From Agreia pratensis (GTDB lineage Bacteria; Actinomycetota; Actinomycetes; Actinomycetales; Microbacteriaceae): a stretch of 64,000 bases of DNA. The DNA is taken from assembly GCF_900177685.1 (NCBI RefSeq), contig NZ_FXAY01000001.1, positions 1,054,001 to 1,118,000 of the forward strand, read 5' to 3'. A program made the position numbers and the translations under genes. The notes under the pieces were generated by a model. That model ran no database searches, was not told the origin of the DNA, and saw nothing but the letters and a program-made list of their open reading frames with translations. This document shows, one piece after another, positions 1-64,000 of the stretch (position 1 is its first letter; every line of letters begins with the position of its first letter).

Positions 1-1
1 C

Positions 2-781
2 ACGGGTGGCCTCAACTCGACGATCGCGTCGATCGGACTGAACACCCGCGAGGCGACCAGCTGGTGGGGAACAGCCCAGGCCTACGTCGACGTCTTCACC
101 GACCCGCGCTTCACCCGCGACCTCGGCGTGACGATCGGCGTGACCGTGGTCTCGACGCTCATCGTGCTGGCGCTGGCCTTGGGTATCGCCCTCAACCTGC
201 GCCTGCGCGGCGGACGACTCGCGAGTGTCTTCGCCGGCCTGGCGGTGGTGCCCCTCTTCATCCCCGTGGTGATCGCGTCGTGGGCCATCCTGACCTTCTA
301 CTCGGGCGACGGATTCGTGCGCACGGTCTTCGCCCTCGTGGGTCTGACCGGACCGACCTGGGGGTACACGACCGTGGCCGTGGTCATCGGCTCGGTGTGG
401 ACGAGCCTGCCGTTCGCCACGCTCATGGCCATCTCGGGGGTGCAGTCGATTCCCGACGCCATGATCGAGGCCGCTAAGGATGCCGGTGCCTCGTCGTTCT
501 CGATCGTCACGCGGATTCTCGTTCCCCTCAGCGCGATCCCCCTCGTGATCGCCGCCACCTTCACCGCCATCGGAGTGCTCGGCTCGTTCACCGTTCCGTA
601 CTTCACCGGCCCGAACGCGCCGAGCATGCTCGGCGTCGACATCTCGAAGTACTTCCAGGCGTTCAACCATCCGCAGCAGGCGATCGTGATGGCCGTCGTG
701 GTCTTCGTGCTCGCATCCGGAATCGCGTTCTTCTACGTGTGGGCGAACTTCCGATCGGCAAAGAAAGAAGGTCGGGTCTGA
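2..781 (+). CDS. ABC importer permease (5' end outside window)
   Basis: Inner-membrane permease of a binding-protein-dependent ABC importer. The frame is open from the first bases of the window, so the N-terminus is missing; 259 residues are visible. Hydrophobic helices alternate with a cytoplasmic EAA-type loop (MIEAAKDAGASSFSIVTRIL) that contacts the ATPase. The stop overlaps the next permease start (ATGA at 781). Together with the two following genes it resembles the 2+1 arrangement of the spermidine/phosphonate/iron-type importers. The substrate-binding protein is probably just upstream, out of view. The substrate is not deducible from this gene; the downstream GDPD-phosphatase suggests a phosphodiester. 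Confidence 0.85.
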   Translation, partial: TGGLNSTIASIGLNTREATSWWGTAQAYVDVFTDPRFTRDLGVTIGVTVVSTLIVLALALGIALNLRLRGGRLASVFAGLAVVPLFIPVVIASWAILTFYSGDGFVRTVFALVGLTGPTWGYTTVAVVIGSVWTSLPFATLMAISGVQSIPDAMIEAAKDAGASSFSIVTRILVPLSAIPLVIAATFTAIGVLGSFTVPYFTGPNAPSMLGVDISKYFQAFNHPQQAIVMAVVVFVLASGIAFFYVWANFRSAKKEGRV

Positions 782-1596
782 TGCGCACACGCATGCTCTC
801 TCGCGGCGTCGTCACGGGTGCCCTGTTCGTCGTGGTGGCCGTGTTCATCCTGGGCCCGCTGCTGTGGCTCGCGGCGCACGCCTTCGCCACCTCGTGGGAC
901 TACCCCAGCCTGCTTCCCGCCGGGCTCACGTTGGACTGGTGGGCGGTGGTCTTCAACGACGCCGAGCTCGGCGCCGCCGTGCGCAACTCGCTCTACTTCG
1001 CGCCGCTGACCGTGCTGGTCTCGGCGGTCGTGTGCCTGCCGGCGGCCTACGCCTTCTCGCGCTTCGAGTTCCCCGGTCGACGCATCTTCTTGGTCGGCCT
1101 GTTCGCCACGAACGCGTTTCCCAAGATGGGACTCTTCGTCTCGATGGCCTCGCTGTTCTACGGTCTGCACCTCATGAACACGATCGCCGGCGTCGTGATC
1201 GTGCAGCTCGTGGGCACCGTGGTCTTCATGACCTGGATCCCTGCGGCGGCCTTCAGCTCGGTGCCGCGCGCGCTCGAAGAGGCGGCCCGCGACGCCGGGG
1301 CCGGGCGCATCCGCACCTTCGTGCGCGTGACCCTGCCGCTCGCCCTGCCCGGCATCCTCGTGGCCATTCTCATGTCGTTTCTCGCAGCCTTCGATGAGGC
1401 CCAGGGCACCTATCTCGTAGGGGCGCCGGTCTACATGACCATGCCCACCGAGATGTACTCGCTCGTTCTGAACTACCCCAAACAGGTCGCCGCGGTCTTC
1501 GCGATCCTGCTCTCCGTTCCCTCCGTCGCCCTTCTGCTCTTCGCCCGCCGTTTCATCATGGGCGGGCGTCTGGCCGAGGGCTTCCAGATTCGTTAG
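781..1596 (+). CDS. ABC importer permease (second subunit)
   Basis: Second membrane subunit of the same importer, 271 residues with about six hydrophobic segments. The EAA loop (ALEEAARDAGAGRIRTFVRV) near residues 160-180 is the ATPase contact typical of the BPD_transp_1 fold. An in-frame ATG exists 42 nt earlier, but the start at 781 is preferred because it overlaps the stop of the first permease as ATGA, indicating translational coupling, and because the protein then begins with a normal Met-Arg-Thr-Arg followed by the first membrane helix. The ATPase gene starts 8 nt after the stop. Confidence 0.85.
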   Translation: MRTRMLSRGVVTGALFVVVAVFILGPLLWLAAHAFATSWDYPSLLPAGLTLDWWAVVFNDAELGAAVRNSLYFAPLTVLVSAVVCLPAAYAFSRFEFPGRRIFLVGLFATNAFPKMGLFVSMASLFYGLHLMNTIAGVVIVQLVGTVVFMTWIPAAAFSSVPRALEEAARDAGAGRIRTFVRVTLPLALPGILVAILMSFLAAFDEAQGTYLVGAPVYMTMPTEMYSLVLNYPKQVAAVFAILLSVPSVALLLFARRFIMGGRLAEGFQIR

Positions 1597-1604
1597 GCAC
1601 CACC

Positions 1605-2750
1605 ATGACAACACCCACCAAGACCGACGCCAGATCGGGACTCACGGTCACCGCGCTCACGAAGGTGCTGAGCAACCGCACGATCGTCGAGAACTTCGAG
1701 CTCGACGTGGCCGCGGGCGAGCTCGTCGCCCTGCTCGGCCCCTCTGGATGCGGCAAGACCACGACGCTGCGCATGATGGCCGGCTTTCTGCAGCCCGACA
1801 CCGGCTCGGTCAGCATCGGCGGCATCGACGTCACCGACAAGGGGCCAGACAAGAGGCCAAGCGCCATGGTCTTTCAGAACTACGCGCTCTGGCCGCACCT
1901 CACGGTATTCAAGAACGTGGCGTTTCCCCTCTCTATCAAGCGCGTTCCCCGCGCCGAGATCACCGAGCGGGTGATGGCGGCCCTCGAAACGGTGAACCTC
2001 GCCCACCACGCCCACTCCCGCCCCGCACACATCTCGGGAGGCGAGCAGCAGCGCGCCGCTCTCGCACGCGCGATCGTGCAGCGCCCCGACCTGCTGCTGC
2101 TCGACGAGCCCCTGTCGAACCTCGACGCCAAGCTCCGAGTCAAGGTACGCGAGGAGATCCGCGACATTCAGCAGCGCCTCGGCATCACCACCGTCATGGT
2201 CACGCACGACCAAGACGAAGCGATGGCCATCTCCGACCGCGTCGCCGTGATGAACGCCGGGCGCATCGAGCAGGTGTCGACGCCGACCGAGCTCTACGCC
2301 AACCCGCGCACCCTGTTCGTGGCCTCGTTCATCGGCAGCATGAATGTGCTGCCCGCGCCGACCCTGTTCGAGAGCGCGAGCTTGAGCCACGTGCCGAACG
2401 CTGCGCCGGATGCCGCGGCCGACACGTCGAGTTCCGGCACGTCGACAGACGACCCGCCCGCCGAGGCCTGGGCCGTGCGCCCCGAAGACGTGCTCTTCGA
2501 ACCAGGTTCGGGCGCGCGCCGTGCCGGCGCAACACCCGTCGAGGTACGTCGGGTGCTTCCCCATGGACACTTCTCCGAGCTCGTCCTCAACGCGGGCGGC
2601 GCCGAGGTGCGCTCGGTCGCGGGAGGAGTTCCTCCCGCTGTGGGTGACCACGGAACGGTGACTCTGAACAACGTGCGGCACTACGTCGACGGCGTGCTCG
2701 TCGACGGCCGCGCCCGCACGGCGCGTGTGCTGGCAGGGGTGAAGGCGTGA
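1605..2750 (+). CDS. ABC importer ATP-binding protein
   Basis: Cytoplasmic ATPase that energises the two preceding permeases. Walker A GPSGCGKTT is at residues 45-53, signature SGGEQQR at about 144-150, Walker B LLLLDEP at 163-169, and the switch His follows in VTHDQDEAM. A C-terminal regulatory region (about 240-381) has the beta-rich TOBE-like character of the MalK/PotA/UgpC group. The length of 381 residues is normal for that group, whose members import sugars, polyamines, phosphonates or glycerophosphodiesters. The last codons overlap the start of the GDPD-phosphatase fusion (GTGA at 2747), so that enzyme is co-translated with the importer. Confidence 0.88.
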   Translation: MTTPTKTDARSGLTVTALTKVLSNRTIVENFELDVAAGELVALLGPSGCGKTTTLRMMAGFLQPDTGSVSIGGIDVTDKGPDKRPSAMVFQNYALWPHLTVFKNVAFPLSIKRVPRAEITERVMAALETVNLAHHAHSRPAHISGGEQQRAALARAIVQRPDLLLLDEPLSNLDAKLRVKVREEIRDIQQRLGITTVMVTHDQDEAMAISDRVAVMNAGRIEQVSTPTELYANPRTLFVASFIGSMNVLPAPTLFESASLSHVPNAAPDAAADTSSSGTSTDDPPAEAWAVRPEDVLFEPGSGARRAGATPVEVRRVLPHGHFSELVLNAGGAEVRSVAGGVPPAVGDHGTVTLNNVRHYVDGVLVDGRARTARVLAGVKA

Positions 2751-4270
2751 CCGCGATCGTCGCCCACCGCGGCGATTCCTCGGTTCACCGCGAGAACACC
2801 CTCGAGGCGATCCGCTCTGCGATCGCGGCCGGCGCCGACACCATCGAGATCGACGTGCGGCTTACGGGCGACGGGGAGGTCGTGCTGCTGCACGACGCCA
2901 CCCTGCAGCGGCTCTGGGGCGTCGACGAACACCTCGCCAACCTGACCCTGGCCGAGGTCGAGAAGCTGGGCGGGGGCGAGCTGCGCATCCCGTTGCTGCG
3001 CGATGTGCTGAACCTGATGCACGACGCCGCCCCCCTCCTGCTCATCGACATGGACTCCCCAGAACCCGCAGCCGCCGCACACCGCGTCGTCGCGGCATCC
3101 GGATCGTCGGTAAGAGTTGCCTGGTGCGGCCACATCGAGGCGATGAGAGTGATCCGTCGACGCGACGCGGCAGCCGAGATCTGGATGCCGTGGGCCGAGG
3201 CGAGTGCGCCCAACGCCCTGGATCTCGCCGAGCTGCGGCCCGCCGTCGTGAACCTGCCCCACGTCTTCGTGGGGCGCGAACTCGTCGCGGCCATCCATTC
3301 GCTCGGCGTGCGCGTCTCGTGCTGGACAGTGGACGACGCCGAGCAGATGGCGTGGCTCCTCGCCATCGGAGTCGATTCGATCACGAGCAACCGGCTCGCC
3401 CTCGCGATGTGTCTTCGCGACAACGACGGGGCGGCGACCGTGCAGATGATTCCTCGCGCCCGGCTCATTGCCCGCGAACTTGCGAGCTGGGCCGTCGAAT
3501 ACGTTCGCAAGCACCACGTCACCTCTGTGTCGACCAAGGCCAACCCCGCCGACCATGTCACCGAGATCGACCTCGCCATCGAGCGCGTCGTGCGCGGGGT
3601 CATCGGCGCCCAGTTCGCCGACCACTGCTTCGTCGGCGAGGAGTTCGGCGGCGAGGCACAAGCGGACAGGCCGTGCTGGTACCTCGACCCCGTCGACGGC
3701 ACAGCCAACCTCGCCAACGGCATGCCGTGGACGAGCTTCTCGCTCGCCCTGGTCATCAACGGCGCACCGGTCGTCGGCGTCGTCGCCGATCCCTGGCGCG
3801 GTGTGATCGTCGAAGCCGAGGCCGGCGGCGGCGCCTGGTCCAACGGCATCCGCCTGTGCCTCGACAAGGCGGATGCCGAGGCTGTGTCGGCGCCCGCGAT
3901 CGGCCCGGCTCCCGATCCCCTACGCGGCGCGATGGTCAGCACCGAACTCGCGGCGCACGCGGCGTGGCCGGGAATGATTCCGATGCTCGAGGCGCTGTCG
4001 CAGCGCTACTGCACGATGCGCATCATGGGATCGGGCACGCTGACCGTCGCCGGCATCGCTCTCGGCCATGGCGTCGGCGCGGTCATCGGCCGCTTCGGGC
4101 CTGTCGACCACCTTGCCGCCGTGCTCATCGTGCGTGAAGCGGGCGGCGTCGTGCTCGACGAGAACGGCGACGACACGCTGTTCCCTGCCAGCGGCGGCGT
4201 GCTCGCGGCGGCGAACCGTCAGACAGCCGAGCAGCTTCATACGCTGTGGAGAGAGGCCGTTGCTCGGTAA
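2747..4270 (+). CDS. Fusion: glycerophosphodiester phosphodiesterase + inositol-monophosphatase-like domain
   Basis: 507-residue two-domain enzyme, probably cytoplasmic since no signal peptide is seen. Residues 1 to about 220 form a GDPD TIM barrel with the active-site set intact: H7-R8, E16-N17-T18, E34, D36 and H49. Residues about 235-507 are an IMPase/FIG-fold phosphatase with GEE (297-299), DPVDGT (314-319) and the third metal-site Asp (D454, in GPVDHLAA). Family knowledge: GDPD splits glycerophosphodiesters; IMPase removes phosphate from inositol phosphate or similar sugars. Inference: import of a glycerophosphodiester such as glycerophosphoinositol, cleavage, then dephosphorylation in one polypeptide. 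The start overlaps the ATPase gene (GTGA). Domain calls are firm; the substrate is inferred. Confidence 0.85.
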   Translation: MTAIVAHRGDSSVHRENTLEAIRSAIAAGADTIEIDVRLTGDGEVVLLHDATLQRLWGVDEHLANLTLAEVEKLGGGELRIPLLRDVLNLMHDAAPLLLIDMDSPEPAAAAHRVVAASGSSVRVAWCGHIEAMRVIRRRDAAAEIWMPWAEASAPNALDLAELRPAVVNLPHVFVGRELVAAIHSLGVRVSCWTVDDAEQMAWLLAIGVDSITSNRLALAMCLRDNDGAATVQMIPRARLIARELASWAVEYVRKHHVTSVSTKANPADHVTEIDLAIERVVRGVIGAQFADHCFVGEEFGGEAQADRPCWYLDPVDGTANLANGMPWTSFSLALVINGAPVVGVVADPWRGVIVEAEAGGGAWSNGIRLCLDKADAEAVSAPAIGPAPDPLRGAMVSTELAAHAAWPGMIPMLEALSQRYCTMRIMGSGTLTVAGIALGHGVGAVIGRFGPVDHLAAVLIVREAGGVVLDENGDDTLFPASGGVLAAANRQTAEQLHTLWREAVAR

Positions 4271-4306
4271 AGTTCGATGCAGCCGTCACCCGCACAAAGG
4301 AGTTCC

Positions 4307-5422
4307 ATGCTGATCGAAGCCGACCTCGACGCCGTTCGTCGCCACGAGATCGCGAGCCGGGAGCCCGCCGACTTCGACGCCTATTGGCGGGCAACGTTGG
4401 CAGACGTGAGCGACGTTCCCCTCGACGTGCGGGTCGAGCGGGTCGAGAGCGTGCTCAGTGTCATCGACGTGTTCGATGTCACCTTCCGCGGCGCCGACGG
4501 CACCGATGTGAGGGCGTGGCTGCGTGTGCCTGCCGGCACCACGGGCGCCCTGCCCACGGTGGTCACCTATGTCGGCTACGGCGGCGGGCGGGGCAAGCCC
4601 GAGGAGTCGCTCACCTGGGCGGCGTCCGGCTTCGCGCATCTGCACATGGATACGCGCGGCCAGGGCGCCTCATGGAGCGTCGGCGACACACCGGATGTCG
4701 GCCCCGGCGGCCCGCAGATTCCCGGGGTGATGACCAAGGGCATCCAGAGCCGCGACGACTACTACTACCGCCGGCTGTTCATCGATGCGGTGCGCGCCGT
4801 CGACGCGGCCAAGCAGCTACCGCAGGTAGACGCGACGCGCATCGCCGTCGCCGGCGGAAGCCAGGGCGGTGGCCTTGCGCTTGCGGTGGCCGGGCTGCGT
4901 GACGACCTCGCCGCGGTCGTGGCGTTCGTGCCGTTTCTCTGCGACTTCGGGCGGGCCACACTGATCACCGATGCGTATCCGTACCACGAGATCATCGACT
5001 ACCTGCGGATCCATCGCGACCAGGCGGCATCCGTCTACGAGGTGCTCGGCAACTTCGACGCCGTGAACCACGCGCGTCGGGCCACGGCGCCGGCGCACTT
5101 CTCGGTCGCGTTGATGGATGCGACGTGCCCGGCCTCCACTGTCTACGCCGCGTTCAACGCGTACGCCGCAGAGAAGGAGATCACCGAGTGGGCGTTCAAC
5201 GGCCACGAGGGCGGCGGCATCGAAGACGAGACGCAGGCGATCGCGTTCCTGAAGAGGCACCTCGGGGAGCAGCGAGGTCTCGATACGGCCGCTTCGCGGC
5301 CTACTCGACCAGCGCGGATCTGCGCCGGTCGAGTAGCCGCGCGAGGAACGAGCCGGCGTATCGAGACCACCACTACTATCGGCTCATGGTGCCCTTCGAG
5401 AACCTCGCTGCATTCGCTCTAG
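4307..5422 (+). CDS. Acetyl-xylan esterase / cephalosporin-C deacetylase family hydrolase
   Basis: Alpha/beta hydrolase of the AXE1/carbohydrate-esterase-7 type, which removes acetyl groups from xylo-oligosaccharides and similar substrates in the cytoplasm. The nucleophile Ser185 lies in GGSQGG, the acid is Asp271 (LMDAT) and the base His300 (NGHEGG). The start at 4307 has a strong AAAGGAG 4 nt upstream; an earlier in-frame ATG at 4277 has none. The family normally ends near residue 322. Here about 49 further residues (Arg-rich, low complexity) are read from a palindromic repeat (5276-5368), and the stop falls 37 nt inside the next gene. It lies 36 nt behind the GDPD fusion and is probably co-transcribed. 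Confidence 0.85.
   Translation: MLIEADLDAVRRHEIASREPADFDAYWRATLADVSDVPLDVRVERVESVLSVIDVFDVTFRGADGTDVRAWLRVPAGTTGALPTVVTYVGYGGGRGKPEESLTWAASGFAHLHMDTRGQGASWSVGDTPDVGPGGPQIPGVMTKGIQSRDDYYYRRLFIDAVRAVDAAKQLPQVDATRIAVAGGSQGGGLALAVAGLRDDLAAVVAFVPFLCDFGRATLITDAYPYHEIIDYLRIHRDQAASVYEVLGNFDAVNHARRATAPAHFSVALMDATCPASTVYAAFNAYAAEKEITEWAFNGHEGGGIEDETQAIAFLKRHLGEQRGLDTAASRPTRPARICAGRVAARGTSRRIETTTTIGSWCPSRTSLHSL
5276..5368. repeat. Palindromic repeat, copy A
   Basis: 93-bp imperfect inverted element. It opens with GGTCTCGATACGGCCGC, has an inner stem from GGCCTACTCGACCAGCG against CGCCGGTCGAGTAGCC, and closes with GGCGTATCGAGACC, the reverse complement of its opening. Near-identical copy B is at 6024-6115; part-copies are at 19772-19810 and 44992-45076. 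Copy A lies inside the 3' end of the esterase frame and just before the LysE gene. Confidence 0.85.
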
Positions 5423-6021
5423 CCGCTCTCGCCCTCGCGGCGCTTCCCGGGCCGAGTGTGCTGTTCATCATCGGCCGCTCGTTGTCGCTCGGCCGCGCCG
5501 CCGGTCTGCTCAGCGTCGTGGGCAACGCGAGCGGAATGGCGCTGCAGGTGATCGCGGTCGCCGCCGGGATCGGCGCGCTCGTGGCCTCGAGCATCGTGGC
5601 TTTCACGATCATCAAGTTCGCGGGCGCCGCCTACCTCGTCTACCTCGGAGTGCAGGCCATCCGGCATCGAAACCGGGCATCGGATGACGCGGCACGCCCC
5701 GCCCCACGCACGCTCTGGCGCGTCTACGGCGAGGCAGCGATCGTGGGGGTCTCGAACCCGAAGTCGATCGTGTTCTTCGTGGCGATTCTGCCCCAGTTCG
5801 TCGAGCGCAGTAGTGGGTCGGTTCCACTGCAGCTGGCAGAGCTCGGCCTCATCTTCTTGCTTTTCGCCGTGTTCTTCGACAGCATCTGGGCGCTCACGGC
5901 CGGCTCCGCGCGGCGCTGGTTCGCGACCTCGCCCAAGCGCATGGCGAACCTCGGAGCCACTGGCGGAGTGCTCATGATCGGACTCGGCGGCGGGCTCGCG
6001 CTCACCGGCAACAAGAGCTGA
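5386..6021 (+). CDS. LysE/RhtB family amino-acid exporter
   Basis: 211-residue inner-membrane protein with about six hydrophobic helices. The N-terminal GPSVLFIIGRSLSLG and the central NPKSIVFFVAILPQF are hallmarks of LysE/RhtB translocators, which export amino acids such as homoserine, threonine or lysine by proton exchange. The ATG at 5386 follows repeat copy A and lies inside the last codons of the esterase frame; no clear ribosome binding site precedes it. Repeat copy B follows directly after the stop. The substrate cannot be assigned from sequence. Confidence 0.82.
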   Translation: MVPFENLAAFALAALALAALPGPSVLFIIGRSLSLGRAAGLLSVVGNASGMALQVIAVAAGIGALVASSIVAFTIIKFAGAAYLVYLGVQAIRHRNRASDDAARPAPRTLWRVYGEAAIVGVSNPKSIVFFVAILPQFVERSSGSVPLQLAELGLIFLLFAVFFDSIWALTAGSARRWFATSPKRMANLGATGGVLMIGLGGGLALTGNKS

Positions 6022-6023
6022 CT

Positions 6024-6115
6024 GGTCTCGATACGGCCGCGGGCGGCCTACTCGACCAACGCAGCCCTGCGCTGGTCGAGTAGCCGCGCGAGGAACGAGC
6101 CGGCGTATCGAGACC
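6024..6115. repeat. Palindromic repeat, copy B (possible two-way terminator)
   Basis: 92-bp element almost identical to copy A at both ends (GGTCTCGATACGGCCGC ... GGCGTATCGAGACC), with small differences in the centre. It sits between two convergent genes, the LysE exporter (+) and cysE (-). The inner stem CTACTCGACCAACGCAG / CTGCGCTGGTCGAGTAG could fold in transcripts from either side and stop both. Confidence 0.85.
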
Positions 6116-6128
6116 GAGACGCCGCTGC

Positions 6129-6719
6129 TCAGATGTAGATGGCGGGGTCTGTGTAGAAGGCCTCGGCCGTCGGCTCCGCGGAGTGTGCCCGCGGGCGGGC
6201 CACTGCCGGGATGCCCGTGATCACCGAATACGGCGGCGCATCGTTCACCACCACGGCCTGGGCTCCGACCACGGAGTGCGCTCCGATCACCAGCGGCCCG
6301 AGGAGCACGGCTCCGGCGCCCACGGTCACGTCGTTACCGAGAGTCGGATGCCGCTTCTCGCGCGCCGTGCTTCTGCCGCCGAGCGTGACCCCGTGATACA
6401 GCATCACATCGTCGCCGATCTCGGCCGTCTCGCCGATCACGACTCCCATGCCGTGGTCGATGAAGAAGCGTCGCCCGATCGATGCTCCGGGGTGGATCTC
6501 CACACCGGTCAGAAAACGCACGTACTGCGAGACGAGCCGTGCGGGCAGACGCAGCCCGCGCATCCAGAGTCTGTGTGCGAGGCGATAGCCCCATACCGCG
6601 TGCAGCCCCGAGTAGCTGAGCAGCACCTCGAGCCTCGAACGTGACGCCGGGTCGCGGCGTCTGGCCGTAGCGATGTCTTCGCGGGCGCGCGCAAACGCGG
6701 CCGAGCCTCGGGCGCTCAC
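6129..6719 (-). CDS. cysE: Serine O-acetyltransferase
   Basis: Acetyl-CoA:serine O-acetyltransferase, the first step of cysteine synthesis; the O-acetylserine feeds the adjacent CysK. The protein has an alpha-helical N-terminus and then the left-handed beta-helix of hexapeptide repeats, with conserved [20 protein letters not shown] and [18 protein letters not shown]. The product is the short (about 196 aa) form seen in Gram-positives. The start is uncertain: the GTG at 6719 gives MSARGSAAF and is the only good in-frame candidate after the cysK stop, but it has no obvious Shine-Dalgarno sequence and lies inside a strong 17-bp stem-loop (6698-6735). Downstream of cysK on the same strand. Confidence 0.85.
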
Positions 6720-6735
6720 GCCCGAGGCTCGGCCG
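6698..6735 (-). terminator. Strong hairpin between cysK and cysE
   Basis: A perfect 17-bp stem (CGGCCGAGCCTCGGGCG at 6698-6714 against its complement at 6719-6735) with a 4-nt loop. It lies 30 nt after the cysK stop in the direction of transcription and has no T-run. It could attenuate transcription into cysE or mask the cysE start (GTG at 6719), which sits at the loop boundary. Confidence 0.7.
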
Positions 6736-6765
6736 ACGCGCGAGACGCGGCCAGGGTCATGCGGC

Positions 6766-7701
6766 TCAGTCCTGCAGGTCTTCGTACAGAACGGTCGACA
6801 GGTAGCGCTCGCCGTAGCTTGCGACGACGACCACGATGGTCTTGCCCGCGTTCTCGGGGCGAGCCGCGAGTTCGAGGGCGGCTGTGACCGTGGCACCCGA
6901 CGAGATGCCGGCGAGGATTCCCTCTTCGGCGGCGAGGCGGCGGGCCATCGAGACCGACTGCGTGATGTTCACGTCGATGACCTCGTCGTAGACCTCGCGG
7001 TCGAGCACCTCGGGCACGAAGTTGGCGCCGATGCCCTGGATCTTGTGCGGCCCGGGTGCGCCTCCGTTGAGGATCGGCGACTCGGCGGGTTCGACGGCCA
7101 CGACCTGCAGGCCGGGCTTCTGCTCCTTGAGGTAGTTGCCGGCGCCGGTGATGGTTCCGCCGGTTCCGATGCCGGCGACGAAGATGTCGACGGCGCCATC
7201 GGTGGCGTTCCAGATCTCGGGTCCCGTGGTCGCACGGTGGATGGCCGGGTTCGCCGCGTTGGCGAATTGCTTGGCCAGTACGGCTCCGGGGGTGTTGGCG
7301 ACGATCTCGGCTGCCTTCTCGACGGCTCCGCGCATGCCCTCGGGGCCAGGGGTGAGAACGAGCTCGGCTCCATATGCGCGCAGCAGCGTGCGGCGCTCCT
7401 TCGACATCGACTCGGGCATCGTGAGGATGACCTTGTAGCCGCGGGCCGCGCCGACCATGGCGAGAGCGATGCCGGTGTTGCCCGACGTTCCCTCGACGAT
7501 GGTTCCGCCCGGAGGAAGCTCGCCCGAGGCCTCGGCAGCGTCGACGATGGCGACGCCGAGGCGGTCTTTCACGCTAGAGGAGGGGTTGTAGAACTCGAGC
7601 TTCGCGAGCACGGTTGCGCCGAGTCCCTCGGTCACGCGGTTCAGGCGAACCAGCGGAGTGTTTCCGAAGACCTCGGTGATGTCGTTGTAGATGCTGGACA
7701 T
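6766..7701 (-). CDS. cysK: Cysteine synthase A (O-acetylserine sulfhydrylase)
   Basis: PLP enzyme that makes L-cysteine from O-acetylserine and sulfide in the cytoplasm. 311 residues, full length. The PLP lysine is K45 (in SSSVKDR). The substrate loop TSGNTG, the phosphate-binding GTGGT and the C-terminal ISSGAT are all present. An AAGGA ribosome binding site precedes the ATG. cysE follows on the same strand behind a strong hairpin, giving the usual cysK-cysE pair of Actinobacteria. A -10-like TAGGCT on the minus strand (7762-7767) lies 60 nt before the start. Confidence 0.96.
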
Positions 7702-7761
7702 GGCGGCAAATCCTTAACTGAACTCATGCGAGCTCGACGACGAGAAGGGGACAACTCTCTC

Positions 7762-7767
7762 AGCCTA
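7762..7767 (-). promoter_or_regulatory. Possible -10 of the cysK promoter
   Basis: TAGGCT on the minus strand, the same hexamer seen before many genes here; it would give a 5' leader of roughly 55 nt. No convincing -35 is seen 17 nt upstream, so this is tentative. Confidence 0.35.
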
Positions 7768-7839
7768 GGGAGTCAGGGAGAGCGCGAAGCCATTGTTACG
7801 ACAACTAGCAGCAATTCGTAGCCGTTATGGCAGTATTCG

Positions 7840-8280
7840 TCAGTTCTGTTCGGCCAGATCGTCGCTCAGGCGCGCGAGCAGGGGAAGCGCCGCGCCGATC
7901 TTCGCTCTCTCGGCGGCGCTGAGACGAGCAAGCGATTCGTCGAGAACGGCCTCGCTGACAGAGTCGTAGGTGCTGAGAAGCTGCATGGCCTTGGGGGAGG
8001 CGGATATGAGCGTGACACGACCGTCCGAGGCGGTGATCCCGCGTTCGACGAGGCCCGCCGACTGAAGGCTCTTGAGGAGATTGCTCACGGTGGACTTCGC
8101 CACGCGAAGGGCCTCTGCGATGTCACTGGGGCTGAGCGGCCCCTTGTGTGTGAGAACCCTGAGCACCTCCACCTGCGCATCAGGAAGGTTGGGCAGACTT
8201 CCACGAGACCGTGTTGCGCGCAGAATGCCGCGGCGCAGCGGTCCGGTCAGTGCTGCCAGCTCTCTGGCGATACTCGTCAC
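7840..8280 (-). CDS. MarR-family regulator, divergent from phenolic-acid decarboxylase
   Basis: 146-residue winged-helix DNA-binding protein. The recognition region reads PSDIAEALRVAKSTVSNLLKSL, followed by the wing (GRVTLISASPKA) and a C-terminal dimerisation helix. The start at the GTG 8280 is preferred over upstream codons because GAGGGGG lies 6 nt ahead of it. It is transcribed away from padC, and a perfect inverted repeat (8332-8344) sits against the padC start. Inference: it represses padC and is relieved by hydroxycinnamic acids, a role played in Bacillus by the unrelated-subfamily regulator PadR. Confidence 0.8.
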   Translation of the reverse strand: MTSIARELAALTGPLRRGILRATRSRGSLPNLPDAQVEVLRVLTHKGPLSPSDIAEALRVAKSTVSNLLKSLQSAGLVERGITASDGRVTLISASPKAMQLLSTYDSVSEAVLDESLARLSAAERAKIGAALPLLARLSDDLAEQN

Positions 8281-8331
8281 GTCGATCCCCCTCGCTGGGA
8301 GCTTACCGACAAGCGATTGGCCACAGACTGG

Positions 8332-8344
8332 TTTTGTAACAAAA
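8332..8344. promoter_or_regulatory. Operator-like inverted repeat in the marR/padC promoter region
   Basis: TTTTGT-A-ACAAAA, a perfect palindrome with a 1-nt spacer and strikingly AT-rich in this genome. An outer GGTTT/AAACC pair adds symmetry. It ends 7 nt before the padC ATG and overlaps the presumptive -10 (CAAAAT, 6 nt before ATG), a position where a bound repressor would block RNA polymerase. Confidence 0.65.
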
Positions 8345-8351
8345 TAAACCC

Positions 8352-8882
8352 ATGACGAACACACCGACCACGATCGAGAACCCCATCCCCGAGCAGAACC
8401 TCGAGGGCATCGTCGGACACCGACTGATCTACACCTACGCCAATGGCTGGCAATACGAGATGTACGTCAAGAACGCCACCACGATGGACTACCGCATTCA
8501 CAGCGGCATGGTGGGCGGTCGCTGGGTGAAAGACCAGACCATCGACCTGGTCAGGCTCACCAAGGGGGTCTTCAAGGTCTCGTGGAACGAGCCCACCGGA
8601 ACCTCCGTGGTCGTCAACATCCTTCCCGACGAGCGCGTGCTCCACGGAACGATCTTCTTCCCGCACTGGGTCGAGCTCGATGGAAGCAAGACCGTGCTGT
8701 TCCAGAACGACCACCTCGACCAGATGCGCGCCTACCGCGACGCGGGCCCGACCTACCCGATCTTCACGGTTCCCGAGTTCGGCAAGATCACCCTCTTCGA
8801 GTTCGTCGGAGAGAACGACGACGAGGTCATCTCGGTGGCCCCAGGTGATCTGCCCGCTGATTTTGCGCAGCGAAGCAACTAA
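8352..8882 (+). CDS. padC: Phenolic acid decarboxylase
   Basis: Cofactor-free cytoplasmic decarboxylase that converts p-coumaric, ferulic and caffeic acids to 4-vinyl phenols, a detoxification of plant cell-wall phenolics. 176 residues, normal length for the PAD family. The conserved stretch [19 protein letters not shown] matches the lipocalin-like barrel of known PadC proteins, including the active-site Arg and Tyr region. No Shine-Dalgarno sequence precedes the ATG; a -10-like CAAAAT 6 nt ahead suggests a leaderless mRNA. Divergent from a MarR regulator with an operator in between. Confidence 0.93.
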
Positions 8883-8915
8883 TGACTCCGCGCTAGCTGG
8901 CTGAGCCCTGTCGAC

Positions 8916-9398
8916 CTAGAGCGACTTGCGCATCTTCACGCTCACGGGCTCGTATCCCACGGAGTCGTAGAGCGTGCGGGCTGCGGTGTTGAAGGCGAAG
9001 ACGCTGAGGCCCAAGGTGCGCGCCCCCTGAGAGCGCGCATACTCCTCCGCCAGGTTCATCGCCTCGCGTCCGATGCCGCGACCCCGGTGTTGTTCGTCGA
9101 CGAGAACGTCCCAGATCCACCACGAATTGTCGTCGCCGGAATTGCCCGCGCCCGAACCGCTGCGCCCCAGCCACAGGTACCCCACGGAGCGCTCGAGCTC
9201 ATCGACGAGGTCGAAGACCGCGTTGAGCGCCGTCGGCGCACCTGAGGCGAAGAGACCCTCCATCGACTCGGCCGAGTGCCGCCGCGCCTCGTCGTGCGAC
9301 TCGCCCGTGACGATGAGATCTCTCTCGTACTCGTCGCGGCTCCGCTCGAGCCACGCGGGAAAGCGTTCTGGACTCATCGGAACCAAGTGAACGGGCAT
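8916..9398 (-). CDS. GNAT-family N-acetyltransferase
   Basis: 160-residue GNAT fold acetyltransferase. The acetyl-CoA loop is VDEQHRGRGIGREAMNLAEEYARSQG, followed by the typical GLSVFAFNTAARTLYDSVGYEPV tail. The start is the ATG at 9398 (MPVHLVPM); upstream in-frame codons run into a long inverted repeat. It is clearly paralogous to the GNAT gene at 30581-31051 (shared WWIWDV, FNTAAR/YNTTAR and a final MRK motif). Divergent from trhO. The substrate is unknown. Confidence 0.82.
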   Translation of the reverse strand: MPVHLVPMSPERFPAWLERSRDEYERDLIVTGESHDEARRHSAESMEGLFASGAPTALNAVFDLVDELERSVGYLWLGRSGSGAGNSGDDNSWWIWDVLVDEQHRGRGIGREAMNLAEEYARSQGARTLGLSVFAFNTAARTLYDSVGYEPVSVKMRKSL

Positions 9399-9432
9399 GC
9401 ACCCAGTGTGGCGCACAGAGGGCCCGGTGATT

Positions 9433-9491
9433 GTGCCCGAATACCTCCATCCGTTGACTGCAACCACCGCACAATGGAGGTATTCGGGCAC
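9433..9491. repeat. 18-bp perfect inverted repeat between divergent genes
   Basis: Arm 9433-9450 (GTGCCCGAATACCTCCAT) is the exact reverse complement of 9474-9491, with a 23-nt spacer. It lies between the divergent GNAT gene and trhO. Each arm falls where the -35 region of the promoter on its side would be, so it may be a shared operator rather than a terminator. Confidence 0.85.
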
Positions 9492-9520
9492 GAAAACAGT
9501 GGCGCGCGTAAAATCGGTGG

Positions 9521-10465
9521 GTGGCAGTCTCGAAGGTCCTCCTCTATTACGCGTTCACTCCGCTCGCCGACCCCGATGCCATTCGCCTGTGGCAGCGCGA
9601 CCTCTGCGAGTCGCTCGGACTGCGCGGACGCATTCTGATCTCGAAAGACGGCATCAACGGAACCGTCGGCGGAGAGCTCGGAGCGGTCAAGAAGTACCTG
9701 CGCAAAACCCGCGACTACCCGGCATTCAAGCATCTCGACGTGAAGTGGAGCGAAGGATCGGGGCTCGATTCTTCACAGAGTTATCCACAGGCTCCCCACG
9801 GCGTGAGTCTCGACTTTCCGAAGCTGGTCGTGAAGGTACGCGACGAGATCGTGAGTTTCGGCGCTCCCGAAGAATTGCACGTCGACGAGTCCGGAGTTCG
9901 CGGCGGAGGAACGAAGCTGACTCCCGCCGAGCTGCACGAACTCGTCGAAGAGAAGGCGAAAACCGGCGACGACGTGGTGTTCTTCGACGGCCGCAACTCG
10001 TTCGAGGCCGAGATCGGCAGATTCGACGGCGCAATCGTGCCGAATGTGTCGAACACGCGCGAATTTGCCGCCGTTCTCGACTCCGGCGCGTACGACCATC
10101 TCAAGGGAAAGCCAGTAGTTACCTACTGCACAGGCGGAATCCGTTGCGAAGTACTCTCGAGCCTGATGACCTCGCGAGGCTTCGGCGAGGTGTATCAACT
10201 CGACGGCGGAATCGTGCGCTATGGCGAGACTTTCGGCGATTCCGGGTTGTGGAACGGCTCGCTCTATGTCTTCGACAACCGGGTCTCCATCGATTTCAGC
10301 CCCGACGCGGCGGTGATCGGCGAATGCCACCGATGCGGCGCATCCACGAAGCGCATGCAGAACTGCGCCGAAGTGTCATGTCGCACCCAACTCGTGATCT
10401 GTGATGCTTGCGCCCAGGCGCAGCCGCCCGCGTGCGCCGAACACGCGAGCATCGTAGCCGGATAG
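9521..10465 (+). CDS. trhO: tRNA uridine(34) hydroxylase, rhodanese family
   Basis: Rhodanese-domain enzyme of the TrhO/YceA family, which uses O2 to hydroxylate C5 of U34 in tRNA, the first step to (m)cmo5U-type wobble bases. 314 residues: an N-terminal acylphosphatase-like domain (about 1-110), the rhodanese domain (about 130-240) with active Cys203 and the second Cys209 in YCTGGIRC, and a Cys-rich C-terminus (CHRCG ... CDAC ... CAEH) that probably binds zinc. Residues about 81-95 (containing SSQSYPQAP) look like an extra loop and encode a DnaA-box sequence. GTG start; TAAAAT lies 6 nt ahead, so probably leaderless. Confidence 0.9.
9781..9789 (+). other. DnaA-box-like site (inside trhO)
   Basis: TTATCCACA, a perfect match to the classical DnaA box. 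It shares the longer string AGTTATCCACAGGC with a second site 697 bp downstream (10478-10486). No AT-rich unwinding region or dnaA/dnaN genes are nearby, so a replication origin here is unlikely. Confidence 0.4.
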
Positions 10466-10477
10466 TTTCCACACAGT

Positions 10478-10486
10478 TATCCACAG
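10478..10486 (+). other. DnaA-box-like site (trhO / isocitrate-lyase-family intergenic)
   Basis: A second TTATCCACA, in the 44-nt gap between trhO and the next gene, about 20 nt upstream of its presumed -10 (TAGGCT at 10498). It could act as a DnaA-responsive regulatory site. Confidence 0.4.
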
Positions 10487-10509
10487 GCCGATCCGCCTAG
10501 GCTCGGCTC

Positions 10510-11283
10510 ATGAACACCAAAGACAAGGCTCATCAGCTTCTCCACCTGCACGAGCAGCGCGCGATCCTCCAGGTCGTCAACGTCTGGGACGTCGCAAGCG
10601 CCCGCGTGGTCGCCGATCTTCCGGGCACCACGGCGCTGGCGACGGCCAGCCACAGCATCGCCGCGACCTTCGGCTACGACGATGGCGAGAACATCCCCGT
10701 CGAGCTGATGCTCGACATGTGTGGGCGCATCGCGAGCGCCACCGACCTGCCCGTTTCGGCCGACCTCGAAGCCGGATACGGCGATCCAGGTGAGACCGTG
10801 CGCCGGGCGATCGGAGTGGGAATCGTGGGCGCGAACCTCGAAGACCAGATGAAACCGCTGATCGAGTCGGTCGAGAACGTGGCCGAGGTCACGAAGGCAG
10901 CGGAGAAAGAAGAGGTGGGCTTCGTTCTCAATGCCCGCACCGACGCGTTCATCAGAGCCGGAGACCGCCCGCTCGATGACGTGATCTCCGACGCCATCGA
11001 GCGCGGTCGCGCCTATCTCGACGCCGGCGCCGCGTGTATCTTCGTTCCGGGGCTGCTGAGCGAGCAGACGGTGATCCGCCTCGTCGAAGGAATCGGCGAG
11101 CACCGCGTCAGCGTGATCAACGTGCCGGGGTCACTCACGCCGGCGAGGCTCGAGCAGCTGGGCGTTGCGCGCATCTCGTATGGACCCTGGACGCAGCGCG
11201 TCGCACTCACCGCGCTGCAGGCATCCGCCCGCGAGCTGCTGACCGGCGGCCACCTGCCCGAGGGCACGCAGCCGCTCAACTGA
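10510..11283 (+). CDS. Isocitrate lyase / PEP mutase superfamily protein
   Basis: 257-residue TIM-barrel enzyme of the ICL/PEPM superfamily, whose members cleave or form C-C or P-C bonds next to carboxylates (2-methylisocitrate lyase, PEP mutase, oxaloacetate hydrolase). Visible landmarks: NVWDVASARV at the N-terminus, the metal-binding SADLEAGYGD, NLEDQ and NARTDAF. The catalytic KKCGH loop of true isocitrate lyases is absent, so it is not AceA. TAGGCT lies exactly 6 nt before the ATG and there is no ribosome binding site: likely leaderless. The exact reaction is unknown. Confidence 0.85.
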   Translation: MNTKDKAHQLLHLHEQRAILQVVNVWDVASARVVADLPGTTALATASHSIAATFGYDDGENIPVELMLDMCGRIASATDLPVSADLEAGYGDPGETVRRAIGVGIVGANLEDQMKPLIESVENVAEVTKAAEKEEVGFVLNARTDAFIRAGDRPLDDVISDAIERGRAYLDAGAACIFVPGLLSEQTVIRLVEGIGEHRVSVINVPGSLTPARLEQLGVARISYGPWTQRVALTALQASARELLTGGHLPEGTQPLN

Positions 11284-11290
11284 CCGACGG

Positions 11291-11977
11291 TCAGAACGCG
11301 CTGCTCGGCAGGTCTCGGGCGCCGGATGCGATGGCGTCGACGATCACGCCGGCCACGTGATCGGCGTCGTGACCCGCGGGAAAGGCAGGCGCGGTTCCGG
11401 CGATCGCGCGCGTCACCAGCCCGGTCTCTGTGTGGCCGGGTCGAGCGTCGAGCAGCCGGATGCCCGCCCGACGGTTCTCGCGACCGGCAGCCACCATGAA
11501 CGCCGCGAGCGCGGCCTTCGACGCAGAGTAGGCCGCGAGCCCCGCGGTCGGAGCCTCGGCCACTATTCCGCTGATCGTGACGACCGCGGGCTCCCGCCCC
11601 TCCTCCGCGCTGCGAGACAGCGCGGGGAGGGCGGCGGTGATCAACTCGATCGGCGACGCCGCATTGACGGCGAACAAGTCGGCGACCGTCTCTGGTTCGA
11701 GTTCCGACGCCGGCCCGAAGGCTACGACGCCGCTCGCGATGACCACAGCGTCGAGTCCGCCGAGGCGACGCTCGGCCTCGGCCACGACGGCCGCCGATTC
11801 GCGGTGCAGATCGGCTGGGATCGTCTCGGCGGCGAGGTCGAGCGCGTCGAGCCGATCGACATCACGGGCGCTGAGTGCGAGCACGGCACCCGCCTCCGAG
11901 AGTCGCCTCGCGATACGCGATCCGAGTCCACCCGTCGCCCCGACCACAAGAATGCGCTTTCCCCTGAGTTCTGTCAT
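11291..11977 (-). CDS. Short-chain dehydrogenase/reductase
   Basis: 228-residue Rossmann-fold NAD(P)-dependent oxidoreductase. The cofactor loop GATGGLG (residues about 13-19), the NAA-type motif (AVNAASP), the active-site Ser in TISGIV and the Tyr-x3-Lys pair in YSASK are all present, so the enzyme should be active. Converges on the ICL-family gene with a 7-nt gap. TAGCGT lies 6 nt before the ATG on the minus strand, again a leaderless arrangement. The substrate is unknown. Confidence 0.88.
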   Translation of the reverse strand: MTELRGKRILVVGATGGLGSRIARRLSEAGAVLALSARDVDRLDALDLAAETIPADLHRESAAVVAEAERRLGGLDAVVIASGVVAFGPASELEPETVADLFAVNAASPIELITAALPALSRSAEEGREPAVVTISGIVAEAPTAGLAAYSASKAALAAFMVAAGRENRRAGIRLLDARPGHTETGLVTRAIAGTAPAFPAGHDADHVAGVIVDAIASGARDLPSSAF

Positions 11978-12119
11978 GGGCCCACGCTAGGCGCGACCGA
12001 AGGATCGGTCGAAGACATTGACAGGTCGTCATCGAGGCCGAATGTGTCGAAGAGCTCCACCCCACGGCCGTGTCCGATTTCCGCTAGCCACCCGTCAGTG
12101 GATGCGGCAGGGTTGAGGC

Positions 12120-13655
12120 ATGGATTTCGGCGAGCGGTACCGCGTGATCGAGTCGCGCGACGCGCGGTTCGACGGTCGCTTCGTCACCGCCGTCAGTTCG
12201 ACCGGCATCTACTGCCGACCGAGCTGCCCGGCCCGCACGCCCAAGCCCACGAACGTCACCTTCTACCCCACGAGTGCGGCGGCCCATCTGGCCGGGTACC
12301 GCGCGTGCAAGCGCTGTCTGCCAGAGGCGACGCCCGGCAGCCCCGAATGGAACCTGCGTGAGGACGTCGCCGCACGGGCGATGCGACTCATCGCAGACGG
12401 TGTGGTCGAGCGCGACGGCGTCGACGGGCTGTCTCGCCGAATCGGGTACTCGGCTCGGCAGCTGAACCGCATCCTCGTGGGAGAACTCGGAGCCGGCCCG
12501 ATCGCGCTCGCCCGGGCCCATCGTGCGCAGAACGCCCGAACCCTGATCACGGGTACGGCCATGCCGATGGCCGACGTGGCCTTCGCGGCCGGTTTCACCA
12601 GCATCCGCCAGTTCAACGACACCGTCTCCGAGGTGTTCGATCTCACTCCGTCGGCCCTGCGGTCACGATCGCGCGCGACTCCGGCCTCGGGGGCACCGGA
12701 TGCCGCCGGCTCGATCCGTCTCGCGCTGCCCTATCGCGAGCCACTCGACGTCGACGGACTCTTCGCCTGGTTCCCGCCGCGAGCGGTCGCAGGGGTGGAG
12801 ACGGCCGGGCCACGCCGATATGCGCGCACTGTGCGACTTCCGCACGGCGCGGCCCACGTCGAGCTGAGCGCGCCCGAGCGCTCCAAAGGCCATCCCCGTA
12901 TCGACGCCGTGGCCCGTTTCGAGAACATCGCCGATCTTCCGGCGCTGCTCAGCCGCGTGCGGCGGCTGCTCGACCTCGATGCCGATCCACAGGCCGTCGA
13001 TACCGTCCTCTCCCGCGACGAGCGCCTCGCATCCGAGGTCGCTCGCGTGCCCGGCATCCGGGTGCCCGGTGCCCTCGATGCCGGCGAGATGCTCATCCGG
13101 GCGCTCCTCGGCCAGCAGGTCACCGTGGCTGCCGCGCGCACGCAGTTGGCGCGACTGGTCGACGCACTCGGCGACAAGCTGCCCCTCTCGATCCATGACG
13201 ACGATGCCGCGCATGTTCACCCTCGCCTCTTTCCCACCCCGGCTGCGATTGCCGAACACGCGCACGAGATCCTCCGTGGTCCCGTCGCCCGCACCGATAC
13301 GGTGCGCCGCGTTGCCGAGGCGCTCGCCGACGGTTCGCTCTCGATCGATATCTCAGACACGCGAGACGATGTGACCGCCCGTCTCACTGCGATTCGTGGC
13401 ATCGGCCCCTGGACGGCCGACTACGTGGTCATGCGCGCTCTCGGGCACCCCGACGTGTTCGTGCGTCGCGACGTCGCGATCCGGTCGGGCGCGCGCACCC
13501 TCGGCTTCGCTGACGGCGACGCGGCACTCGCCGCCGAGGCCACCGCCTTCGCACCCTGGCGCAGCTACCTCTCTATGCACCTCTGGCGCGCGGCCGCTGC
13601 GCCGACGCCCGCTTCAACTCCCCCACCGGCTTCTCATCCGAAGGAACACCCATGA
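12120..13655 (+). CDS. Ada-type regulator fused to AlkA 3-methyladenine DNA glycosylase
   Basis: 511-residue fusion for DNA alkylation repair. Residues 1-75 are the Ada zinc/methyl-phosphotriester domain, with C32 and C36 (CRPSC) and C63 and C66 (CKRC); about 80-190 are an AraC-type helix-turn-helix pair; about 195-490 are AlkA, with the helix-hairpin-helix GIGPWTADY and the catalytic Asp in LGHPDVF. The methylated Ada domain should activate transcription while AlkA excises alkylated bases. The C-terminal Pro/Ala tail is dispensable. The stop overlaps ogt (ATGA at 13652). This combination is common in Actinobacteria. Confidence 0.92.
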
Positions 13656-14161
13656 CCGCGACAGCCCTCCTCCACACCATCGATACGCCCGATGGGCCGT
13701 TCACGATTCTCGAAGACGACGAGGGGCGGGTGCTCTCGTCGGGCTGGACGGAATCAGACGAGGCCGTGCTCGCCCGCCTGGCTCCGCGCAACCGTCCGAA
13801 CGCGGTGGCGGGGCGATCTGCCAACACCCGGGCGGTCGAGGCGTTCTATTCGGGCGACGTCCACGCCATCGATGACGTGCCCGTGCGCCAATTCGGCACT
13901 CCCCTGCAGACCGTCTCGTGGGCGGAGCTACGGCGCATCGCCCCGGGATCACCCATCACATACACCGAACTCGCCGCCCGAAGCGGCAATGCGCGCGCCG
14001 TGCGCGCGGCAGCGAGCGCGTGCGCCCGCAACGCTCCCGCACTCTTCGTGCCGTGCCACCGCGTGATCAACACCGCCGGCGGCCTCGCCGGATTCGCCTG
14101 GGGCATTCCCGTGAAACGCTCCCTACTGGCACGGGAAGCGGCCGCCGCGAACAACGGGTAG
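13652..14161 (+). CDS. ogt: Methylated-DNA--protein-cysteine methyltransferase
   Basis: Suicide repair protein that transfers the methyl group of O6-methylguanine to its own cysteine. 169 residues. The active site PCHRVI is present with the upstream DNA-reading helix ([19 protein letters not shown]) and the closing GGLAGFAWG. It is co-translated with the Ada/AlkA fusion through an ATGA overlap, making a compact alkylation-repair operon. Converges on the next gene with a 4-nt gap. Confidence 0.94.
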
Positions 14162-14165
14162 TGCT

Positions 14166-14654
14166 TTATGCCGCTCGGCCGGCCCGGCGCAGAAGGCGTC
14201 TGCTGCGACGCGCGTCGCGCCGCCCGTTCGAGTTGCTCGTCGTGAAGTCGCGCGCATCCGAGTCGGAGAGGGCGACCAGCACGAGGATGTCGAGCGAGAG
14301 GCCGAGCAGCCCGCCGTTCTCGAGCGTGAACGAGGTGCCGTCGGCGAAGAAGTCGGCGGCCGAGCCCAGCACCAGAATCGTGGCGAGGATCATCGCCACG
14401 AATCGCGCCCGGTTGCTGCCCGTGAAGATGAACCGCGCCACCGCCAGGTCGATGATCACGGCGATGCCCAACAAGACCATGATCACGACGAACACGGCGC
14501 TCGACAACGCCTGATCGTCGGCACTGGTGCCCAGATCGAGCGAGACGTCGACGTCCTTCCAGTCGAAGGCGATGTTCACCGCGGTCACGATCGTCGTCAC
14601 GGTGCGCAGCAGAATCAGCAGCACCCCGAGGTAGATCGAGATGGGCCGCCTCAC
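14166..14654 (-). CDS. Four-helix membrane protein, unknown function
   Basis: 162 residues with four predicted membrane helices (about 6-25, 50-72, 80-100 and 112-130) and a basic, Arg-rich cytoplasmic tail (RRDARRSRRLLRRAGRAA). I recognise no catalytic motif. The GTG start overlaps the stop of the upstream LssY-like gene (GTGA), so the two are co-translated and may form one membrane complex. Confidence 0.7.
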   Translation of the reverse strand: MRRPISIYLGVLLILLRTVTTIVTAVNIAFDWKDVDVSLDLGTSADDQALSSAVFVVIMVLLGIAVIIDLAVARFIFTGSNRARFVAMILATILVLGSAADFFADGTSFTLENGGLLGLSLDILVLVALSDSDARDFTTSNSNGRRDARRSRRLLRRAGRAA

Positions 14655-15541
14655 GACTCCACCTCCGGCCCCGCGCCCGACGTCACGGGCACCTGCCGCA
14701 GATCGATCTGCGGAAGGTCGCCATCCGTCGCGATGGCATCGCCGCCGCCGTTGACGGCGTGATAGCCGGTCGAGAAATTACGGATGACGGTCACGATCGC
14801 GGCAGGATTGGCCGCCGTGACCGTCGCCACGATGTGGTCGCGTTCCACATCGGTGTCGGCGTCGATCTTGTGCGTGACCTGCAAGGTGAACAGCGACAGC
14901 CCGACGCTGCGGTCGTAAGTTCCGGCCGCGAGCCACTGCGTGGGAATTCCCCCGGGCAGAAGCCACCCCTCGGGCGCCCGCCAGAAACGCACGTGGTGCC
15001 TCTGGGCCGGGTTACCGGCGACCTCCTGCTGGTAGGTGAAGTCCTGGATGTTGCCGAAGAGATAGAGCGGGCTTACGGGCGCATCGGAGTAGCTGCGGCG
15101 CATGATCGTCGACATCACGATGCGCCACGCCGACGTGAGGCTCACCTCGTCGGCGCGGGTCCAGCCCGCGGACACCATCGAGGCGTGCACCTGCTCGGCG
15201 CTGCCGAACAGCGACAGATTCACGGGGTCGCCGAGCAGCCCTTCGCGGGTGCGGGCGCGGCCGATGAAGTAGTCGGGCACGTAGATCACGGTGAGCAGCG
15301 TGTGGATGCGCGGCAACAGAAGGTAGGCCAGCACGACCCAGAAGATGAGGATGAACCAGAGGTTCTGCCACCCGCGCGTGAACGATTCGGTCACAAGCAG
15401 GTAGCCGAGCCACGCCGTGGCGACGGTGCCGAAGACGAAGAATGCCCGGTCGAAAAGCCGCACGATCCCGAGGCGCTGGCGCGCGGCATCCGGATGCGCG
15501 TCGCGCTCGTCGGCCTCGAGTTCGTCGAGCGGCGTCGCCAT
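14651..15541 (-). CDS. LssY C-terminal-domain-like membrane protein
   Basis: 296-residue protein. After an acidic N-terminus come two membrane helices (about 30-55 and 62-85), then a long soluble domain resembling the LssY_C family: GWTRADEVSLTSAWRIV, SPLYLFGNIQDFTYQQEV, HHVRFWR and TYDRSVGLS. That family is often fused to or found near phosphatidic-acid phosphatases, but its function is not established. The ATG at 15541 is chosen because it lies 2 nt past the stop of the kinase gene; codons further upstream overlap that gene. Likely an operon with its neighbours. Confidence 0.72.
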   Translation of the reverse strand: MATPLDELEADERDAHPDAARQRLGIVRLFDRAFFVFGTVATAWLGYLLVTESFTRGWQNLWFILIFWVVLAYLLLPRIHTLLTVIYVPDYFIGRARTREGLLGDPVNLSLFGSAEQVHASMVSAGWTRADEVSLTSAWRIVMSTIMRRSYSDAPVSPLYLFGNIQDFTYQQEVAGNPAQRHHVRFWRAPEGWLLPGGIPTQWLAAGTYDRSVGLSLFTLQVTHKIDADTDVERDHIVATVTAANPAAIVTVIRNFSTGYHAVNGGGDAIATDGDLPQIDLRQVPVTSGAGPEVES

Positions 15542-15543
15542 GG

Positions 15544-16479
15544 CTAGACCGACGCGACCGCGACAGGAACGCTGGCCGAGGGGAGCTGCAACAGCGCGCC
15601 GCGGGTGCGGCAGGTCGCGGCGGCCACCGCCATCGCCCGCTCGAGAATCGCCTGCCACTCGTCGCCGGTCTGCGGCAGCTGACCCGACTCTCGCGCCTCG
15701 ACGAGGCTGGCCGCGACGCTCGCAAGTGTGGCGTCGCCCGCGCCCATCGTGTCGACCACAGGCTCCGACATCAGGGTGATCGGCTGGTGCACGAGAACAC
15801 CCGACTCCGTGGCAATGGATGCGCCATCGCGCCCCGCCGTCGACAGCACGGTCTGCGAGCCGGTCGACGTGAGGCCTTCGGTGAGCATGAGCAGCGACGC
15901 GTTGTAGAGCAACGCGGCGTCTTCGTCGCCGACCTTCACAAGAAGCGCCGTCGCCGCGACCCGCTCGAAGTTGGTCACGAACTCGTGCACCGAATGCAGC
16001 ATGCCCTCGCGCGGATTCGGGTCGATCAGCAGCCTGCTCTGTGGCTCCGACACCGCGTCTTCGAGCAGCGCGACCTGATCGGCCGAGTCGAAGCGCAGAC
16101 AGCTGATCACGACGAACGGCGCCGCGTCGATGGCCCGGCGCACCCGATCGTCGAACTCGATGAAGCGCTCGACCGATGCCTCGTTGAAGCTGTACCGCGG
16201 CTCGCCGTCTGTGCGGTCGGAGATGGCGCGAGCCGTGCCGCGGGGTGCCGGCGTCGCGATCAGATTCACCCCGTACTCGGCGAGGAACGCGCGGATGCTG
16301 TCGCCGTCGGAGTCGTCGCCGACCATGGCCACGAGAGTGGTCTTGACGCCGAGGCGGGTGAGTCCTACTGCCACGTTGAGCGCGGCTCCGCCGACGAAGT
16401 CCTCCGAGCCCTCGGGCGTGCGGAACTCGTCTATGAGTGCGTCACCGATCACGACAACGGAACCCGTCGCATCCACCAT
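15544..16479 (-). CDS. PfkB-family carbohydrate kinase
   Basis: 311-residue ribokinase/fructokinase-fold kinase. The N-terminal sugar-binding GDALIDEF and GGAALNVAVGLTRLG and the C-terminal ATP/anion-hole motif DTMGAGDA (catalytic Asp) are intact. GAGGG precedes the ATG. It phosphorylates a sugar such as fructose or a related ketose; the exact substrate cannot be read from the sequence. First gene of a three-gene minus-strand unit with the LssY-like and four-helix proteins. Confidence 0.88.
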   Translation of the reverse strand: MVDATGSVVVIGDALIDEFRTPEGSEDFVGGAALNVAVGLTRLGVKTTLVAMVGDDSDGDSIRAFLAEYGVNLIATPAPRGTARAISDRTDGEPRYSFNEASVERFIEFDDRVRRAIDAAPFVVISCLRFDSADQVALLEDAVSEPQSRLLIDPNPREGMLHSVHEFVTNFERVAATALLVKVGDEDAALLYNASLLMLTEGLTSTGSQTVLSTAGRDGASIATESGVLVHQPITLMSEPVVDTMGAGDATLASVAASLVEARESGQLPQTGDEWQAILERAMAVAAATCRTRGALLQLPSASVPVAVASV

Positions 16480-16550
16480 TACGCACCCTCACGTTCGACA
16501 AGCCTCAGGATGCACACTCTATTACTGGTGACTTCCCACGCGCACCCGAA

Positions 16551-16611
16551 TAGGGTGGTGTGGATGCCTCGACTACTCCGCCCTGCCAGCCGCCGCGACG
16601 TGCGACCATGA
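16551..16611 (+). promoter_or_regulatory. Putative leaderless promoter and 15-codon leader ORF
   Basis: TAGGGT (16551-16556) is followed after 7 nt by ATG (16564). The frame MPRLLRPASRRDVRP runs 15 codons and stops at TGA 16609-16611, which overlaps the ATG (16608) of the ABC ATPase as ATGA. The ATPase start has no Shine-Dalgarno sequence, so translation may depend on this short upstream frame. Confidence 0.5.
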
Positions 16612-17510
16612 CCGCGGGCGTGACGATCGAGTTCTCGGGCCTCACCAAGACCTTCGGAGCGGTGAAGGCGGTGTCCGATCTCTCATTCACCGTCGAGCCG
16701 GGGCGCGTCACCGGTTTCCTCGGGCCCAATGGGGCGGGCAAGACCACGACTCTGCGTATGCTGCTGGGGCTCGTGCGGCCGACATCCGGCTCCGCGACCT
16801 TCGGCGGAACCGCCTATCGCGATCTGCCCACGCCGCTCGCGACCGTGGGCTCCGCGCTCGAGGCGGCCAGCTTCCATCCGGGCCGCAGCGCGGCGAACCA
16901 TCTGCTCACGTACACCCAGGCCGCAGGGCTCGACCGCGAGCGCGTGCAGCTCGTTCTGCATCGAGTGGGCCTCGGAGCCTACGGCGATCGACGCGTCGGC
17001 GGTTACTCGCTCGGCATGCGCCAGCGCCTCGGCCTCGCGTACGCGCTGTTGGGCGACCCTCGCGTGCTCGTGCTCGACGAGCCCATCAACGGCCTCGACC
17101 CCGAGGGCATCAAGTGGATCCGGCTGCTGCTGCGCGAACTCGCAGACGAGGGGCGCACCGTGCTGATCTCGTCGCACCTGCTCAGCGAGGTGCAGCAGAG
17201 CGTCGATGAGGTCGTCATCGTGTCGCACGGCAAGCTCATCCACCGCGGTTCGCTGGCCAGTCTCGACCAGAGCGAGCAGAAGCAGGTCATTGTCGATGCG
17301 ACGGATCGAGCAGGTCTGGCCGCAGCACTCGGGGCGGCGGGGTACACCGTGAGCCCGCTGCGCGGCGGCGTTCTCGTCGACAACGCAGAGGCCGCAGATG
17401 TGGGGCGCATCGCCTTCGCCGCAGGCATTCCGGTGACCGCACTGTCGCAGAAACGCGTGGGCCTCGAAGAGAGCTTCTTGCACCTCGTCGGAGAGGAGGG
17501 GGCGCTGTGA
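16608..17510 (+). CDS. ABC-2 type exporter ATP-binding protein
   Basis: 300-residue ATPase of the DrrA/CcmA-like ABC-2 exporter group. Walker A GPNGAGKTT, Q-loop region, a degenerate signature SLGMRQRLGLA, Walker B VLVLDEP and the switch His (SSHLLSEVQ) are all seen. The start at 16608 (MTAGVTIEF) is preferred to the GTG at 16560 because of the ATGA overlap with a leader ORF. The permease gene overlaps its stop (GTGA). Such pairs export drugs, lipids or antimicrobial peptides; the substrate is unknown. Confidence 0.88.
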   Translation: MTAGVTIEFSGLTKTFGAVKAVSDLSFTVEPGRVTGFLGPNGAGKTTTLRMLLGLVRPTSGSATFGGTAYRDLPTPLATVGSALEAASFHPGRSAANHLLTYTQAAGLDRERVQLVLHRVGLGAYGDRRVGGYSLGMRQRLGLAYALLGDPRVLVLDEPINGLDPEGIKWIRLLLRELADEGRTVLISSHLLSEVQQSVDEVVIVSHGKLIHRGSLASLDQSEQKQVIVDATDRAGLAAALGAAGYTVSPLRGGVLVDNAEAADVGRIAFAAGIPVTALSQKRVGLEESFLHLVGEEGAL

Positions 17511-18316
17511 GTCGTTTCGGCGGAGCCCTCCGGTCGGAGGTCACAAAGATCACCTCGACCCGCATGTGGTGGATTCTCGCGATCATCATGGTCGCCTATA
17601 TCGCCGTGTGCGCCGGCGGGGCGGCGGCGCTCTTCGGCGCGGTCGGCCCTCACAATTTCGGACCGTCGATGTCGGGCAAGAATCTGGCACCGCTCATCTA
17701 CAGTTTCGGGCCCACTCTGGGCTATGTCTTCGCTGTGCTGCTCGGCGCCCTGGCCACGACGAACGAGTTCCGTCACCAGACGCTGACCCCCACGTTCTTG
17801 GCTACGCCGCGACGCGGTCGGGTTCTCGTGGCGAAGCTGGTCGCGCTCACCGGCGCCGGGGCGTTCTACGGCGTGCTGGCCATGATCGCGGCGGTGGGCG
17901 CCGGCGCCGGATTGCTTCTCGCGTTCGGCATCGACCCGCAGTTGAGTGATCCGGCCACGTGGGCACTGGTGGGTCGCTCCGTTCTGGCCATGGCACTGTG
18001 GTCGGCCATCGGTGTCGGCCTCGGAGTACTTGTGCCGAGCCAGGTGGCCGCGATCGTGATCGTGCTGGCCTTCACGCAGTTCGTCGAGCCCCTTCTGCGA
18101 CTCGCCTCATCGTTCGCGGAGTGGACCGCACAGATCGGTCAGTTCCTCCCCGGTGCGGCGAGCGATTCTCTGGTCGGGGCGAGCTTCTTCGCGCTCACCG
18201 CACGCCCAGGAGGCCCGACCCTGGAGTGGTGGGAAGGCGGCCTCGTGCTGCTCGGTATCGCCGTGGTCGTCAGCATTCTGGGATGGTTCACGAGCTGGCG
18301 CCGCGACGTCACCTGA
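17507..18316 (+). CDS. ABC-2 type exporter permease
   Basis: 269-residue membrane subunit with about six helices, co-translated with its ATPase (GTGA overlap). The N-terminus SEVTKITSTRMWWILAIIM and the motif GALATTNEFRHQTLTPTFLATPRR are typical of ABC-2 permeases of this subgroup. Works with the preceding ATPase in an inner-membrane exporter of unknown substrate. Confidence 0.86.
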   Translation: MSRFGGALRSEVTKITSTRMWWILAIIMVAYIAVCAGGAAALFGAVGPHNFGPSMSGKNLAPLIYSFGPTLGYVFAVLLGALATTNEFRHQTLTPTFLATPRRGRVLVAKLVALTGAGAFYGVLAMIAAVGAGAGLLLAFGIDPQLSDPATWALVGRSVLAMALWSAIGVGLGVLVPSQVAAIVIVLAFTQFVEPLLRLASSFAEWTAQIGQFLPGAASDSLVGASFFALTARPGGPTLEWWEGGLVLLGIAVVVSILGWFTSWRRDVT

Positions 18317-18398
18317 CCCTTCTCTTCGTGCCTGCCGAGGTGGGTTGCAGCTGCAGTCGAGGTCGCGCAGGATGGACGGACGACGAAAGGAGTTCTTC

Positions 18399-18566
18399 AT
18401 GAGCAGCCTGGCAGACCCCCTGTTCGAGCCCGACCCCGACGCCGAGCGCGAGGTCGATCTCGAGGTCGATGAGCTCGACGTGCCCAATACGATCGACCCC
18501 GACGAGCGCGTCGAACTCGACGACGACGACCCCGAAGCGGTCGAAGGCGACGGGCCACACCTCTAA
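18399..18566 (+). CDS. Small acidic protein, 55 aa, unknown
   Basis: A very acidic short protein (about 20 Asp/Glu, few basic residues) with the central stretch VDELDVPNTIDPDERVELD. It has an excellent ribosome binding site (AAAGGAG, 7 nt before the ATG) and the normal codon bias of the region, so it is likely expressed. No known domain is recognised. It stands alone between the ABC-2 exporter and the old yellow enzyme gene. Confidence 0.7.
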   Translation: MSSLADPLFEPDPDAEREVDLEVDELDVPNTIDPDERVELDDDDPEAVEGDGPHL

Positions 18567-18693
18567 GCGACGGCCCGCCTGTGCGGAACCGGCGAGATTT
18601 CGCGCACGAGGAATGATTTCGTCACACTGACGCGTTTGCCAGAGAGTCGCTCTAGCCTCGACAGACACCTCATCGAACGAAAGAAGCATCGTC

Positions 18694-19761
18694 GTGCAGC
18701 TTTTCTCCCCCGTTTCGCTCGGCTCCCTCAACCTCGACAACCGTGTCGTGATGGCGCCACTCACCCGCCTACGGGCTGAAGAAGGCGGAGTTCCCGGTGA
18801 ACTCATCGCTCTGCACTATGCGCAGCGCGCCACAGCGGGACTCGTGATCACCGAGGGAACGTTCACCTCGGCCGGCGCGCAGGCCTACGCGGGCCAGCCC
18901 GGCATCGAGACCGAGGAACAGGCCGAGGGATGGGGCCGCGTCGCCGCCGACGTGCATGATGAAGACGGCCTGATCGTGATGCAGCTGATGCACGCGGGCC
19001 GGGTCACGCATCCGCTCATCAACAGCGGGCTCACGATCTATGCCCCCAGTGCGACCGCCATCGAGGGTGAGGTGCGCACGCCCGAGGGCGCGTTCCCCTA
19101 CCCCGTTCCGACCGCCGCGACCGAAGACGACATCGTGCGCATCATCGACGAGCACGTCGCTGCAGCTCGCCGCGCCGTGGAGGCCGGATTCGACGGCGTC
19201 GAGGTGCACTCGGCCAACGGGTACCTGCTGCACCAGTTCTTGTCACCCACGAGCAACACGAGAACGGATGCCTACGGCGGCTCCCCCGAGAAGCGCGCGC
19301 GGTTCGGCGCCGAGGTCATCACCGCCGTCGCCCGCGAGATCGGGGCCGACCGAGTCGGCGTGCGCATCTCACCCGAGCGCAACATCCAGGACGTCTTCGA
19401 GAAGGATGCCGATGAGACGCGCCTCACCTACGAGACGCTGGTCGACGCGATCGCACCGCTCGGCCTGGCCTACCTGAGCGTGCTGCACCCCGAGCCGGGC
19501 TCCGAGCTGGTTCAGGATCTGCGTCACCGCTTCGGAGGCGCCATCATTCTGAACAACGGATTCACGACACCCACCACCCGCGAAGAGGCGCACAGCCTGG
19601 TGAACGACGGACTCGCCGACGCTGTCGTCGTCGGCCGCGCACTGCTCGCCAACCCCGACCTGGTGCGCCGCTGGCGCGAGGAGGCGGAGCTCAACGAGCC
19701 CGACCCGAAGACGTTCTATGCGACGGGAGCAACTGGCTACACGGACTACCCGACCCTGTAG
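18694..19761 (+). CDS. Old yellow enzyme family alkene reductase
   Basis: FMN-dependent, NAD(P)H-using enzyme that reduces activated C=C bonds (enals, enones, nitro-alkenes), usually linked to electrophile detoxification. 355 residues, a full (beta/alpha)8 barrel. Landmarks: NRVVMAPLTRLRA, the substrate-binding pair in GFDGVEVHSANGYLLHQFLS, the catalytic-region Tyr in DAYGGS, and the FMN-phosphate loop DAVVVGRALLANPDL. GTG start after GAAAGAAG. The tail TGYTDYPTL is typical of the NemA/OYE subgroup. Confidence 0.92.
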   Translation: MQLFSPVSLGSLNLDNRVVMAPLTRLRAEEGGVPGELIALHYAQRATAGLVITEGTFTSAGAQAYAGQPGIETEEQAEGWGRVAADVHDEDGLIVMQLMHAGRVTHPLINSGLTIYAPSATAIEGEVRTPEGAFPYPVPTAATEDDIVRIIDEHVAAARRAVEAGFDGVEVHSANGYLLHQFLSPTSNTRTDAYGGSPEKRARFGAEVITAVAREIGADRVGVRISPERNIQDVFEKDADETRLTYETLVDAIAPLGLAYLSVLHPEPGSELVQDLRHRFGGAIILNNGFTTPTTREEAHSLVNDGLADAVVVGRALLANPDLVRRWREEAELNEPDPKTFYATGATGYTDYPTL

Positions 19762-19771
19762 GGGGTTTCTG

Positions 19772-19810
19772 CGCCGGTCGAGTAGACGCGAGCGGCCTAC
19801 TCGACCGGCG
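19772..19810. terminator. Repeat-derived hairpin, copy C (bidirectional terminator)
   Basis: Arms CGCCGGTCGAGTAG (19772-19785) and CTACTCGACCGGCG (19797-19810) form a perfect 14-bp stem with an 11-nt loop. It equals the inner stem of repeats A and B with the order of the halves reversed. It lies 10 nt after the old yellow enzyme gene and 10 nt from the convergent hypothetical gene, so it can serve both. Confidence 0.75.
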
Positions 19811-19819
19811 ACGGCACGA

Positions 19820-20218
19820 TCAGTCGGTGGCGATCTCTTTAGCCGGGTCTTCGATGGCCGGAGGTAGTCGCAGCGCGCGCAGCAACTCGAGTGCGTGCGT
19901 CGTGGTGATGATCACGCGCATGAACTCTGCGCCGTCGCCCTCGCCGTCGATGTCGATGACCACCGACGTGCGAGTGCCTTTGATGAGCAGAAAGTCTTTG
20001 CCGTCGTGCACCTTCCAGGTGCCGATTGCCAAGGTCAACGGAACCGCCGAGCCCGGCGCCCTGATGCCGCGCACCCACACCCACGGGTCTTCGGTGATGA
20101 CCGCTGATCGGATGCGATCGAGCGGGATGTCGATATTCGTGCGGCGCAGCGACAGAATCTTCTCGGCGCGGGTCAGGCGGATCTCGAGTCGATCAGTGTG
20201 CACGAACAGAACAGCCAT
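19820..20218 (-). CDS. Hypothetical protein, possibly PH-like fold
   Basis: 132 residues with alternating beta-strand character. The N-terminal FVHTDRLEIRLTRAEKILSLRR and the central WVWVRGIRAPG suggest a small bacterial PH-like domain; there is no signal peptide or membrane helix. AGGA lies 7 nt before the ATG. No function can be assigned. It sits downstream of the envelope-stress (Asp23) genes on the same strand, about 90 nt away. Confidence 0.65.
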   Translation of the reverse strand: MAVLFVHTDRLEIRLTRAEKILSLRRTNIDIPLDRIRSAVITEDPWVWVRGIRAPGSAVPLTLAIGTWKVHDGKDFLLIKGTRTSVVIDIDGEGDGAEFMRVIITTTHALELLRALRLPPAIEDPAKEIATD

Positions 20219-20310
20219 ACGTCTATCCTGCCCGCGATAGCTGGCGATATGCGCAATTCACCGGCGCCTGCTCGTCACGATCTGACTACGACCGTCGATC
20301 GAGCACGAAC

Positions 20311-20631
20311 TCAGCCGATCGCCACCACGCTCACGGCGATCAGGGGCAGCGCCGAGGCCGGTGTACCCACGGGTGCCTGCTGCACGAGATGCTCCAGTAC
20401 GGCAGCGTGCACCCGCTCGCACACGGCGCGCGACGCGTCGGCGTCGGCGATGCCGATTCGGATGCGCACGGTCGGCTCGCCGATGTGCGCCGCGACATCC
20501 CTTGCCAGCCCTGCCACGGCCGTCGGCAGGCCGAGGATCTCCGGCAGCTGCGGGTAGACACTGGTGACGCCGGCAACCGCTCGCACGACATCGTCGATGC
20601 TCGCCGCCGAAGCGTTCGTCTCGTCGATCAC
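20311..20631 (-). CDS. Small Asp23-operon protein, unknown
   Basis: 106-residue Ala/Val-rich soluble protein without a membrane segment. The central part (DVAAHIGEPTVRIRIGIADADAS and a following helix) recalls the beta-strand-plus-helix layout of the Asp23/Gls24 fold in shortened form. The GTG start overlaps the stop of the preceding Asp23-family gene (GTGA), so it belongs to the sigma-asp23 operon. The family assignment is a weak inference. Confidence 0.6.
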   Translation of the reverse strand: MIDETNASAASIDDVVRAVAGVTSVYPQLPEILGLPTAVAGLARDVAAHIGEPTVRIRIGIADADASRAVCERVHAAVLEHLVQQAPVGTPASALPLIAVSVVAIG

Positions 20632-21266
20632 AGAACGTCTCCCTCGTTCGAAGCCGAACCGTCGCCGGCATCATCGGGTTCCTGATCATTCACCTGCGCG
20701 AAGTACACATCGTGCACGGTGATGTCGATGCTCGCGATGGTGAGTTCGGTGTGCTTGAGCAGCGCCGAGTAGATGGTCTCCCGAGCACGGTCGACGGTCT
20801 CGACGATGCGCTCGCCCCAGAAGACGGATGCGTCGATCGACACCGTGATCGGGGTGCCGGGCACCGTGACGTCGCCATCGAGGCGGCAGCGACCGATGAT
20901 GAGTCCGCCGGAGCGGTCTCCCGCGGCGCGGATCAGCCCGCGCACTGCACCCTCGGTGACCGAGAGGGTCGCGCGCGGCGAGGGCGGCAACAGCGGGATG
21001 TCGCGCCCAGCTCGTGCCTCGCGGCCGATGCTCTCGAGAATGCCACCCAGCCAGTCGTCGCTCCGTGGGGCTTCAGCCGCGGCATCCACCTCGACGAGAG
21101 ACTTCGAGATCTGTCGCAGCCGCTCGAGCGAACCGAGTGCGATGCGGCAGCCGGCAGACCCCTCGATCGACGGATCGAGCGGGGTACGCCCCCGATCGAG
21201 ATAGTCGCTGAGTTCGTCGATCGTGTGGCCATCGAGATCGTCGCGTTCGTTGTCGAGATCGGTCAT
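20628..21266 (-). CDS. Asp23/Gls24-family envelope stress protein
   Basis: 212 residues. The first 95 are acidic and helical (DELSDYLDRGRTPLD, then a linker); about 95-195 are an Asp23 domain: ATLSVTEGAVRGLIRAAGD, then ITVSIDASVFWGERIVETV and the closing IDITVHDVYF. Family members in Firmicutes form abundant envelope-associated networks during alkaline and cell-wall stress. The ATG overlaps the stop of the upstream sigma factor gene (ATGA), so regulator and target are co-translated. The acidic N-terminal half, directly behind a sigma factor, could also be an anti-sigma-like region (speculation). Confidence 0.75.
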   Translation of the reverse strand: MTDLDNERDDLDGHTIDELSDYLDRGRTPLDPSIEGSAGCRIALGSLERLRQISKSLVEVDAAAEAPRSDDWLGGILESIGREARAGRDIPLLPPSPRATLSVTEGAVRGLIRAAGDRSGGLIIGRCRLDGDVTVPGTPITVSIDASVFWGERIVETVDRARETIYSALLKHTELTIASIDITVHDVYFAQVNDQEPDDAGDGSASNEGDVL

Positions 21267-21829
21267 CGCCAGGCCTCCATTTCGGTCATGAGATTGCGTC
21301 GAGCGCGCGAGAGCAGCCCGCGCACGGTGCTGGCGGGGATGCCCATCTGCTCGGCGATCTCGTCGTAGCTGTGTTCGCCGACCTCACGCAGCACCCAGCA
21401 GCGCTGCTGGTCGAGGGGCAGCGTCGCCAGCGCCTGCGACACTGCCTCGTGCAGCGAGGTCGCCTCGCTGATGGCATGGGGCGAGAGTCTGTCGGGCTGG
21501 GCCGCGTCGACGTCATCGACGTCGAGGTGGTTCTTGCGTGCGCGGATGCGGTCGATGCTCTTGTGGCTGACGATGCGCATCAGCCAGCTCTTGACCACCG
21601 AGCCGTCGTTGAGCGAGGGCAGGTCGCGCCACGCCGTGATCAGCGTTTCTTGTACGACGTCGTCGACCTCGTCGTTCGAGCCCAGGATGCGGCGGGCATA
21701 CGCACGCAGCAACGGCCCGTATCGCCGGGCCAGCACCTCGAATGCGCGAGTGTCACCGTCGGCAGCACGGCCCGCGAGGATGCGATCGTCGGCGTCTTCG
21801 AGAGAGAAGCGATAGGGAGCCGCGCTCAC
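21263..21829 (-). CDS. ECF-type RNA polymerase sigma factor
   Basis: 188-residue sigma-70-family factor. Region 2 is seen in FEVLARRYGPLLRAYARRIL and DDVVQETLITAWRDLPSL, and region 4 in EHSYDEIAEQMGIPASTVRG with RARRNL. The GTG at 21829 is preferred because GGGGGAG precedes it; an upstream GTG at 21868 lacks a ribosome binding site. It heads an operon with two Asp23-type genes and is divergent from a third, so it probably controls an envelope-stress set. No separate anti-sigma gene is seen. Confidence 0.85.
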   Translation of the reverse strand: MSAAPYRFSLEDADDRILAGRAADGDTRAFEVLARRYGPLLRAYARRILGSNDEVDDVVQETLITAWRDLPSLNDGSVVKSWLMRIVSHKSIDRIRARKNHLDVDDVDAAQPDRLSPHAISEATSLHEAVSQALATLPLDQQRCWVLREVGEHSYDEIAEQMGIPASTVRGLLSRARRNLMTEMEAWR

Positions 21830-21942
21830 CGGACTCCCCCGTTCCCACGTCTTCGAAAAAACTTTCACGTGATCTGTGACGATCTGCCGACTGAATGCGA
21901 CCTATCACTGAGACTATTCCACACCGAAAAAGGAGATATCCC

Positions 21943-22371
21943 ATGGCCAACACGACCCCCGCCAGTGTAAGCACCCCGACCAACCTGCAGACCGCCCTCG
22001 GCAAGACGGTGATCAACGACGGCGTCGTCGCCAAGGTGGCCGGAATCGCCGCTCGCGAGGTCGCCGGAGTCTTCGCTCTCGGAGGCGGAGCAGCCCGCGC
22101 GCTCGGCGCAATCCGAGGCGCGATGAACAGCACCGACCTGTCGCAGGGAATCAGCGTCGAGGTCGGCGAGACCCAGGTAGCCGTCGACGTGACCATCGTC
22201 GCCGAGTATCCGGCGCCGCTGCAGCAGGTGGCCGACGGCGTTCGCGCATCCATCATCTCTGCGGTCGAGACGCTCGTGGGTATGCAGGTCACCGAGGTCA
22301 ACGTGAACATCGTCGACGTGCACATCGCGTCTGACGACGATGAGGCAGAGGCGGAGGCGCGGGTTCTGTAG
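21943..22371 (+). CDS. Asp23/Gls24-family envelope stress protein
   Basis: 142-residue protein with a complete Asp23 domain: GKTVINDGVVAKVAGIAAREVAGV, a Gly/Ala-rich loop, EVGETQVAVDVTIVAEY, and MQVTEVNVNIVDVHI. The start at 21943 follows a textbook AAAAAGGAGATATCCC; an in-frame ATG 48 nt earlier lacks one. Divergent from the ECF sigma operon. The DUF2273 and AmaP-like anchor genes that often accompany this family are not present downstream, where an AT-richer unexplained stretch begins instead. Confidence 0.88.
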   Translation: MANTTPASVSTPTNLQTALGKTVINDGVVAKVAGIAAREVAGVFALGGGAARALGAIRGAMNSTDLSQGISVEVGETQVAVDVTIVAEYPAPLQQVADGVRASIISAVETLVGMQVTEVNVNIVDVHIASDDDEAEAEARVL

Positions 22372-22990
22372 CCTCGCGCGCTCGACCAGCGGGCGTACTG
22401 AGGCTGTGGTGGCCCGCACGGGTGCGGGTACCGAATCCATCCGCTGTGTCTCGAAAAACTCATCTGTGCCCCCTGTTCGATGCGTTCGCCATCACCTTCG
22501 CGGGACCATTCGAAGGAGCCACCTTTAGCGAAAACCGCCGGACCCGCTCACCGTGTGTCGGACAGTCCCATCTCGTCATATGGTGTCTTTAGGGGCAGGT
22601 GGGTGCTGCCGTGAAGTCCAAATCCGGCACAAAAGATGTGAGCTTGGCGAGTAGCGTGCCGCGTGAAGCCGGAGACTTCTTATATGTGCGGATCTACTCC
22701 GCGCCGCACATCCTTCGGGGTCTCCTCGATATCGAAAGATCGAACGACGGTCGGATTTTGGGGCCTGCTAGGTCTTTTGATTCGGCTACATCAGCACAAG
22801 CACCCATTACCCCCGGTTCTGACCCTTTGTACTCGACGAGTACCCCGCTCGCGTTTGAGCACCATTCGACGGTCGTGCCACGGCGCAAATGACCGGGCAC
22901 CATCTTCCTCGACTACGTCGATCGGCGGCCTCTCAAGCACCAATTCATCCGTGAAAGTTCACGTCTCGGCTGGTCCTATAGGGTCTGGGC
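22372..22990. other. 619-bp stretch without a confident gene; lower GC
   Basis: The first 90 bases look like ordinary flank. From about 22440 the base composition shifts visibly toward A/T and the strong third-position G/C bias is lost. Open frames exist (for example 22599-22892, +) but their translations look random. A short frame ending LGWSYRVWA* at 22992-22994 overlaps the ATG of the next gene (ATGA) and may be the last remnant of a deleted upstream gene. TAGGGT (22979-22984) is a likely leaderless promoter for the following gene. Confidence 0.55.
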
Positions 22991-23425
22991 ATGACCTACA
23001 GCGACTTAGCTGCTCTTCTTCGCGGATTGCCCGATGCCGAATTCGGATCCGGCGCAAGTGAGGACGACATCTCCCAGGCGGAGGGGCTCATCGGGCCGCT
23101 TGTCGGCGAATATCGAAGCTTCTTAGAAGAGTTCGGATGGGCGAATATCCGACACCTCGAGATCTTCGGCCTCGGCGACGGCACCACAACAGCAAACGAC
23201 CTCGTCAAGACAACGCTTTTTGAGCGAAGCTACGGGCGCATCCCTCACTTGGTCCCCGTCGAGAACATCGGAACCGGAGACCTCTGCTGCGTTCGACAGG
23301 TTCCCGGAACGCTTTATGATTCCCCAGTCATCCTCTCGCCCCTCGATTCGGGCGAAGCGGACTACATCGAAGACCGCGAGGGTTTCGCCCACTGGCTCAT
23401 CGAAAGGGTCAAGAACATCATCTGA
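22991..23425 (+). CDS. SMI1/KNR4 (SUKH) family protein, probable orphan immunity protein
   Basis: 144 residues. The SUKH core is visible: ISQAEGLIGPLVGEYRSFLEEFGWANI, then LEIFGLGDG, and a C-terminal helix (REGFAHWLIERVKNII). In bacteria SUKH proteins mostly neutralise toxins of contact-dependent or secreted polymorphic toxin systems. No toxin gene is left beside it. Codon use is less GC-biased than in neighbouring genes, consistent with recent transfer. TAGGGT lies exactly 6 nt before the ATG, suggesting it is expressed from a leaderless mRNA. Confidence 0.75.
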   Translation: MTYSDLAALLRGLPDAEFGSGASEDDISQAEGLIGPLVGEYRSFLEEFGWANIRHLEIFGLGDGTTTANDLVKTTLFERSYGRIPHLVPVENIGTGDLCCVRQVPGTLYDSPVILSPLDSGEADYIEDREGFAHWLIERVKNII

Positions 23426-23489
23426 AGGCACTGGCAGCGGATCCCCGGGACAGCGGTGATTCGCACCGCAGCGAAGCGGGCAAATACCC

Positions 23490-23700
23490 CTGTGCAGGCC
23501 TACCTTCCCTACAACAGGGTGGCCGATGGCACCGTCCACGACTGGTGACGACAGGCCCAGGTGCATTGCGGCGGCCATCCCGACCGGCGAGATATCGGTG
23601 GGCCCGTGCACTCATCGCCGGCGAGGTCGACATCAGCGCCGATCAGCTGTCGACTGAGCTCATCGTGCGCGGGTCGACCGGCCCGGTGCCGGCCGGATGA
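23490..23700 (+). pseudogene. Remnant of a LacI-family regulator (3' end)
   Basis: Across different frames the plus strand gives pieces in the right order for the C-terminal half of a LacI regulator: YNRVADGTV (23509-23536), then ALIAGEVDISADQLSTELIV followed by RGSTGPVPAG and a stop at 23698-23700. The last piece matches the usual LacI ending (a TELVVRGSTGP-like motif). Frameshifts and a deletion separate the pieces and the 5' part is gone. It converges on the GH95 fucosidase gene, probably its former target, and the two overlap by 41 bp. Confidence 0.6.
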
Positions 23701-26083
23701 CGAGGGTCTCGCCCGCCGCCGCATCCCACGTCGTCGCCAGCCTTTCACCGTCGGTACCGACCGCCGCGAAGTGAATCGAGGCGTCGTCGGGCCGGCCTCT
23801 CACGGTCGCCACCCAGTCGCCCGCCGGCACCGTGACGGTGAAGGACCGTGTCACCGATGCGTCGAGTTCGGCACGCACGAGCCGGCGCTCGTCCCACTCG
23901 AGTGAGACCTGCGCCCCGCCGCGGGCCCGAATGTTCCGGAGCTCTCCGGCGTACCAGCGGAGCGGCATGGCGTTGAGGAGCCGGATCGACTCGTTCTGAC
24001 TCTGCACGAGGGCTTCGACGATGCCGGCGGCCCCACCGAGGTTGCCGTCGATCTGGAAGAGGTGCCCGTCGGGGTGCGTCTCGACATCGACGGGGTGGAG
24101 GTCGAGGAGGGATGACGAGCTGAGGCCGTCAGTGAGCACGTCGAGCGAGTGCTCCACGAGAGAGGCGTCTCGAGCACGGGTAGCAAGGCACAGGATCCAG
24201 GCCTGACTCCACCCGGTGTACCCGCTGCCATGGGCAACGCGATCCTCGAGGGCTCGGCGTGCAGCTCGGAACATCTCGGGCGACGCGTACTCGTCGAACG
24301 AGGAGCCGGGGAAGAGGCCCAAGAGGTGCGATGTGTGCCTGTGGCCCCGCGCGCGCGGCTCCCAGTCCTCCGCCCATTCTTGGAGCAGCCCGTCGGCGCC
24401 GATCTGCGGCCTGCGCACGAGCGGCAGCGCCGCGCGCACGGCGGCCAGGAGCTCGTCGTCGCCGTCAGCCGCGTCAGCCTCGGCGAGGAGCCGCTCAAAG
24501 ACCTCCAGCACAAGTGTCTGGTCCATCGTCACCCCGGCGCTCACGGCGAACTCAGCCTCGTCACCGTTCGGCCTGAAGCTGTGTTCCGGCGAGGTCGACG
24601 GCGATACTGCGAGAGTTCCGTCTGCATACGGCTGCAGCAGAGACAGAGCGAAGCGGGCCGACCCGGCGAGAGCCTTCCAGGCCTGCGCGCGGAGGGATGC
24701 GTCGTGGCGGGGGGCGAAATCGAGGTGATCCCAGAGCTGCAGGGTGAGCCAGAGCCCGCCGGTCGGCCAGTTGGACCACGTCGCGTCTGCCGGCTCGAGG
24801 CCTCGAACGAGGTTCGAGAACCCCCAGATGTCGGTGTTGTGGTGCACACACCACCCCTCGGCCCCATAGGTGCTCGCCGCCGTGCGCGAACCGGTCGCCT
24901 CGAGCCCTAAGACGAGTTCGGTGAAGGGCTCGGTGAGCTCGCCGAGTCCGCTGACATCGGCCGGCCAGTAGTTCATTTCGACGTTGATGTTCGTGGTGTA
25001 GTTCGAACTCCACCCCGGGCGCACGCTGTCGTTCCAGATGCCCTGAAGCGTGGCGGCCTGAGTGTCGGGCCGGGAGCTCGAGATGAGGAGGTAACGACCC
25101 AGGTGGTGGTACAGCTCGTCTGTCTCGGTCTTCGACGATGAATCATCCGGCGCAGCAACCAGTCGCAGATCGCTCCGATCGAACAGCTCCGCGTGCGCCG
25201 CGCGATGACGATCGCGGAGCTCCTCCGTAGTCGCGCCGGCGACACCGCGGAGCGTTGCGAGAACCTGCTCAGAGAGCGCCTCGCCATCGGCACTCGGACG
25301 CTCCGAGCGCCCACGGAACCCGTCAGTGGCCGCCACGAGGATGCGAGTGGTCGCGCCCGTCGCCCCCGGCACCTCCCTGGTCTGCACGAGGATTGCCACG
25401 GCGAACCCCATGCCGGCATCGACGAGACCGTCGGCGTCGGGCTCGCCCGCGTCGTAGATGACCGCATCGGCAACGTCGCCCAGGTACTGAGGCAGCACGC
25501 GCGAAGGCGCGCGACCCGTTGCGATGTCGACGTAGTCACCGCCTCCCAGCTCCACTCGCTCGTGTCGCACGGGATGCGGCGAACGGAACTCTGGTGAGGA
25601 GCTGGAGGGAGCCGGCTGCGAGACCTCCATGACCATGACCTGCTCGGTCGCGCTCACGAACGTCTCGACCTCGACGCGGCCGTCAGCCGAGTCGTAGGCG
25701 ACTGTCGCGGCAGCCCGTGCCAGGTCGAGAGAGCGCGAGTAACCGCCGGTGGACGCATCGCCATACGCCCAGTCGATGAAGCCGAGCGGCTCGTACGACT
25801 GGGTGTACGCATCCGACTGCATGCGCATCGCGAGCGCTTCTGCCCGCGCCCACTCGCCGTCGCGCACGGCCTCGCGGAGCGGACCGAGAAAGCGCCGGGG
25901 CTCCTCGCCGTCGTCGTCTGCAGCACCGAGCGGCCCGCCCGACCAGAACGTGTCGAGGTTGAGATCCACGTGTTCACGACCGGCCCCGCCGCGCACAGAA
26001 GCGCCGAGTCGCCCGTTGCCGAGCAGGAAGGAATCGTTGATCGAGATCGCCGGCTCGTGCCGGGTGATGTCGAAGCGTTTCAC
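23660..26083 (-). CDS. Glycoside hydrolase family 95 (alpha-L-fucosidase / alpha-L-galactosidase type)
   Basis: 807-residue enzyme, close to the usual GH95 length, with no signal peptide, so cytoplasmic. Landmarks in order: N-terminal beta domain (LLGNGRLGASVRGG, DTFWSGGP), the (alpha/alpha)6 barrel with LQGIWNDSVRPGWSSNY and NVEMNYWPADVSGL, HRHTSHLLGLFPG, and FQIDGNLGGAAGIVEALVQS. Family role: inverting hydrolysis of alpha-1,2-fucosyl or related bonds of plant xyloglucan and glycans. The GTG start lies 3 nt after the hemL stop, an odd place for a fucosidase. The final about 10 residues are read from the antisense of a decayed lacI gene. Confidence 0.9.
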   Translation of the reverse strand: MKRFDITRHEPAISINDSFLLGNGRLGASVRGGAGREHVDLNLDTFWSGGPLGAADDDGEEPRRFLGPLREAVRDGEWARAEALAMRMQSDAYTQSYEPLGFIDWAYGDASTGGYSRSLDLARAAATVAYDSADGRVEVETFVSATEQVMVMEVSQPAPSSSSPEFRSPHPVRHERVELGGGDYVDIATGRAPSRVLPQYLGDVADAVIYDAGEPDADGLVDAGMGFAVAILVQTREVPGATGATTRILVAATDGFRGRSERPSADGEALSEQVLATLRGVAGATTEELRDRHRAAHAELFDRSDLRLVAAPDDSSSKTETDELYHHLGRYLLISSSRPDTQAATLQGIWNDSVRPGWSSNYTTNINVEMNYWPADVSGLGELTEPFTELVLGLEATGSRTAASTYGAEGWCVHHNTDIWGFSNLVRGLEPADATWSNWPTGGLWLTLQLWDHLDFAPRHDASLRAQAWKALAGSARFALSLLQPYADGTLAVSPSTSPEHSFRPNGDEAEFAVSAGVTMDQTLVLEVFERLLAEADAADGDDELLAAVRAALPLVRRPQIGADGLLQEWAEDWEPRARGHRHTSHLLGLFPGSSFDEYASPEMFRAARRALEDRVAHGSGYTGWSQAWILCLATRARDASLVEHSLDVLTDGLSSSSLLDLHPVDVETHPDGHLFQIDGNLGGAAGIVEALVQSQNESIRLLNAMPLRWYAGELRNIRARGGAQVSLEWDERRLVRAELDASVTRSFTVTVPAGDWVATVRGRPDDASIHFAAVGTDGERLATTWDAAAGETLVIRPAPGRSTRAR

Positions 26084-26086
26084 CGC

Positions 26087-27451
26087 TTATACGGCCAGGG
26101 TCGACGACGCGGATGCCGCTGCGCGGGCCGCCGCCGGGAGCGCATCGAGGATGCGGCCGATCGCCTTATCGTCGTGAGCTGCCGACACGAACCACGCCTC
26201 GAAGACAGAGGGCGGCAGCGAGACCCCCGAGTCGAGCATCGAGTGGAAGAACGCGGGATAGCGGAACGCATCCTGTCGCTGCACGTCAGCGTAGGTGCGC
26301 GGCGCACCGCCCGCCGAGGGGGTGTAGTCGCCGAAGACGAAGCTGAACAGGTTGCCGGCGCGCTGCACCGAGTGAGTCACCCCGACATCGGCCAACGCCT
26401 CCGACACCGACGACGACAGCAGATCTGCCGTGGCGTCGAGACGCGCATAGACGGATGCGTCGGCCAGCGTCAGCGTGGCGATTCCGGCGGCGACGGCCAC
26501 CGGGTTGCCCGAGAGAGTTCCGGCCTGGTAGACCGGCCCGAGGGGCGCGAGGAAGTCCATGACGTCGGCTCGGCCGCCGAGCGCCGCCAGGGGCATCCCA
26601 CCGCCGATGACCTTGCCGTACGTCACGAGATCCGGGCTGTACGCATCCGACCCCTCGGCAGCCTGCGCCTCGGACTCGAGGGCCCAGTACCCCGCCGGGT
26701 GAACCCGGAAGCCGGTGAGCACCTCGTCGACGATGAGCAGGGCGCCGTTCTCGTGGGCAATGGCTGACAGTGCAGCGTTGAATCCGGCATCCGGTGCCAC
26801 GACGCCCATATTGGCGGCCGCGGCCTCGGTGATGATGCCAGCGATGCGGCCCGGGTGCAGGGCGAAGGCCTCGCGCACGGCGTCGAGGTCGTTGTAGGGC
26901 AGCACGAGGGTGAGGGCCGCGGTTGCCGCGGGCACACCGGCGGATGCGGGCAGCCCCAGCGTGGCGAGACCCGAGCCGGCCTCGGCGAGCAGCGAGTCGG
27001 AGTGCCCGTGATAGTGGCCGGCGAACTTGATCAGCACGTCTCGGCCCGTGAATCCGCGGGCGAGACGGATGGCCGTCATCGTGGCCTCGGTTCCGGTGGA
27101 GACGAGGCGGATCTTCTCGATGGGCGAGCGTCCGCCGCTCGTGACGCGGGCGCGCACGAGTTCGGCGAGCTCGGTCTCGCCCGGGGTCGAGGCGCCGAAC
27201 GAGAGGCCGCGACCGGCGGCATCCTGAACGGCCGCGACGACCTCGGGATGCGCGTGGCCGAGAATCGCCGGCCCCCAGCTCGAGACGAGATCGACGTACT
27301 GAGTGCCGTCGGAGTCGGTGACGTAGGCGCCCTTCGCCGAGGTGAGGAAGCGAGGGGTTCCGCCGACGGAGCGGTAAGCACGCACGGGCGAGTTGACGCC
27401 GCCTGGAATGCTGAGGCGCGCCCGGTCGAAGAGTTCGTCGTTGCGAGTCAT
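26087..27451 (-). CDS. hemL: Glutamate-1-semialdehyde 2,1-aminomutase
   Basis: PLP enzyme that isomerises glutamate-1-semialdehyde to 5-aminolevulinate, the second step of the C5 heme pathway started by HemA. 454 residues. Conserved [11 protein letters not shown] near the N-terminus, substrate-loop [30 protein letters not shown], and the PLP-lysine segment [23 protein letters not shown] precedes the ATG. hemB lies 14 nt upstream on the same strand; GH95 follows after 3 nt. Confidence 0.95.
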
Positions 27452-27464
27452 GGGGTCAGGCTCC

Positions 27465-28442
27465 CTATCGGAGGGTCGTGGCGAGCTCGGTCGCCCAGTA
27501 GGTGAGGATGGCGTCGGCGCCGGCCCGCTTGATGCTGAGAACGGATTCGAGGATCGCGCGGTCGCGGTCGATCCAGCCGTTGGCCGCGGCGGCTTCGATC
27601 ATGGCGTATTCCCCCGACACCTGGTACGCCCAGACGGGAACCGGCGACCAGGCCGACACGTCGGCGAGCACGTCGAGGTAGCTGCCCGCGGGCTTCACCA
27701 TCACGATGTCGGCGCCCTCGGCCACGTCGAGCTGCGCCTCGCGCAGGCCCTCGCGGCGGTTGGCGGGGTCGAGCTGGTAGCTGCGGCGGTTTCCCGTGAG
27801 CGTAGAGGCGACCGCTTCACGGAACGGCCCGTAGTAAGCGGATGCGTACTTGGCCGAGTAGGAGAGCACGGCCACGTCGCTGCGTCCGGCGTCGTCGAGG
27901 GCGTAGCGCACGGCGGCGACCTGACCGTCCATCATGCCCGAGAGGCCGAGCAGCGCCGAGCCCGCGTCGGCCTGCGCCAGCGCCATGTCCTGGTATCTCA
28001 GCAGGGTGGCGTCGTTGTCGACCCGGCCATCGGCATCCAGAACCCCGCAGTGGCCGTGGTCGGTGAACTCGTCGAGGCACAGATCGGTCTGCACGACGAG
28101 GGCGTCGCCGACCTCGGATGCGATCACGCGGGTGGCCTGGTTCAGGATGCCATCGGGGTCGGTCGCGCCGGTGCCGGTGGCGTCGCGGTGCTCGGGCACG
28201 CCAAAAATCATCACTCCGCCGAGGCCCGCAGCGGCGGCGTCTTGCACAACGGAGCGCACCGACTCGAGGGTGTGCTGCACGACTCCGGGCATCGAGCCGA
28301 GCGGGCGGGGATCGGCGCCCTCGCGCACGAAGAGGGGCAGGATCAGGTCGGCCGGGTGAAGGCGAGTCTCGGCGACCTGGCGACGGATCGCATCCGTGGC
28401 ACGAAGGCGGCGCGGACGAGCGACAGGAAAGCCAGAAGTCAT
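27465..28442 (-). CDS. hemB: Delta-aminolevulinic acid dehydratase (porphobilinogen synthase)
   Basis: Condenses two 5-aminolevulinates to porphobilinogen. 325 residues. Both active-site lysines are present ([16 protein letters not shown] and [10 protein letters not shown]). The metal-site segment reads [14 protein letters not shown]: the first and last Cys of the zinc triad remain while the middle one is Asp. TAAGCT lies 7 nt before the ATG on the minus strand, so the hemB-hemL mRNA may be leaderless. Divergent from a MarR gene. Confidence 0.95.
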
Positions 28443-28497
28443 GGGTTCCAGCTTATCCGCGTGCGCTGGGCGAGAGCCGGGCGGAGCCGCCCCGACC

Positions 28498-28524
28498 TAA
28501 GGTGGATACGTGAGCGAACGATGA
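28498..28524 (+). promoter_or_regulatory. Putative leaderless promoter with 4-codon leader ORF
   Basis: TAAGGT (28498-28503) is followed after 6 nt by GTG (28510). The frame GTG-AGC-GAA-CGA ends at TGA (28522-28524), overlapping the MarR ATG (28521) as ATGA. The MarR start itself has no ribosome binding site. Confidence 0.5.
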
Positions 28525-29003
28525 ATTTCACCACGGCGAAACAGGCGGCCGACGACCCGAGGATCCTGGTCTTCGGGCGGCTACTCGGCGCAGCGAATCG
28601 ACTCGAGTACATTCTCGGACACGCGCTCGAAGAGTCCACAGGCCTGACTCACTCCATCTACGAACTGCTTCTGGTCGTGGGTCGGGCCGGGGGCGGTGGC
28701 ATTCCCGTGCGGGATGTCGCGCAGTCGAGAGTCGTGACGTCGGGTGGGGCCACCCGTCTGGTCAACCGCGCGGCCGAACTCGGCCTCATCCGACGACGCC
28801 CCTCAGAGACCGACGGCCGCGTGCAGCTCGTGGAGCTCACAGACCTCGGCGAGCAGAAGCTTCTCGAGGCAAGCGAACTCCACGCTCACAACATCGAGCG
28901 CTACCTCATCGACGTTCTTCCAGCCGATCAGGCGCGCATCTTCGCCGAGGCCGTTCGCACGCTCAGCAAGAACGCGGAGGCCGAGCTTCCTGTCATGCCA
29001 TGA
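28521..29003 (+). CDS. MarR-family regulator of the adjacent MBL-fold operon
   Basis: 160-residue winged-helix regulator. Helix-turn-helix GIPVRDVAQSRVVTSGGATRLV with wing RRPSETDGRVQLVELTDLG; long N- and C-terminal dimerisation helices. The start at 28521 is chosen because it overlaps a 4-codon leader frame; the open frame extends far upstream but antisense to hemB. It is followed by a 22-bp perfect palindrome inside the promoter of the next two genes, the likely operator it binds. The ligand is unknown. Confidence 0.82.
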   Translation: MNFTTAKQAADDPRILVFGRLLGAANRLEYILGHALEESTGLTHSIYELLLVVGRAGGGGIPVRDVAQSRVVTSGGATRLVNRAAELGLIRRRPSETDGRVQLVELTDLGEQKLLEASELHAHNIERYLIDVLPADQARIFAEAVRTLSKNAEAELPVMP

Positions 29004-29029
29004 CCCGAGTTCGGATCACTATTTACCTC

Positions 29030-29058
29030 TTGGGAATAGCTGACTAGTCAGCTATTGT
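29030..29058 (+). promoter_or_regulatory. Promoter with 22-bp palindromic operator for the MBL operon
   Basis: -35 TTGGGA (29030-29035) and -10 TATTGT (29053-29058) are spaced by 17 nt. A perfect 22-bp palindrome (29035-29056; half-site AATAGCTGACT) fills the spacer. Size and placement fit a MarR dimer site that blocks polymerase; the MarR gene ends 31 nt upstream. Confidence 0.7.
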
Positions 29059-29133
29059 GGTGCTTGACAAGCAGCAACGCGCTGCCGCCTCGGATACACC
29101 CGAGCGCCCCAGAGACAAGGAACCACCATCACC

Positions 29134-29940
29134 ATGTCACTCTCATTCCAGGTCTTCGACCTCGACTTCCCCGCCGGCTCGCCCAACAAGTCGGCGACGC
29201 TCGTCACCGGCGAAACGGAGGCGCTGCTCGTCGACGCCGGCTTCACCCTGGCCGACGGACACCGACTCGTCGCCGCCGTGCTCGACTCCGGCAAGAAGCT
29301 CACCACCGTATTCGTCAGCCACGCCGATCCCGACTTCTACTTCGGTCTCGAGGCCATCGCCGACGCATTCCCCGACGCCCAGATTCTTGCGACGCCCATC
29401 GTGATCGAGCACATCACCGCCTCGTTCGAGGGCAAGCTGAAAGCGTGGGCAGCCCTCGGAACCAACCTGCCCACCCGACTCGTCGACATCCAGCCCCTCG
29501 GCACCGACTATCTCGAAGTCGATGGCCAGAAGCTCGAGCTGCGCGGCGGCTCAGAAGTGCTGCCCGACCGCCACTACCTCTGGAGCCCCGAGGAGAAAGC
29601 GATCATCGGCGGCGTACTCGTGTTCCAGCAGGAGCACGTGTGGACCGCGGACACGGCCCGGCCCGAGCAGCGCGCGGCCTGGATCGCCCTCCTCGACCAG
29701 ATGTCGGCTCTCAGCCCCGAGCTCGTGGTTGCGGGGCACCGCCTCCCCGGAACACCCAACGACGCTTCGGGCATCGACTACACCCGCTCGTATCTCGAAG
29801 AGTTCGAGAGAGTGCTCGAGCGCACCGAAGACGGCGCGTCGGCTACCGCGGCCCTGGTCGAGGCCTACCCGAACTCAGGGATGCTCATCGCGGCCCAGCT
29901 TGGACCGAAGGTTGCGAAGGGTGAGATGACATGGGGCTGA
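29134..29940 (+). CDS. MBL-fold metallo-hydrolase with altered metal motif
   Basis: 268-residue metallo-beta-lactamase-fold protein. Early strands (TLVTGETEALLVDAGFT) and the C-terminal LVVAGHRLPG are typical. The metal motif, usually HxHxDH, reads SHADPDF, so the second and last His are replaced; activity may be altered. AAGGA precedes the ATG. It is the first gene after the MarR operator and overlaps the SnoaL-like gene by 10 nt. The subgroup is common next to small ketone- or quinone-handling enzymes, but the substrate is unknown. Confidence 0.82.
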   Translation: MSLSFQVFDLDFPAGSPNKSATLVTGETEALLVDAGFTLADGHRLVAAVLDSGKKLTTVFVSHADPDFYFGLEAIADAFPDAQILATPIVIEHITASFEGKLKAWAALGTNLPTRLVDIQPLGTDYLEVDGQKLELRGGSEVLPDRHYLWSPEEKAIIGGVLVFQQEHVWTADTARPEQRAAWIALLDQMSALSPELVVAGHRLPGTPNDASGIDYTRSYLEEFERVLERTEDGASATAALVEAYPNSGMLIAAQLGPKVAKGEMTWG

Positions 29941-30356
29941 CACCCGAAGACTTCGCCGTGTCGACCGCGCCTCGCGACGTCGTGCGCCGCCAGTATCTCG
30001 CATCGGCGGCCGCAGACCTCGACGCCCTGAGGGCAACTCTGGCGCCCGATGTCGAATGGACCGAGATGACCGGCTTCCCTCTCGCAGGCACCTACCGCAC
30101 ACCCGAGGGCGTCACCTCCAACGTTATGGAGGTGCTCGGTCGCGACTGGTCAGACTGGACCGCGCACGACGACAGCTATGTGGTCGAGGGCGAGAACGTC
30201 GTTGTGCTGGCGCGCTACACCGCGAAGAACAAGGCGACCGGCAAGGCGATGAATGTGCGGGTAGCCCACCACTTCGTCGTTCGCGGTGGACTCATCGTGC
30301 GGTTCGAGCAGTTCGTCGACACGGCTCAGGTCGCCGAAGCGGCACGCGTCGACTGA
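29931..30356 (+). CDS. SnoaL-like / NTF2-fold protein
   Basis: 141-residue NTF2-like fold protein. VVRRQYLASAAADLDALRATLAPDVEWTE and TYRTPEGVTSNVMEVL are typical of SnoaL-like proteins annotated as nuclear transport factor 2 family. Such proteins isomerise or bind small hydrophobic molecules. Overlaps the MBL gene and must share its MarR control. A nested hairpin follows 5 nt after the stop. The reaction is unknown. Confidence 0.8.
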   Translation: MGLTPEDFAVSTAPRDVVRRQYLASAAADLDALRATLAPDVEWTEMTGFPLAGTYRTPEGVTSNVMEVLGRDWSDWTAHDDSYVVEGENVVVLARYTAKNKATGKAMNVRVAHHFVVRGGLIVRFEQFVDTAQVAEAARVD

Positions 30357-30361
30357 ACTGA

Positions 30362-30422
30362 GCGCGGGTGTTGGAGTGCGGCGCGGTGGTTGAACCGCAG
30401 CCCTGCAGCTGAACACCCGCGC
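30362..30422 (+). terminator. Nested hairpin after the MBL/SnoaL operon
   Basis: Outer stem GCGCGGGTGTT (30362-30372) against AACACCCGCGC (30412-30422), 11 bp, enclosing a small hairpin GCGGT/ACCGC (30383-30398). It starts 5 nt after the stop codon. There is no T-run, as is usual for actinobacterial terminators. Confidence 0.55.
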
Positions 30423-30480
30423 GAGACCCCATACTCGAGCTCGCCGGCGCAAGTCCGCGCAGCCCCGACGCCTCCACACG

Positions 30481-30558
30481 GTTCAACAGGATGGATTGGC
30501 GACGCGCTGCGGTTTCGGCAGCAACACGCCGGGTGGAATCGAGAACGTCCTGTTGAAC
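30481..30558. repeat. 11-bp inverted repeat in a convergent gap
   Basis: GTTCAACAGGA (30481-30491) and TCCTGTTGAAC (30548-30558), separated by 56 nt. It lies between the SnoaL-like gene and the convergent GNAT gene. No coding frame is supported in this gap; the function is unknown. Confidence 0.5.
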
Positions 30559-30580
30559 ACGACGTCGGAGAGATCGTCGA

Positions 30581-31051
30581 CTAGCTCAGCTGCTTCCGCA
30601 TCTGAACGGCGAACGTCGAATAGTCGAGTCGTTCGTACAGCTCCCGAGCGGTGGTGTTGTATCCGAAGACATTCAGCCCCATCGACTCGACACCGAGCCC
30701 CCTCGCGTGGTCTTCCGCGAGCCCGATAGCAGCGGCAGCCACACCGTGTCCCCTGTGGGCCTCGTCGACGAAGACATCCCAGATCCACCAGTCGACCCCG
30801 GCGCCCTCATTGGCCGGACCGACCCAGACCCAGCCAACAGAAGCCTCTCCCTCGATGATGTGAGCGATGAGGTGCTGGTCTCGGCGTTTGCCCGCCGGAA
30901 AGAGTTCAGCCCATTCCTTCTGCGATCGCGCGTGCGCGCTTTCGGGAGACTGACCCGACCGTATCCGAGACTCGGCGTAGGCGGCACTGGCCCGACGAAT
31001 CCAGTCGGGAAGCTCATCGTCGTGCATCGGTCGAAGTCGGACAGCGCTCAT
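30581..31051 (-). CDS. GNAT-family N-acetyltransferase
   Basis: 156 residues. Acetyl-CoA loop VDEAHRGHGVAAAAIGLAEDHARG and the tail GLNVFGYNTTARELYERLDY. It is a paralog of the GNAT gene at 8916-9398, sharing the WWIWDVFVDEAHRG-type core and the terminal QMRK. It follows hemD on the same strand after 38 nt but has its own TAAACT 6 nt before the ATG, so it is probably transcribed separately and leaderless. The substrate is unknown. Confidence 0.82.
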   Translation of the reverse strand: MSAVRLRPMHDDELPDWIRRASAAYAESRIRSGQSPESAHARSQKEWAELFPAGKRRDQHLIAHIIEGEASVGWVWVGPANEGAGVDWWIWDVFVDEAHRGHGVAAAAIGLAEDHARGLGVESMGLNVFGYNTTARELYERLDYSTFAVQMRKQLS

Positions 31052-31089
31052 CCGGCGAGTTTAAGTCGGTAACGCTGTACGCCCGGTGG

Positions 31090-31881
31090 CTATTCGTCGT
31101 CAGACTTCTGAGCCTTCGCCACTTCGACGATCGCGTCGATCAGCGATACCGCGCTACGCTCCTTCGCCACGAGGTCGACGCGCACGCCGTACGCCGCTGC
31201 ATCGCGCGCAGTCTGCGGGCCGATCGCAGCCACGATCGTGGTTTCGGGCATGCTGCCGAACTGCAACTGCACCTGTTCTGCCACACTGCCCGACGTCACG
31301 AACACCGCTTTGAACGCGCCGGCCTGAATGTCACGCACGATCGCTTCATCGACCGGAACCCCGATGGTTCTATACGCGACGACCGATTCGACGGTGTGAC
31401 CGCGAGCGATGAGTCCCTCGGTGAGAACGGGCTTGGCGATGTCGCTGCGCAGCGTCAGAATGCGCAGCTCCGCGCCGTACTGCTCGAACTGGGCGAGCTC
31501 ACGCAGCAGCCCCTTTGCCGAGTTGTCTTCCGGTGGAACCAGGTCGACCTGATAGCCGGCAGCGGTCAGCGCCGCGGCTGTCGTCTCTCCGACGGCCGCG
31601 ATGTGCGTCGACTCCGGGACGGTGGCCTGGTGCGCCGCGAGAACGTCGACCGTGGTGGCGCTCGTGACCGTCAGCCAGTCGAACTTTCCTGCGGCGAGCG
31701 ATGCGAGAGCCACAGTGAGCGCTCCGTCGTCGTCGGCTGCGGCGAAATTGATCATGGGGGCGACGACAGGCGTGGCGCCTGCCGCGCGAAGATCGGATGC
31801 CACGCCGTGGCCCCACGGGCCGCCTCGCGGAACCAGCACGCGCCATCCGCCGAGCGGACGATTGCTCCACGGCGTCATCAT
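31090..31881 (-). CDS. hemD: Uroporphyrinogen-III synthase
   Basis: Closes hydroxymethylbilane with ring-D inversion to uroporphyrinogen III. 263 residues. Sequence is poorly conserved across the family, but the two-lobed pattern is visible: WRVLVPRGGPWG at the start, FDWLTVTSATTVDVL, HIAAVGETTAAALTAAGY, and AVFVTSGSVAEQV. The start overlaps the hemC stop, confirming its place in the hemQ-hemH-hemC-hemD block. Confidence 0.9.
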   Translation of the reverse strand: MMTPWSNRPLGGWRVLVPRGGPWGHGVASDLRAAGATPVVAPMINFAAADDDGALTVALASLAAGKFDWLTVTSATTVDVLAAHQATVPESTHIAAVGETTAAALTAAGYQVDLVPPEDNSAKGLLRELAQFEQYGAELRILTLRSDIAKPVLTEGLIARGHTVESVVAYRTIGVPVDEAIVRDIQAGAFKAVFVTSGSVAEQVQLQFGSMPETTIVAAIGPQTARDAAAYGVRVDLVAKERSAVSLIDAIVEVAKAQKSDDE

Positions 31882-32810
31882 GCGGCGCCTCCGAGCGGAG
31901 CCAGCTCGGCTGCTCCGTCTTCGAGCAACTGCGCAGCGACCGCTGCGCCGAGAGCCTCGGCCACTACGCCGTCATCCACCCCGGTCAGTGTGGCGCTGCG
32001 GGTGCATCCGAGCTCTGCCTCACCAGACGGGGCGTAGACCACAGCGGTGAGAACGAGCAGATCGCCGTCGAGAGTGGCGTGCGCGCCGATCGGCGCGGCG
32101 CATCCGGCTTCGAGGGTGGCGAGAACAGATCTTTCGGCTCGAACAGCGGTGCGTGTCAGCCCGTGTTCGATGCTCAACAGCTCAGTGATGTCGTCTCCTT
32201 CTCGCGCCTCGATGGCGAGAGCGCCTTGGCCGGGCGCGGTCGGCCACAGCTCAAGATCAAAGAACTCCGACGCCTCCGCCAGCCGACCCAGTCGTTCGAG
32301 TCCGGCTGCAGCCAACACGACGCCGTGAAGGTCTCCCCGTTCAACCGATCGTAGTCGTGTGTCGACATTCCCTCGAATATCTACGACCTCCAGATCAGGA
32401 CGAAGTGATAACAATTGGGCACGACGGCGCGGAGAACCGGTTCCCACTCGAGCGCCCTCGGGCAGATCAGCGAGCGAGACGCCTCCCTGTGCGCAGAGAA
32501 CGTCGCGCGCATCCTCCCTCTCGGGAACCCCGCCGATGACGAGCCCTGGGTATGCGGCCGTCGGCAGGTCTTTGAGCGAGTGCACGATGAGATCGACCTC
32601 GCCGCGTGTCAGAGCTTCACGCAGCGCACTCGCGAACACGCCGGTTCCCCCCAGCGACGCGAGCGATTCCCTCGATGTGTCACCCTCTGTCTTGATGATC
32701 ACGAGCTCGGTCGGCACGCCGGTCGCCGCGGTGATCTGGTCGGCGACCATGCCCGTCTGGGCGCGCGCGAGCGCGCTGCCACGGGTGGCGATGCGAAGGA
32801 TTCGGGTCAA
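31878..32810 (-). CDS. hemC: Porphobilinogen deaminase (hydroxymethylbilane synthase)
   Basis: Polymerises four porphobilinogens to hydroxymethylbilane. 310 residues. Landmarks: RIATRGSALARAQ, VHSLKDLPT, the Arg-rich GTGSPRRRAQL, and the dipyrromethane-binding Cys in LEAGCAAPIGA. The start appears to be the rare codon TTG at 32810, which places LRIATRGS correctly; no ATG or GTG is available nearby. It lies 31 nt after hemH and overlaps hemD. Confidence 0.94.
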   Translation of the reverse strand: MTRILRIATRGSALARAQTGMVADQITAATGVPTELVIIKTEGDTSRESLASLGGTGVFASALREALTRGEVDLIVHSLKDLPTAAYPGLVIGGVPEREDARDVLCAQGGVSLADLPEGARVGTGSPRRRAQLLSLRPDLEVVDIRGNVDTRLRSVERGDLHGVVLAAAGLERLGRLAEASEFFDLELWPTAPGQGALAIEAREGDDITELLSIEHGLTRTAVRAERSVLATLEAGCAAPIGAHATLDGDLLVLTAVVYAPSGEAELGCTRSATLTGVDDGVVAEALGAAVAAQLLEDGAAELAPLGGAA

Positions 32811-32841
32811 AACAGAAGAGCTCTCAGAATGGAACGAAGGG

Positions 32842-34005
32842 TTAGGGCGCGAGTCCGGAGATCGCGGGCTTGAACCCCAAGCGTACGTTCTCGCAGCAGC
32901 CCGGGCGGCACACGTCGTACCAGGGGCCGAGCTTGGTCACTGCCGGACGCTCCGCCGCGGGCGTCGCCTGCACCCGCTCGAGTACGAGATCGACGAGCCC
33001 CGAAACGTAGGCCGGGTGGATGCCCGGGGTCGGCACCCGCACGGCCGCTAGGCCGGCTTCGGCGGCCGAGGTCAGAGCCTCGTTATCGAGGTCCCACTTC
33101 ACCTCCATGTGGTCGCTGACGAAACCGAGGGGCACGATGATGACAGCCCGGATGCCGCGGGCCGGCAATTCGGCGATCGCATCGTTGATGTCGGGCTCGA
33201 GCCACGGCATCGAGGGCGGGCCGCTGCGCGACTGGAACACCAACTGCCACGGGGCACTGGACTCCGCGGCGAGCATGACAGCCTCGGCGACCGCGAGGTG
33301 CTGGGCCTGATACGCGCCACCCTCGCCGAATCCACGGGCCTCGGGGCCCGAGCGGGCGGCATCCGTCGACGGGATCGAGTGCGTCGAGAACAGAACCTCG
33401 ACCTCTGTCTCGAGGTTGAGATCGGGCACCTCTGCGGCGAGCTGGGCGAAGCCCTCGCGCACACCCTCGATGAACGGCTCGACGAAGCCGGGGTGGTCGA
33501 AGAACTGACGCACCTTGTCGATCTCGAGCACGTCGCCGAGGCCAGACTCGTCGAGCGCCATCGCGAAGTCCTCGCGGTACTGGCGGCAGCTCGAGTACGA
33601 GCTGTAGGCGCTGGTCGCGATGGCGATCAGCTTCTTGTGGCCGGCATCGGATGCCTCGCGCAGCGCGTCGGCGAGGTAAGGATCCCAGTTGCGGTTGCCC
33701 CAGATCACCGGCAGGTTCAGTCCGCGGCGGTCGACCTCGGCCTGCAGAGCGATCTGCAGCGCGCGGTTCTGCGCGTTGATCGGGCTGATGCCGTCGAACG
33801 CGCGGTAGTGGTGGGCGACCTCTTCGAGCCGCTCTTCAGGGATGCCCCGGCCGCGCGTGACGTTGCGGAGAAAGGGAATGACGTCGTCTTGGCCCTCAGG
33901 CCCGCCGAACGATGCCAGCAGAATGGCGTCGTACTGCGTGGGCTCTGTGACGTGCTCGGGGCCTTCGGCCGCTGCCGGCGTTGCGTTGCGCACCAACTCG
34001 CTCAC
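32842..34005 (-). CDS. hemH: Coproporphyrin III ferrochelatase
   Basis: Inserts Fe2+ into coproporphyrin III (also called CpfC), the step before HemQ. 387 residues. DAILLASFGGPEG, the iron-site region SAYSSYSSCRQYRED, VLFSTHSIPSTDA and LVFQSRSGPPSMPWLEPDI are conserved. The C-terminal CRPGCC together with an internal Cys fits the [2Fe-2S] cluster of actinobacterial ferrochelatases. The GTG start overlaps the hemQ stop (GTGA); the long upstream extension of the frame is antisense-like and rejected. Confidence 0.94.
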   Translation of the reverse strand: MSELVRNATPAAAEGPEHVTEPTQYDAILLASFGGPEGQDDVIPFLRNVTRGRGIPEERLEEVAHHYRAFDGISPINAQNRALQIALQAEVDRRGLNLPVIWGNRNWDPYLADALREASDAGHKKLIAIATSAYSSYSSCRQYREDFAMALDESGLGDVLEIDKVRQFFDHPGFVEPFIEGVREGFAQLAAEVPDLNLETEVEVLFSTHSIPSTDAARSGPEARGFGEGGAYQAQHLAVAEAVMLAAESSAPWQLVFQSRSGPPSMPWLEPDINDAIAELPARGIRAVIIVPLGFVSDHMEVKWDLDNEALTSAAEAGLAAVRVPTPGIHPAYVSGLVDLVLERVQATPAAERPAVTKLGPWYDVCRPGCCENVRLGFKPAISGLAP

Positions 34006-34727
34006 TGGAGCACCTCGATGACCTCGGCCGTGGTGATACGGCGACCGGTGAAGAACGGAACCTCTTCGCGCACGTGCCGACGGGCATCCGTCTGGCGCAG
34101 ATCGCGCATGAGGTCGACCAGGTTCAGCAGGTTGTCGTCTTCGAGGCCGAGGATCCACTCGTAGTCGCCGAGGGCGAACGATGCCACCGTGTTAGCGAGC
34201 ACGCTGCGGAACTCGCTGCCCTTGCGACCGTGCTCGCCGAGCATGGCGCGACGCTCCTCGTCGGGCAGCAGGTACCACTCGTAGCTGCGCACGAACGGAT
34301 ACACCGTGAGCCAGGCGGCCGGCTCCTTGCCACGCATGAACGCGGGAAGGTGGTTCGCGCTGAACTCCGCGGCGCGGTGTACACCCATGGCGTTCCACGT
34401 CGGAAGCAGTGGCTGGATCAGGCCCGTGCGACGCAGCTCGCGCAGTGCCCACTGGAGTGTCTCGGGAACGGGACCGTGCAGCCAGAACATGACATCGGCA
34501 TCCGCTCTGAGACCAGACACGTCGTAGAGGCCACGCACGACGACACCCTCGGCCTCGACGATCGCGATCGCGTCATCGAGTTGGCCGACGGCATTCGCGA
34601 CGTCGTGCCCATCGAGTGTCGTCGCTCGGTCGGGATTTCGTCTGAATACGGCCCACAGCGTGTAGCCGATGACCTCATCGGCGGGCGTGGTGGTCTGCTC
34701 GACTGTCGGGTCAGTCATGTTCCTCAT
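34002..34727 (-). CDS. hemQ: Coproheme decarboxylase (HemQ, chlorite-dismutase family)
   Basis: Final enzyme of the coproporphyrin-dependent pathway; it decarboxylates coproheme to heme b using peroxide. 241 residues. YTLWAVFRRN at the start, ADVMFWLHGPVPETLQ, and the key YPFVRSYEWYLLPDEERR with the catalytic Tyr are present. A later ATG at 34718 is also possible. Its presence, together with CpfC-type HemH and HemY, shows that heme is made by the Gram-positive branch. Confidence 0.95.
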   Translation of the reverse strand: MRNMTDPTVEQTTTPADEVIGYTLWAVFRRNPDRATTLDGHDVANAVGQLDDAIAIVEAEGVVVRGLYDVSGLRADADVMFWLHGPVPETLQWALRELRRTGLIQPLLPTWNAMGVHRAAEFSANHLPAFMRGKEPAAWLTVYPFVRSYEWYLLPDEERRAMLGEHGRKGSEFRSVLANTVASFALGDYEWILGLEDDNLLNLVDLMRDLRQTDARRHVREEVPFFTGRRITTAEVIEVLQ

Positions 34728-34777
34728 TCATTTCGTGTGAGTAGTCAGTGGCGATGGCACGCCACGAGATCATGCGC

Positions 34778-35131
34778 TCAGCGCCTGGAAATAGCCCGAA
34801 CGGCCACGAACACAGCTCCGCCCACCGCGACCGCGAGGCCACCGATCGCTGCAGCCAGGGCCACGGGGTTCTCGTCGCGCAGCACTCGGATCTTGTTGGA
34901 GATCTCGGCCGCGGCGAGCTTGGCCTGCTTCGGCACGTTGAGCTTGTATTCGATGGCATCGAGGTTGGCGGCGAGCGCCTCCCTGTTCTTCACGATGTCG
35001 GCGGCGAGCTCTGCCGAACTGCGCTGCGGCGCCTCCGGCTTGCCGTCGCCCTGCAAAGCGGTCTTCGCCATCTGGGTCGTGGCACGAACTGCCGCGCCGT
35101 CGATGGGTGCGTCTTTTCTATCGGTGCTCAT
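34778..35131 (-). CDS. DUF3618 protein
   Basis: 117 residues. The DUF3618 signature is clear: SSAELAADIVKNREALAANLDAIEYKLN, followed by one C-terminal membrane helix (NPVALAAAIGGLAVAVGGAVFVAV). The ATG overlaps the stop of the holin-X-like gene (ATGA). Proteins of this family accompany holin-X and YtxH-like proteins in Actinobacteria, probably in envelope or membrane organisation; no function is proven. hemQ starts 50 nt further along the same strand. Confidence 0.82.
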   Translation of the reverse strand: MSTDRKDAPIDGAAVRATTQMAKTALQGDGKPEAPQRSSAELAADIVKNREALAANLDAIEYKLNVPKQAKLAAAEISNKIRVLRDENPVALAAAIGGLAVAVGGAVFVAVRAISRR

Positions 35132-35532
35132 CGGCCGAGTCCCTTGATCGCGTTGACATCTTTCTTGAGGCTGTCGACCGAGTCCTCGGGAATCGGCGGG
35201 ATGCCCTTCTTGATCGAGCGCACGCCGACCAGCACCAGAATCGCGACGATGACGAGAAGCGCCCCGGCCACGATGAGGGCTGCGGCCCACGGCTGGAAGA
35301 CCGTCGCGAGGCCGAGCACTGCGGCTGCGATGAGCACCGCGAGCGCGAAGAAGCCCAGAAGCGCGGCGACGACGAACAGTGCTGCGCCGACTCCGAGCTT
35401 GGCGAGGCGTGAGGTGATCTCGCGCTTCAGGCCCTCGATCTCATCTTTGACGAGCTTCGTGAGCAGGCCCGGAAGTTCGCCGAGAAGTTCGCCGAGCGAC
35501 TTCTTGCGAGCCGGGTTGGGAAGGTTCGTCAT
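35128..35532 (-). CDS. Phage-holin-X-like membrane protein
   Basis: 134 residues. An amphipathic N-terminus (LGELPGLLTKLVKDEIEGLKREI) is followed by two membrane helices (about 48-70 and 80-105) and a short tail, the pattern of the actinobacterial holin-X / DUF1469 family. Despite the name, these are chromosomal housekeeping-type genes, not prophage parts; no other phage gene is present. Middle gene of a three-gene unit with the YtxH-like and DUF3618 proteins. Confidence 0.78.
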   Translation of the reverse strand: MTNLPNPARKKSLGELLGELPGLLTKLVKDEIEGLKREITSRLAKLGVGAALFVVAALLGFFALAVLIAAAVLGLATVFQPWAAALIVAGALLVIVAILVLVGVRSIKKGIPPIPEDSVDSLKKDVNAIKGLGR

Positions 35533-35542
35533 CGGACGCGCC

Positions 35543-35902
35543 CTACTCGTCGTCTGCCGAGGCAGGAGCGGGCGTGGCCGGCTTCATCGTCGAGGCCTTC
35601 GTTGTGGAGGCCTTCTTCTTCGCCGCGCCGGCGGACTTCGAGCTGGCACCCTTCGCGGGAGCGTCATCGAGGTGCAGCAGCGAACGCACCGCCTTCTTCG
35701 TGGCGTTTCCGGCCTTCACCTGCACCGTGTCGACGCGCTGGCCGGCGAACTCCTTGACGGCCCCGGCGACCTGTTGCACGGGTGCAAGGTTCCACACCTT
35801 GTCGGCACCTGCCTTGATCTGCTCGTACCGCGGCCGACCGGCACGCGAGCCGAGAACGTAGCCTGTGGCCAGACCGACCACCAAAATCAACTTGCCGCGC
35901 AT
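35543..35902 (-). CDS. YtxH-like small membrane protein
   Basis: 119 residues. A short N-terminal membrane helix with glycine pattern (RGKLILVVGLATGYVLGSRAG) is followed by a helical segment (RPRYEQIKAGADKVWNLAPVQ) and a low-complexity Lys/Ala/Thr-rich tail. The layout resembles YtxH-family membrane-anchored stress proteins. GGAG precedes the ATG. First gene of the three-gene membrane unit just upstream of hemQ. Confidence 0.72.
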   Translation of the reverse strand: MRGKLILVVGLATGYVLGSRAGRPRYEQIKAGADKVWNLAPVQQVAGAVKEFAGQRVDTVQVKAGNATKKAVRSLLHLDDAPAKGASSKSAGAAKKKASTTKASTMKPATPAPASADDE

Positions 35903-36061
35903 AACGACTCCGATCCATAGAGAGTTGGCGTGAGCTATAAGCGTAGACCTTGCCGCCTGAACGGCGAACGGGATGCCTTTCCCTCCGCGGGTGTGTTAGG
36001 TGCGGCCAGCGATTCCGGCGCGGCCAGCGTGGGGCGACTCGCTCACTTCTATGCTGGCGCT

Positions 36062-36793
36062 ATGGACGGACTCCTCTCAGGCGGCAACATGAACGTGGTG
36101 GAACGCAGTGGCGACACGGTTCTTCGACAGGCGGGGCCCTGGACTCCCACCGTTCACCGATACCTCGACTACCTCTCGCTGGCGGGAATCGACTGGGCTC
36201 CGCGAGCGCTCGGCATCGAGGGCGAGCGTGAGAGGCTCTCGTTCATCGAGGGTGACGTTCCGCTGTACCCGCTTCCGGAGTGGGTATGGAGCGAGTCTCT
36301 CCTCGCCGAGTGCGCCGCGCGGCTGCGTGAGTTGCACGATGCCAGCATCGGCTTCGGTCTCGACGACGCGGTGTGGCAGTCACGCAGCAAGGTTCCGGCC
36401 GAGGTGATCTGCCACAACGACTTCTCACCGCACAACCTCGCCTTTCGCGACGGGCACTTCGTTGGCGCCATCGACTTCGACATGTGCTCGCCCGGGCCTC
36501 GCCTGTGGGACATCGCCTACTTCGCGACCCGCATTGTTCCCCTGACCGGGTCGACACCCGAGGGTGCACCCGGCATGGAAGAGGCGCGGCGCCGGGTGGG
36601 CATCATCCTCGAGGCGTACGGCTCCGACGCGAGTTGGGATGATGTGCTCCGCGTAGCGATCATCCGCCTCGTCGATCTGGCGCAGATGTCGATCGAGAAG
36701 GCCGACGAGCTGTCGAAGCCGCACCTGCGCGACGAGGCCGCGTACTACGAGGCAGAGGCCAAGTACCTGCGCGAGCTGCGGAAGGCCAGCTGA
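36062..36793 (+). CDS. Aminoglycoside-phosphotransferase-fold kinase
   Basis: 243-residue APH-fold kinase-like protein. The catalytic loop ICHNDFSPHNLAF and the metal-binding IDFDMCSPGPRLWDIAYFA are intact, but the N-terminal lobe is short. Such proteins phosphorylate small molecules; antibiotic resistance should not be assumed. TATGCT lies exactly 6 nt before the ATG and there is no ribosome binding site, hence a leaderless mRNA is likely. It stands between the membrane unit and hemY, transcribed against both. Confidence 0.82.
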   Translation: MDGLLSGGNMNVVERSGDTVLRQAGPWTPTVHRYLDYLSLAGIDWAPRALGIEGERERLSFIEGDVPLYPLPEWVWSESLLAECAARLRELHDASIGFGLDDAVWQSRSKVPAEVICHNDFSPHNLAFRDGHFVGAIDFDMCSPGPRLWDIAYFATRIVPLTGSTPEGAPGMEEARRRVGIILEAYGSDASWDDVLRVAIIRLVDLAQMSIEKADELSKPHLRDEAAYYEAEAKYLRELRKAS

Positions 36794-36823
36794 GCCCACT
36801 GCTTCATCGGTCGACGGCCGGGG

Positions 36824-38320
36824 TCACGCGTGCCCGGCGCGCAGCTCGAAGGCGAAGTCGGATGCCGCGGTGCGCGACTGCGCGACCGTGGCGGCCAGGC
36901 CGGTGCCCGCCATCCAGGCGCCGACCACGAGGAGCCCGGGAACGGCATCCGCTTGGGAGCGCAGCGCCTCGACCCTGGCGCGGTGTCCGACGGTGGCGAA
37001 CGCCAAGGAGTCGTTCCAGCGAGTGCGGGCGAAGCCGCGCACCGAACTCTCATCGAGGGTGAGGCCCAGCAGCGCCGTCGCATCCGACAGCGCCTGGGCC
37101 TTCGTGGGCGGCGGCGTGACGGCGTCGAGATCGTAGGAGAGGCGCAGCACGTGCCTGCCGGAACCTGCAGCCTGGGCCAGCCAGTTCCATTTGGCGGTCG
37201 CGTGGGTGAGCGCCTTGGCCTGGATGCCGGGAACGCCGGTGGCGACGAGCACGCCGGTTCCCCGCGGGGCCGCGTCGAGGCGGGCATCGTCGACCACGAG
37301 GGTGGCGAGCTCTACCGAGGCAGGCGCGGGCCACGCCTCGGGGGCTCCCGTGTCGATGCCGAGCCCATCGAGAAGTGCGAGGCCGGTGCGGAACGACGTA
37401 GCGACGACCACAGCTCGCGAGGTGACTTCGATCGGCTCGGACTCGTCTTCGACTGCCACCGCTGTGGTGCTCCAGAGGCCGTTGTGTTCAGGGAGCGGTC
37501 CGGTGCTCCGCACGGCGGTGGACATCCGGAATTCGACGCCGAACTTCTCGCAGTCGGCGACCAGGGCCTCGACGAGTCGATACATGCCACCGTCGAGCCC
37601 TGCGACTGCGGAGCCGGCGGCCACCTTGGTTCCACGCTCCTCGAGCAGGGCGAGTACCGCCCCAGACAGCGAGCCCTGATTTGTCATGGCCTTCGTGAGT
37701 CCGGGGGCCACGGCGTGCACGTCGATGACGTTCGGCGACGCCGAGTGCACCCCGGCGACGATCGGTGTCACCAGGCGGTCGAGCACCGCCCGACCCATAC
37801 GGCGGCGCACGATGCCACCGAGGTCGGTCTCAGGCCGCACGCGCAGAAGCGGAATATATCGGTCGAGCTGCGCCCGCAACGCGCCCTTCCAGCCGAGGAT
37901 GCGGCGCACGTCGTCGGCGAGCGGGGCGCCCGGGATTCCGAGGAGGCTCAGTTTCGGCAGTGGCGCCGCCCCACCGGGCAACTGCACCCATGCCCCGCGG
38001 GAGTTGGGAGTGGCGATCTCGTCGCCCAGCCCGAGGTCGGCGATCAGCGTCGCGACGGGTCCGGGCTTGCCCTTCTCTCCCCCGCGGGTGGCGAAGCTCT
38101 CCGCCCCGCTGTCGAGCCGGATGCCGGACACCTCGTGCGTCGCCACGAATCCGCCCGGGGTCTCGGCCGCGTCGAGCACGACGACCCGGAGGCCCTTGCG
38201 CGCGCACTCCCGCGCCGAGACGAGTCCGGCAACACCGGCCCCGATGACGACGACATCGAAGTCGACGGGCTTTTGTTCAGAATCAGCGGCGTGCTCGTCG
38301 CTATTGGCCGAGGTGGTCAT
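36824..38320 (-). CDS. hemY: Coproporphyrinogen III oxidase (HemY/CgoX type)
   Basis: FAD enzyme that oxidises coproporphyrinogen III to coproporphyrin III with O2 in the Gram-positive pathway (older name protoporphyrinogen oxidase). 498 residues. The dinucleotide fold VVVIGAGVAGLVSARECARKG, the second FAD region and the C-terminal VVGAWMAGTGLAATVAQSR are seen. The start overlaps the hemE stop, so hemE-hemY are co-translated; with hemQ and hemH present the coproporphyrin route is the one used. Confidence 0.93.
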   Translation of the reverse strand: MTTSANSDEHAADSEQKPVDFDVVVIGAGVAGLVSARECARKGLRVVVLDAAETPGGFVATHEVSGIRLDSGAESFATRGGEKGKPGPVATLIADLGLGDEIATPNSRGAWVQLPGGAAPLPKLSLLGIPGAPLADDVRRILGWKGALRAQLDRYIPLLRVRPETDLGGIVRRRMGRAVLDRLVTPIVAGVHSASPNVIDVHAVAPGLTKAMTNQGSLSGAVLALLEERGTKVAAGSAVAGLDGGMYRLVEALVADCEKFGVEFRMSTAVRSTGPLPEHNGLWSTTAVAVEDESEPIEVTSRAVVVATSFRTGLALLDGLGIDTGAPEAWPAPASVELATLVVDDARLDAAPRGTGVLVATGVPGIQAKALTHATAKWNWLAQAAGSGRHVLRLSYDLDAVTPPPTKAQALSDATALLGLTLDESSVRGFARTRWNDSLAFATVGHRARVEALRSQADAVPGLLVVGAWMAGTGLAATVAQSRTAASDFAFELRAGHA

Positions 38321-39393
38321 CGTGAGTGCACGAGTTCGACGATGCGGGTGAGCACGTCGGGATCGGTCTCGGGCGGAACCCCATGCCCCAGGTTGAGCAC
38401 GTGGGCGGGAGCGGCCTTTCCGCTCTCGAGAACATCGAGCACGTGCCTCTCGAGCACGGGCCAGGGCGCGGCGAGCAGCGCGGGGTCGACATTGCCCTGC
38501 AGTGGAACTCCTCCGCCGAGACGACGGCTCGCCTCGGCCAGCGGGATGCGCCAGTCGACACCCATCACGTCGGCACCGATCTCGTGCATGGCCTCGAGAA
38601 CCTCGCCGCTACCGACACCGAAGTGCACCCGAGGAACACCGAGCTCGGCCACGGCGGAGAGCGCCTTCGCCGAGTGCCGCTGCACATGGGCCGTGTAGTC
38701 GGCGAGCGACAGCGATCCCACCCACGAGTCGAACAGCTGCGCCGCCGAGGCTCCAGCGACAACCTGCGCGCGTAAGAACTGACCCGTGACCGTCGCGGCC
38801 CAATCGAGCAGGCCGGCCCAGGCATCCGGATCGGCGTGCATCAGGGTGCGCGCCCGCAGGTGGTCTTTCGACGGGCCACCCTCGACGAGATAGGCGGCGA
38901 GAGTGAAGGGGGCACCGGCGAATCCGATGAGCGGGGTGGTGCCGAGCTGCGCGACCGTTCGGGCGACTCCCGCGGCGACGGGAGCAAGTGCGGAGGGGTC
39001 GAGCGTGGGCAGCGCGGCCACATCCGCGGCGGTGCGAACGGGCTTGCCGAGCACCGGTCCGCGGCCGGGAACGATGTCGACGTCGACTCCGGCCAGCTTC
39101 AGGGGAATCACGATGTCACTGAAGAAGATGCCCGCGTCGACTCCGTGCCGACGCACGGGCTGCAGCGTGATCTCGCTCGAGAGCTCGGGGTCGAGACAGG
39201 CGTCGAGCATCTGCGTTCCGACCCGCAACTCGCGGTACTCGGGCAGCGAGCGGCCCGCCTGCCGCATGAACCATACGGGCGTCACGTCGCCACGTTCACC
39301 TCTATAGGTGGTGACGAGAGCGCTGGATGCCGTGCGCCCGTCGACAAGGGGATGATCGGCGGGCAGGGTGGTTGCGGCGTTTGTCGAAGTCAC
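38317..39393 (-). CDS. hemE: Uroporphyrinogen decarboxylase
   Basis: Removes four carboxyl groups from uroporphyrinogen III to give coproporphyrinogen III. 358 residues. The signature TPVWFMRQAGRSLPEYRELR, the Asp-containing FFSDIVIPL, GFAGAPFTLAAYLVEGG and the C-terminal NLGHGVPPETDP are all present. GTG start; TAAAAT lies 6 nt before it on the minus strand. Divergent from hemA, so both ends of the pathway are driven from one 56-nt gap. Confidence 0.96.
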   Translation of the reverse strand: MTSTNAATTLPADHPLVDGRTASSALVTTYRGERGDVTPVWFMRQAGRSLPEYRELRVGTQMLDACLDPELSSEITLQPVRRHGVDAGIFFSDIVIPLKLAGVDVDIVPGRGPVLGKPVRTAADVAALPTLDPSALAPVAAGVARTVAQLGTTPLIGFAGAPFTLAAYLVEGGPSKDHLRARTLMHADPDAWAGLLDWAATVTGQFLRAQVVAGASAAQLFDSWVGSLSLADYTAHVQRHSAKALSAVAELGVPRVHFGVGSGEVLEAMHEIGADVMGVDWRIPLAEASRRLGGGVPLQGNVDPALLAAPWPVLERHVLDVLESGKAAPAHVLNLGHGVPPETDPDVLTRIVELVHSR

Positions 39394-39399
39394 CGGGCG

Positions 39400-39443
39400 A
39401 TTTTAGCTGCGCTACCTGAGCAGTGTTCTACGCACCGTAGACT
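39400..39443. promoter_or_regulatory. Divergent leaderless promoters of hemE and hemA
   Basis: Minus-strand TAAAAT (39400-39405) is 6 nt from the hemE GTG, and plus-strand TAGACT (39438-39443) is 6 nt from the hemA GTG. Neither gene has a Shine-Dalgarno sequence. The 56-nt gap holds nothing else. Confidence 0.6.
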
Positions 39444-39449
39444 TGTCAG

Positions 39450-40763
39450 GTGCTGCTCTGCCTGACTGCGAACCATCGCAACGCCAGCTTCGATCTTCTC
39501 GAGAAGCTGTCGATCGGCGCACCCTCCCTCGCCACCTCGCTCGTGACCGAGAGCGACTTCATTCAGGGTGCCGTTGTTCTGGCCACCTGCAACCGCTTCG
39601 AGGCCTACCTCGACGTCGACGAGCCGCTCACCGCGGCCGCCGCTCTCGCGGCCGAGCAGGCCATCGAGGTGCTGGCCGAGGCATCCGTCGTCGACGTCGA
39701 CGACGTGCGCAACACCCTCACCGTTCTCTGCGGCGACACGGTCGCCGAGCATCTCTTCTCTGTGTCGAGCGGGCTCGAGTCGGTCGCCATCGGCGAAGAC
39801 GAGATCGCCGGCCAGGTTCGCCGAGCCCTCACCACCGCCCGAGTCGAGCACACCACCTCGAGCGATCTCGAGCGCCTGTTCCAGCGCGCGTCGAAGACCT
39901 CACGCGGTGTCAAGACGAAGACCGGCCTCGGCGGAGCGGGCCGCAGTCTTGTGCGTCTGGCGCTCGATCTGGCCGAGAGCCGCGTCACCGACTGGGCCGG
40001 TACCACCGTTCTTCTCGTGGGCACAGGCCGCTACGCCCGAGCCAGCCTCGCCGCCCTCCGCGACCGCGGGGTCACCAACGTGCGGGTCTACTCGCCGTCG
40101 GGCCGCGCCGCGAACTTCGCCGCCTCGCACCAGCTGCAGGCCGTCGCGAAGGCCGAGCTGGTCGAGGCGATTGCGGCATCCGATGTGATCGTCACCTGCA
40201 GCACCGCACCCACTGTCGTGCTCACCGCCGAGCAGCTGAACGCCGCAGCCGACATCGAGGGCGCCGTCGAACGCCGCCTCGTGATCGACCTCGGATTGCC
40301 GCGCAACGTCGACCCGGCGGTCTCCACCGTCTCGGGCACCGAACTGCTCGACCTCGAGACAGTGAGCCTGCACGCTCCCCTCGAAGAGCTGAACGCCGAG
40401 TCGCACGCACGCGCGCTGGTGGGCGAGGCGGCAGCCGAGTATCGCGCATCCCGCGCCGAGGCCGAGGTCGCCCCTGCCGTGGTGGCCCTGCGCTCGCACC
40501 TCTTCGACCTGCTCGACGACGAGATCGCCCGGGCCCGATCGCGCGGAGACTCGTCAGACGAGACCGAACGCGCGCTGCGGCACCTGGTCGGCGTGATTCT
40601 GCACACCCCGTCGGTGCGAGCCCGCGAGCTCGCACGCACGGGCGGAACCGAGACCGTGTTCGCGGCCGTCGAAGCATTGTTCGGCCTGCAGGCGTCGCCC
40701 GCCGTTGCCGAGGCCGTCGTCGCGTCCACTCTGCCCCTCACGCACCGCGCGCCCGGAGCCTGA
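39450..40763 (+). CDS. hemA: Glutamyl-tRNA reductase
   Basis: NADPH-dependent reduction of Glu-tRNA to glutamate-1-semialdehyde, the committed and usually controlled step of heme synthesis. 437 residues. The nucleophile Cys lies in ATCNRFEAY, the [13 protein letters not shown] segment follows, then the NADPH domain ([10 protein letters not shown]) and the C-terminal dimerisation helices. The GTG at 39450 places [13 protein letters not shown] at the correct N-terminus. A GNAT gene begins directly after the stop. Confidence 0.95.
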
Positions 40764-41369
40764 GTGAGCGGCGAGGCCGTGCTGCGCGTGACGGAGCCCG
40801 TCCGCACCGAGCATCTGCTTTTGCGCACGCTCACTCCTGACGATCTTGACGACGTCTTCGCCTACGCCGGGCGCGACGATGTGATCCGCTATCTGCCCTG
40901 GCCGAAGCGCAATCGCGACGAGGTCGCCGAGCACCTGGCGCGCAGACTCAACACCACCCTGGCCACTGACGGCGACGTGATCGTTCTGGGCATGGAGCTG
41001 GCACCGTCGGCCGACGACCCTGCCGCGCGCCCGCGCATCATCGGCGACATGACTCTCGTTCTCTCGAGCGTCGAGCATCGCCAGGCCACGATCGGCTGGG
41101 TGCTGAACCCGGAATACGAGGGCAAGGGCTACGCGACCGAGGCCGCATCCCGCGTTCTGACTCTCGCCTTTGATGAACTCGGTTCGCACCGCGTCATCGC
41201 CGAGCTCGACCCGCGCAACACCGCGTCGGCTGCGCTCTGCGCGCGGCTGGGCATGCGCCTCGAGGCCCATTTCGTGCACAGCGAGATCTTCAAGGGCGAG
41301 TGGGGTGACCTCGCCGTCTACGCGATCCTCGATGTGGAGTGGAATGCCCGGAACGCGCTCGATGGCTGA
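40764..41369 (+). CDS. GNAT-family acetyltransferase (RimJ-like)
   Basis: 201 residues of the Acetyltransf_3/RimJ type: RTEHLLLRTLTPDDLDDVFAY, GWVLNPEYEGKGYATEAASRVL and the tail NTASAALCARLGMRLEAH. The GTG start abuts the hemA stop with no gap, and the stop overlaps the NUDIX gene, so these three are one transcript. The target (small molecule or protein N-terminus) is unknown. Confidence 0.86.
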   Translation: MSGEAVLRVTEPVRTEHLLLRTLTPDDLDDVFAYAGRDDVIRYLPWPKRNRDEVAEHLARRLNTTLATDGDVIVLGMELAPSADDPAARPRIIGDMTLVLSSVEHRQATIGWVLNPEYEGKGYATEAASRVLTLAFDELGSHRVIAELDPRNTASAALCARLGMRLEAHFVHSEIFKGEWGDLAVYAILDVEWNARNALDG

Positions 41370-41778
41370 GCCGGCTGAGCTGTCCACGATCCTCGTCGCG
41401 GCGGTGGCACTGGTGCGTGACCGCCAGGTTCTTATGGTCACGGCGCGCGGCCGCGACGTCATCTATATGCCCGGAGGCAAGATCGATCCCGGTGAGACGG
41501 CGTTCGACGCGGCGATCCGTGAGGGGCGCGAAGAGGTCTCGGTCGAGCTCGACCCCGCGTCTGTCGCCGAGCTCTTCACGGTGACCGTGCAGGCGCACGG
41601 CGAACCGGATGGCCGGCTCGTCGAGATGCGCGTGTTCGCGGGGGCGACGCCCGACGAGCCCATCGCATCCGCCGAGGTCGACGCCGTGCACTGGGTGACC
41701 ACACTCGATGCCCACCGCTGCCCACCCGCGGGCCGTGAGACCCTGCGCCGCCTTGCCGCCCTCGACCTGATCGACTAG
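41362..41778 (+). CDS. NUDIX hydrolase
   Basis: 138 residues with a complete Nudix box: GKIDPGETAFDAAIREGREE, followed by V and S. Hydrolyses nucleoside diphosphates linked to another group, probably a house-cleaning role. The ATG at 41362 overlaps the end of the GNAT gene by 8 nt; longer upstream frames would lie inside that gene. Confidence 0.87.
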   Translation: MAEPAELSTILVAAVALVRDRQVLMVTARGRDVIYMPGGKIDPGETAFDAAIREGREEVSVELDPASVAELFTVTVQAHGEPDGRLVEMRVFAGATPDEPIASAEVDAVHWVTTLDAHRCPPAGRETLRRLAALDLID

Positions 41779-41785
41779 CCAGGCA

Positions 41786-41846
41786 GCGGGTACCCGCGCG
41801 GACTGTGGTACCCGGTGCGCCGGTACCCACTGTCTGCTTCGGTACC
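41786..41846. repeat. Cluster of four GGTACC palindromes
   Basis: GGTACC occurs at 41789, 41807, 41822 and 41841 within 58 bp, the first inside the 12-bp palindrome GCGGGTACCCGC (41786-41797). The cluster fills the gap before the F420-type gene and ends 13 nt upstream of its -10 (TAGGGT, 41859-41864), a position suited to regulator binding. Confidence 0.6.
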
Positions 41847-41870
41847 TGCTACGGCGGTTAGGGTTAGCCC

Positions 41871-42266
41871 ATGACTCTGGATGCCGCGCTCGCCTCGATC
41901 GCCGACGAGCGGTTCGTGTCGCTCACCACCTTTCGCAAGACCGGCGAGGGCGTGCCGACTCCGGTGTGGATCGCACGAGACGGCGATGCCCTCATCGTCA
42001 CGACCCCCGATGGAACCGGCAAGGTGAAGCGGCTGCGCAACGACGACCGCGTCGAGCTGCGCCCATCCGACCGGATGGGCAAGGTGGCCGACGACGCCCC
42101 CGCCGTTGCCGCTCGCGCCGAGATCGTCGACACCGACGAGGCTCGCGCCAGCCAGGAGCGTGTGTTCCTTGCTAAGTACCGTCTTGAATACCGCATTTTC
42201 ATGTTCATCGAACGCCTCGGCAAAAAGGGCAAGAAGAAGCGCGTGAGCCTGCGCATCACGGCGTGA
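41871..42266 (+). CDS. PPOX-class F420-dependent oxidoreductase
   Basis: 131-residue split-barrel flavin/deazaflavin enzyme of the Rv2991/Rv1155-like group: FVSLTTFRKTGEGVPTPVWI, DGDALIVTTPDGTGKVKRLR and RVELRPSDRMGKV. Cofactor F420 is favoured by these motifs over FMN, but this is a family-level inference. TAGGGT is exactly 6 nt before the ATG: likely leaderless. The stop overlaps the VanZ gene (GTGA). Confidence 0.82.
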   Translation: MTLDAALASIADERFVSLTTFRKTGEGVPTPVWIARDGDALIVTTPDGTGKVKRLRNDDRVELRPSDRMGKVADDAPAVAARAEIVDTDEARASQERVFLAKYRLEYRIFMFIERLGKKGKKKRVSLRITA

Positions 42267-42763
42267 ACAGCTTCTCGTTCGAGCTCGCATTCGCGGCACT
42301 GCTCGTCGTTGTGAGCATCGCGGGCGTCCTACTCGTACTGCGGCGTGCGCGTCGAGGGGGCGAGTCGCGCAGCGCGCGCCTCGACGGCATCTGCATCGTC
42401 GTCTCTCTAACCGCGTGGCTGGCGGGGCTTCTCTTCATGACGATGCGACCGGGCTCCGGAAAAGGCTCGCTGCTCAACCTCGTGCCGCTATCGTTCCAAG
42501 GCCCCAGCGCGGTTGTCGATGCGGTGCTCAACGTGGGCGTGTTCATTCCGCTCGGGCTGCTGCTCGTCGCGGCGGGCGTGCGTTTCTCTGTGGCTCTGCT
42601 GATCGGGCTATTGCTGTCGGTGGGCATCGAGCTGAGTCAGTACCTCGCGCAGGTCGGCCGCACCGCCGACGTCAACGATCTACTCACGAACACCGCGGGA
42701 ACAGTACTCGGCTGGGCCGTCGGGGCGGCGATCGTGCACGTGAGGCGGCGAGCCGACAGCTAG
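42263..42763 (+). CDS. VanZ-family membrane protein
   Basis: 166 residues, four to five membrane helices. The VanZ core is recognisable: NLVPLSF, NVGVFIPLGLLL, SVGIELSQYLAQVGRTADVNDLLTN and the final GTVLGWAVG helix. VanZ-like proteins are widespread and mostly of unknown role; teicoplanin resistance is known only for the founding member. Co-translated with the F420-type gene. Confidence 0.85.
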   Translation: MNSFSFELAFAALLVVVSIAGVLLVLRRARRGGESRSARLDGICIVVSLTAWLAGLLFMTMRPGSGKGSLLNLVPLSFQGPSAVVDAVLNVGVFIPLGLLLVAAGVRFSVALLIGLLLSVGIELSQYLAQVGRTADVNDLLTNTAGTVLGWAVGAAIVHVRRRADS

Positions 42764-42813
42764 TGCCTCGTCGGTCGTTCGCGAGTTGCCGATTCGATCG
42801 CCGAAGAGTCCGG

Positions 42814-42848
42814 GTGTTGCCAGTTCAGACCAACGGAACTGGCAACAC
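42814..42848. terminator. Bidirectional terminator hairpin
   Basis: GTGTTGCCAGTTC (42814-42826) and GAACTGGCAACAC (42836-42848) form a perfect 13-bp stem with a 9-nt loop, placed between the convergent VanZ (+) and aminotransferase (-) genes. Confidence 0.75.
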
Positions 42849-42872
42849 GAGAGCTCCGGGGCGCCTATAACG

Positions 42873-43934
42873 TCATCTCGACGTCGGGGCGACAGCGAGC
42901 GCTGCGAGTATGTCGGCCACGTCCTGCTCGTCGTTCCAGAGGTGGAATGCCACCCGCGCGCATCCGGCACGGCCAGAAGCCACGATGCCGGCGGCGGTGA
43001 GAGCCGCGAGCTGGGTGCCATCGGCATCCGGCCACGTGACGATTGCCTGACCGCGGCGCGGAATGCCGAGCCCGTCGCAGAGAGCATCGCCCAGGGCGAC
43101 GTTGTGCGCGTGCACCTCGTCTAGGTCGAGCGAGGCGAAGAGCTCGATAGCCGGTTCAGCTCCGACCCACACCGGCCAGGCCGGCGACACGTCGAAGCTG
43201 CGGGCGTCGCCGGCGAGGTTCATGGTGGGTCCGTAGCAGGAGCCCCAGATGTCTTCGCCGGCGTACCAGTTGGCCTGAATCGGCGACAGCGTCTGCTGGT
43301 ACTCCTCGCTCAGGGTCATGAACGCGGCTCCGCGCGGTGCGCACAACCACTTGTAGGCGTGGCACACGGTGGCGTCGAAGATCGAGGCGTCGACGGGCAT
43401 GGCGCCCGCCGCCTGCGTCGTGTCGCACACGGTGAGCGCACCGTTCTCGCGGGAGGCCGCCACGATCGCATCGACGTCGGCGACCTTGCCCGACGCCGAC
43501 TGAACGAGCGAGAAGGCCACCAGATGCGTGGCCGGGGTGATGGATGCCGCGAGCGCCTCGACCGGAACATGCCGCACCACGACGCCGCGCTTCTCGGCCA
43601 CCACGAACGGAAACACCATCGAGCTGAAGTCGCCGTCGACACAGAGCACTTCGGCGCCGTCGGGCACCGCGGCTGCCAGCACACTGACCATCGCGGAGGT
43701 CTGCGACCCGATGGCCACCCGGCCCGCGTCGACGTTCATCATCCGGGCGAAGGATGCGCGGGTGCGGTCGATCGTGGCGTCGTATTTGCCGGGCGAGCAG
43801 AGGCCGGCCACCCAGTCCGCCTGATCCGCCTGCATGGCCGCAAGAGTGGCCGCGCCGGCCAGGCCGAGCGAGCACGCGCCGAGGTATCGCCGGCCCCCTG
43901 TGAACTGGGCGCGGGCTTCGGCGAGTGTTGTCAT
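42873..43934 (-). CDS. Class V aminotransferase-fold PLP enzyme
   Basis: 353 residues related to cysteine desulfurases and kynureninase-like enzymes. Phosphate-site region GSQTSAMVSVLAAAV, DTTQAAGAMPVD (Asp of the PLP ring) and the PLP-lysine motif CHAYKWLCAPRGAAF are present. No NifS-type active-site Cys loop is obvious, so it is probably not an Fe-S cluster desulfurase. Divergent from a LysR regulator that may control it. The substrate is unknown. Confidence 0.83.
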   Translation of the reverse strand: MTTLAEARAQFTGGRRYLGACSLGLAGAATLAAMQADQADWVAGLCSPGKYDATIDRTRASFARMMNVDAGRVAIGSQTSAMVSVLAAAVPDGAEVLCVDGDFSSMVFPFVVAEKRGVVVRHVPVEALAASITPATHLVAFSLVQSASGKVADVDAIVAASRENGALTVCDTTQAAGAMPVDASIFDATVCHAYKWLCAPRGAAFMTLSEEYQQTLSPIQANWYAGEDIWGSCYGPTMNLAGDARSFDVSPAWPVWVGAEPAIELFASLDLDEVHAHNVALGDALCDGLGIPRRGQAIVTWPDADGTQLAALTAAGIVASGRAGCARVAFHLWNDEQDVADILAALAVAPTSR

Positions 43935-43990
43935 GCATCCAGAATGATCGCTGCTGAGCTATTCGACAACGACAGGTTCAGCATCTACGC

Positions 43991-44009
43991 CATAAGCAAT
44001 GATTATGCT
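43991..44009. promoter_or_regulatory. LysR promoter with inverted-repeat operator
   Basis: CATAA (43991-43995) and TTATG (44003-44007) form an inverted repeat with 7-nt spacer, of LysR-type form. TATGCT (44004-44009), the presumptive -10 of the lysR gene, overlaps its right arm and is 6 nt from the ATG at 44016, consistent with autoregulation. Confidence 0.55.
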
Positions 44010-44015
44010 GATGCC

Positions 44016-44984
44016 ATGCCCCTCTCCCCGACCTCGCGATCTGCCGTCGCAGCCGACCTCGACTCCCAGACCCTGCGCGTGATCAGGGCGATCGCCGACC
44101 GCGGATCGATCACCGCAGCAGCCGCGGCGCTCGGCTACAGCCAACCCGCCATCAGCCAGAGCATCAAGCGCCTCGAAGAGAAGCTGGGCATGCCCGTGCT
44201 CACTCGCGTCGCCCGCGGGGTGGAGCTGACAGAGGCCGGAGAGGTGCTCGCCCGACACGCGGCCACAGTGCTTCGCGCCATCGACTCGGCCGCCGACGAG
44301 CTCGCCGATCTGTCTGGATTGCGCTCGGGGTTGGTGCGCATCGCCGCCTTCCCCTCGGCGTCGTCGACCGTCGTGCCGCGGCTCCTCGGCGACATCACCG
44401 TCCGGCATCCGGGAGTGCGCTTCAGCTATCTCGAGGCCGAGCCGCCCGAGGCTGTTCAGGCGGTGCGCGACCACGCCGCCGACATCGCCCTCACGTTCAG
44501 CTACCCCGGCGACCCCGACGATCCTCACCGCGCGAGCGCGTCGGGGCTCGTCACCCTGCCCCTCTGGCGCGAGCAGATGCTGCTCGTGGTTCCGGATGCT
44601 CCCGGGCTGGGCGACGGGTCGATCGAGCTCGCGAGTCTCGCCGACTCGGGATGGATCGCCGGATGCCCGCGGTGCCGCGGGCACCTCGTCGAGCTGTGCG
44701 AGGCATCCGGATTCACCCCCGCTCTCGGCTACGAGACCGACAATGTGCAGGCCGTGTTGGCCATGGTGGCGGCGGGCCTCGGCGTCGCGCTGCTGCCCTC
44801 GCTCGCCCTCGCGACGACGCCGCTGCCCGAGGGAGTCGCAACCCGGCCGCCGTCAGCCACCGACTACCGCACCGTTCACCTCGTCACGGCGCAGGGCTCG
44901 ACCGCTGTTCCCGCGATCGGCGCGACGATCGCCGCGATCCGGTCATTGGATGCCGCCGCCTGGGGCCTCGAGACCCAGCACTGA
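44016..44984 (+). CDS. LysR-family transcriptional regulator
   Basis: 322 residues. N-terminal winged helix with RAIADRGSITAAAAALGYSQ followed by the PAISQSIKRLEE recognition helix, then the two-lobed effector-binding domain (GLVRIAAFPSASSTVVPRLL ... GLGVALLPSLAL). The start at 44016 is supported by TATGCT 6 nt ahead. Divergent from the PLP enzyme, a classic LysR-target arrangement. The inducer is unknown. Repeat copy D follows the stop. Confidence 0.9.
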   Translation: MPLSPTSRSAVAADLDSQTLRVIRAIADRGSITAAAAALGYSQPAISQSIKRLEEKLGMPVLTRVARGVELTEAGEVLARHAATVLRAIDSAADELADLSGLRSGLVRIAAFPSASSTVVPRLLGDITVRHPGVRFSYLEAEPPEAVQAVRDHAADIALTFSYPGDPDDPHRASASGLVTLPLWREQMLLVVPDAPGLGDGSIELASLADSGWIAGCPRCRGHLVELCEASGFTPALGYETDNVQAVLAMVAAGLGVALLPSLALATTPLPEGVATRPPSATDYRTVHLVTAQGSTAVPAIGATIAAIRSLDAAAWGLETQH

Positions 44985-44991
44985 CCCGCTT

Positions 44992-45076
44992 CGCTGGTCG
45001 AGTAGCGAGGCACGAGCGTATCGAGACTATGATCGGTCGGTCTCGATACGGCCGCAAGCGGCCTACTCGACCAGCG
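44992..45076. repeat. Palindromic repeat, copy D (inverted half order)
   Basis: 85-bp element. CGCTGGTCGAGTAGCGAGGC ... GCGTATCGAGAC comes first (44992-45027), then GGTCTCGATACGGCCGC ... CTACTCGACCAGCG (45039-45076): the same halves as copies A and B but in swapped order, giving one long hairpin. It lies between the convergent LysR (+) and monooxygenase (-) genes and is a likely terminator for both. Confidence 0.8.
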
Positions 45077-45085
45077 CAGCACCGG

Positions 45086-45367
45086 CTAGCGCAGCCCGTC
45101 GACCTCGTATCGCCTCTCGATTCCGGCCGTCGCGCGGCCCCACTCGCTGGCGGCTACACGCTGCTGATGCGCGGCGAACGACGCCGCATCCATGAACTGC
45201 TCGTCGACCTGCCAGACGTGCGGATCTTTGGTGCGCGCAACCTCGAACGAGACGCAGCCCGGCTCTGAGCGGGTGAGTTCCACATGCAGAGGCAGATGAT
45301 CGATGACGATCTGCACCTGATCCGAGGTCTCGCAGATCAGCAGTCCGGTCAGGCGCACAGAGGTCAT
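45086..45367 (-). CDS. Antibiotic-biosynthesis-monooxygenase (ABM) domain protein
   Basis: 93 residues, a single ferredoxin-like ABM domain: TGLLICETSDQVQIVIDHLP, HVELTRSEPGCVSFEVARTKDP, VWQVDEQFMDAASFAAHQQRV. Related proteins oxidise quinol-like compounds or degrade reactive small molecules. The ATG at 45367 (MTSVRLTG) is chosen. Divergent from the LacI regulator, 71 nt away. Confidence 0.82.
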   Translation of the reverse strand: MTSVRLTGLLICETSDQVQIVIDHLPLHVELTRSEPGCVSFEVARTKDPHVWQVDEQFMDAASFAAHQQRVAASEWGRATAGIERRYEVDGLR

Positions 45368-45438
45368 GGCTCGAGCGTGCCACACGACGTCGCTTCCGCT
45401 CGGAACTTTTGCCCCTCGAAGCTGGCTACGCTGTGGTC

Positions 45439-46473
45439 ATGGTGACAATTCGCGACGTTGCAGCCGATGCCGGCGTCGCACGCAGCACGGTGTCGTACGT
45501 CTTGTCGGGCAACAAGAAACTGCCCGAGAAGACACGGCTCCGCGTGCTCGAAAGCGTTGCCAGGCTCGGCTATCGCCCCGACCCCATGGCTCGGGCTCTG
45601 GCGCTGCGCCGCACCAACATCCTCGGACTCCTCGCCTCGATCGACCCGTCATCGCGCCAGACAGACGTCGATGTGTTCATGCGCTTCGTGCGCGCCGCGA
45701 TGTATGCCGCTCGCGCCCGAGGCTTCGACCTGCTGATGATGGGATCGGGCGAAGACGAACTCGCACGAGATGTTCTCGCCGACGCACTCATCGTCATGGA
45801 CATCCGTCGAGACGACCCTCGGCTGCCGGTACTCGCGAGCATCGGCCTTCCCACTGTGCTCGTCGGCTACCCCGGCGATTCGAGCCCGTTCAGCGCCATC
45901 GACCTCGACTTCAAGCGCGCCGCCCGTATTGCGGTCGATCATCTGGCAGATCTCGGTCACACCGAGATCGCGGTCCTCGGACTCGGCACAGACTCGTCTG
46001 AGCACGGATTCGCGTTCGCCCTGCTCTTTCGCGAGGGATTCCTCGACCAGTGCGCGATTCGCGGCGTGCGCGGGGCGGTCATACCGAACGTCGATGACGA
46101 TGCCGGGGTGGATGCCTGGCTTGATCGAGCGCAAGACGAGTTGCCGGGCCTCAGCGCGGTCATCACGCATGGGCCTGGTTCGCTCGAACCGTTCATCGAT
46201 CGGCTGCTGAAGCGGGGACTCTCGATTCCCGAGGACTGCTCGATCATGACGGTCGCACCCGAGGAGGTCATGCGGCACGCCGATCGACCGGTCACCGTCG
46301 TCGATCTGCCCGGCGAAGAAATGGTCTCGAGAGCCGTGAATCTCGTGCTCGACGAATTGAGCGGCTCCGTGTCCCCGGGTATCACCGAACTCCTTCCGGC
46401 TCTCGTGCACGACTTCGGCACGACCGCGCCTTATGTGCAGGGCGAGGGCGGCCGCATCTTCACTCGTCGCTGA
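45439..46473 (+). CDS. LacI-family regulator of the adjacent glycoside operon
   Basis: 344 residues. The N-terminal helix-turn-helix (TIRDVAADAGVARSTVSYVL) with hinge helix (RPDPMARALALRR) and a periplasmic-binding-like sugar domain. TACGCT lies 6 nt before the ATG at 45439, so probably leaderless. Two palindromic operators (46515-46551) lie directly downstream in the promoter of the transport genes, so it probably represses that operon and responds to the imported sugar. Confidence 0.9.
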   Translation: MVTIRDVAADAGVARSTVSYVLSGNKKLPEKTRLRVLESVARLGYRPDPMARALALRRTNILGLLASIDPSSRQTDVDVFMRFVRAAMYAARARGFDLLMMGSGEDELARDVLADALIVMDIRRDDPRLPVLASIGLPTVLVGYPGDSSPFSAIDLDFKRAARIAVDHLADLGHTEIAVLGLGTDSSEHGFAFALLFREGFLDQCAIRGVRGAVIPNVDDDAGVDAWLDRAQDELPGLSAVITHGPGSLEPFIDRLLKRGLSIPEDCSIMTVAPEEVMRHADRPVTVVDLPGEEMVSRAVNLVLDELSGSVSPGITELLPALVHDFGTTAPYVQGEGGRIFTRR

Positions 46474-46514
46474 CGCGAACGGCTGACACTCGAAACTGAT
46501 TGTTCGCCCGATTG

Positions 46515-46566
46515 GAGAACCGGTTCTCTGAAAACTATTGAACCGGTTCTCCAACTCGGTTAGGCT
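46515..46566 (+). promoter_or_regulatory. Promoter and two LacI operators of the sugar-uptake operon
   Basis: Promoter -35 TTGAAC (46538-46543), 17-nt spacer, -10 TAGGCT (46561-46566). Operator 1 is GAGAACCGGTTCTC (46515-46528); operator 2 is centred on GAACCGGTTC (46540-46549) and reads TTGAACCGGTTCTCCAA. Centres are 23 bp apart. The central CG palindrome is typical of LacI-family sites. Operator 2 covers the -35 element. Confidence 0.85.
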
Positions 46567-46664
46567 CGCCCCAATCTCGCGAAGATCTCGCCCTCGGACT
46601 CGTCCGATCGAGACGTGCGAGCTGGGCAGCGTCGCTTAGACAACCGTATTCAGAGAGGAATACC

Positions 46665-47876
46665 GTGAAACATCGCATCACTCGAACAGCAGGTGCCATC
46701 TCCCTCGCACTCGTCACAGGGGTCGCGCTCAGCGCGTGCAGCGGCGGAGGATCCGACTCGTCGGCGAAGTCGTTGACGCTGTGGGACAGCTTCACCCAGT
46801 ACGACGCATCATCTCCCTACGGCAAGCTGCTCTCCGGCTGCGAGGCCAGCACGGGCATCACTCTCGAGCGCACCTCCGACCCCGACCTCACCACGAAGCT
46901 GCTGCAGTCGGCCGCGTCGAAGAGCACCCCCGATCTCGTCACCATGGACAACCCCTCGGTCGCGAAGTTCGCCGACACAGGGCTCTTCGTCGACAACGAG
47001 ACGTCGGGCCTCAAGACGACCGACGTGCTGCCGAACGTGCTCGCGGCGGGCCAGCTCGACGGCAAGACATATGGTTCCTCGATCGGCGCGAACACCCTCG
47101 CCCTCTTCTACAACAAAGACCTGCTCGACGCCGCGGGCATCACGCCCCCGACGAACTGGAGCGAACTCAGCGCAGCGGCGACCAAGCTCAGTTCGGGCGA
47201 CGTCAAGGGTCTCGGCTTCTCTGCAGCCGGCTCAGAAGAGGGAACCTTCCAGTTCCTGCCGTTCTTCTGGGGCTCCGGCGCGAGCCTCGACGACATCTCG
47301 TCTGACGATGCGGTGTCGGCTCTCACTCTCTGGACAGACATGGTCAAGAGTGGCTCCGCGTCGCAGTCGAACGTCAATGCCAACCAACAGGACGTGCGTG
47401 ACCAGTTCCTCGCCGGCAAGCTCGGCATGATGGTCAACGGCACCTGGCAGCTGTCGGCTCTCGACGAGGCGGGCATCAACTACGGCGTCGTGCCTCTTCC
47501 GGCGAAAGACGGCGGTGCCGCACCGAGTCCGCTCGGCGGCGAGTTCGTCGAGGTCGTGGTCTCCGACCCCGCGAAGCAGAAGCTCTCGGCGGAGTTCGCG
47601 CAGTGCATGATCGAACCCGACAACCTGAAGCCATGGGCGACCGGCCAGTCGTACATCATGCCGTACGCCGATGCCGCAGCTGCACAGGCGACCGAAAACC
47701 CCGCTCTCGTTCCGTGGGTGGAGGCGATTTCTGTGGCACAGGGCCGCACGAGCGATCTCGGCGTCGCTTACCCCGACACCTCGAAGGCGCTCTACACCGC
47801 CATTCAGGAGGCGCTGACGGGATCCAAGTCGCCCAAGGCCGCCCTCGACGATGCCGCCGCGAGCCTGAAGAAATAA
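46665..47876 (+). CDS. ABC sugar-binding lipoprotein
   Basis: 403-residue extracellular solute-binding protein (family 1). Signal peptide with lipobox LSAC (Cys about residue 25), a Ser/Gly linker, then the two-lobed binding fold (DLVTMDNPSVAKFADTGLF, GANTLALFYNKDLLDAAGI, GKLGMMVNGTWQL). Captures an oligosaccharide, probably the substrate of the GH31 enzyme at the end of the operon, for the two permeases. GTG start after AGAGAGGAA. No ATPase gene is present; a shared MsiK-type ATPase elsewhere is expected. Confidence 0.93.
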   Translation: MKHRITRTAGAISLALVTGVALSACSGGGSDSSAKSLTLWDSFTQYDASSPYGKLLSGCEASTGITLERTSDPDLTTKLLQSAASKSTPDLVTMDNPSVAKFADTGLFVDNETSGLKTTDVLPNVLAAGQLDGKTYGSSIGANTLALFYNKDLLDAAGITPPTNWSELSAAATKLSSGDVKGLGFSAAGSEEGTFQFLPFFWGSGASLDDISSDDAVSALTLWTDMVKSGSASQSNVNANQQDVRDQFLAGKLGMMVNGTWQLSALDEAGINYGVVPLPAKDGGAAPSPLGGEFVEVVVSDPAKQKLSAEFAQCMIEPDNLKPWATGQSYIMPYADAAAAQATENPALVPWVEAISVAQGRTSDLGVAYPDTSKALYTAIQEALTGSKSPKAALDDAAASLKK

Positions 47877-47877
47877 C

Positions 47878-48816
47878 ATGACCGACACCGCCGTACTCGC
47901 GGCGCCGGTCGCGGGCGGAGCGGCCTCCCGGCCGCCCGCCCGCCGCAGGCCCCGCCTCCGACTCCGTCTCGCCGCGCTCGGCTTCATGGCCCCCGTGGTG
48001 ATCTTCCTCGCTGTCTTCTTCGTCTACCCGATCATCCGGGGATTCGTTCTGAGCATGCAGGACTTCGGGCCCAGTTCCTTCATCACGGGCGACGCCGACT
48101 TCGTCGGCATCGACAACTATGTGACCGTCGTGACCGACCCGATCTTCGGCACCATCGCCTGGCACACCGTGCTGTTCACGGTCGTCTCGCTGGCGGGACA
48201 GTTCGCCATCGGCATGGCGCTCGCTCTCTTCTTCACCCGCCGATTCCCGCTCTCTGCCACGTTCCGATCCCTCATCCTTCTGCCGTGGCTGCTGCCTCTT
48301 ATCGTCTCCGCCACCGCGTGGAGATGGATCTTCGACCAGCAGTTCGGCGTGCTCAACGCAGCCATCGGCAGTCAGGTCGGCTGGCTCACCGACCCAGCCG
48401 TTTCGCTCTGGGCGGTGATCATCGCGAACATCTGGCTGGGCATCCCCTTCAACATGGTGCTGCTGCACGGCGGCCTGCAAGGCATCCCAGAAAGTCTCTA
48501 CGAGGCGGCCGCTCTCGACGGAGCCAGCCGCTGGCGCACCTTCTGGAGCATCACCTGGCCGCTCCTTCGACCCGTCACCGCGGTGACGCTGCTTCTCGGT
48601 CTCGTCTATACGATCAAGGTGTTCGACGTGATCTGGATCCTGACCAAGGGTGGGCCGGCGAACAGCTCGCACACCATCGCGACCTGGGCCTACGAGCAGT
48701 CTTTCACCGACCTCCAGTTCGGCGTCGGCGCTGCGGCGGGCGAGATCTTGGTCGTCGTCGCCCTCATCTTCGGTTTCATCTACATTCGCGCCCAGCGCAA
48801 GGAGACATTCGGATGA
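47878..48816 (+). CDS. ABC sugar permease (MalF type)
   Basis: 312 residues with about six membrane helices and a basic N-terminus. The EAA loop (ESLYEAAALDGASRWRTFWS) that meets the ATPase is clear. It starts 1 nt after the binding-protein stop and overlaps the second permease (ATGA at 48813). Confidence 0.92.
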   Translation: MTDTAVLAAPVAGGAASRPPARRRPRLRLRLAALGFMAPVVIFLAVFFVYPIIRGFVLSMQDFGPSSFITGDADFVGIDNYVTVVTDPIFGTIAWHTVLFTVVSLAGQFAIGMALALFFTRRFPLSATFRSLILLPWLLPLIVSATAWRWIFDQQFGVLNAAIGSQVGWLTDPAVSLWAVIIANIWLGIPFNMVLLHGGLQGIPESLYEAAALDGASRWRTFWSITWPLLRPVTAVTLLLGLVYTIKVFDVIWILTKGGPANSSHTIATWAYEQSFTDLQFGVGAAAGEILVVVALIFGFIYIRAQRKETFG

Positions 48817-49643
48817 TCACCAAGACCACGCGCCTGCGTCGCGGCATCGATCTGGTGATCGCCATCGTCGCCTGCGGCTTCCTCCTGTTCCCGCTGTACT
48901 GGATGGTCAACGTCTCGTTGACGAAACCCCAGAACCTGATCCAGACCCCACCGAGTCTGTTCCCCTCCGACCCGACGCTCGACGGCTACGTGCAGGCCCT
49001 GTCGACGCAGCTGCCGAACCTCGTCACAAGCCTCGTGATCTCGATCGGCTGTGTCATCTTGACTCTGGCCATCGCCCTGCCGGCCGCCTTCGCCATGGCG
49101 AAGTTCAAGGTGCGAGGCACGGGAGCCGTCATGTTCGTCTTCCTGCTCGCCCAGATGATCCCGGGAATCGTGCTCGTGACAGCGCTCTTCGCGATCTACA
49201 ACGCGCTGGGGCTGCTGAACACGTACCAGGGTCTGATCCTGGCCGATGCCACGGCCTCGGTGCCCTTCGCCGTGATCATCCTGCGCGCCTTCATGCTGGG
49301 CATCCCCGACGAGTTGATCGAGGCCGCGCGCATCGACGGTGCCAGCAACTGGCGGGCGTTCGTCTCGATCGTGATCCCCCTCAGCCGCAACTCGATCGTC
49401 ACGGCGGGGCTGTTCTCGTTCCTGTTCGCATGGGCCGACTTCCTCAACGCGAACTCGCTGACATCTGGCAACAGCATCGTGCCCTTCACCCTGGGGCTCT
49501 ACCGCTACATCGGGTCGACCACCACCAACTGGAACGGCATCATGGCCACCGCCGTGATCGCCTCCATTCCGGCGGCCATCCTGCTCATCGTCGCCCAGAA
49601 GTACGTGGCGGCCGGCGTGACCGCCGGCGCCGTCAAGGACTGA
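48813..49643 (+). CDS. ABC sugar permease (MalG type)
   Basis: 276 residues, six membrane helices. LFPLYWMVNVSLTKPQNLI in the N-terminal part and the EAA loop DELIEAARIDGASNWRAFVS are diagnostic of the MalG-like partner. Co-translated with the MalF-like gene; the GH31 gene begins 49 nt later, with AGGAAAAG ahead of its start. Confidence 0.92.
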   Translation: MITKTTRLRRGIDLVIAIVACGFLLFPLYWMVNVSLTKPQNLIQTPPSLFPSDPTLDGYVQALSTQLPNLVTSLVISIGCVILTLAIALPAAFAMAKFKVRGTGAVMFVFLLAQMIPGIVLVTALFAIYNALGLLNTYQGLILADATASVPFAVIILRAFMLGIPDELIEAARIDGASNWRAFVSIVIPLSRNSIVTAGLFSFLFAWADFLNANSLTSGNSIVPFTLGLYRYIGSTTTNWNGIMATAVIASIPAAILLIVAQKYVAAGVTAGAVKD

Positions 49644-49692
49644 CCGGGCACGCAGGCCCGTCGCGCACAACCGAGAGATTCACGAGGAAAAG

Positions 49693-51720
49693 ATGAACCA
49701 GATTGCATTCGAACTCGATGGCGCCCGCCTGCTGTGGCGGGGCGACGGCGAGACTATCGCGGTCGAGCCATGGGGGGCAGACAGCGTGCGGGTGCGCGCA
49801 GCCCAGATGACCGACGTGCTCGACACGGAATGGGCGCTCCTGCCCGCCGAGCAGATCCAGCCCGAGGTCACGATCGATGAAGATCGAGCGACCCTCACGA
49901 ACGGCGGCATCACCGTGGTGCTCGAGCACACCGAGGGCTTCGGATACCAGACCGGCTACCACGAGGTCTCGTGCTCACTGACGTTCTACGATCGGCACGG
50001 AACCCTGCTGTTCTCCGAGCTGCCGAGCGGCGGAGCGCTCAAGCTGCGGGCCAGGGAGCAGCGGGCGCACCTGGGCGGAGACTTCCGACTCACCGCCTCG
50101 TTCGAGACCGACCCCGACGAGAAGCTCTACGGCATGGGCCAGTACCAGCAGGACATCCTCGATCTGAAGGGCTGCACGCTCGAGCTCGCCCACCGCAACT
50201 CGCAGTCGAGCGTGCCCTTCGTGCTCTCGAGCCGGGGCTACGGATTCCTCTGGCACAACCCTGCGATCGGCCGCGCGACCTTCGCCGCCAACCGCACCGA
50301 GTGGGTGGCCGAGTCGACGAAGCAGCTCGACTATTGGGTGACCGCCGGAGACACCCCCGCCGACATCACCCGGGCGTACGCCGAGGCGACAGGGCATGTG
50401 CCGATGATGCCGGAGCACGGCCTCGGCTACTGGCAGTGCAAGCTGCGCTACTCGAATCAGGAGGAACTGCTCGAGGTGGCCAGGGAGCACAAGCGGCGCG
50501 GCCTGCCCATGGATGTGATCGTGGCCGACTTCTTCCACTGGCCGCACATGGGCGACTATCGCTTCGAAGAGGAGTTCTGGCCCGACCCCTCGGCGATGGT
50601 GTCCGAGCTGCGCGAGCTCGGCATCGAACTCATGGTCTCGATCTGGCCCCAGGTCTCCGTCGAATCAGAGAACTACATCGAGATGAAGAAGAGGAACCTG
50701 CTCGTCAAGACCGAGCGCGGGCTCGACCTGCACATGCAGTTCGAGGGCCCCAGTGCCTTCTACGATGCGACCAATCCGGTCGCACGGCAATTCGTGTGGG
50801 AGACCTGCCGGCGCAACTATGGCGCCCATGGCATCCGCACGTTCTGGCTCGACGAGGCCGAGCCAGAGTACGGCGTGTACGACTACGACAACTTCCGCTA
50901 CGCCGCCGGGCCCAACGTACAGATCGGCAACATCTATCCGCAGTCGTTCTCGCGCGGCTTCTACGAAGGTCAGCGCGCCGACGGCCAGACCGAGATCGTG
51001 AACCTGGTGCGCACGGCCTGGGCGGGCAGCCAACGCTACGGCGCCCTCGTCTGGTCGGGCGACATTCATTCGACCTACGCCGACCTGCGCCGTCAGATCA
51101 CCGCCGGCATCCACATGGGGGTGGCGGGAATCCCCTGGTTCACGACCGACATCGGCGGCTTCTCCGGCGGCGACCCGAGCGATCCGGCGTTCCGCGAGTT
51201 GCTGGTGCGCTGGTTCCAGTTCGGCGCGTTCAGCCCGGTCATGCGCATGCACGGTGACCGCAAACCAAGTGCGCCGGTGCGTGCCGCCGACGGCTCGCGC
51301 CGCGCCAACACCGGAGCACCGAACGAGCTCTGGAGCTTCGGCGACGAGCTGACCCCCATTCTCACCGACCTGGTCATGCTTCGCGAGCGTCTGCGGCCGT
51401 ACACCCGCGAGGCCATGCGCGAGGCTCACGAGTCGGGGCAGCCGGTGATGCGAGGGCTCTTCCACGAGTTCCCGAGTGACCCGGTCGCCTGGACCGTGGC
51501 CGACCAGTACCTGTTCGGTTCCGACCTGCTCGTCGCCCCTGTCACACAGCCGGGCGCGACGTCGCGCGAGGTGTACCTGCCCGGCGGCGCGAGCTGGACC
51601 GAGCTGGCCACGGGCACCGAGCATGCAGGCGGGCAATGGCTCACGGTGTCCGCCCCGCTCTCCGTCATTCCGGTGTTCGCTCGCGACGGTCGACAGGCTC
51701 ACCTGGTCGGCTCGATGTAA
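49693..51720 (+). CDS. Glycoside hydrolase family 31 (alpha-xylosidase/alpha-glucosidase type)
   Basis: 675-residue cytoplasmic retaining alpha-glycosidase. N-terminal beta-sandwich (about 1-235), catalytic TIM barrel with the nucleophile Asp387 in FWLDEAEPEYG and the acid/base Asp457 in VWSGDIHSTY, then a C-terminal beta domain. The DEAEPE-type nucleophile motif and the PMDVIVADFFHWP stretch are seen in alpha-xylosidase-like and sulfoquinovosidase-like relatives, so the substrate is open (alpha-xyloside, isomalto- or nigero-type sugar). As the last gene of the LacI-controlled operon it should cleave what the transporter imports. Confidence 0.9.
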   Translation: MNQIAFELDGARLLWRGDGETIAVEPWGADSVRVRAAQMTDVLDTEWALLPAEQIQPEVTIDEDRATLTNGGITVVLEHTEGFGYQTGYHEVSCSLTFYDRHGTLLFSELPSGGALKLRAREQRAHLGGDFRLTASFETDPDEKLYGMGQYQQDILDLKGCTLELAHRNSQSSVPFVLSSRGYGFLWHNPAIGRATFAANRTEWVAESTKQLDYWVTAGDTPADITRAYAEATGHVPMMPEHGLGYWQCKLRYSNQEELLEVAREHKRRGLPMDVIVADFFHWPHMGDYRFEEEFWPDPSAMVSELRELGIELMVSIWPQVSVESENYIEMKKRNLLVKTERGLDLHMQFEGPSAFYDATNPVARQFVWETCRRNYGAHGIRTFWLDEAEPEYGVYDYDNFRYAAGPNVQIGNIYPQSFSRGFYEGQRADGQTEIVNLVRTAWAGSQRYGALVWSGDIHSTYADLRRQITAGIHMGVAGIPWFTTDIGGFSGGDPSDPAFRELLVRWFQFGAFSPVMRMHGDRKPSAPVRAADGSRRANTGAPNELWSFGDELTPILTDLVMLRERLRPYTREAMREAHESGQPVMRGLFHEFPSDPVAWTVADQYLFGSDLLVAPVTQPGATSREVYLPGGASWTELATGTEHAGGQWLTVSAPLSVIPVFARDGRQAHLVGSM

Positions 51721-51751
51721 CGAAGAACAAGCGGCACTATTCTTGGCTGGC

Positions 51752-52771
51752 GTGAACGGAGATTCAGGAGAGCCAGCTGAAGAGTCGCCCCGGCGGAGGG
51801 CCGCTGTCGTCGTCAATCCCGCGAAGGTCTCGCTAGAGACACTCCGAGCCGCGGTCGCTCGAGAGGAGGCCCTCGCGGGCTGGTCGGCATCAGAGTGGTT
51901 CGAGACGAGCGCCAGCGACGACGGCAGATCAGCGGCCGAAGACGCGGTGCGCTCGGCTCCCGACCTCATCGTCGTGGCCGGCGGCGACGGCACGCTCCGG
52001 GCGGCAGCCGAGGCACTGATCGGCAGCGGCATCCCCCTCGGGTTGGTGCCGTCAGGAACCGGCAACCTGTTCGCCCGCGAACTGAGCCTGCCTCTCAACG
52101 ACCTGACGGCATCCATCGCCACGGCTTTTCGCGGCGTCGACCGGCCGGTCGACGCGGGTATCGCGATCCTCGAAAGAGCGGATGGGCGCGAGTCGCAGCA
52201 TGCGTTTCTCGTCATGGCCGGCATCGGCCTCGATGCCCACATGGCAGGGCACACCAACGAGCGCCTCAAGAAACGCATCGGCTGGCTCGCCTACTCCGAC
52301 CCGATCGCACGCAGCATCTTCAGCAACAGGCAATTCGATCTGAGATACCGACTCGACGAGCGACCCGAGGTGGCGACGCGGGCGCACACCGTGATCGTCG
52401 GCAACTCGGGCATGCTCACGGGTGGTCTGCTGCTGCTGCCGGGAGCGGTCATCGACGACGGGCTCCTCGACGCCGTGATCTTTCGCCCCGGTCGCGGTTC
52501 GGGCTGGACCAACATCGGCTACCGGCTCGCCTTCAACCGGATGCTGCACCGCACGCGGTTCGGCCGCGTGGTCGCCAGTCTCACCCCGACGCCGCGCGCG
52601 ATCCGCTGGGCACAGGCCTCAGAAATGCGCGTGCGCTTTGCCGACGCCCAGGAAATCCAGCTCGATGGCGACACTCACGGCCCCATATCGGCGGCATCGC
52701 TCTCGGTGAAGCACCACGGACTGATCGTGAGGGTGCCGCGACGAGCGCTGCGATCGAGCGCTGCTCGCTAG
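51752..52771 (+). CDS. Diacylglycerol/lipid kinase family protein
   Basis: 339 residues of the DAGK catalytic family (YegS/BmrU-like): VVVNPAKVSLETLRAAV, the nucleotide-binding LIVVAGGDGTLRAAAEAL and VPSGTGNLFAREL motifs, and a C-terminal beta domain ending LDGDTHGPISAASL. Phosphorylates diacylglycerol or a related lipid at the membrane. GTG start at 51752 chosen by the beginning of homology. It follows the GH31 gene by 31 nt but probably has its own promoter (TATTCT at 51738). The stop overlaps a convergent gene. Confidence 0.87.
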   Translation: MNGDSGEPAEESPRRRAAVVVNPAKVSLETLRAAVAREEALAGWSASEWFETSASDDGRSAAEDAVRSAPDLIVVAGGDGTLRAAAEALIGSGIPLGLVPSGTGNLFARELSLPLNDLTASIATAFRGVDRPVDAGIAILERADGRESQHAFLVMAGIGLDAHMAGHTNERLKKRIGWLAYSDPIARSIFSNRQFDLRYRLDERPEVATRAHTVIVGNSGMLTGGLLLLPGAVIDDGLLDAVIFRPGRGSGWTNIGYRLAFNRMLHRTRFGRVVASLTPTPRAIRWAQASEMRVRFADAQEIQLDGDTHGPISAASLSVKHHGLIVRVPRRALRSSAAR

Positions 52772-53688
52772 AAGACGTACTCCAAGATGTCTGTGCCGAG
52801 GGTGCGCATGCCCTCGAGCACGGCGAGTCTGCCGGTGAGGTCGGTGTCGTTGAAGCGCATCGTGACCGCGTAGGCCACCGAACCGCTCGGCCCGCGCAGA
52901 ACGCCGGCCTCGCTGCGCACCCCTACGTCGGTGCCGGTCTTGTTCGTGAGCAACAGACCGTGATCGCTCGTGCGGTGCGCCAGCGGATCGAGTCCGAAGG
53001 CACTGGCGACCATCGAGAGGTCGGAGCCAAGGGCGAGCCATTCCATGACCTGCTGGCTCGTGGCGACGTTCACGACCTCGCCGCGCGAGAGGCCTGCGAA
53101 CAGGGTGGCCAGCTCGCGCGCCGATCCGACGGAGAGCTGCGGCGCGTCATCCGGCCCGCGGTAGTCGCGAACCGTGTCGAGCAGAAAAGTGCGGGTGAGG
53201 CCGAGTGCTTCGCCGCGAGCGCGCACCGCGTCGAGGCCGACGCGGCGGATGAGCACATTGGTCGCCAGATTGTCGCTGGCCGCGCCGACGAGCGCCGCGA
53301 CATCTCCGACGGGCAGCGCCGGCACCTGCAGGTGCTGCCAGAGGCCCGAGTCGGCCACCGAGTCTTGCGCCGTGCGATTCAGGATGCCGTGGGCCGACTT
53401 GTCGCCGGCGCTCAGCCTGGCCGCGATCTCGATGAGCAAGAGGACCTTGCCGATCGACGCTGTCGGAACGGAGAGGTGATCGTCGACCGAGAAGAGCAGT
53501 CGATCGGTCTTGACGTCGATGACACAGGCGGTGATCTGAACCCCGGAGAGGGCGAGCTGAGTGAGACTGGCGAACCCGCGGCGGAACGCGTCGTCTCCAG
53601 CGGTAGCGGCTCCCGAGCGGGCGCGCCGGGCCGTGGGCGCGTCAGGGGAATCTCCCCGTCTATTGCGCCTTCTGGTGGACTCCGCCAT
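52768..53688 (-). CDS. Class A beta-lactamase-fold serine hydrolase
   Basis: 306 residues. The three active-site elements are present: SxxK (TASIGKVLLL), SDN (GAASDNLATN) and KTG (TNKTGTD). However the omega-loop Glu (ExxLN) of true class A beta-lactamases is not found; the region reads RDYRGPDDAPQLS. There is also no signal peptide: the N-terminus is Arg-rich and polar. It is therefore more likely a peptidase or esterase-like relative than a resistance enzyme. Start 53688 has GGGGA ahead. Converges on the lipid kinase with a 4-nt overlap. Confidence 0.82.
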   Translation of the reverse strand: MAESTRRRNRRGDSPDAPTARRARSGAATAGDDAFRRGFASLTQLALSGVQITACVIDVKTDRLLFSVDDHLSVPTASIGKVLLLIEIAARLSAGDKSAHGILNRTAQDSVADSGLWQHLQVPALPVGDVAALVGAASDNLATNVLIRRVGLDAVRARGEALGLTRTFLLDTVRDYRGPDDAPQLSVGSARELATLFAGLSRGEVVNVATSQQVMEWLALGSDLSMVASAFGLDPLAHRTSDHGLLLTNKTGTDVGVRSEAGVLRGPSGSVAYAVTMRFNDTDLTGRLAVLEGMRTLGTDILEYVF

Positions 53689-53725
53689 ACCGTCCCCACA
53701 TCTCCCGAAACACTCTCCGCACGCT

Positions 53726-53765
53726 CGGACCGATCGAATCTCGTCTTCGGACCGATCGAATCTCG
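53726..53765. repeat. Tandem 18-bp direct repeat in a divergent promoter region
   Basis: CGGACCGATCGAATCTCG occurs at 53726-53743 and again at 53748-53765, identical, with a period of 22 bp (two helix turns). It lies in the 192-bp gap between the divergent serine hydrolase and the Pro-rich membrane protein. A regulator site is the simplest reading. Confidence 0.75.
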
Positions 53766-53880
53766 CGTGAGGGATAACCGGTATCGTGCCACATTCACCT
53801 GTGATCGGCCATCGAGTCGGCTGTCTGCCACGGGTGCGCAAGCCTCGATCTCGGTGGGAGGCCTCTGACAGAATCAATCC

Positions 53881-55236
53881 ATGTCCGATCCCCGTGAGCC
53901 CTCCGAGCCCGAGTCCACCGAGAAGACCCCGGCGACCCCAGCGGAGCCTTCTGCTTCGGAGCCCGCCGCGTCGGAACCCGCGCCTCCCGCGCCGAGCATG
54001 CCGCCGTTTCCCTCGGGGCCACCGACCGCCGCCGCGCCAGCCACGCCGGCCGCGCCGACGAGCCCACCTTTTGTTCCGCCGACGGCGCCGCTGGCCCCGG
54101 CATCCTCATCGCTGCCGCCCATCCAGAAGCCGCCGACGGCGCCGTCTGCGCCCAGCGCTCCGAGCGCGCCCGGTTACGGCCCGCCGAGCATCGGCAACTC
54201 GGCGCCGTCGTATGGCCCGCCGAGCACCTCCGGCGCCTCATCCTCGGCGCCCTCGTACGGGGCACCCCCGGTCTACGGAACCCCGCCATCCACGAGCTCA
54301 TCGGTACCGACACCGGTGTACGGCTCGAAGCCGACGCCCGCCGGTGCTCCGCCGTCTGGCCAACTGCCATACGCGCAAGCCCAGATTCCGCCGAGCGGCA
54401 AGGGCGGCTGGATGGGCATCGTCAGTCTCATCCTCGGCGGTCTGGCATTGCTGTTCTGCTGGGTGCCGTTCCTCGACGTCATCACCGTCTTCGGCGCTAT
54501 CGCCGGCCTGGTGCTCGGTCTCATCGCCGTGTTCCGCAAACTCGGCTCTCGCGTGCTCTCGCTCATCGGCACGATCGTCTCGGGCCTCGCCTTCGTCTTG
54601 AGCGTCGTCTTCATCATCATCTACGCGGTCTCGTTCTTCTCCGCTTTGGATTCCGCTTCCGACTACGACTACAGCAGCCCCTCGACGTCGAAGCCATACG
54701 GAGATCCTTCCGAAACGGATTCGCCCGACGACCAGGCGTACCCCGGCGACCCGACGGCTGTTCCGGGCGACCCGACTCCCTCGGCGGACGCCACTGTGTG
54801 CACCGACGGAACAGCGATCGCGCTCGGCAAGGCGGGAATCTTCACGTACGACGACGAGAACCAGGCCGAGGTCACGATCAACGATGTCAACCTCGACGCC
54901 ACCGACGAGATGCTCAACAAGAACTCGCTCAACGAGACGCCTCCCGACGGATATCGGTACGCGATCATCTCGCTGACGATCAAACAGCTAGGTAACGAGC
55001 CGTTCCCGGCGGGAGCGACCGACGTCATCTTCAAGGGCGTCGCAGAAGACCTCGCATCACCTGCTCAGTTCGCTGTCGTGCCAGAGCCATGGATGCTGTT
55101 CGCCCCCAATCTCACCCCGGGTGCCTCCGTTACTGCAAACGTCTCCACGTATGTTCCTGTTTCGGGAGCAGACACGGGCTCGGTGTTGCTCAGCAATTAC
55201 CTCGCCGACAATGTGTGCGAGATGAAGGTCGGATAG
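53881..55236 (+). CDS. Proline-rich membrane protein with DUF4352-like C-terminus
   Basis: 451 residues. The first about 170 are Pro/Ser/Ala-rich and disordered, with Tyr-containing repeats (YGPPS, YGAPP, YGTPP). Two or three membrane helices follow (about 180-255: GWMGIVSLILGGLALLFCW and the next), of the DUF4190 type; then an acidic linker and an extracellular beta-rich domain (about 300-451) with two Cys, resembling DUF4352. Likely a surface-exposed envelope protein with a cytoplasmic Pro-rich arm; no function is known. Confidence 0.75.
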   Translation: MSDPREPSEPESTEKTPATPAEPSASEPAASEPAPPAPSMPPFPSGPPTAAAPATPAAPTSPPFVPPTAPLAPASSSLPPIQKPPTAPSAPSAPSAPGYGPPSIGNSAPSYGPPSTSGASSSAPSYGAPPVYGTPPSTSSSVPTPVYGSKPTPAGAPPSGQLPYAQAQIPPSGKGGWMGIVSLILGGLALLFCWVPFLDVITVFGAIAGLVLGLIAVFRKLGSRVLSLIGTIVSGLAFVLSVVFIIIYAVSFFSALDSASDYDYSSPSTSKPYGDPSETDSPDDQAYPGDPTAVPGDPTPSADATVCTDGTAIALGKAGIFTYDDENQAEVTINDVNLDATDEMLNKNSLNETPPDGYRYAIISLTIKQLGNEPFPAGATDVIFKGVAEDLASPAQFAVVPEPWMLFAPNLTPGASVTANVSTYVPVSGADTGSVLLSNYLADNVCEMKVG

Positions 55237-55343
55237 GCGGTCTCCTCCTCCACAATCACTGACGATTCGAATCTCTTAACAAGCTGGTCAGAGATCGTTT
55301 GCCCGATCGAGCCAATGTCGGTGGCTGGTGCTTGACTTCAGTC

Positions 55344-56636
55344 ATGACCTCGACGGCTCAGCTCTCGCGCAACTCGACCGCACTCGAGTCGCTGCGCGCC
55401 GAGGTCGAGGCCATCGTCGAGGCAGATCGAGAAGTGGCGCGCATCCACGCCCGCCGAGCCGAACGCATCCATCGTGCTCGGCAACTCGCGCTCGAACTCT
55501 CGCCCGGCGATCAGTCGACCGGCGGGCCGCAGTGGTCTCGCACGCAGGTCGCCGAGCGGCAGCTTGCCACCGAGCTCGCCGTGGGGCTGCGTGTCACCGA
55601 GAACGAGGCTCGCCGACTCATGAGCACGGGCGAGGGCCTGGCCGAGTCGTTCACCGCGACGCTGGCCGCTTTGTCGAACGGGCAGTTCAGTTACCGGCAC
55701 GCCCACATCGTGGTGCGCTTCGGAGCCGCGCTTCCTGCTGAGGCTCAGGCAGAGTTCGAGCAGCGCATGCTCGCCGACGCCGCAGACCTCACCGTGGTGC
55801 AGGTCGAGAATCTAGCGAGACGCCTCACCGAAGAGGTGCAGCACGAAACGGCGATCGAACGTTTCGAGCGGGCGGCCGCGTCACGCTACTTCGCGCGTGA
55901 GAACGCACCCGATGGCATGGCCTACCTCACGCATTACCTGCCTGCGGTCGAGGCCGTGGCCATAGAGAGCATGGCCAACAGCATCGCCAACTCGGCGCGC
56001 AAGGCTGGTGATCCACGCACCCTCACACAGTTGCGCGTCGACGCGATCAGCGACCTCATCCTCAGCGGCAGCAGCTCCATCCCTGGCGTCGCTGCGGGCA
56101 TTCGGCCCAAGGTTGCCGTCACTGTGCCCGCCCTGAGCCTGCTCGGCCACGACACCGAGCCCGCCACGCTCGAGGGCTACGGTCCCATCGACGAGCACAC
56201 GGCCGGCCACCTCGTCGCCTCGGCACCCAGCTTTCTCCGGGTGCTCACCGACCCGGTAACGGGCAGCCTGCTCACCGAGGGCCAGAAGCGCTACCGGCCC
56301 GTCGCCATTCTCGACGATTTCGTCAAGCTACTGCACCGCAGCTGTCGCTTTCCGCAGTGCACGCGACCGGCCGGCGACAGCGACACCGATCACACCCACG
56401 ATCACGGGCTCGGCGGCAAAACGTACATTCTGAACCTGGCACCGCTCTGCCCGACGCACCATCGGGTCAAGCACCATACGAGCTGGTCGGTCAGACAACT
56501 CGCCGACCACGTTCTCGAGTGGACTTCACCGCTGGGCCACATCACTCGAACGTCGCCACCGGTGCGAATGCGGCCCGCACCGGCCGACCTTGTCGATCAG
56601 CATCTGCCAGGCGACGACGAACCCCCGCCGTTCTAG
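55344..56636 (+). CDS. DUF222 / HNH endonuclease signature protein (13E12-like)
   Basis: 430 residues. N-terminal DUF222 region (QVAERQLATELAVGLRVTENEARRLM, YRHAHIVV) and a C-terminal HNH nuclease motif: CRFPQCTRPAGDSDTDHTHD, then NLAPLCPTHHRVKHH. This family occurs in many copies in Microbacteriaceae and mycobacteria; members may be mobile or nuclease-like but are functionally undefined. The ATG at 55344 is selected; the open frame begins slightly earlier without homology. Confidence 0.88.
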   Translation: MTSTAQLSRNSTALESLRAEVEAIVEADREVARIHARRAERIHRARQLALELSPGDQSTGGPQWSRTQVAERQLATELAVGLRVTENEARRLMSTGEGLAESFTATLAALSNGQFSYRHAHIVVRFGAALPAEAQAEFEQRMLADAADLTVVQVENLARRLTEEVQHETAIERFERAAASRYFARENAPDGMAYLTHYLPAVEAVAIESMANSIANSARKAGDPRTLTQLRVDAISDLILSGSSSIPGVAAGIRPKVAVTVPALSLLGHDTEPATLEGYGPIDEHTAGHLVASAPSFLRVLTDPVTGSLLTEGQKRYRPVAILDDFVKLLHRSCRFPQCTRPAGDSDTDHTHDHGLGGKTYILNLAPLCPTHHRVKHHTSWSVRQLADHVLEWTSPLGHITRTSPPVRMRPAPADLVDQHLPGDDEPPPF

Positions 56637-56693
56637 CTTGGCTCGCCGCGGCCCGCCGCGGCCGGGCAGGAATACTATGTCTTCTCAGTAATC

Positions 56694-56710
56694 GCGTGTA
56701 AATTACACGC
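56694..56710. promoter_or_regulatory. MarR-type operator overlapping the darcynin -10
   Basis: GCGTGTAA-A-TTACACGC, an exact palindrome with a 1-nt spacer. The likely -10 TAAATT (56699-56704) is at its centre and the ATG follows directly at 56711, giving a leaderless mRNA. The MarR gene is the second gene of the same transcript, so autoregulation is expected. Confidence 0.7.
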
Positions 56711-57064
56711 ATGCCTCATTCGTCTTTGAAGTACGTCGTCATCGTTTCACTCATCGCCCTGCCTTCATGGCTCCGTCTGAGTCGCACGGAGCGCGCCGAT
56801 GTCATCTCGGCCGAGGTGGAGCCCGCGGCGGCAGCGCACCATGACTGCCACATCCGCTGGATCGACGCCGAGAGCATGACCGCGCTGTGCAGTGACGTGA
56901 TGATCATAGACACGACCGACCTGCGCAGCTGGAACCACCTGTGGGAACAGCTCCGCGACAGCAGTCTGTTCGCCGAACCCTACTTCGAGCTCGTCAGCAT
57001 CGTTCCTGGAATCGAAGACGGTTATGCCGATTATGAGGCCGAACTCGCCGCATCCGATGCCTGA
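56711..57064 (+). CDS. Darcynin-family protein
   Basis: 117-residue small protein. LIALPSWLRLSRTERADV, IRWIDAESMTALCSDVMI, RSWNHLWEQLRDSSLFAEPY and GIEDGYADYE match the darcynin family as I know it (a dimeric alpha+beta-barrel-like fold, poorly characterised, often next to MarR regulators). Starts directly after a palindromic operator. The stop overlaps the MarR start (57057). A role in handling a small molecule sensed by MarR is inferred. Confidence 0.75.
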   Translation: MPHSSLKYVVIVSLIALPSWLRLSRTERADVISAEVEPAAAAHHDCHIRWIDAESMTALCSDVMIIDTTDLRSWNHLWEQLRDSSLFAEPYFELVSIVPGIEDGYADYEAELAASDA

Positions 57065-57509
57065 CGACACCAGTCTCGCCCAGACCGTCGAGGCCGTGCG
57101 CACCTCGCTCTCGCACCTGCTACTGCGACGATTCCGCTCCCGGATCTACGCACACCTGCAGCACCAGGTCGACGTGCCCGTGCGCGATGGAACGTACCCA
57201 CTGCTTGTGACGCTCGCCTCGGGCGCGGCCCGGTCCACCGACCTGGCGGAGCGAGCCGGTGTGGATCGCACAACTGCGAGCAGACAGATCGCGTCGCTCG
57301 TCGAGGCCGACCTGGTCGATCAGCGCATCGACGATGACGACCGACGCAATACGGTGCTGAGCCTGACGCCTCGAGGAATCACCGCGGCGCGGCGAATCAC
57401 CGAGAACGCCGACGACCTGCTCGAGCACGCCTTGGCCGACTGGAGCCCGTCGGATCGCGATGCCCTCGCCCGGCTGCTGCCCCGTCTACTCCAGGCCCTC
57501 GACGCCTGA
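57057..57509 (+). CDS. MarR-family regulator
   Basis: 150 residues. Winged helix with ARSTDLAERAGVDRTTASRQ and IASLVEADLVDQRIDDDDR (wing), plus flanking dimerisation helices. The start at 57057 (MPDDTSLAQ) overlaps the darcynin stop; a longer frame from 57024 lies within that gene. Probably the repressor that binds the palindrome at 56694-56710. Confidence 0.86.
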   Translation: MPDDTSLAQTVEAVRTSLSHLLLRRFRSRIYAHLQHQVDVPVRDGTYPLLVTLASGAARSTDLAERAGVDRTTASRQIASLVEADLVDQRIDDDDRRNTVLSLTPRGITAARRITENADDLLEHALADWSPSDRDALARLLPRLLQALDA

Positions 57510-57519
57510 CCGCCCAGAC

Positions 57520-59472
57520 CTACCAGATCGTGACGCGCTCTTCGGGAGCCAGCCAGAGAGCATCCGACTCGGTCACGTCGAAGGCGCTATAGAACTCGTC
57601 GATGTTGCGCACGATCTGATTGCAGCGGAACTCGTTCGGCGAGTGCGGGTCGATCGAGAGCAGGCGAATGACCTCCTCGTCGCGCGACTTCTGCTGCCAG
57701 GCCTGCGCCCACGACAAGAAGAAGCGCTGCACACCCGTGAGTCCGTCGATCACCGGGGGCTCTTCGCCGTCGAGCGAGAGGAGGTACGCGTCCCACGCGA
57801 TGCTCAGACCGCCCAGGTCGCCGATGTTCTCGCCGATCGTCAGCGCGCCGTTCACGTGCTGGTCGGGAACCTGCGCAGGAGCCAACGCGTTGTACTGGTC
57901 GATGAGCGACGAGGTGCGCTTCTCGAAGGCCTCACGGTCGGCCTCCGTCCACCAGTCGGTGAGCCTGCCGTCGCCATCGAAGCGCGAGCCCTGATCGTCG
58001 AATCCGTGCCCGATCTCGTGACCGATGACCGCGCCGATCGCGCCGTAGTTGGCCGCGGCATCCCGGCTCTCATCGAAGAAGGGGTACTGCAGGATCGCCG
58101 CCGGGAACACGATCTCGTTGAAGCCGGGGTTGTAGTAGGCGTTGATGGTCTGCGGGGTCATGAACCACTCGTCGCGATCGAGCGGCTTGCCGATCTTGCC
58201 CAGCTCGCGCTGGAACTCGAACTCGCTCGTGGCGCGGATGTTGCCCGCCAGGTCGCCAGCGTCGATGGAAAGAGTGGAGTAGTCCCTCCATTTCACCGGG
58301 AAACCGATCTTGGGCGTGAACTTGTCGAGCTTGTCGAGGGCTCGCTCGCGCGTCGCCGGGGTCATCCACTCGAGGTCGGTGATGGATGCCCGATACGCCT
58401 CGATGAGATTGGCGACCAGCACATCCATGGCCGCCTTGGCCGTCGGCGGAAAATGACGGTCGACATAGATGCGACCGACGGCCTCGCCCATTGCGCCCTC
58501 TACCAGCGACACCCCACGCTTCCAGCGTGCGCGCATGGTCGGCGTTCCCGTGAGGGTGCGGCCGTAGAAGTCGAAGTTCTCGTTCACGAATGCGGCCGGC
58601 AGATAGGCGGCGGCGCCGTGCACGACCTGCCACGACAGCCAGTCACGCCAGGCGTCGAGCCGGTCTTCGGTAAGCAGCTCGGCGATGCCGGAGACGAACG
58701 AGGGCTCGCGCACAACGAGCTCGTCGAAGACGCCCTCCGGGGCACCGAGTGCCGAGCGCCACAGCTCGAGATCGACGGACGGGGCCGACGACGCGAAGTC
58801 GTTCCACGAGACGAGGTTGTAGGTGGCCTGCGCGTCTCGGGTCCGCACGTTGTCCCAGTGGGTGGCCGCGATCGCGGTCTCGAGGTCGAACACGCGCTGA
58901 GCGCGAACCGCCGGTTCCGAGAGACCCGCGAGCGCGAGCATCCGCTCGATGTGGCCGAGGTATGCGGTGCGAATGTCGGCGAACTTCTCTTCGCGGAAGT
59001 AGCTCTCGTCGGGCAGCGAGATGCCACCCTGTTCGACGAACACGAGGTAGCGCTCGGGGTTGCCCGGGTCGTTGTCGACGAACAAGCGGAAGAAGCCGCC
59101 CACTCCCTGGCGCTCTAAGTGCGCGGCCGTCTCGAGCAGCTCGCGCACGCTCGAGATGCGAGCTGCGTCGGCAAGCTGCGCCTCGATCGGGGTTGCACCC
59201 AGCTCTTCGACCCGCTCCTCGTCGAGGAAGCTGGCGTAGAGGTCACCGAAGGTGCGCTCCTCGGTGCCGGGCTCGGCATCTTGCGCCTCGATGATGATGT
59301 CTCGCACGGCCTTCTCGGCCTCTTCGTGCAGCTGATAGAACGAGCCGTCTCTGGCTCGGTCATCGGGAATGACCGTGCGGGCGATCCACTTGCCGTTGAC
59401 GTGCCTGAACAGGTCGTCCTGGGGGCGGATGGAGGGGTCGAGTTCGTTCAGATCGATGCCGGAAGTCGTCAT
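57520..59472 (-). CDS. M13 (neprilysin/PepO) family zinc metallopeptidase
   Basis: 650-residue oligopeptidase. The zinc site HEIGH is at residues 485-489 (VIGHEIGHGFDDQG), the third ligand Glu548 lies in GENIGDLGG, and the substrate-binding NAYYNP motif (INAYYNPGFNEIVFPAAILQ) is present. No signal peptide or membrane anchor, so cytoplasmic, as for many bacterial PepO proteins. TAGGCT lies 6 nt before the start on the minus strand; this -10 forms a palindrome with the one of the divergent MATE gene. Confidence 0.94.
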   Translation of the reverse strand: MTTSGIDLNELDPSIRPQDDLFRHVNGKWIARTVIPDDRARDGSFYQLHEEAEKAVRDIIIEAQDAEPGTEERTFGDLYASFLDEERVEELGATPIEAQLADAARISSVRELLETAAHLERQGVGGFFRLFVDNDPGNPERYLVFVEQGGISLPDESYFREEKFADIRTAYLGHIERMLALAGLSEPAVRAQRVFDLETAIAATHWDNVRTRDAQATYNLVSWNDFASSAPSVDLELWRSALGAPEGVFDELVVREPSFVSGIAELLTEDRLDAWRDWLSWQVVHGAAAYLPAAFVNENFDFYGRTLTGTPTMRARWKRGVSLVEGAMGEAVGRIYVDRHFPPTAKAAMDVLVANLIEAYRASITDLEWMTPATRERALDKLDKFTPKIGFPVKWRDYSTLSIDAGDLAGNIRATSEFEFQRELGKIGKPLDRDEWFMTPQTINAYYNPGFNEIVFPAAILQYPFFDESRDAAANYGAIGAVIGHEIGHGFDDQGSRFDGDGRLTDWWTEADREAFEKRTSSLIDQYNALAPAQVPDQHVNGALTIGENIGDLGGLSIAWDAYLLSLDGEEPPVIDGLTGVQRFFLSWAQAWQQKSRDEEVIRLLSIDPHSPNEFRCNQIVRNIDEFYSAFDVTESDALWLAPEERVTIW

Positions 59473-59478
59473 TGGGCA

Positions 59479-59492
59479 AGCCTAGCTAGGCT
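59479..59492. promoter_or_regulatory. Face-to-face -10 elements of the divergent M13 / MATE genes
   Basis: AGCCTAGCTAGGCT, a perfect 14-bp palindrome built from two -10 hexamers (minus TAGGCT 59479-59484, plus TAGGCT 59487-59492), each 6 nt from its start codon. Each -35 region must lie in or near the other gene's start, so the two promoters exclude each other. Confidence 0.65.
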
Positions 59493-59498
59493 CGCAGG

Positions 59499-60812
59499 GT
59501 GAAGGCTCTGGATCGTGACATTCTGCGTCTCGCCATACCGGCCCTCGGCGCCCTCGTGGCCGAGCCCCTGTTTCTGCTCACCGACACCGCCCTCGTCGGG
59601 CACCTGGGCGAGACGCCGCTCGCCGGCCTGAGCATCGCCAGCGCCCTGCTGCAGACCGCGATCGGCCTGCTGATCTTTCTCGCCTACGCCACGACGCCGT
59701 CGGTCGCGCGACGACTCGGCGCGGGCGACAGGCCCGGCGCCATCCGTGCGGGCATCGACGGCCTCTGGCTGGCGCTGCTGCTCGGATTCGTGCTCGTGGC
59801 CGTAGGCATCATCGCGGCCCGGCCACTCGTGCGCCTCTTCGGAGCGACCGCGGCCGTCGAAGAGCAGGCTGTCGTCTACCTCACCGTGTCGCTCGCCGGC
59901 CTGCCCGCGATGCTGCTCGTGATCGCGGCCACCGGGCTGCTGCGGGGGCTGCAGGACACGAAGACCCCGCTCATCGTCGCCGTCTGTGGCTTCGCTGCGA
60001 ATGCGGGGCTCAACGCCCTCTTCATCTACGGCCTCGGCGCGGGGATCGCCGGCTCCGCCGCTGGCACCGTCGTCGCCCAATGGGCGATGGCCGCCGTGTA
60101 TCTCGTGATCGCCGTGCGGGCATCGCGCAGTAACGGCGTCAGCCTGAGGCCCGGCCTTGCGGGAGTGACCGGCGCCGCGGCATCCGGCGGCTGGCTCTTT
60201 CTGCGCACGGCGAGCCTGCGCGCGGCGCTGCTCGCGACGGTCATCGTCGCATCCGATCTCGGAGTCGTCGAACTCGCGACGTTCCAGATCGCCTCGACAC
60301 TCTTCTTTACACTCGCCTTCATTCTCGATGCGCTGGCCATCGCGGGGCAGGCTCTGGTGGGCCACGGCCTCGGTGCGCAGGATGCCGCGCGAGTGCGGGG
60401 CGTGATGCGTCGCCTGGTGCTGTGGGGAATAGGCGCCGGGCTCGCTCTCGGAATCGTTCTCGCTGCGATCTCGCCTCTGCTCGGACCCATCTTCTCGTCG
60501 AGCCGCGACGTGCACCAGGCGCTGGTCGCAGTCGTGCTCGTGATGGCGATCGGGGTACCCCTGGCCGGCTACGTCTTCGTTCTCGACGGCGTGCTGATCG
60601 GGGCCGGCGACGCCCGCTATCTCGCGCTCGCCGGGCTCGCGACGGTGGCGATCTACGCGCCGCTTCTGCTACTCGTCGCACTGTTCGGCCCCGACGGAAC
60701 CACCGGACTCGTCTGGCTCTGGCTGGCGTTCGGCTTCGGCTACATGACGGCGCGGGCCCTCACGCTCGGGCTTCGCGCCCGCGGAACCGCCTGGATGACC
60801 AGCGGCGGTTAG
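59499..60812 (+). CDS. MATE-family efflux transporter (DinF type)
   Basis: 437 residues, about 12 membrane helices in two related halves (first helix pair LAIPALGALVAEPLFLLTDTALVGHLG; second half from about 225). Exports cationic drugs or metabolites with Na+ or H+. GTG start with TAGGCT 6 nt ahead, leaderless. Divergent from the M13 peptidase. The stop codon TAG is also part of the TAGGCT that may serve the downstream epimerase. Confidence 0.92.
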   Translation: MKALDRDILRLAIPALGALVAEPLFLLTDTALVGHLGETPLAGLSIASALLQTAIGLLIFLAYATTPSVARRLGAGDRPGAIRAGIDGLWLALLLGFVLVAVGIIAARPLVRLFGATAAVEEQAVVYLTVSLAGLPAMLLVIAATGLLRGLQDTKTPLIVAVCGFAANAGLNALFIYGLGAGIAGSAAGTVVAQWAMAAVYLVIAVRASRSNGVSLRPGLAGVTGAAASGGWLFLRTASLRAALLATVIVASDLGVVELATFQIASTLFFTLAFILDALAIAGQALVGHGLGAQDAARVRGVMRRLVLWGIGAGLALGIVLAAISPLLGPIFSSSRDVHQALVAVVLVMAIGVPLAGYVFVLDGVLIGAGDARYLALAGLATVAIYAPLLLLVALFGPDGTTGLVWLWLAFGFGYMTARALTLGLRARGTAWMTSGG

Positions 60813-60815
60813 GCT
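60810..60815 (+). promoter_or_regulatory. Possible -10 for the epimerase operon
   Basis: TAGGCT overlapping the MATE stop codon, 28 nt before the epimerase ATG. No clear -35 is seen 17 nt upstream, so it is tentative. Confidence 0.35.
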
Positions 60816-60843
60816 GATCATCCACGTCTCTGGGGGTCATCAC

Positions 60844-61905
60844 ATGCCGCATCTGCTCGTCACCGGCGGCGCCGGCTTCATCGGCAGCGAGATCGTGCGC
60901 CAGGCTCTGGATGCCGGATGGTCGGTGCGCGTGCTCGATTCGCTGCGGGCCGACGTGCACGAGACGGCCCCAGCGCTCGACGAGCGCGCGGAGTTCGTGC
61001 TCGGCGACGTGCGCGACGAGGAGACGGTGGCGCGGTCGCTCGAGGGCATCGACGCCGTCTGCCACCAGGCCGGCAAGGTGGGCCTCGGAGTCGACTTCTA
61101 CGATGCGCCCGACTACGTCTCGTCGAACGAACTGGGCACCGCCGTGCTGCTCGCCGCCATGACGCGCGCCGGCATCGACCGCTTCGTCGTGGCCTCGTCG
61201 ATGGTCGTCTACGGCGAGGGCAGCTACAGCAACGAGGCCGGCGACAAGGTGCGTCCGCCCGCGCGTGCGGTCATCGACCTCGAGGCCGGGCGCTTCGAGC
61301 CGCTCGACCCGGCCACCGGTACTCCTCTGATTCCCGAGCTCATCGCCGAGGATGCGCCGCTCGATCCGCGCAACGTCTACGCGTCGACGAAGCTCGGCCA
61401 GGAGCACCTCGCCTCATCGTGGGCACGTTCCGCCGGCGGCACGGCGATCGCGCTGCGCTATCACAACGTCTATGGGCCAGGCATGCCACAGAACACGCCC
61501 TACGCCGGAGTGGCCTCGCTGTTCCGCTCGGCTCTGGCTCGCGGCGAGGCGCCTCGGGTGTTCGAAGACGGGGCCCAGCGACGCGACTTCGTGCACGTGA
61601 GCGACGTGGCGGCGGCGAATCTCGCGGCCCTCGACGCAACGGAGTCGGTCGAGTCGTCGTCGTTCGCGACTTACAACGTGGGCAGCGGCGTCGTGCACAC
61701 CATCGGCGACATGGCGGCAGCCATCGCGCGCGCCTCGAACGGATCCGACCCCGTCGTCACCGGCGAGTTCCGCCTCGGCGACGTGCGGCACATCACCGCA
61801 TCGAGCGACAAGATGGCCCGCGAGCTCGGTTGGCGCGCGACCGTCGACTTCGATGCCGGGATGGCCGAGTTCGCCACGGCCCCTCTGCGCTCGGCCGCAT
61901 CGTGA
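60844..61905 (+). CDS. NAD-dependent epimerase/dehydratase
   Basis: 353-residue extended SDR. Cofactor loop TGGAGFIGSE at the N-terminus, active-site Ser/Thr region VVASSMVVYGEG, catalytic Tyr-x3-Lys in YASTKLGQE, and the Arg-containing RRDFVHVSDVAAAN. Acts on a nucleotide-sugar, for example as a UDP-glucose 4-epimerase-like enzyme or dehydratase. The stop overlaps the following glycosyltransferase (GTGA), so the pair probably builds or attaches a sugar on a surface polymer or lipid carrier. Confidence 0.9.
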   Translation: MPHLLVTGGAGFIGSEIVRQALDAGWSVRVLDSLRADVHETAPALDERAEFVLGDVRDEETVARSLEGIDAVCHQAGKVGLGVDFYDAPDYVSSNELGTAVLLAAMTRAGIDRFVVASSMVVYGEGSYSNEAGDKVRPPARAVIDLEAGRFEPLDPATGTPLIPELIAEDAPLDPRNVYASTKLGQEHLASSWARSAGGTAIALRYHNVYGPGMPQNTPYAGVASLFRSALARGEAPRVFEDGAQRRDFVHVSDVAAANLAALDATESVESSSFATYNVGSGVVHTIGDMAAAIARASNGSDPVVTGEFRLGDVRHITASSDKMARELGWRATVDFDAGMAEFATAPLRSAAS

Positions 61906-62579
61906 CCCGCGCCGCCCTCGTCGATGTCGTACTGCCCTGCCTCAACGAGGCCGAGGCCCTGCCCTGGGTGCTGTCGCGGCTACCCGAGGGCTATCGCGCG
62001 ATCGTGGTCGACAACGGCTCGACGGATGCCTCGGCCGACATCGCGCGCGCGGCCGGCGCCACGGTGGTCGCCGAGTCGCGCCGCGGTTTCGGCGCCGCCG
62101 CCCACGCCGGGCTGCTCGCCGCGACGGCGCCGATCGTCGCCTTCTGCGATGCCGACGCCTCTATGGACCCGGCCGAGCTGCCGACCCTGGTCGAACGGAT
62201 CACGGCCGACGAAGCCGACCTGGTTCTCGGCCGCCGCATCCCGACCACGGCAGGAGCCTGGCCCCTGCACGCGCGATTCGCCAACCGCGCTCTCTCGTTT
62301 CTCATCAAGCGTCGGGCGCAGATCGCGATCAAGGATCTCGGGCCGATGCGCGCCGCTCGCCGCGACGGACTGCTGGCTCTGGATCTGACAGATCGCCGAA
62401 GCGGCTATCCCCTCGAGATGCTGCTGAAGGCATCCGCCGCCGGTTGGCGCATCGAGGAGTTCGACACGCCCTACAGCCCTCGGGTGGGCCGGTCGAAGGT
62501 CACCGGAACGATCCGCGGAACCTACATCGCGATCAAGGACATGTCGGCGCTGTTGCGCGAGGTGAAGCGCGGAGAATGA
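61902..62579 (+). CDS. Family 2 glycosyltransferase
   Basis: 225 residues, GT-A fold. DVVLPCLNEAEALPWVL, AIVVDNGSTDASADIARAAG and the metal-binding AFCDADASMDP are typical of DPM1/WsaE-like polyprenyl-phosphate or sugar transferases. There is no membrane helix. Co-translated with the epimerase. The acceptor is unknown; a dolichyl/undecaprenyl-phosphate sugar synthase-like role is possible. Confidence 0.88.
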   Translation: MTRAALVDVVLPCLNEAEALPWVLSRLPEGYRAIVVDNGSTDASADIARAAGATVVAESRRGFGAAAHAGLLAATAPIVAFCDADASMDPAELPTLVERITADEADLVLGRRIPTTAGAWPLHARFANRALSFLIKRRAQIAIKDLGPMRAARRDGLLALDLTDRRSGYPLEMLLKASAAGWRIEEFDTPYSPRVGRSKVTGTIRGTYIAIKDMSALLREVKRGE

Positions 62580-62629
62580 CCCGCCTCTCAGGTAGCCACG
62601 GTGCGCGTTCGCGCCAGCCGCGGAGTGGG

Positions 62630-63910
62630 ATGATGAGCCACATGGATCGCCCAGGGGAGAGTCTCAAGTCGAGCGATGTGCGCGACCACAATCTCGGGCT
62701 TGTGCTTGCCTCGCTGGAGAAGGCGGGCTCCGCGTCTCGCACGCAGCTTGCCGAGACGACAGGGCTCGTTCGGGGCGCGCTGACCGCACTGATTGCCGAA
62801 CTGATCGAGGTCGGTCTCGTGCGAACGTCGCCCGTTGATCCGAAGCCCGTCGAGGTGACACCGCCGCCCCGAGCCAGAGCCGGGCGCCCGCAGGAGAAAC
62901 TGGAGCTCGACGGGTCGCGGCTTGCTGTCCTCGGCGTGCAGTTCACGCCCGATCGGATCCATCTCTGCGTCGTGGATCTTGCCGGGCGCAGTCTGCTCCG
63001 ACGAGAACTCGCGTTCCGGGCGCCCTACGGCGACCCCGAGGCGCTGGTGGCCATTCTCGTCGAACAGATGGAGGAGGTCTTTGCCTCGAAGATCGTCGGC
63101 TCACCGAGCATTGTCCAGTGGGTCTTCGCCGTTCCGGCCCCCGTTTTCACATCCACCGGGGTGATCCCGATCGCGATCGATCTCGGGTGGCACGACGTCG
63201 ACTTGGCGAGACTGGTCTCGGATCGGATCGGGGTACCACGTCTCGGAATCCGTGTCGTCAATGATGCGAACGCCGCCACGTACGCCGAATTCAATTCTCT
63301 GTGGCGCAACCCAGAGACGGCAGGGGTCACCGATTTGATCTATCTGAAATCAGATACCGGCATCGGCGGAGGTGCGATCGTCGCCGGATCGATCCTCCTG
63401 GGGGCGAACGGTTTCGCTTTCGAACCGGGGCACGTCTCCGTGGTGCCGGACGGCATCGAGTGCGAGTGCGGCAGGCGCGGGTGTCTCGTGACCGTCGCCG
63501 GCCCCGAGCGGGTTGTCAGCCTCGCGGGGCTGGACGCGTACGCCGTGGACAACGGTCTCGAGGCGGCATTGCAGGAGGTCGTGCGGCGATTCCGCGCTTC
63601 CGAGTCGGCGGCGGTTGCCGCTGTAGGTGAGGCCGTCAGGTGGTTGCGTCTCGTACTCGAGAACCTCGTCGTCCTGTTCGAGCCGCAATACATCGTCCTC
63701 GGCGGATACCTCGCCGAGATTGTCGACGAGTTCTCAGCGCTGCCCGTGCCTGTGCACGCGTACACGAACCCGTGGGCGACAAGCGGGTCAGGACCGGAGG
63801 CATCCGAACGCCCGCCTGCATCGTCAGCTGCGCTCGGCGCTCTCGACGGAGCGATCCTCCAAGCCAGGCATGATCTCCTCTCCTCGCCCGGGCCGCTCCG
63901 CACAGCCTGA
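62630..63910 (+). CDS. ROK-family transcriptional regulator
   Basis: 426 residues. N-terminal winged helix (SASRTQLAETTGLVRGALTA), then the ROK fold: sugar-binding EPGHVSV and the zinc motif CECGRRGC. This group (XylR/NagC/Mlc-like) represses sugar genes and is released by a sugar or sugar phosphate. ATG codons at 62630, 62633 and 62642 are all possible; GGAG lies just before. A promoter with an operator-like inverted repeat follows 21 nt after the stop, pointing to a target operon outside the window. Confidence 0.88.
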   Translation: MMSHMDRPGESLKSSDVRDHNLGLVLASLEKAGSASRTQLAETTGLVRGALTALIAELIEVGLVRTSPVDPKPVEVTPPPRARAGRPQEKLELDGSRLAVLGVQFTPDRIHLCVVDLAGRSLLRRELAFRAPYGDPEALVAILVEQMEEVFASKIVGSPSIVQWVFAVPAPVFTSTGVIPIAIDLGWHDVDLARLVSDRIGVPRLGIRVVNDANAATYAEFNSLWRNPETAGVTDLIYLKSDTGIGGGAIVAGSILLGANGFAFEPGHVSVVPDGIECECGRRGCLVTVAGPERVVSLAGLDAYAVDNGLEAALQEVVRRFRASESAAVAAVGEAVRWLRLVLENLVVLFEPQYIVLGGYLAEIVDEFSALPVPVHAYTNPWATSGSGPEASERPPASSAALGALDGAILQARHDLLSSPGPLRTA

Positions 63911-63920
63911 GGCAGGTAAT

Positions 63921-63960
63921 TACTTCGCGGGTTGAAGTATTCGTGATGGTCTTCTAGAGT
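63921..63960 (+). promoter_or_regulatory. Promoter and operator at the window edge (ROK target)
   Basis: -35 TTGAAG (63932-63937), 17-nt spacer, -10 TAGAGT (63955-63960). An inverted repeat TACTTC (63921-63926) / GAAGTA (63934-63939) covers the -35. The gene it drives lies beyond the right edge. The preceding ROK regulator is the natural candidate to bind here. Confidence 0.65.
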
Positions 63961-64000
63961 TGCGACACGACGCCGGAGTCGGTGTCTGATATTCGTGCTC

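Follow-up and report, generated by a model that had tools for sequence, protein, structure and literature searches.

A GDPD-IMPase fusion enzyme encoded with an ABC importer in Agreia pratensis: a possible route for scavenging inositol phosphodiesters

Introduction

What may an ABC importer carry, when its operon ends in a single protein that joins a phosphodiesterase domain of the GDPD family to a phosphatase domain of the IMPase family? Such an operon lies in a stretch of 64,000 nt of Agreia pratensis, which as a whole is called the window; an 18 kb locus around the operon (L009) was also read. The sequence-only reading had suggested glycerophosphoinositol, which is phosphatidylinositol minus its fatty acids, as the imported compound. 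Here we compare the operon with its relatives in other genomes and with known systems.

Results

The window begins inside the gene of the first permease, whose whole ORF (L009 11831-12781) starts 170 bases before window base 1. Just upstream of it, outside the window, there is a binding protein gene (L009 10623-11834; SBP_bac_8, E 1.7e-29), and a divergent gene for a LacI-type regulator also lies just outside, beside the operon. The importer is complete, consisting of a binding protein, two permeases and an ATPase (Table 1). The longest frame of the second permease starts from 739, and its ATG at 781 overlaps the stop codon of the first permease (TGATG at 779-783). Similarly, the GTG start of the fusion overlaps the ATPase stop codon at 2748-2750, in agreement with the translational coupling proposed earlier; the binding protein was found where the sequence-only reading had advised to look for it.

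Table 1. Features of the operon in the window (positions in nt)
Feature	Position	Strand	Evidence
ABC importer permease 1	2..781	+	BPD_transp_1, E 2.6e-14
ABC importer permease 2	781..1596	+	BPD_transp_1, E 9.1e-11
ABC importer ATPase	1605..2750	+	best NCBIfam TIGR03265, 344 bits, below cut-off 457.7
Fused GDPD-IMPase enzyme, 507 aa, GTG start	2747..4270	+	Pfam domains, alignment, structure model
GDPD domain, residues 7-217 of the fusion	2765..3397	+	PF03009
Inositol_P domain, residues 245-503 of the fusion	3479..4255	+	PF00459
AXE1-family esterase, directly downstream of the fusion	4277..5422	+	Pfam search and locus comparison

Both domains of the fusion scored far over their curated cut-offs (GDPD, E 1.4e-35, 124 bits vs 23.6; Inositol_P, E 3.3e-41, 142 bits vs 27), so that the claim of two complete catalytic domains in one 507-aa protein holds. 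In an alignment of 12 fusion proteins, E34, D36, H49, G297, E298, E299, D314, D317, G318, T319 and D454 were invariant and H7 was nearly invariant. Because of this conservation, the catalytic residues named from the sequence at the outset are correctly placed: H7, E34, D36 and H49, which we take to be the catalytic His pair and the acidic metal ligands of the GDPD half, and GEE (297-299), DPVDGT (314-319) and D454, the metal ligands of Inositol_P, which are intact. In the PDB, the predicted structure (mean pLDDT 87.6) matched IMPases (2hhm, E 2.4e-20) as well as a GDPD (2pz0, E 3.5e-18).

Other positions of the enzyme are less usual. Two residues after the third GDPD metal ligand, the fusion clade has D, E, T or G instead of the Lys that is usual in GDPDs, presumably with a functional role; this Lys is kept in AccF, rhizobial GDPDs and paralogues of the genus, and is also lost in a Streptomyces relative (L100). 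In the IMPase half, Ile447 (Ile or Val in the fusions) stands where several related IMPases have Glu, a position presumed equivalent to E213 of human IMPase, which contacts inositol; Val453 takes the place of the Trp that precedes the last metal ligand. Two substrate-side positions are thus unusual and count against an inositol substrate. The inositol-1-monophosphatase equivalog NF008027 gave the fusion 82.2 bits, below the required 332.

We found the fusion in 37 genomes, 14 of family f33 and 23 of the window's family. In 30 of the 34 genomes whose surroundings were read (20/23 in the window's family and 10/11 in f33), the fusion follows the same importer, which confirms the suspected recurrence; the exceptions are three genomes of genus g32 (L071, L072 and L074) and L088, whose 4175-base contig breaks off too early. 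Moreover, a scan of named genomes by short patterns, which covered the best 80 of at least 594 stretches and is no census, gave the same importer before the fusion in Cryobacterium flavum, Kribbella kalugense and Sinomonas albida. Since the order of the five genes is repeated in other genera, the arrangement of importer and fusion is beyond chance. Among 45 of the 80 scanned loci (L091-L135), the Streptomyces loci L099-L123 have the GDPD half only; aldehyde-dehydrogenase matches near the Streptomyces loci were generic and were left out of the analysis. A homologue of the AXE1 esterase lies downstream of the fusion in all five fusion-bearing genomes of the window's genus and in no other scanned locus, so this esterase is accessory at most.

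To which metabolism the operon belongs is suggested by its neighbours elsewhere. In seven of the 37 fusion-bearing genomes, representing four genera, the operon lies beside IolD (within 10 kb) inside inositol-catabolism clusters; on the fusion's contig, IolD is 7.4-9.0 kb away in six of the 14 f33 genomes and in one of the 23 of the window's family. By homology, IolB is present in all seven linked loci and IolC in five; IolB, IolD and MmsA were over cut-off in L178, and IolC in L181 and L184. On the strand of the binding protein gene, the first gene upstream of it is IolE-like in six of these loci; in L184 a Gfo/Idh gene comes first, followed by the IolE-like gene. The IolE-like and IolG-like genes of these loci score below the cut-offs of their models; the IolE profile was useless as a marker, with one of 299 genomes over cut-off and only about 53-149 bits for IolE-like genes in iol clusters.

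At the genome level, of 28 genomes selected for bearing the fusion, 22 had IolD (TIGR04377) over cut-off. In the draw from the window's family, IolD at E <= 1e-120 was present in 18/22 fusion-bearing genomes vs 90/277 others (Fisher p 7e-6), and in that from f33 in 8/11 vs 14/50 (p 0.012), p values that ignore the relatedness of the genomes; the contrast is weak within genera. The window's own genome had no IolD over cut-off, and the same is true of G001, G002, G005 and G171; in G231 the gene is split over two frames, neither of which reaches the cut-off. Within the window's genus, four of five fusion-bearing genomes are without IolD, and no IolB, IolC or IolD gene lies within L009. Inositol is therefore doubtful as a carbon source in the window's species.

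Two further markers were uninformative. Glycerol kinase was over cut-off in 28/28 fusion-bearing genomes and also in 10/14 controls. Inositol-phosphate synthase (PF07994) was over cut-off in 0/34, but the control, Corynebacterium glutamicum, which presumably carries the gene, gave no match either.

For the importer parts, the best NCBIfam names were PhnT2, PotB, PotC and PRK11622, all under the cut-offs of their models, and the 2-aminoethylphosphonate importer equivalogs (PhnSTUV, PhnT2) among the matches listed, which for the ATPase comprised the 25 top-scoring of 187 families, were all below cut-off. We therefore rejected the names of phosphonate, polyamine and iron importers on the models among these matches. 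The fold of the binding protein matched many ligand classes, including ferric-binding proteins, polyamine receptors and STM0429, so that the model would indicate a broad class only, compatible with iron or 2-aminoethylphosphonate as well; the pair of GDPD and IMPase would make little sense for either. As for regulation, an operator-like palindrome matched four times in the window when up to 2 mismatches were allowed, the number expected by chance, and hence no regulon was drawn.

Discussion

We propose a scavenging operon that is presumably under control of the LacI-type protein. The lipoprotein-type binding protein and the importer with two permeases and one ATPase would take up a soluble inositol phosphodiester, most likely glycerophosphoinositol, either plain or glycosylated. 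Cutting by the GDPD half would yield glycerol and inositol phosphate, the side of the cut and the order of the cuts being presumed, and the fused IMPase half would take off the phosphate to give inositol, phosphate and glycerol as end products; in the window's own species, the fate of the inositol is a further supposition. The established part of this reading is the gene order, the domains, the catalytic metal ligands, the recurrence and the iol linkage in other genomes. The adjacency of IolD in seven genomes speaks for an inositol phosphodiester, for instance glycerophosphoinositol: some member of this class is probably the ligand, while plain glycerophosphoinositol itself may be, with somewhat less than even chances.

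The reservation comes partly from f33, where a mannosylglycerate-hydrolase-like enzyme is found in five of the six linked loci and ROK-type kinases in five, so that the ligand there may not be plain glycerophosphoinositol. In L183 (f33), a ROK-type kinase, an MGH1-like glycoside hydrolase, two IolE-like genes, the importer, the fusion and a second ROK-type kinase stand in a row on one strand, and divergent IolB-like and IolD genes adjoin this row. In such a cluster the sugar would be stripped, the diester cut, the phosphate removed, and the sugar and inositol fed to catabolism. We regard it as a rather unlikely extension that a glycosylated glycerophosphoinositol (e.g. the deacylated headgroup of phosphatidylinositol mannoside) is the natural ligand and that small-genome bacteria, probably abundant streamlined freshwater actinobacteria, live partly on inositol-lipid debris of other cells.

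The sequence-only reading knew of no described system of this form. This is too strong, because the agrocinopine acc operon of Agrobacterium Ti plasmids (AccR, AccA-E, AccF, AccG) already combines a regulator and an ABC importer with a phosphodiesterase of the GDPD family and a phosphatase of the IMPase family, the two enzymes being separate; the exact combination seen here still seems undescribed. According to PMC4526662, AccF and AccG are putative enzymes of agrocinopine catabolism, and a phosphodiester is imported and then cut twice, as proposed here. We took L051 as the acc operon by its gene order, its record being without acc names. It has an SBP_bac_5 importer, two ATPases and a DeoR-type regulator, whereas the window has an SBP_bac_8 binding protein and a LacI-type regulator; AccF keeps the GDPD Lys that the fusion clade lost, and AccF and AccG fall outside this clade in trees, where their own places are unsure because of long branches. 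Because importer class and enzyme trees differ, we rejected membership in the acc system, which stays the closest working analogue.

Other rhizobial operons, L049 (pAt2788b), L050 (pTiAF3.44), and L125 and L127 (Rhizobiales), also have GDPD and IMPase adjoining an importer, which in L050, L125 and L127 is homologous to the window's (binding protein 46, 190 and 175 bits; permease 2 113, 208 and 205 bits). Their two enzymes are separate and outside the fusion clade, the regulators of L049 and L050 are ROK-type, and L125 and L127 have their IMPase and GDPD genes on opposite strands, arranged tail to tail. The Ugp system with UgpQ, an ABC importer with a cytoplasmic GDPD, takes up glycerol-3-phosphate and glycerophosphodiesters; to our knowledge it works without a phosphatase, and AfuABC without a GDPD. 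The Ugp models scored below cut-off here (UgpA 25.5/335 bits, UgpE 27.6/297, UgpC 309.7/432). AfuABC was predicted to transport iron but, according to PMC4546632, proved to be a carrier of cyclic hexose and heptose phosphates; the top 50 fold matches of the window's binding protein include none named AfuA.

Could the operon serve another diester? If it imports a sugar phosphodiester as acc does, the diester would consist of a sugar or polyol and a sugar phosphate, the GDPD half would free the sugar phosphate for the IMPase half to dephosphorylate, and the inositol link elsewhere would be a substrate shift. The presence of this enzyme pair next to an importer on Agrobacterium plasmids, the LacI-type regulator (a type common in sugar operons), the four IolD-less genomes of the window's genus and the AXE1 esterase added in all five speak for this possibility, which we consider unlikely in view of the other importer class of AccA, the separate grouping of the AccF and AccG domains and the inositol genes linked in seven genomes. 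A broad scavenger of glycerophosphodiesters or phosphate (glycerophosphoglycerol, teichoic-acid fragments, etc.), in which the IMPase half mainly dephosphorylates glycerol phosphate, is quite improbable: such substrates gave the GDPD family its name and glycerol kinase was over cut-off in all 28 fusion-bearing genomes compared, though in most controls too, but the iol linkage would be left unexplained, the regulator is not of a phosphate-starvation type, and glycerol phosphate is usable without a phosphatase. That the cargo is unrelated (2-aminoethylphosphonate, polyamine or iron) and the enzyme is in the operon by accident, as the best NCBIfam names and the fold neighbours might suggest, is very improbable, since the four names scored under their cut-offs and the importer and fusion stay together across genera.

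Taken for an importer of an inositol phosphodiester, the operon consists of parts of known kinds in a combination that is new as far as we found: by title or beginning of abstract, the matches listed from the open-licence literature included no bacterial glycerophosphoinositol importer and no GDPD-IMPase fusion. Its carriers are some soil and plant bacteria and probably freshwater bacteria. If the proposal is true, the fusion and importer would be a marker gene set for inositol-lipid scavenging, traceable across soil, plant and water bacteria, and would give a name to a binding-protein class whose nearest family names are now phosphonate, thiamine or iron binders.

As a side observation, DUF6454, for which the literature search found no paper and which had no match in the window's genome (the control of the same search was silent too), adjoins the operon in L084, L092, L094, L180 and L181.

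Organization and distribution of the operon

The operon encoding a fusion of a glycerophosphodiester phosphodiesterase (GDPD) and an inositol monophosphatase (IMPase) is a real, conserved and sensible system, and the best clue to its substrate is the company that it keeps in other genomes. The window starts within the operon, and 12 kb more upstream of the same contig was read (locus L009; window base n is L009 base n + 12000). The binding protein, which the sequence-only reading had proposed to look for just upstream, adjoins the importer there, and inspection of the sequence revealed gene junctions that overlap or almost do so. Between the genes for the regulator and the binding protein, upstream of the window, lies the palindrome CGCAACGTTGCG. 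Of 184 loci searched, only those of the genus's five fusion-bearing genomes have this exact 12-mer, upstream of the operon (L009 and L054-L057; L001 and L091 are duplicates of places already among the five), and it is therefore a plausible candidate operator.

Features of the operon and of related loci
Feature	Position	Strand	Remarks
LacI-family regulator	L009 9447 to about 10499	-	LacI and Peripla_BP_3 domains
Palindrome	L009 10583-10594
Binding protein	L009 10623-11834	+	lipoprotein-type start; SBP_bac_8, E 1.7e-29
Permease 1	L009 11831-12781	+
Permease 2	window 781-1596	+
ATPase	window 1605-2750	+
Fused GDPD-IMPase enzyme	window 2747-4270	+	Pfam GDPD and Inositol_P
AXE1-family esterase	window 4277-5422	+	after the fusion
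Separate GDPD and IMPase genes	L097 7718-9435		Leifsonia aquatica H1aii
Na/Pi cotransporter	L049 8940-10583; L050 8676-10328; L051 1-1208		plasmid-borne operons
Mannosylglycerate-hydrolase-like (MGH1-like) glycoside hydrolase	L183 9724-11010; L178 1191-2474; L179 4089-5390; L180 3039-4322; L181 16424-17707		IolD-linked loci
DUF6454	L180 10639-11490; L181 9256-10107; L084 13672-14562; L092 10494-11312; L094 10451-11401		PF20055
Split IolD gene	L184 9273-11735		genome G231

The full fusion is present in five of eight genomes of the genus. In the family draw, 23 of 299 genomes matched at E <= 1e-60, 21 of them at full length (the match in G181 ends at a contig edge and that in G247 is GDPD only), and in the class draw 9 of 394 matched at E <= 1e-50, eight with both domains and G497 with GDPD only. 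A second family, f33, which we guess to be the streamlined freshwater group Nanopelagicales, carried it in 11 of 61 genomes drawn (0.9-2.2 Mb). Altogether, the fusion was found in 37 distinct genomes, divided between the window's family (23) and f33 (14), and its surroundings were inspected in 34 (all except G683, G691 and G714 of f33). Recurrence beside the same importer, another check that had been proposed, was evident: in 30 of these 34 genomes the fusion follows genes for the binding protein, two permeases and the ATPase. The importer is missing at L071, L072 and L074 of genus g32, two other genomes of which do carry it ahead of the fusion, and at L088, where the contig is too short. In the Curtobacterium group (L071, L072, L074, L096), the fused enzyme is kept without this importer adjoining. 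Within the window's family, 17 of 23 genomes have a strong LacI homologue beside the operon, and no f33 locus scanned has one; G231 has a GntR/UTRA regulator in its place.

A pattern-based scan of named genomes added, among the matches listed, importer and fusion in Cryobacterium flavum, Kribbella kalugense and Sinomonas albida, a fusion at a contig edge in Sinomonas sp. ASV486 and one without importer in a Curtobacterium. The operon is also present in Leifsonia aquatica H1aii, where GDPD and IMPase are encoded by separate, overlapping genes. In the GDPD tree the gene of this strain groups with G231 (support 97/89; deeper forks weak) and is nested in the fusion clade, which suggests that the two-gene form is a secondary split of the fusion.

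Features of the fused enzyme

Pfam assigned residues 7-217 to GDPD and residues 245-503 to Inositol_P, both far above cut-off; the sequence-only reading had named the same two domains. The catalytic residues that it named were also correct: in an alignment of the window's protein with 11 others at 43-80% identity to it, they are invariant except for H7, which is nearly so. The AlphaFold2 model has two domains and is confident (mean pLDDT 87.6), and its best matches among solved structures are IMPases and the GDPD of T. tengcongensis. In GDPDs the second residue past the third metal ligand is normally a Lys, which is kept in AccF, in rhizobial GDPDs and in the genus's own other GDPDs; members of the fusion clade have D, E, T or G there, and the Streptomyces relative L100 lacks the Lys as well. 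Several IMPase relatives carry a Glu that we equate with E213 of human IMPase, the residue contacting inositol; at this position the fusions show Ile or Val (Ile447 in the window's protein), and AccG has Ser. The Trp preceding the last metal ligand is replaced by Val453 in the window's protein. The metal ligands are intact, and the substrate side departs from the textbook form. The L074 protein has Arg in place of the catalytic H7, and this copy may therefore be decaying or changed.

Comparison with known systems

One report describes the acc operon for agrocinopines, with a repressor, an ABC importer, the phosphodiesterase AccF and the phosphatase AccG, and names the AccF product, L-arabinose-2-phosphate, as effector of AccR (PMC4526662). 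Its enzymes are alike in kind to the window's (GDPD and IMPase families), whereas the importer class differs: SBP_bac_5 in L051, taken as acc by gene order, and SBP_bac_8 in the window's operon. AccF and AccG also fall outside the fusion clade in trees, on long branches. In the rhizobial loci L049, L050, L125 and L127, GDPD and IMPase are encoded separately and stand with other importers, some of which are closer to the window's. Thus, the logic of importing a phosphodiester and cutting it twice was already known, and the remark of the sequence-only reading that it knew of no described system of this form is too strong. The fusion, its pairing with this importer class and its linkage to inositol genes do appear to be undescribed in the portions of the open-licence literature consulted. 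All three annotated plasmid-borne GDPD-IMPase operons retrieved have a Na/Pi cotransporter gene nearby, which perhaps handles released phosphate.

Linkage to inositol catabolism and proposed function

IolD is the ring-opening enzyme of inositol catabolism. It was above cut-off in 22 of 28 genomes chosen for bearing the fusion. At E <= 1e-120, the background was 108 of the 299 genomes drawn from the window's family and, for f33, 22 of 61. In the former, 18 of 22 fusion-bearing genomes had IolD (counting G231) versus 90 of 277 others (Fisher p 7e-6, relatedness ignored), and in f33, 8 of 11 versus 14 of 50 (p 0.012, relatedness likewise ignored). The IolD gene of G231 is split between two frames, by a natural frameshift or a sequencing error. 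The difference is weak when genera are taken one at a time. In the window's genus, fusion-bearing G000, G001, G002 and G005 are without IolD and G006 has it, while fusion-free G003 is without it and G004 has it; the IolD search of fusion-bearing genomes found none in the window's own genome.

Adjacency is harder to explain away than these statistics. IolD lies 7.4-9.0 kb from the fusion on the same contig in G231 and in six f33 genomes of three genera (G680, G685, G694, G698, G709, G717); in the remaining 30 fusion-bearing genomes it is elsewhere or was not found. Among these seven loci (L178-L184, L184 being that of G231), IolD, IolB and MmsA are above cut-off in L178 and IolC in L181 and L184, while IolE-like and Gfo/Idh (IolG-like) genes are below model cut-offs; by homology, IolB is present in all seven, IolC in five and MmsA in L178 only. 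Upstream of the binding protein, six of the seven loci have an IolE-like gene as the closest neighbour on the same strand, with an opposite-strand DUF6454 gene intervening in L180 and L181; in L184 this neighbour is Gfo/Idh, the IolE-like gene being next, with an opposite-strand GntR gene between.

The simplest account of this gene content would be that the operon imports an inositol phosphodiester, either glycerophosphoinositol or a glycosylated form. The GDPD half would cleave the imported diester first and the IMPase half would follow, giving glycerol, phosphate and inositol. The usual GDPD cut, as in UgpQ-type enzymes, yields glycerol-3-phosphate and the free alcohol. Inositol would then already be free without a phosphatase, so the fusion argues for the other cut, and we infer that the GDPD half cuts on that side to yield inositol phosphate. 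The iol linkage in other genomes adds support to the glycerophosphoinositol chemistry of the sequence-only reading, which is plausible rather than proven.

An MGH1-like glycoside hydrolase in five of the six linked f33 loci (PF22422 in L178 and L183, by homology in the others; L182 ends before that point) hints at a glycosylated ligand. ROK-type kinases also occur in five of the six (NCBIfam matches below cut-off), and L183 has on one strand a ROK-type kinase, the glycoside hydrolase, two IolE-like genes, the importer, the fusion and a second ROK-type kinase. The DUF6454 gene recurs next to the operon in f33, Cryobacterium and Sinomonas, three lineages distant from one another, and its product may carry out another step of the proposed pathway.
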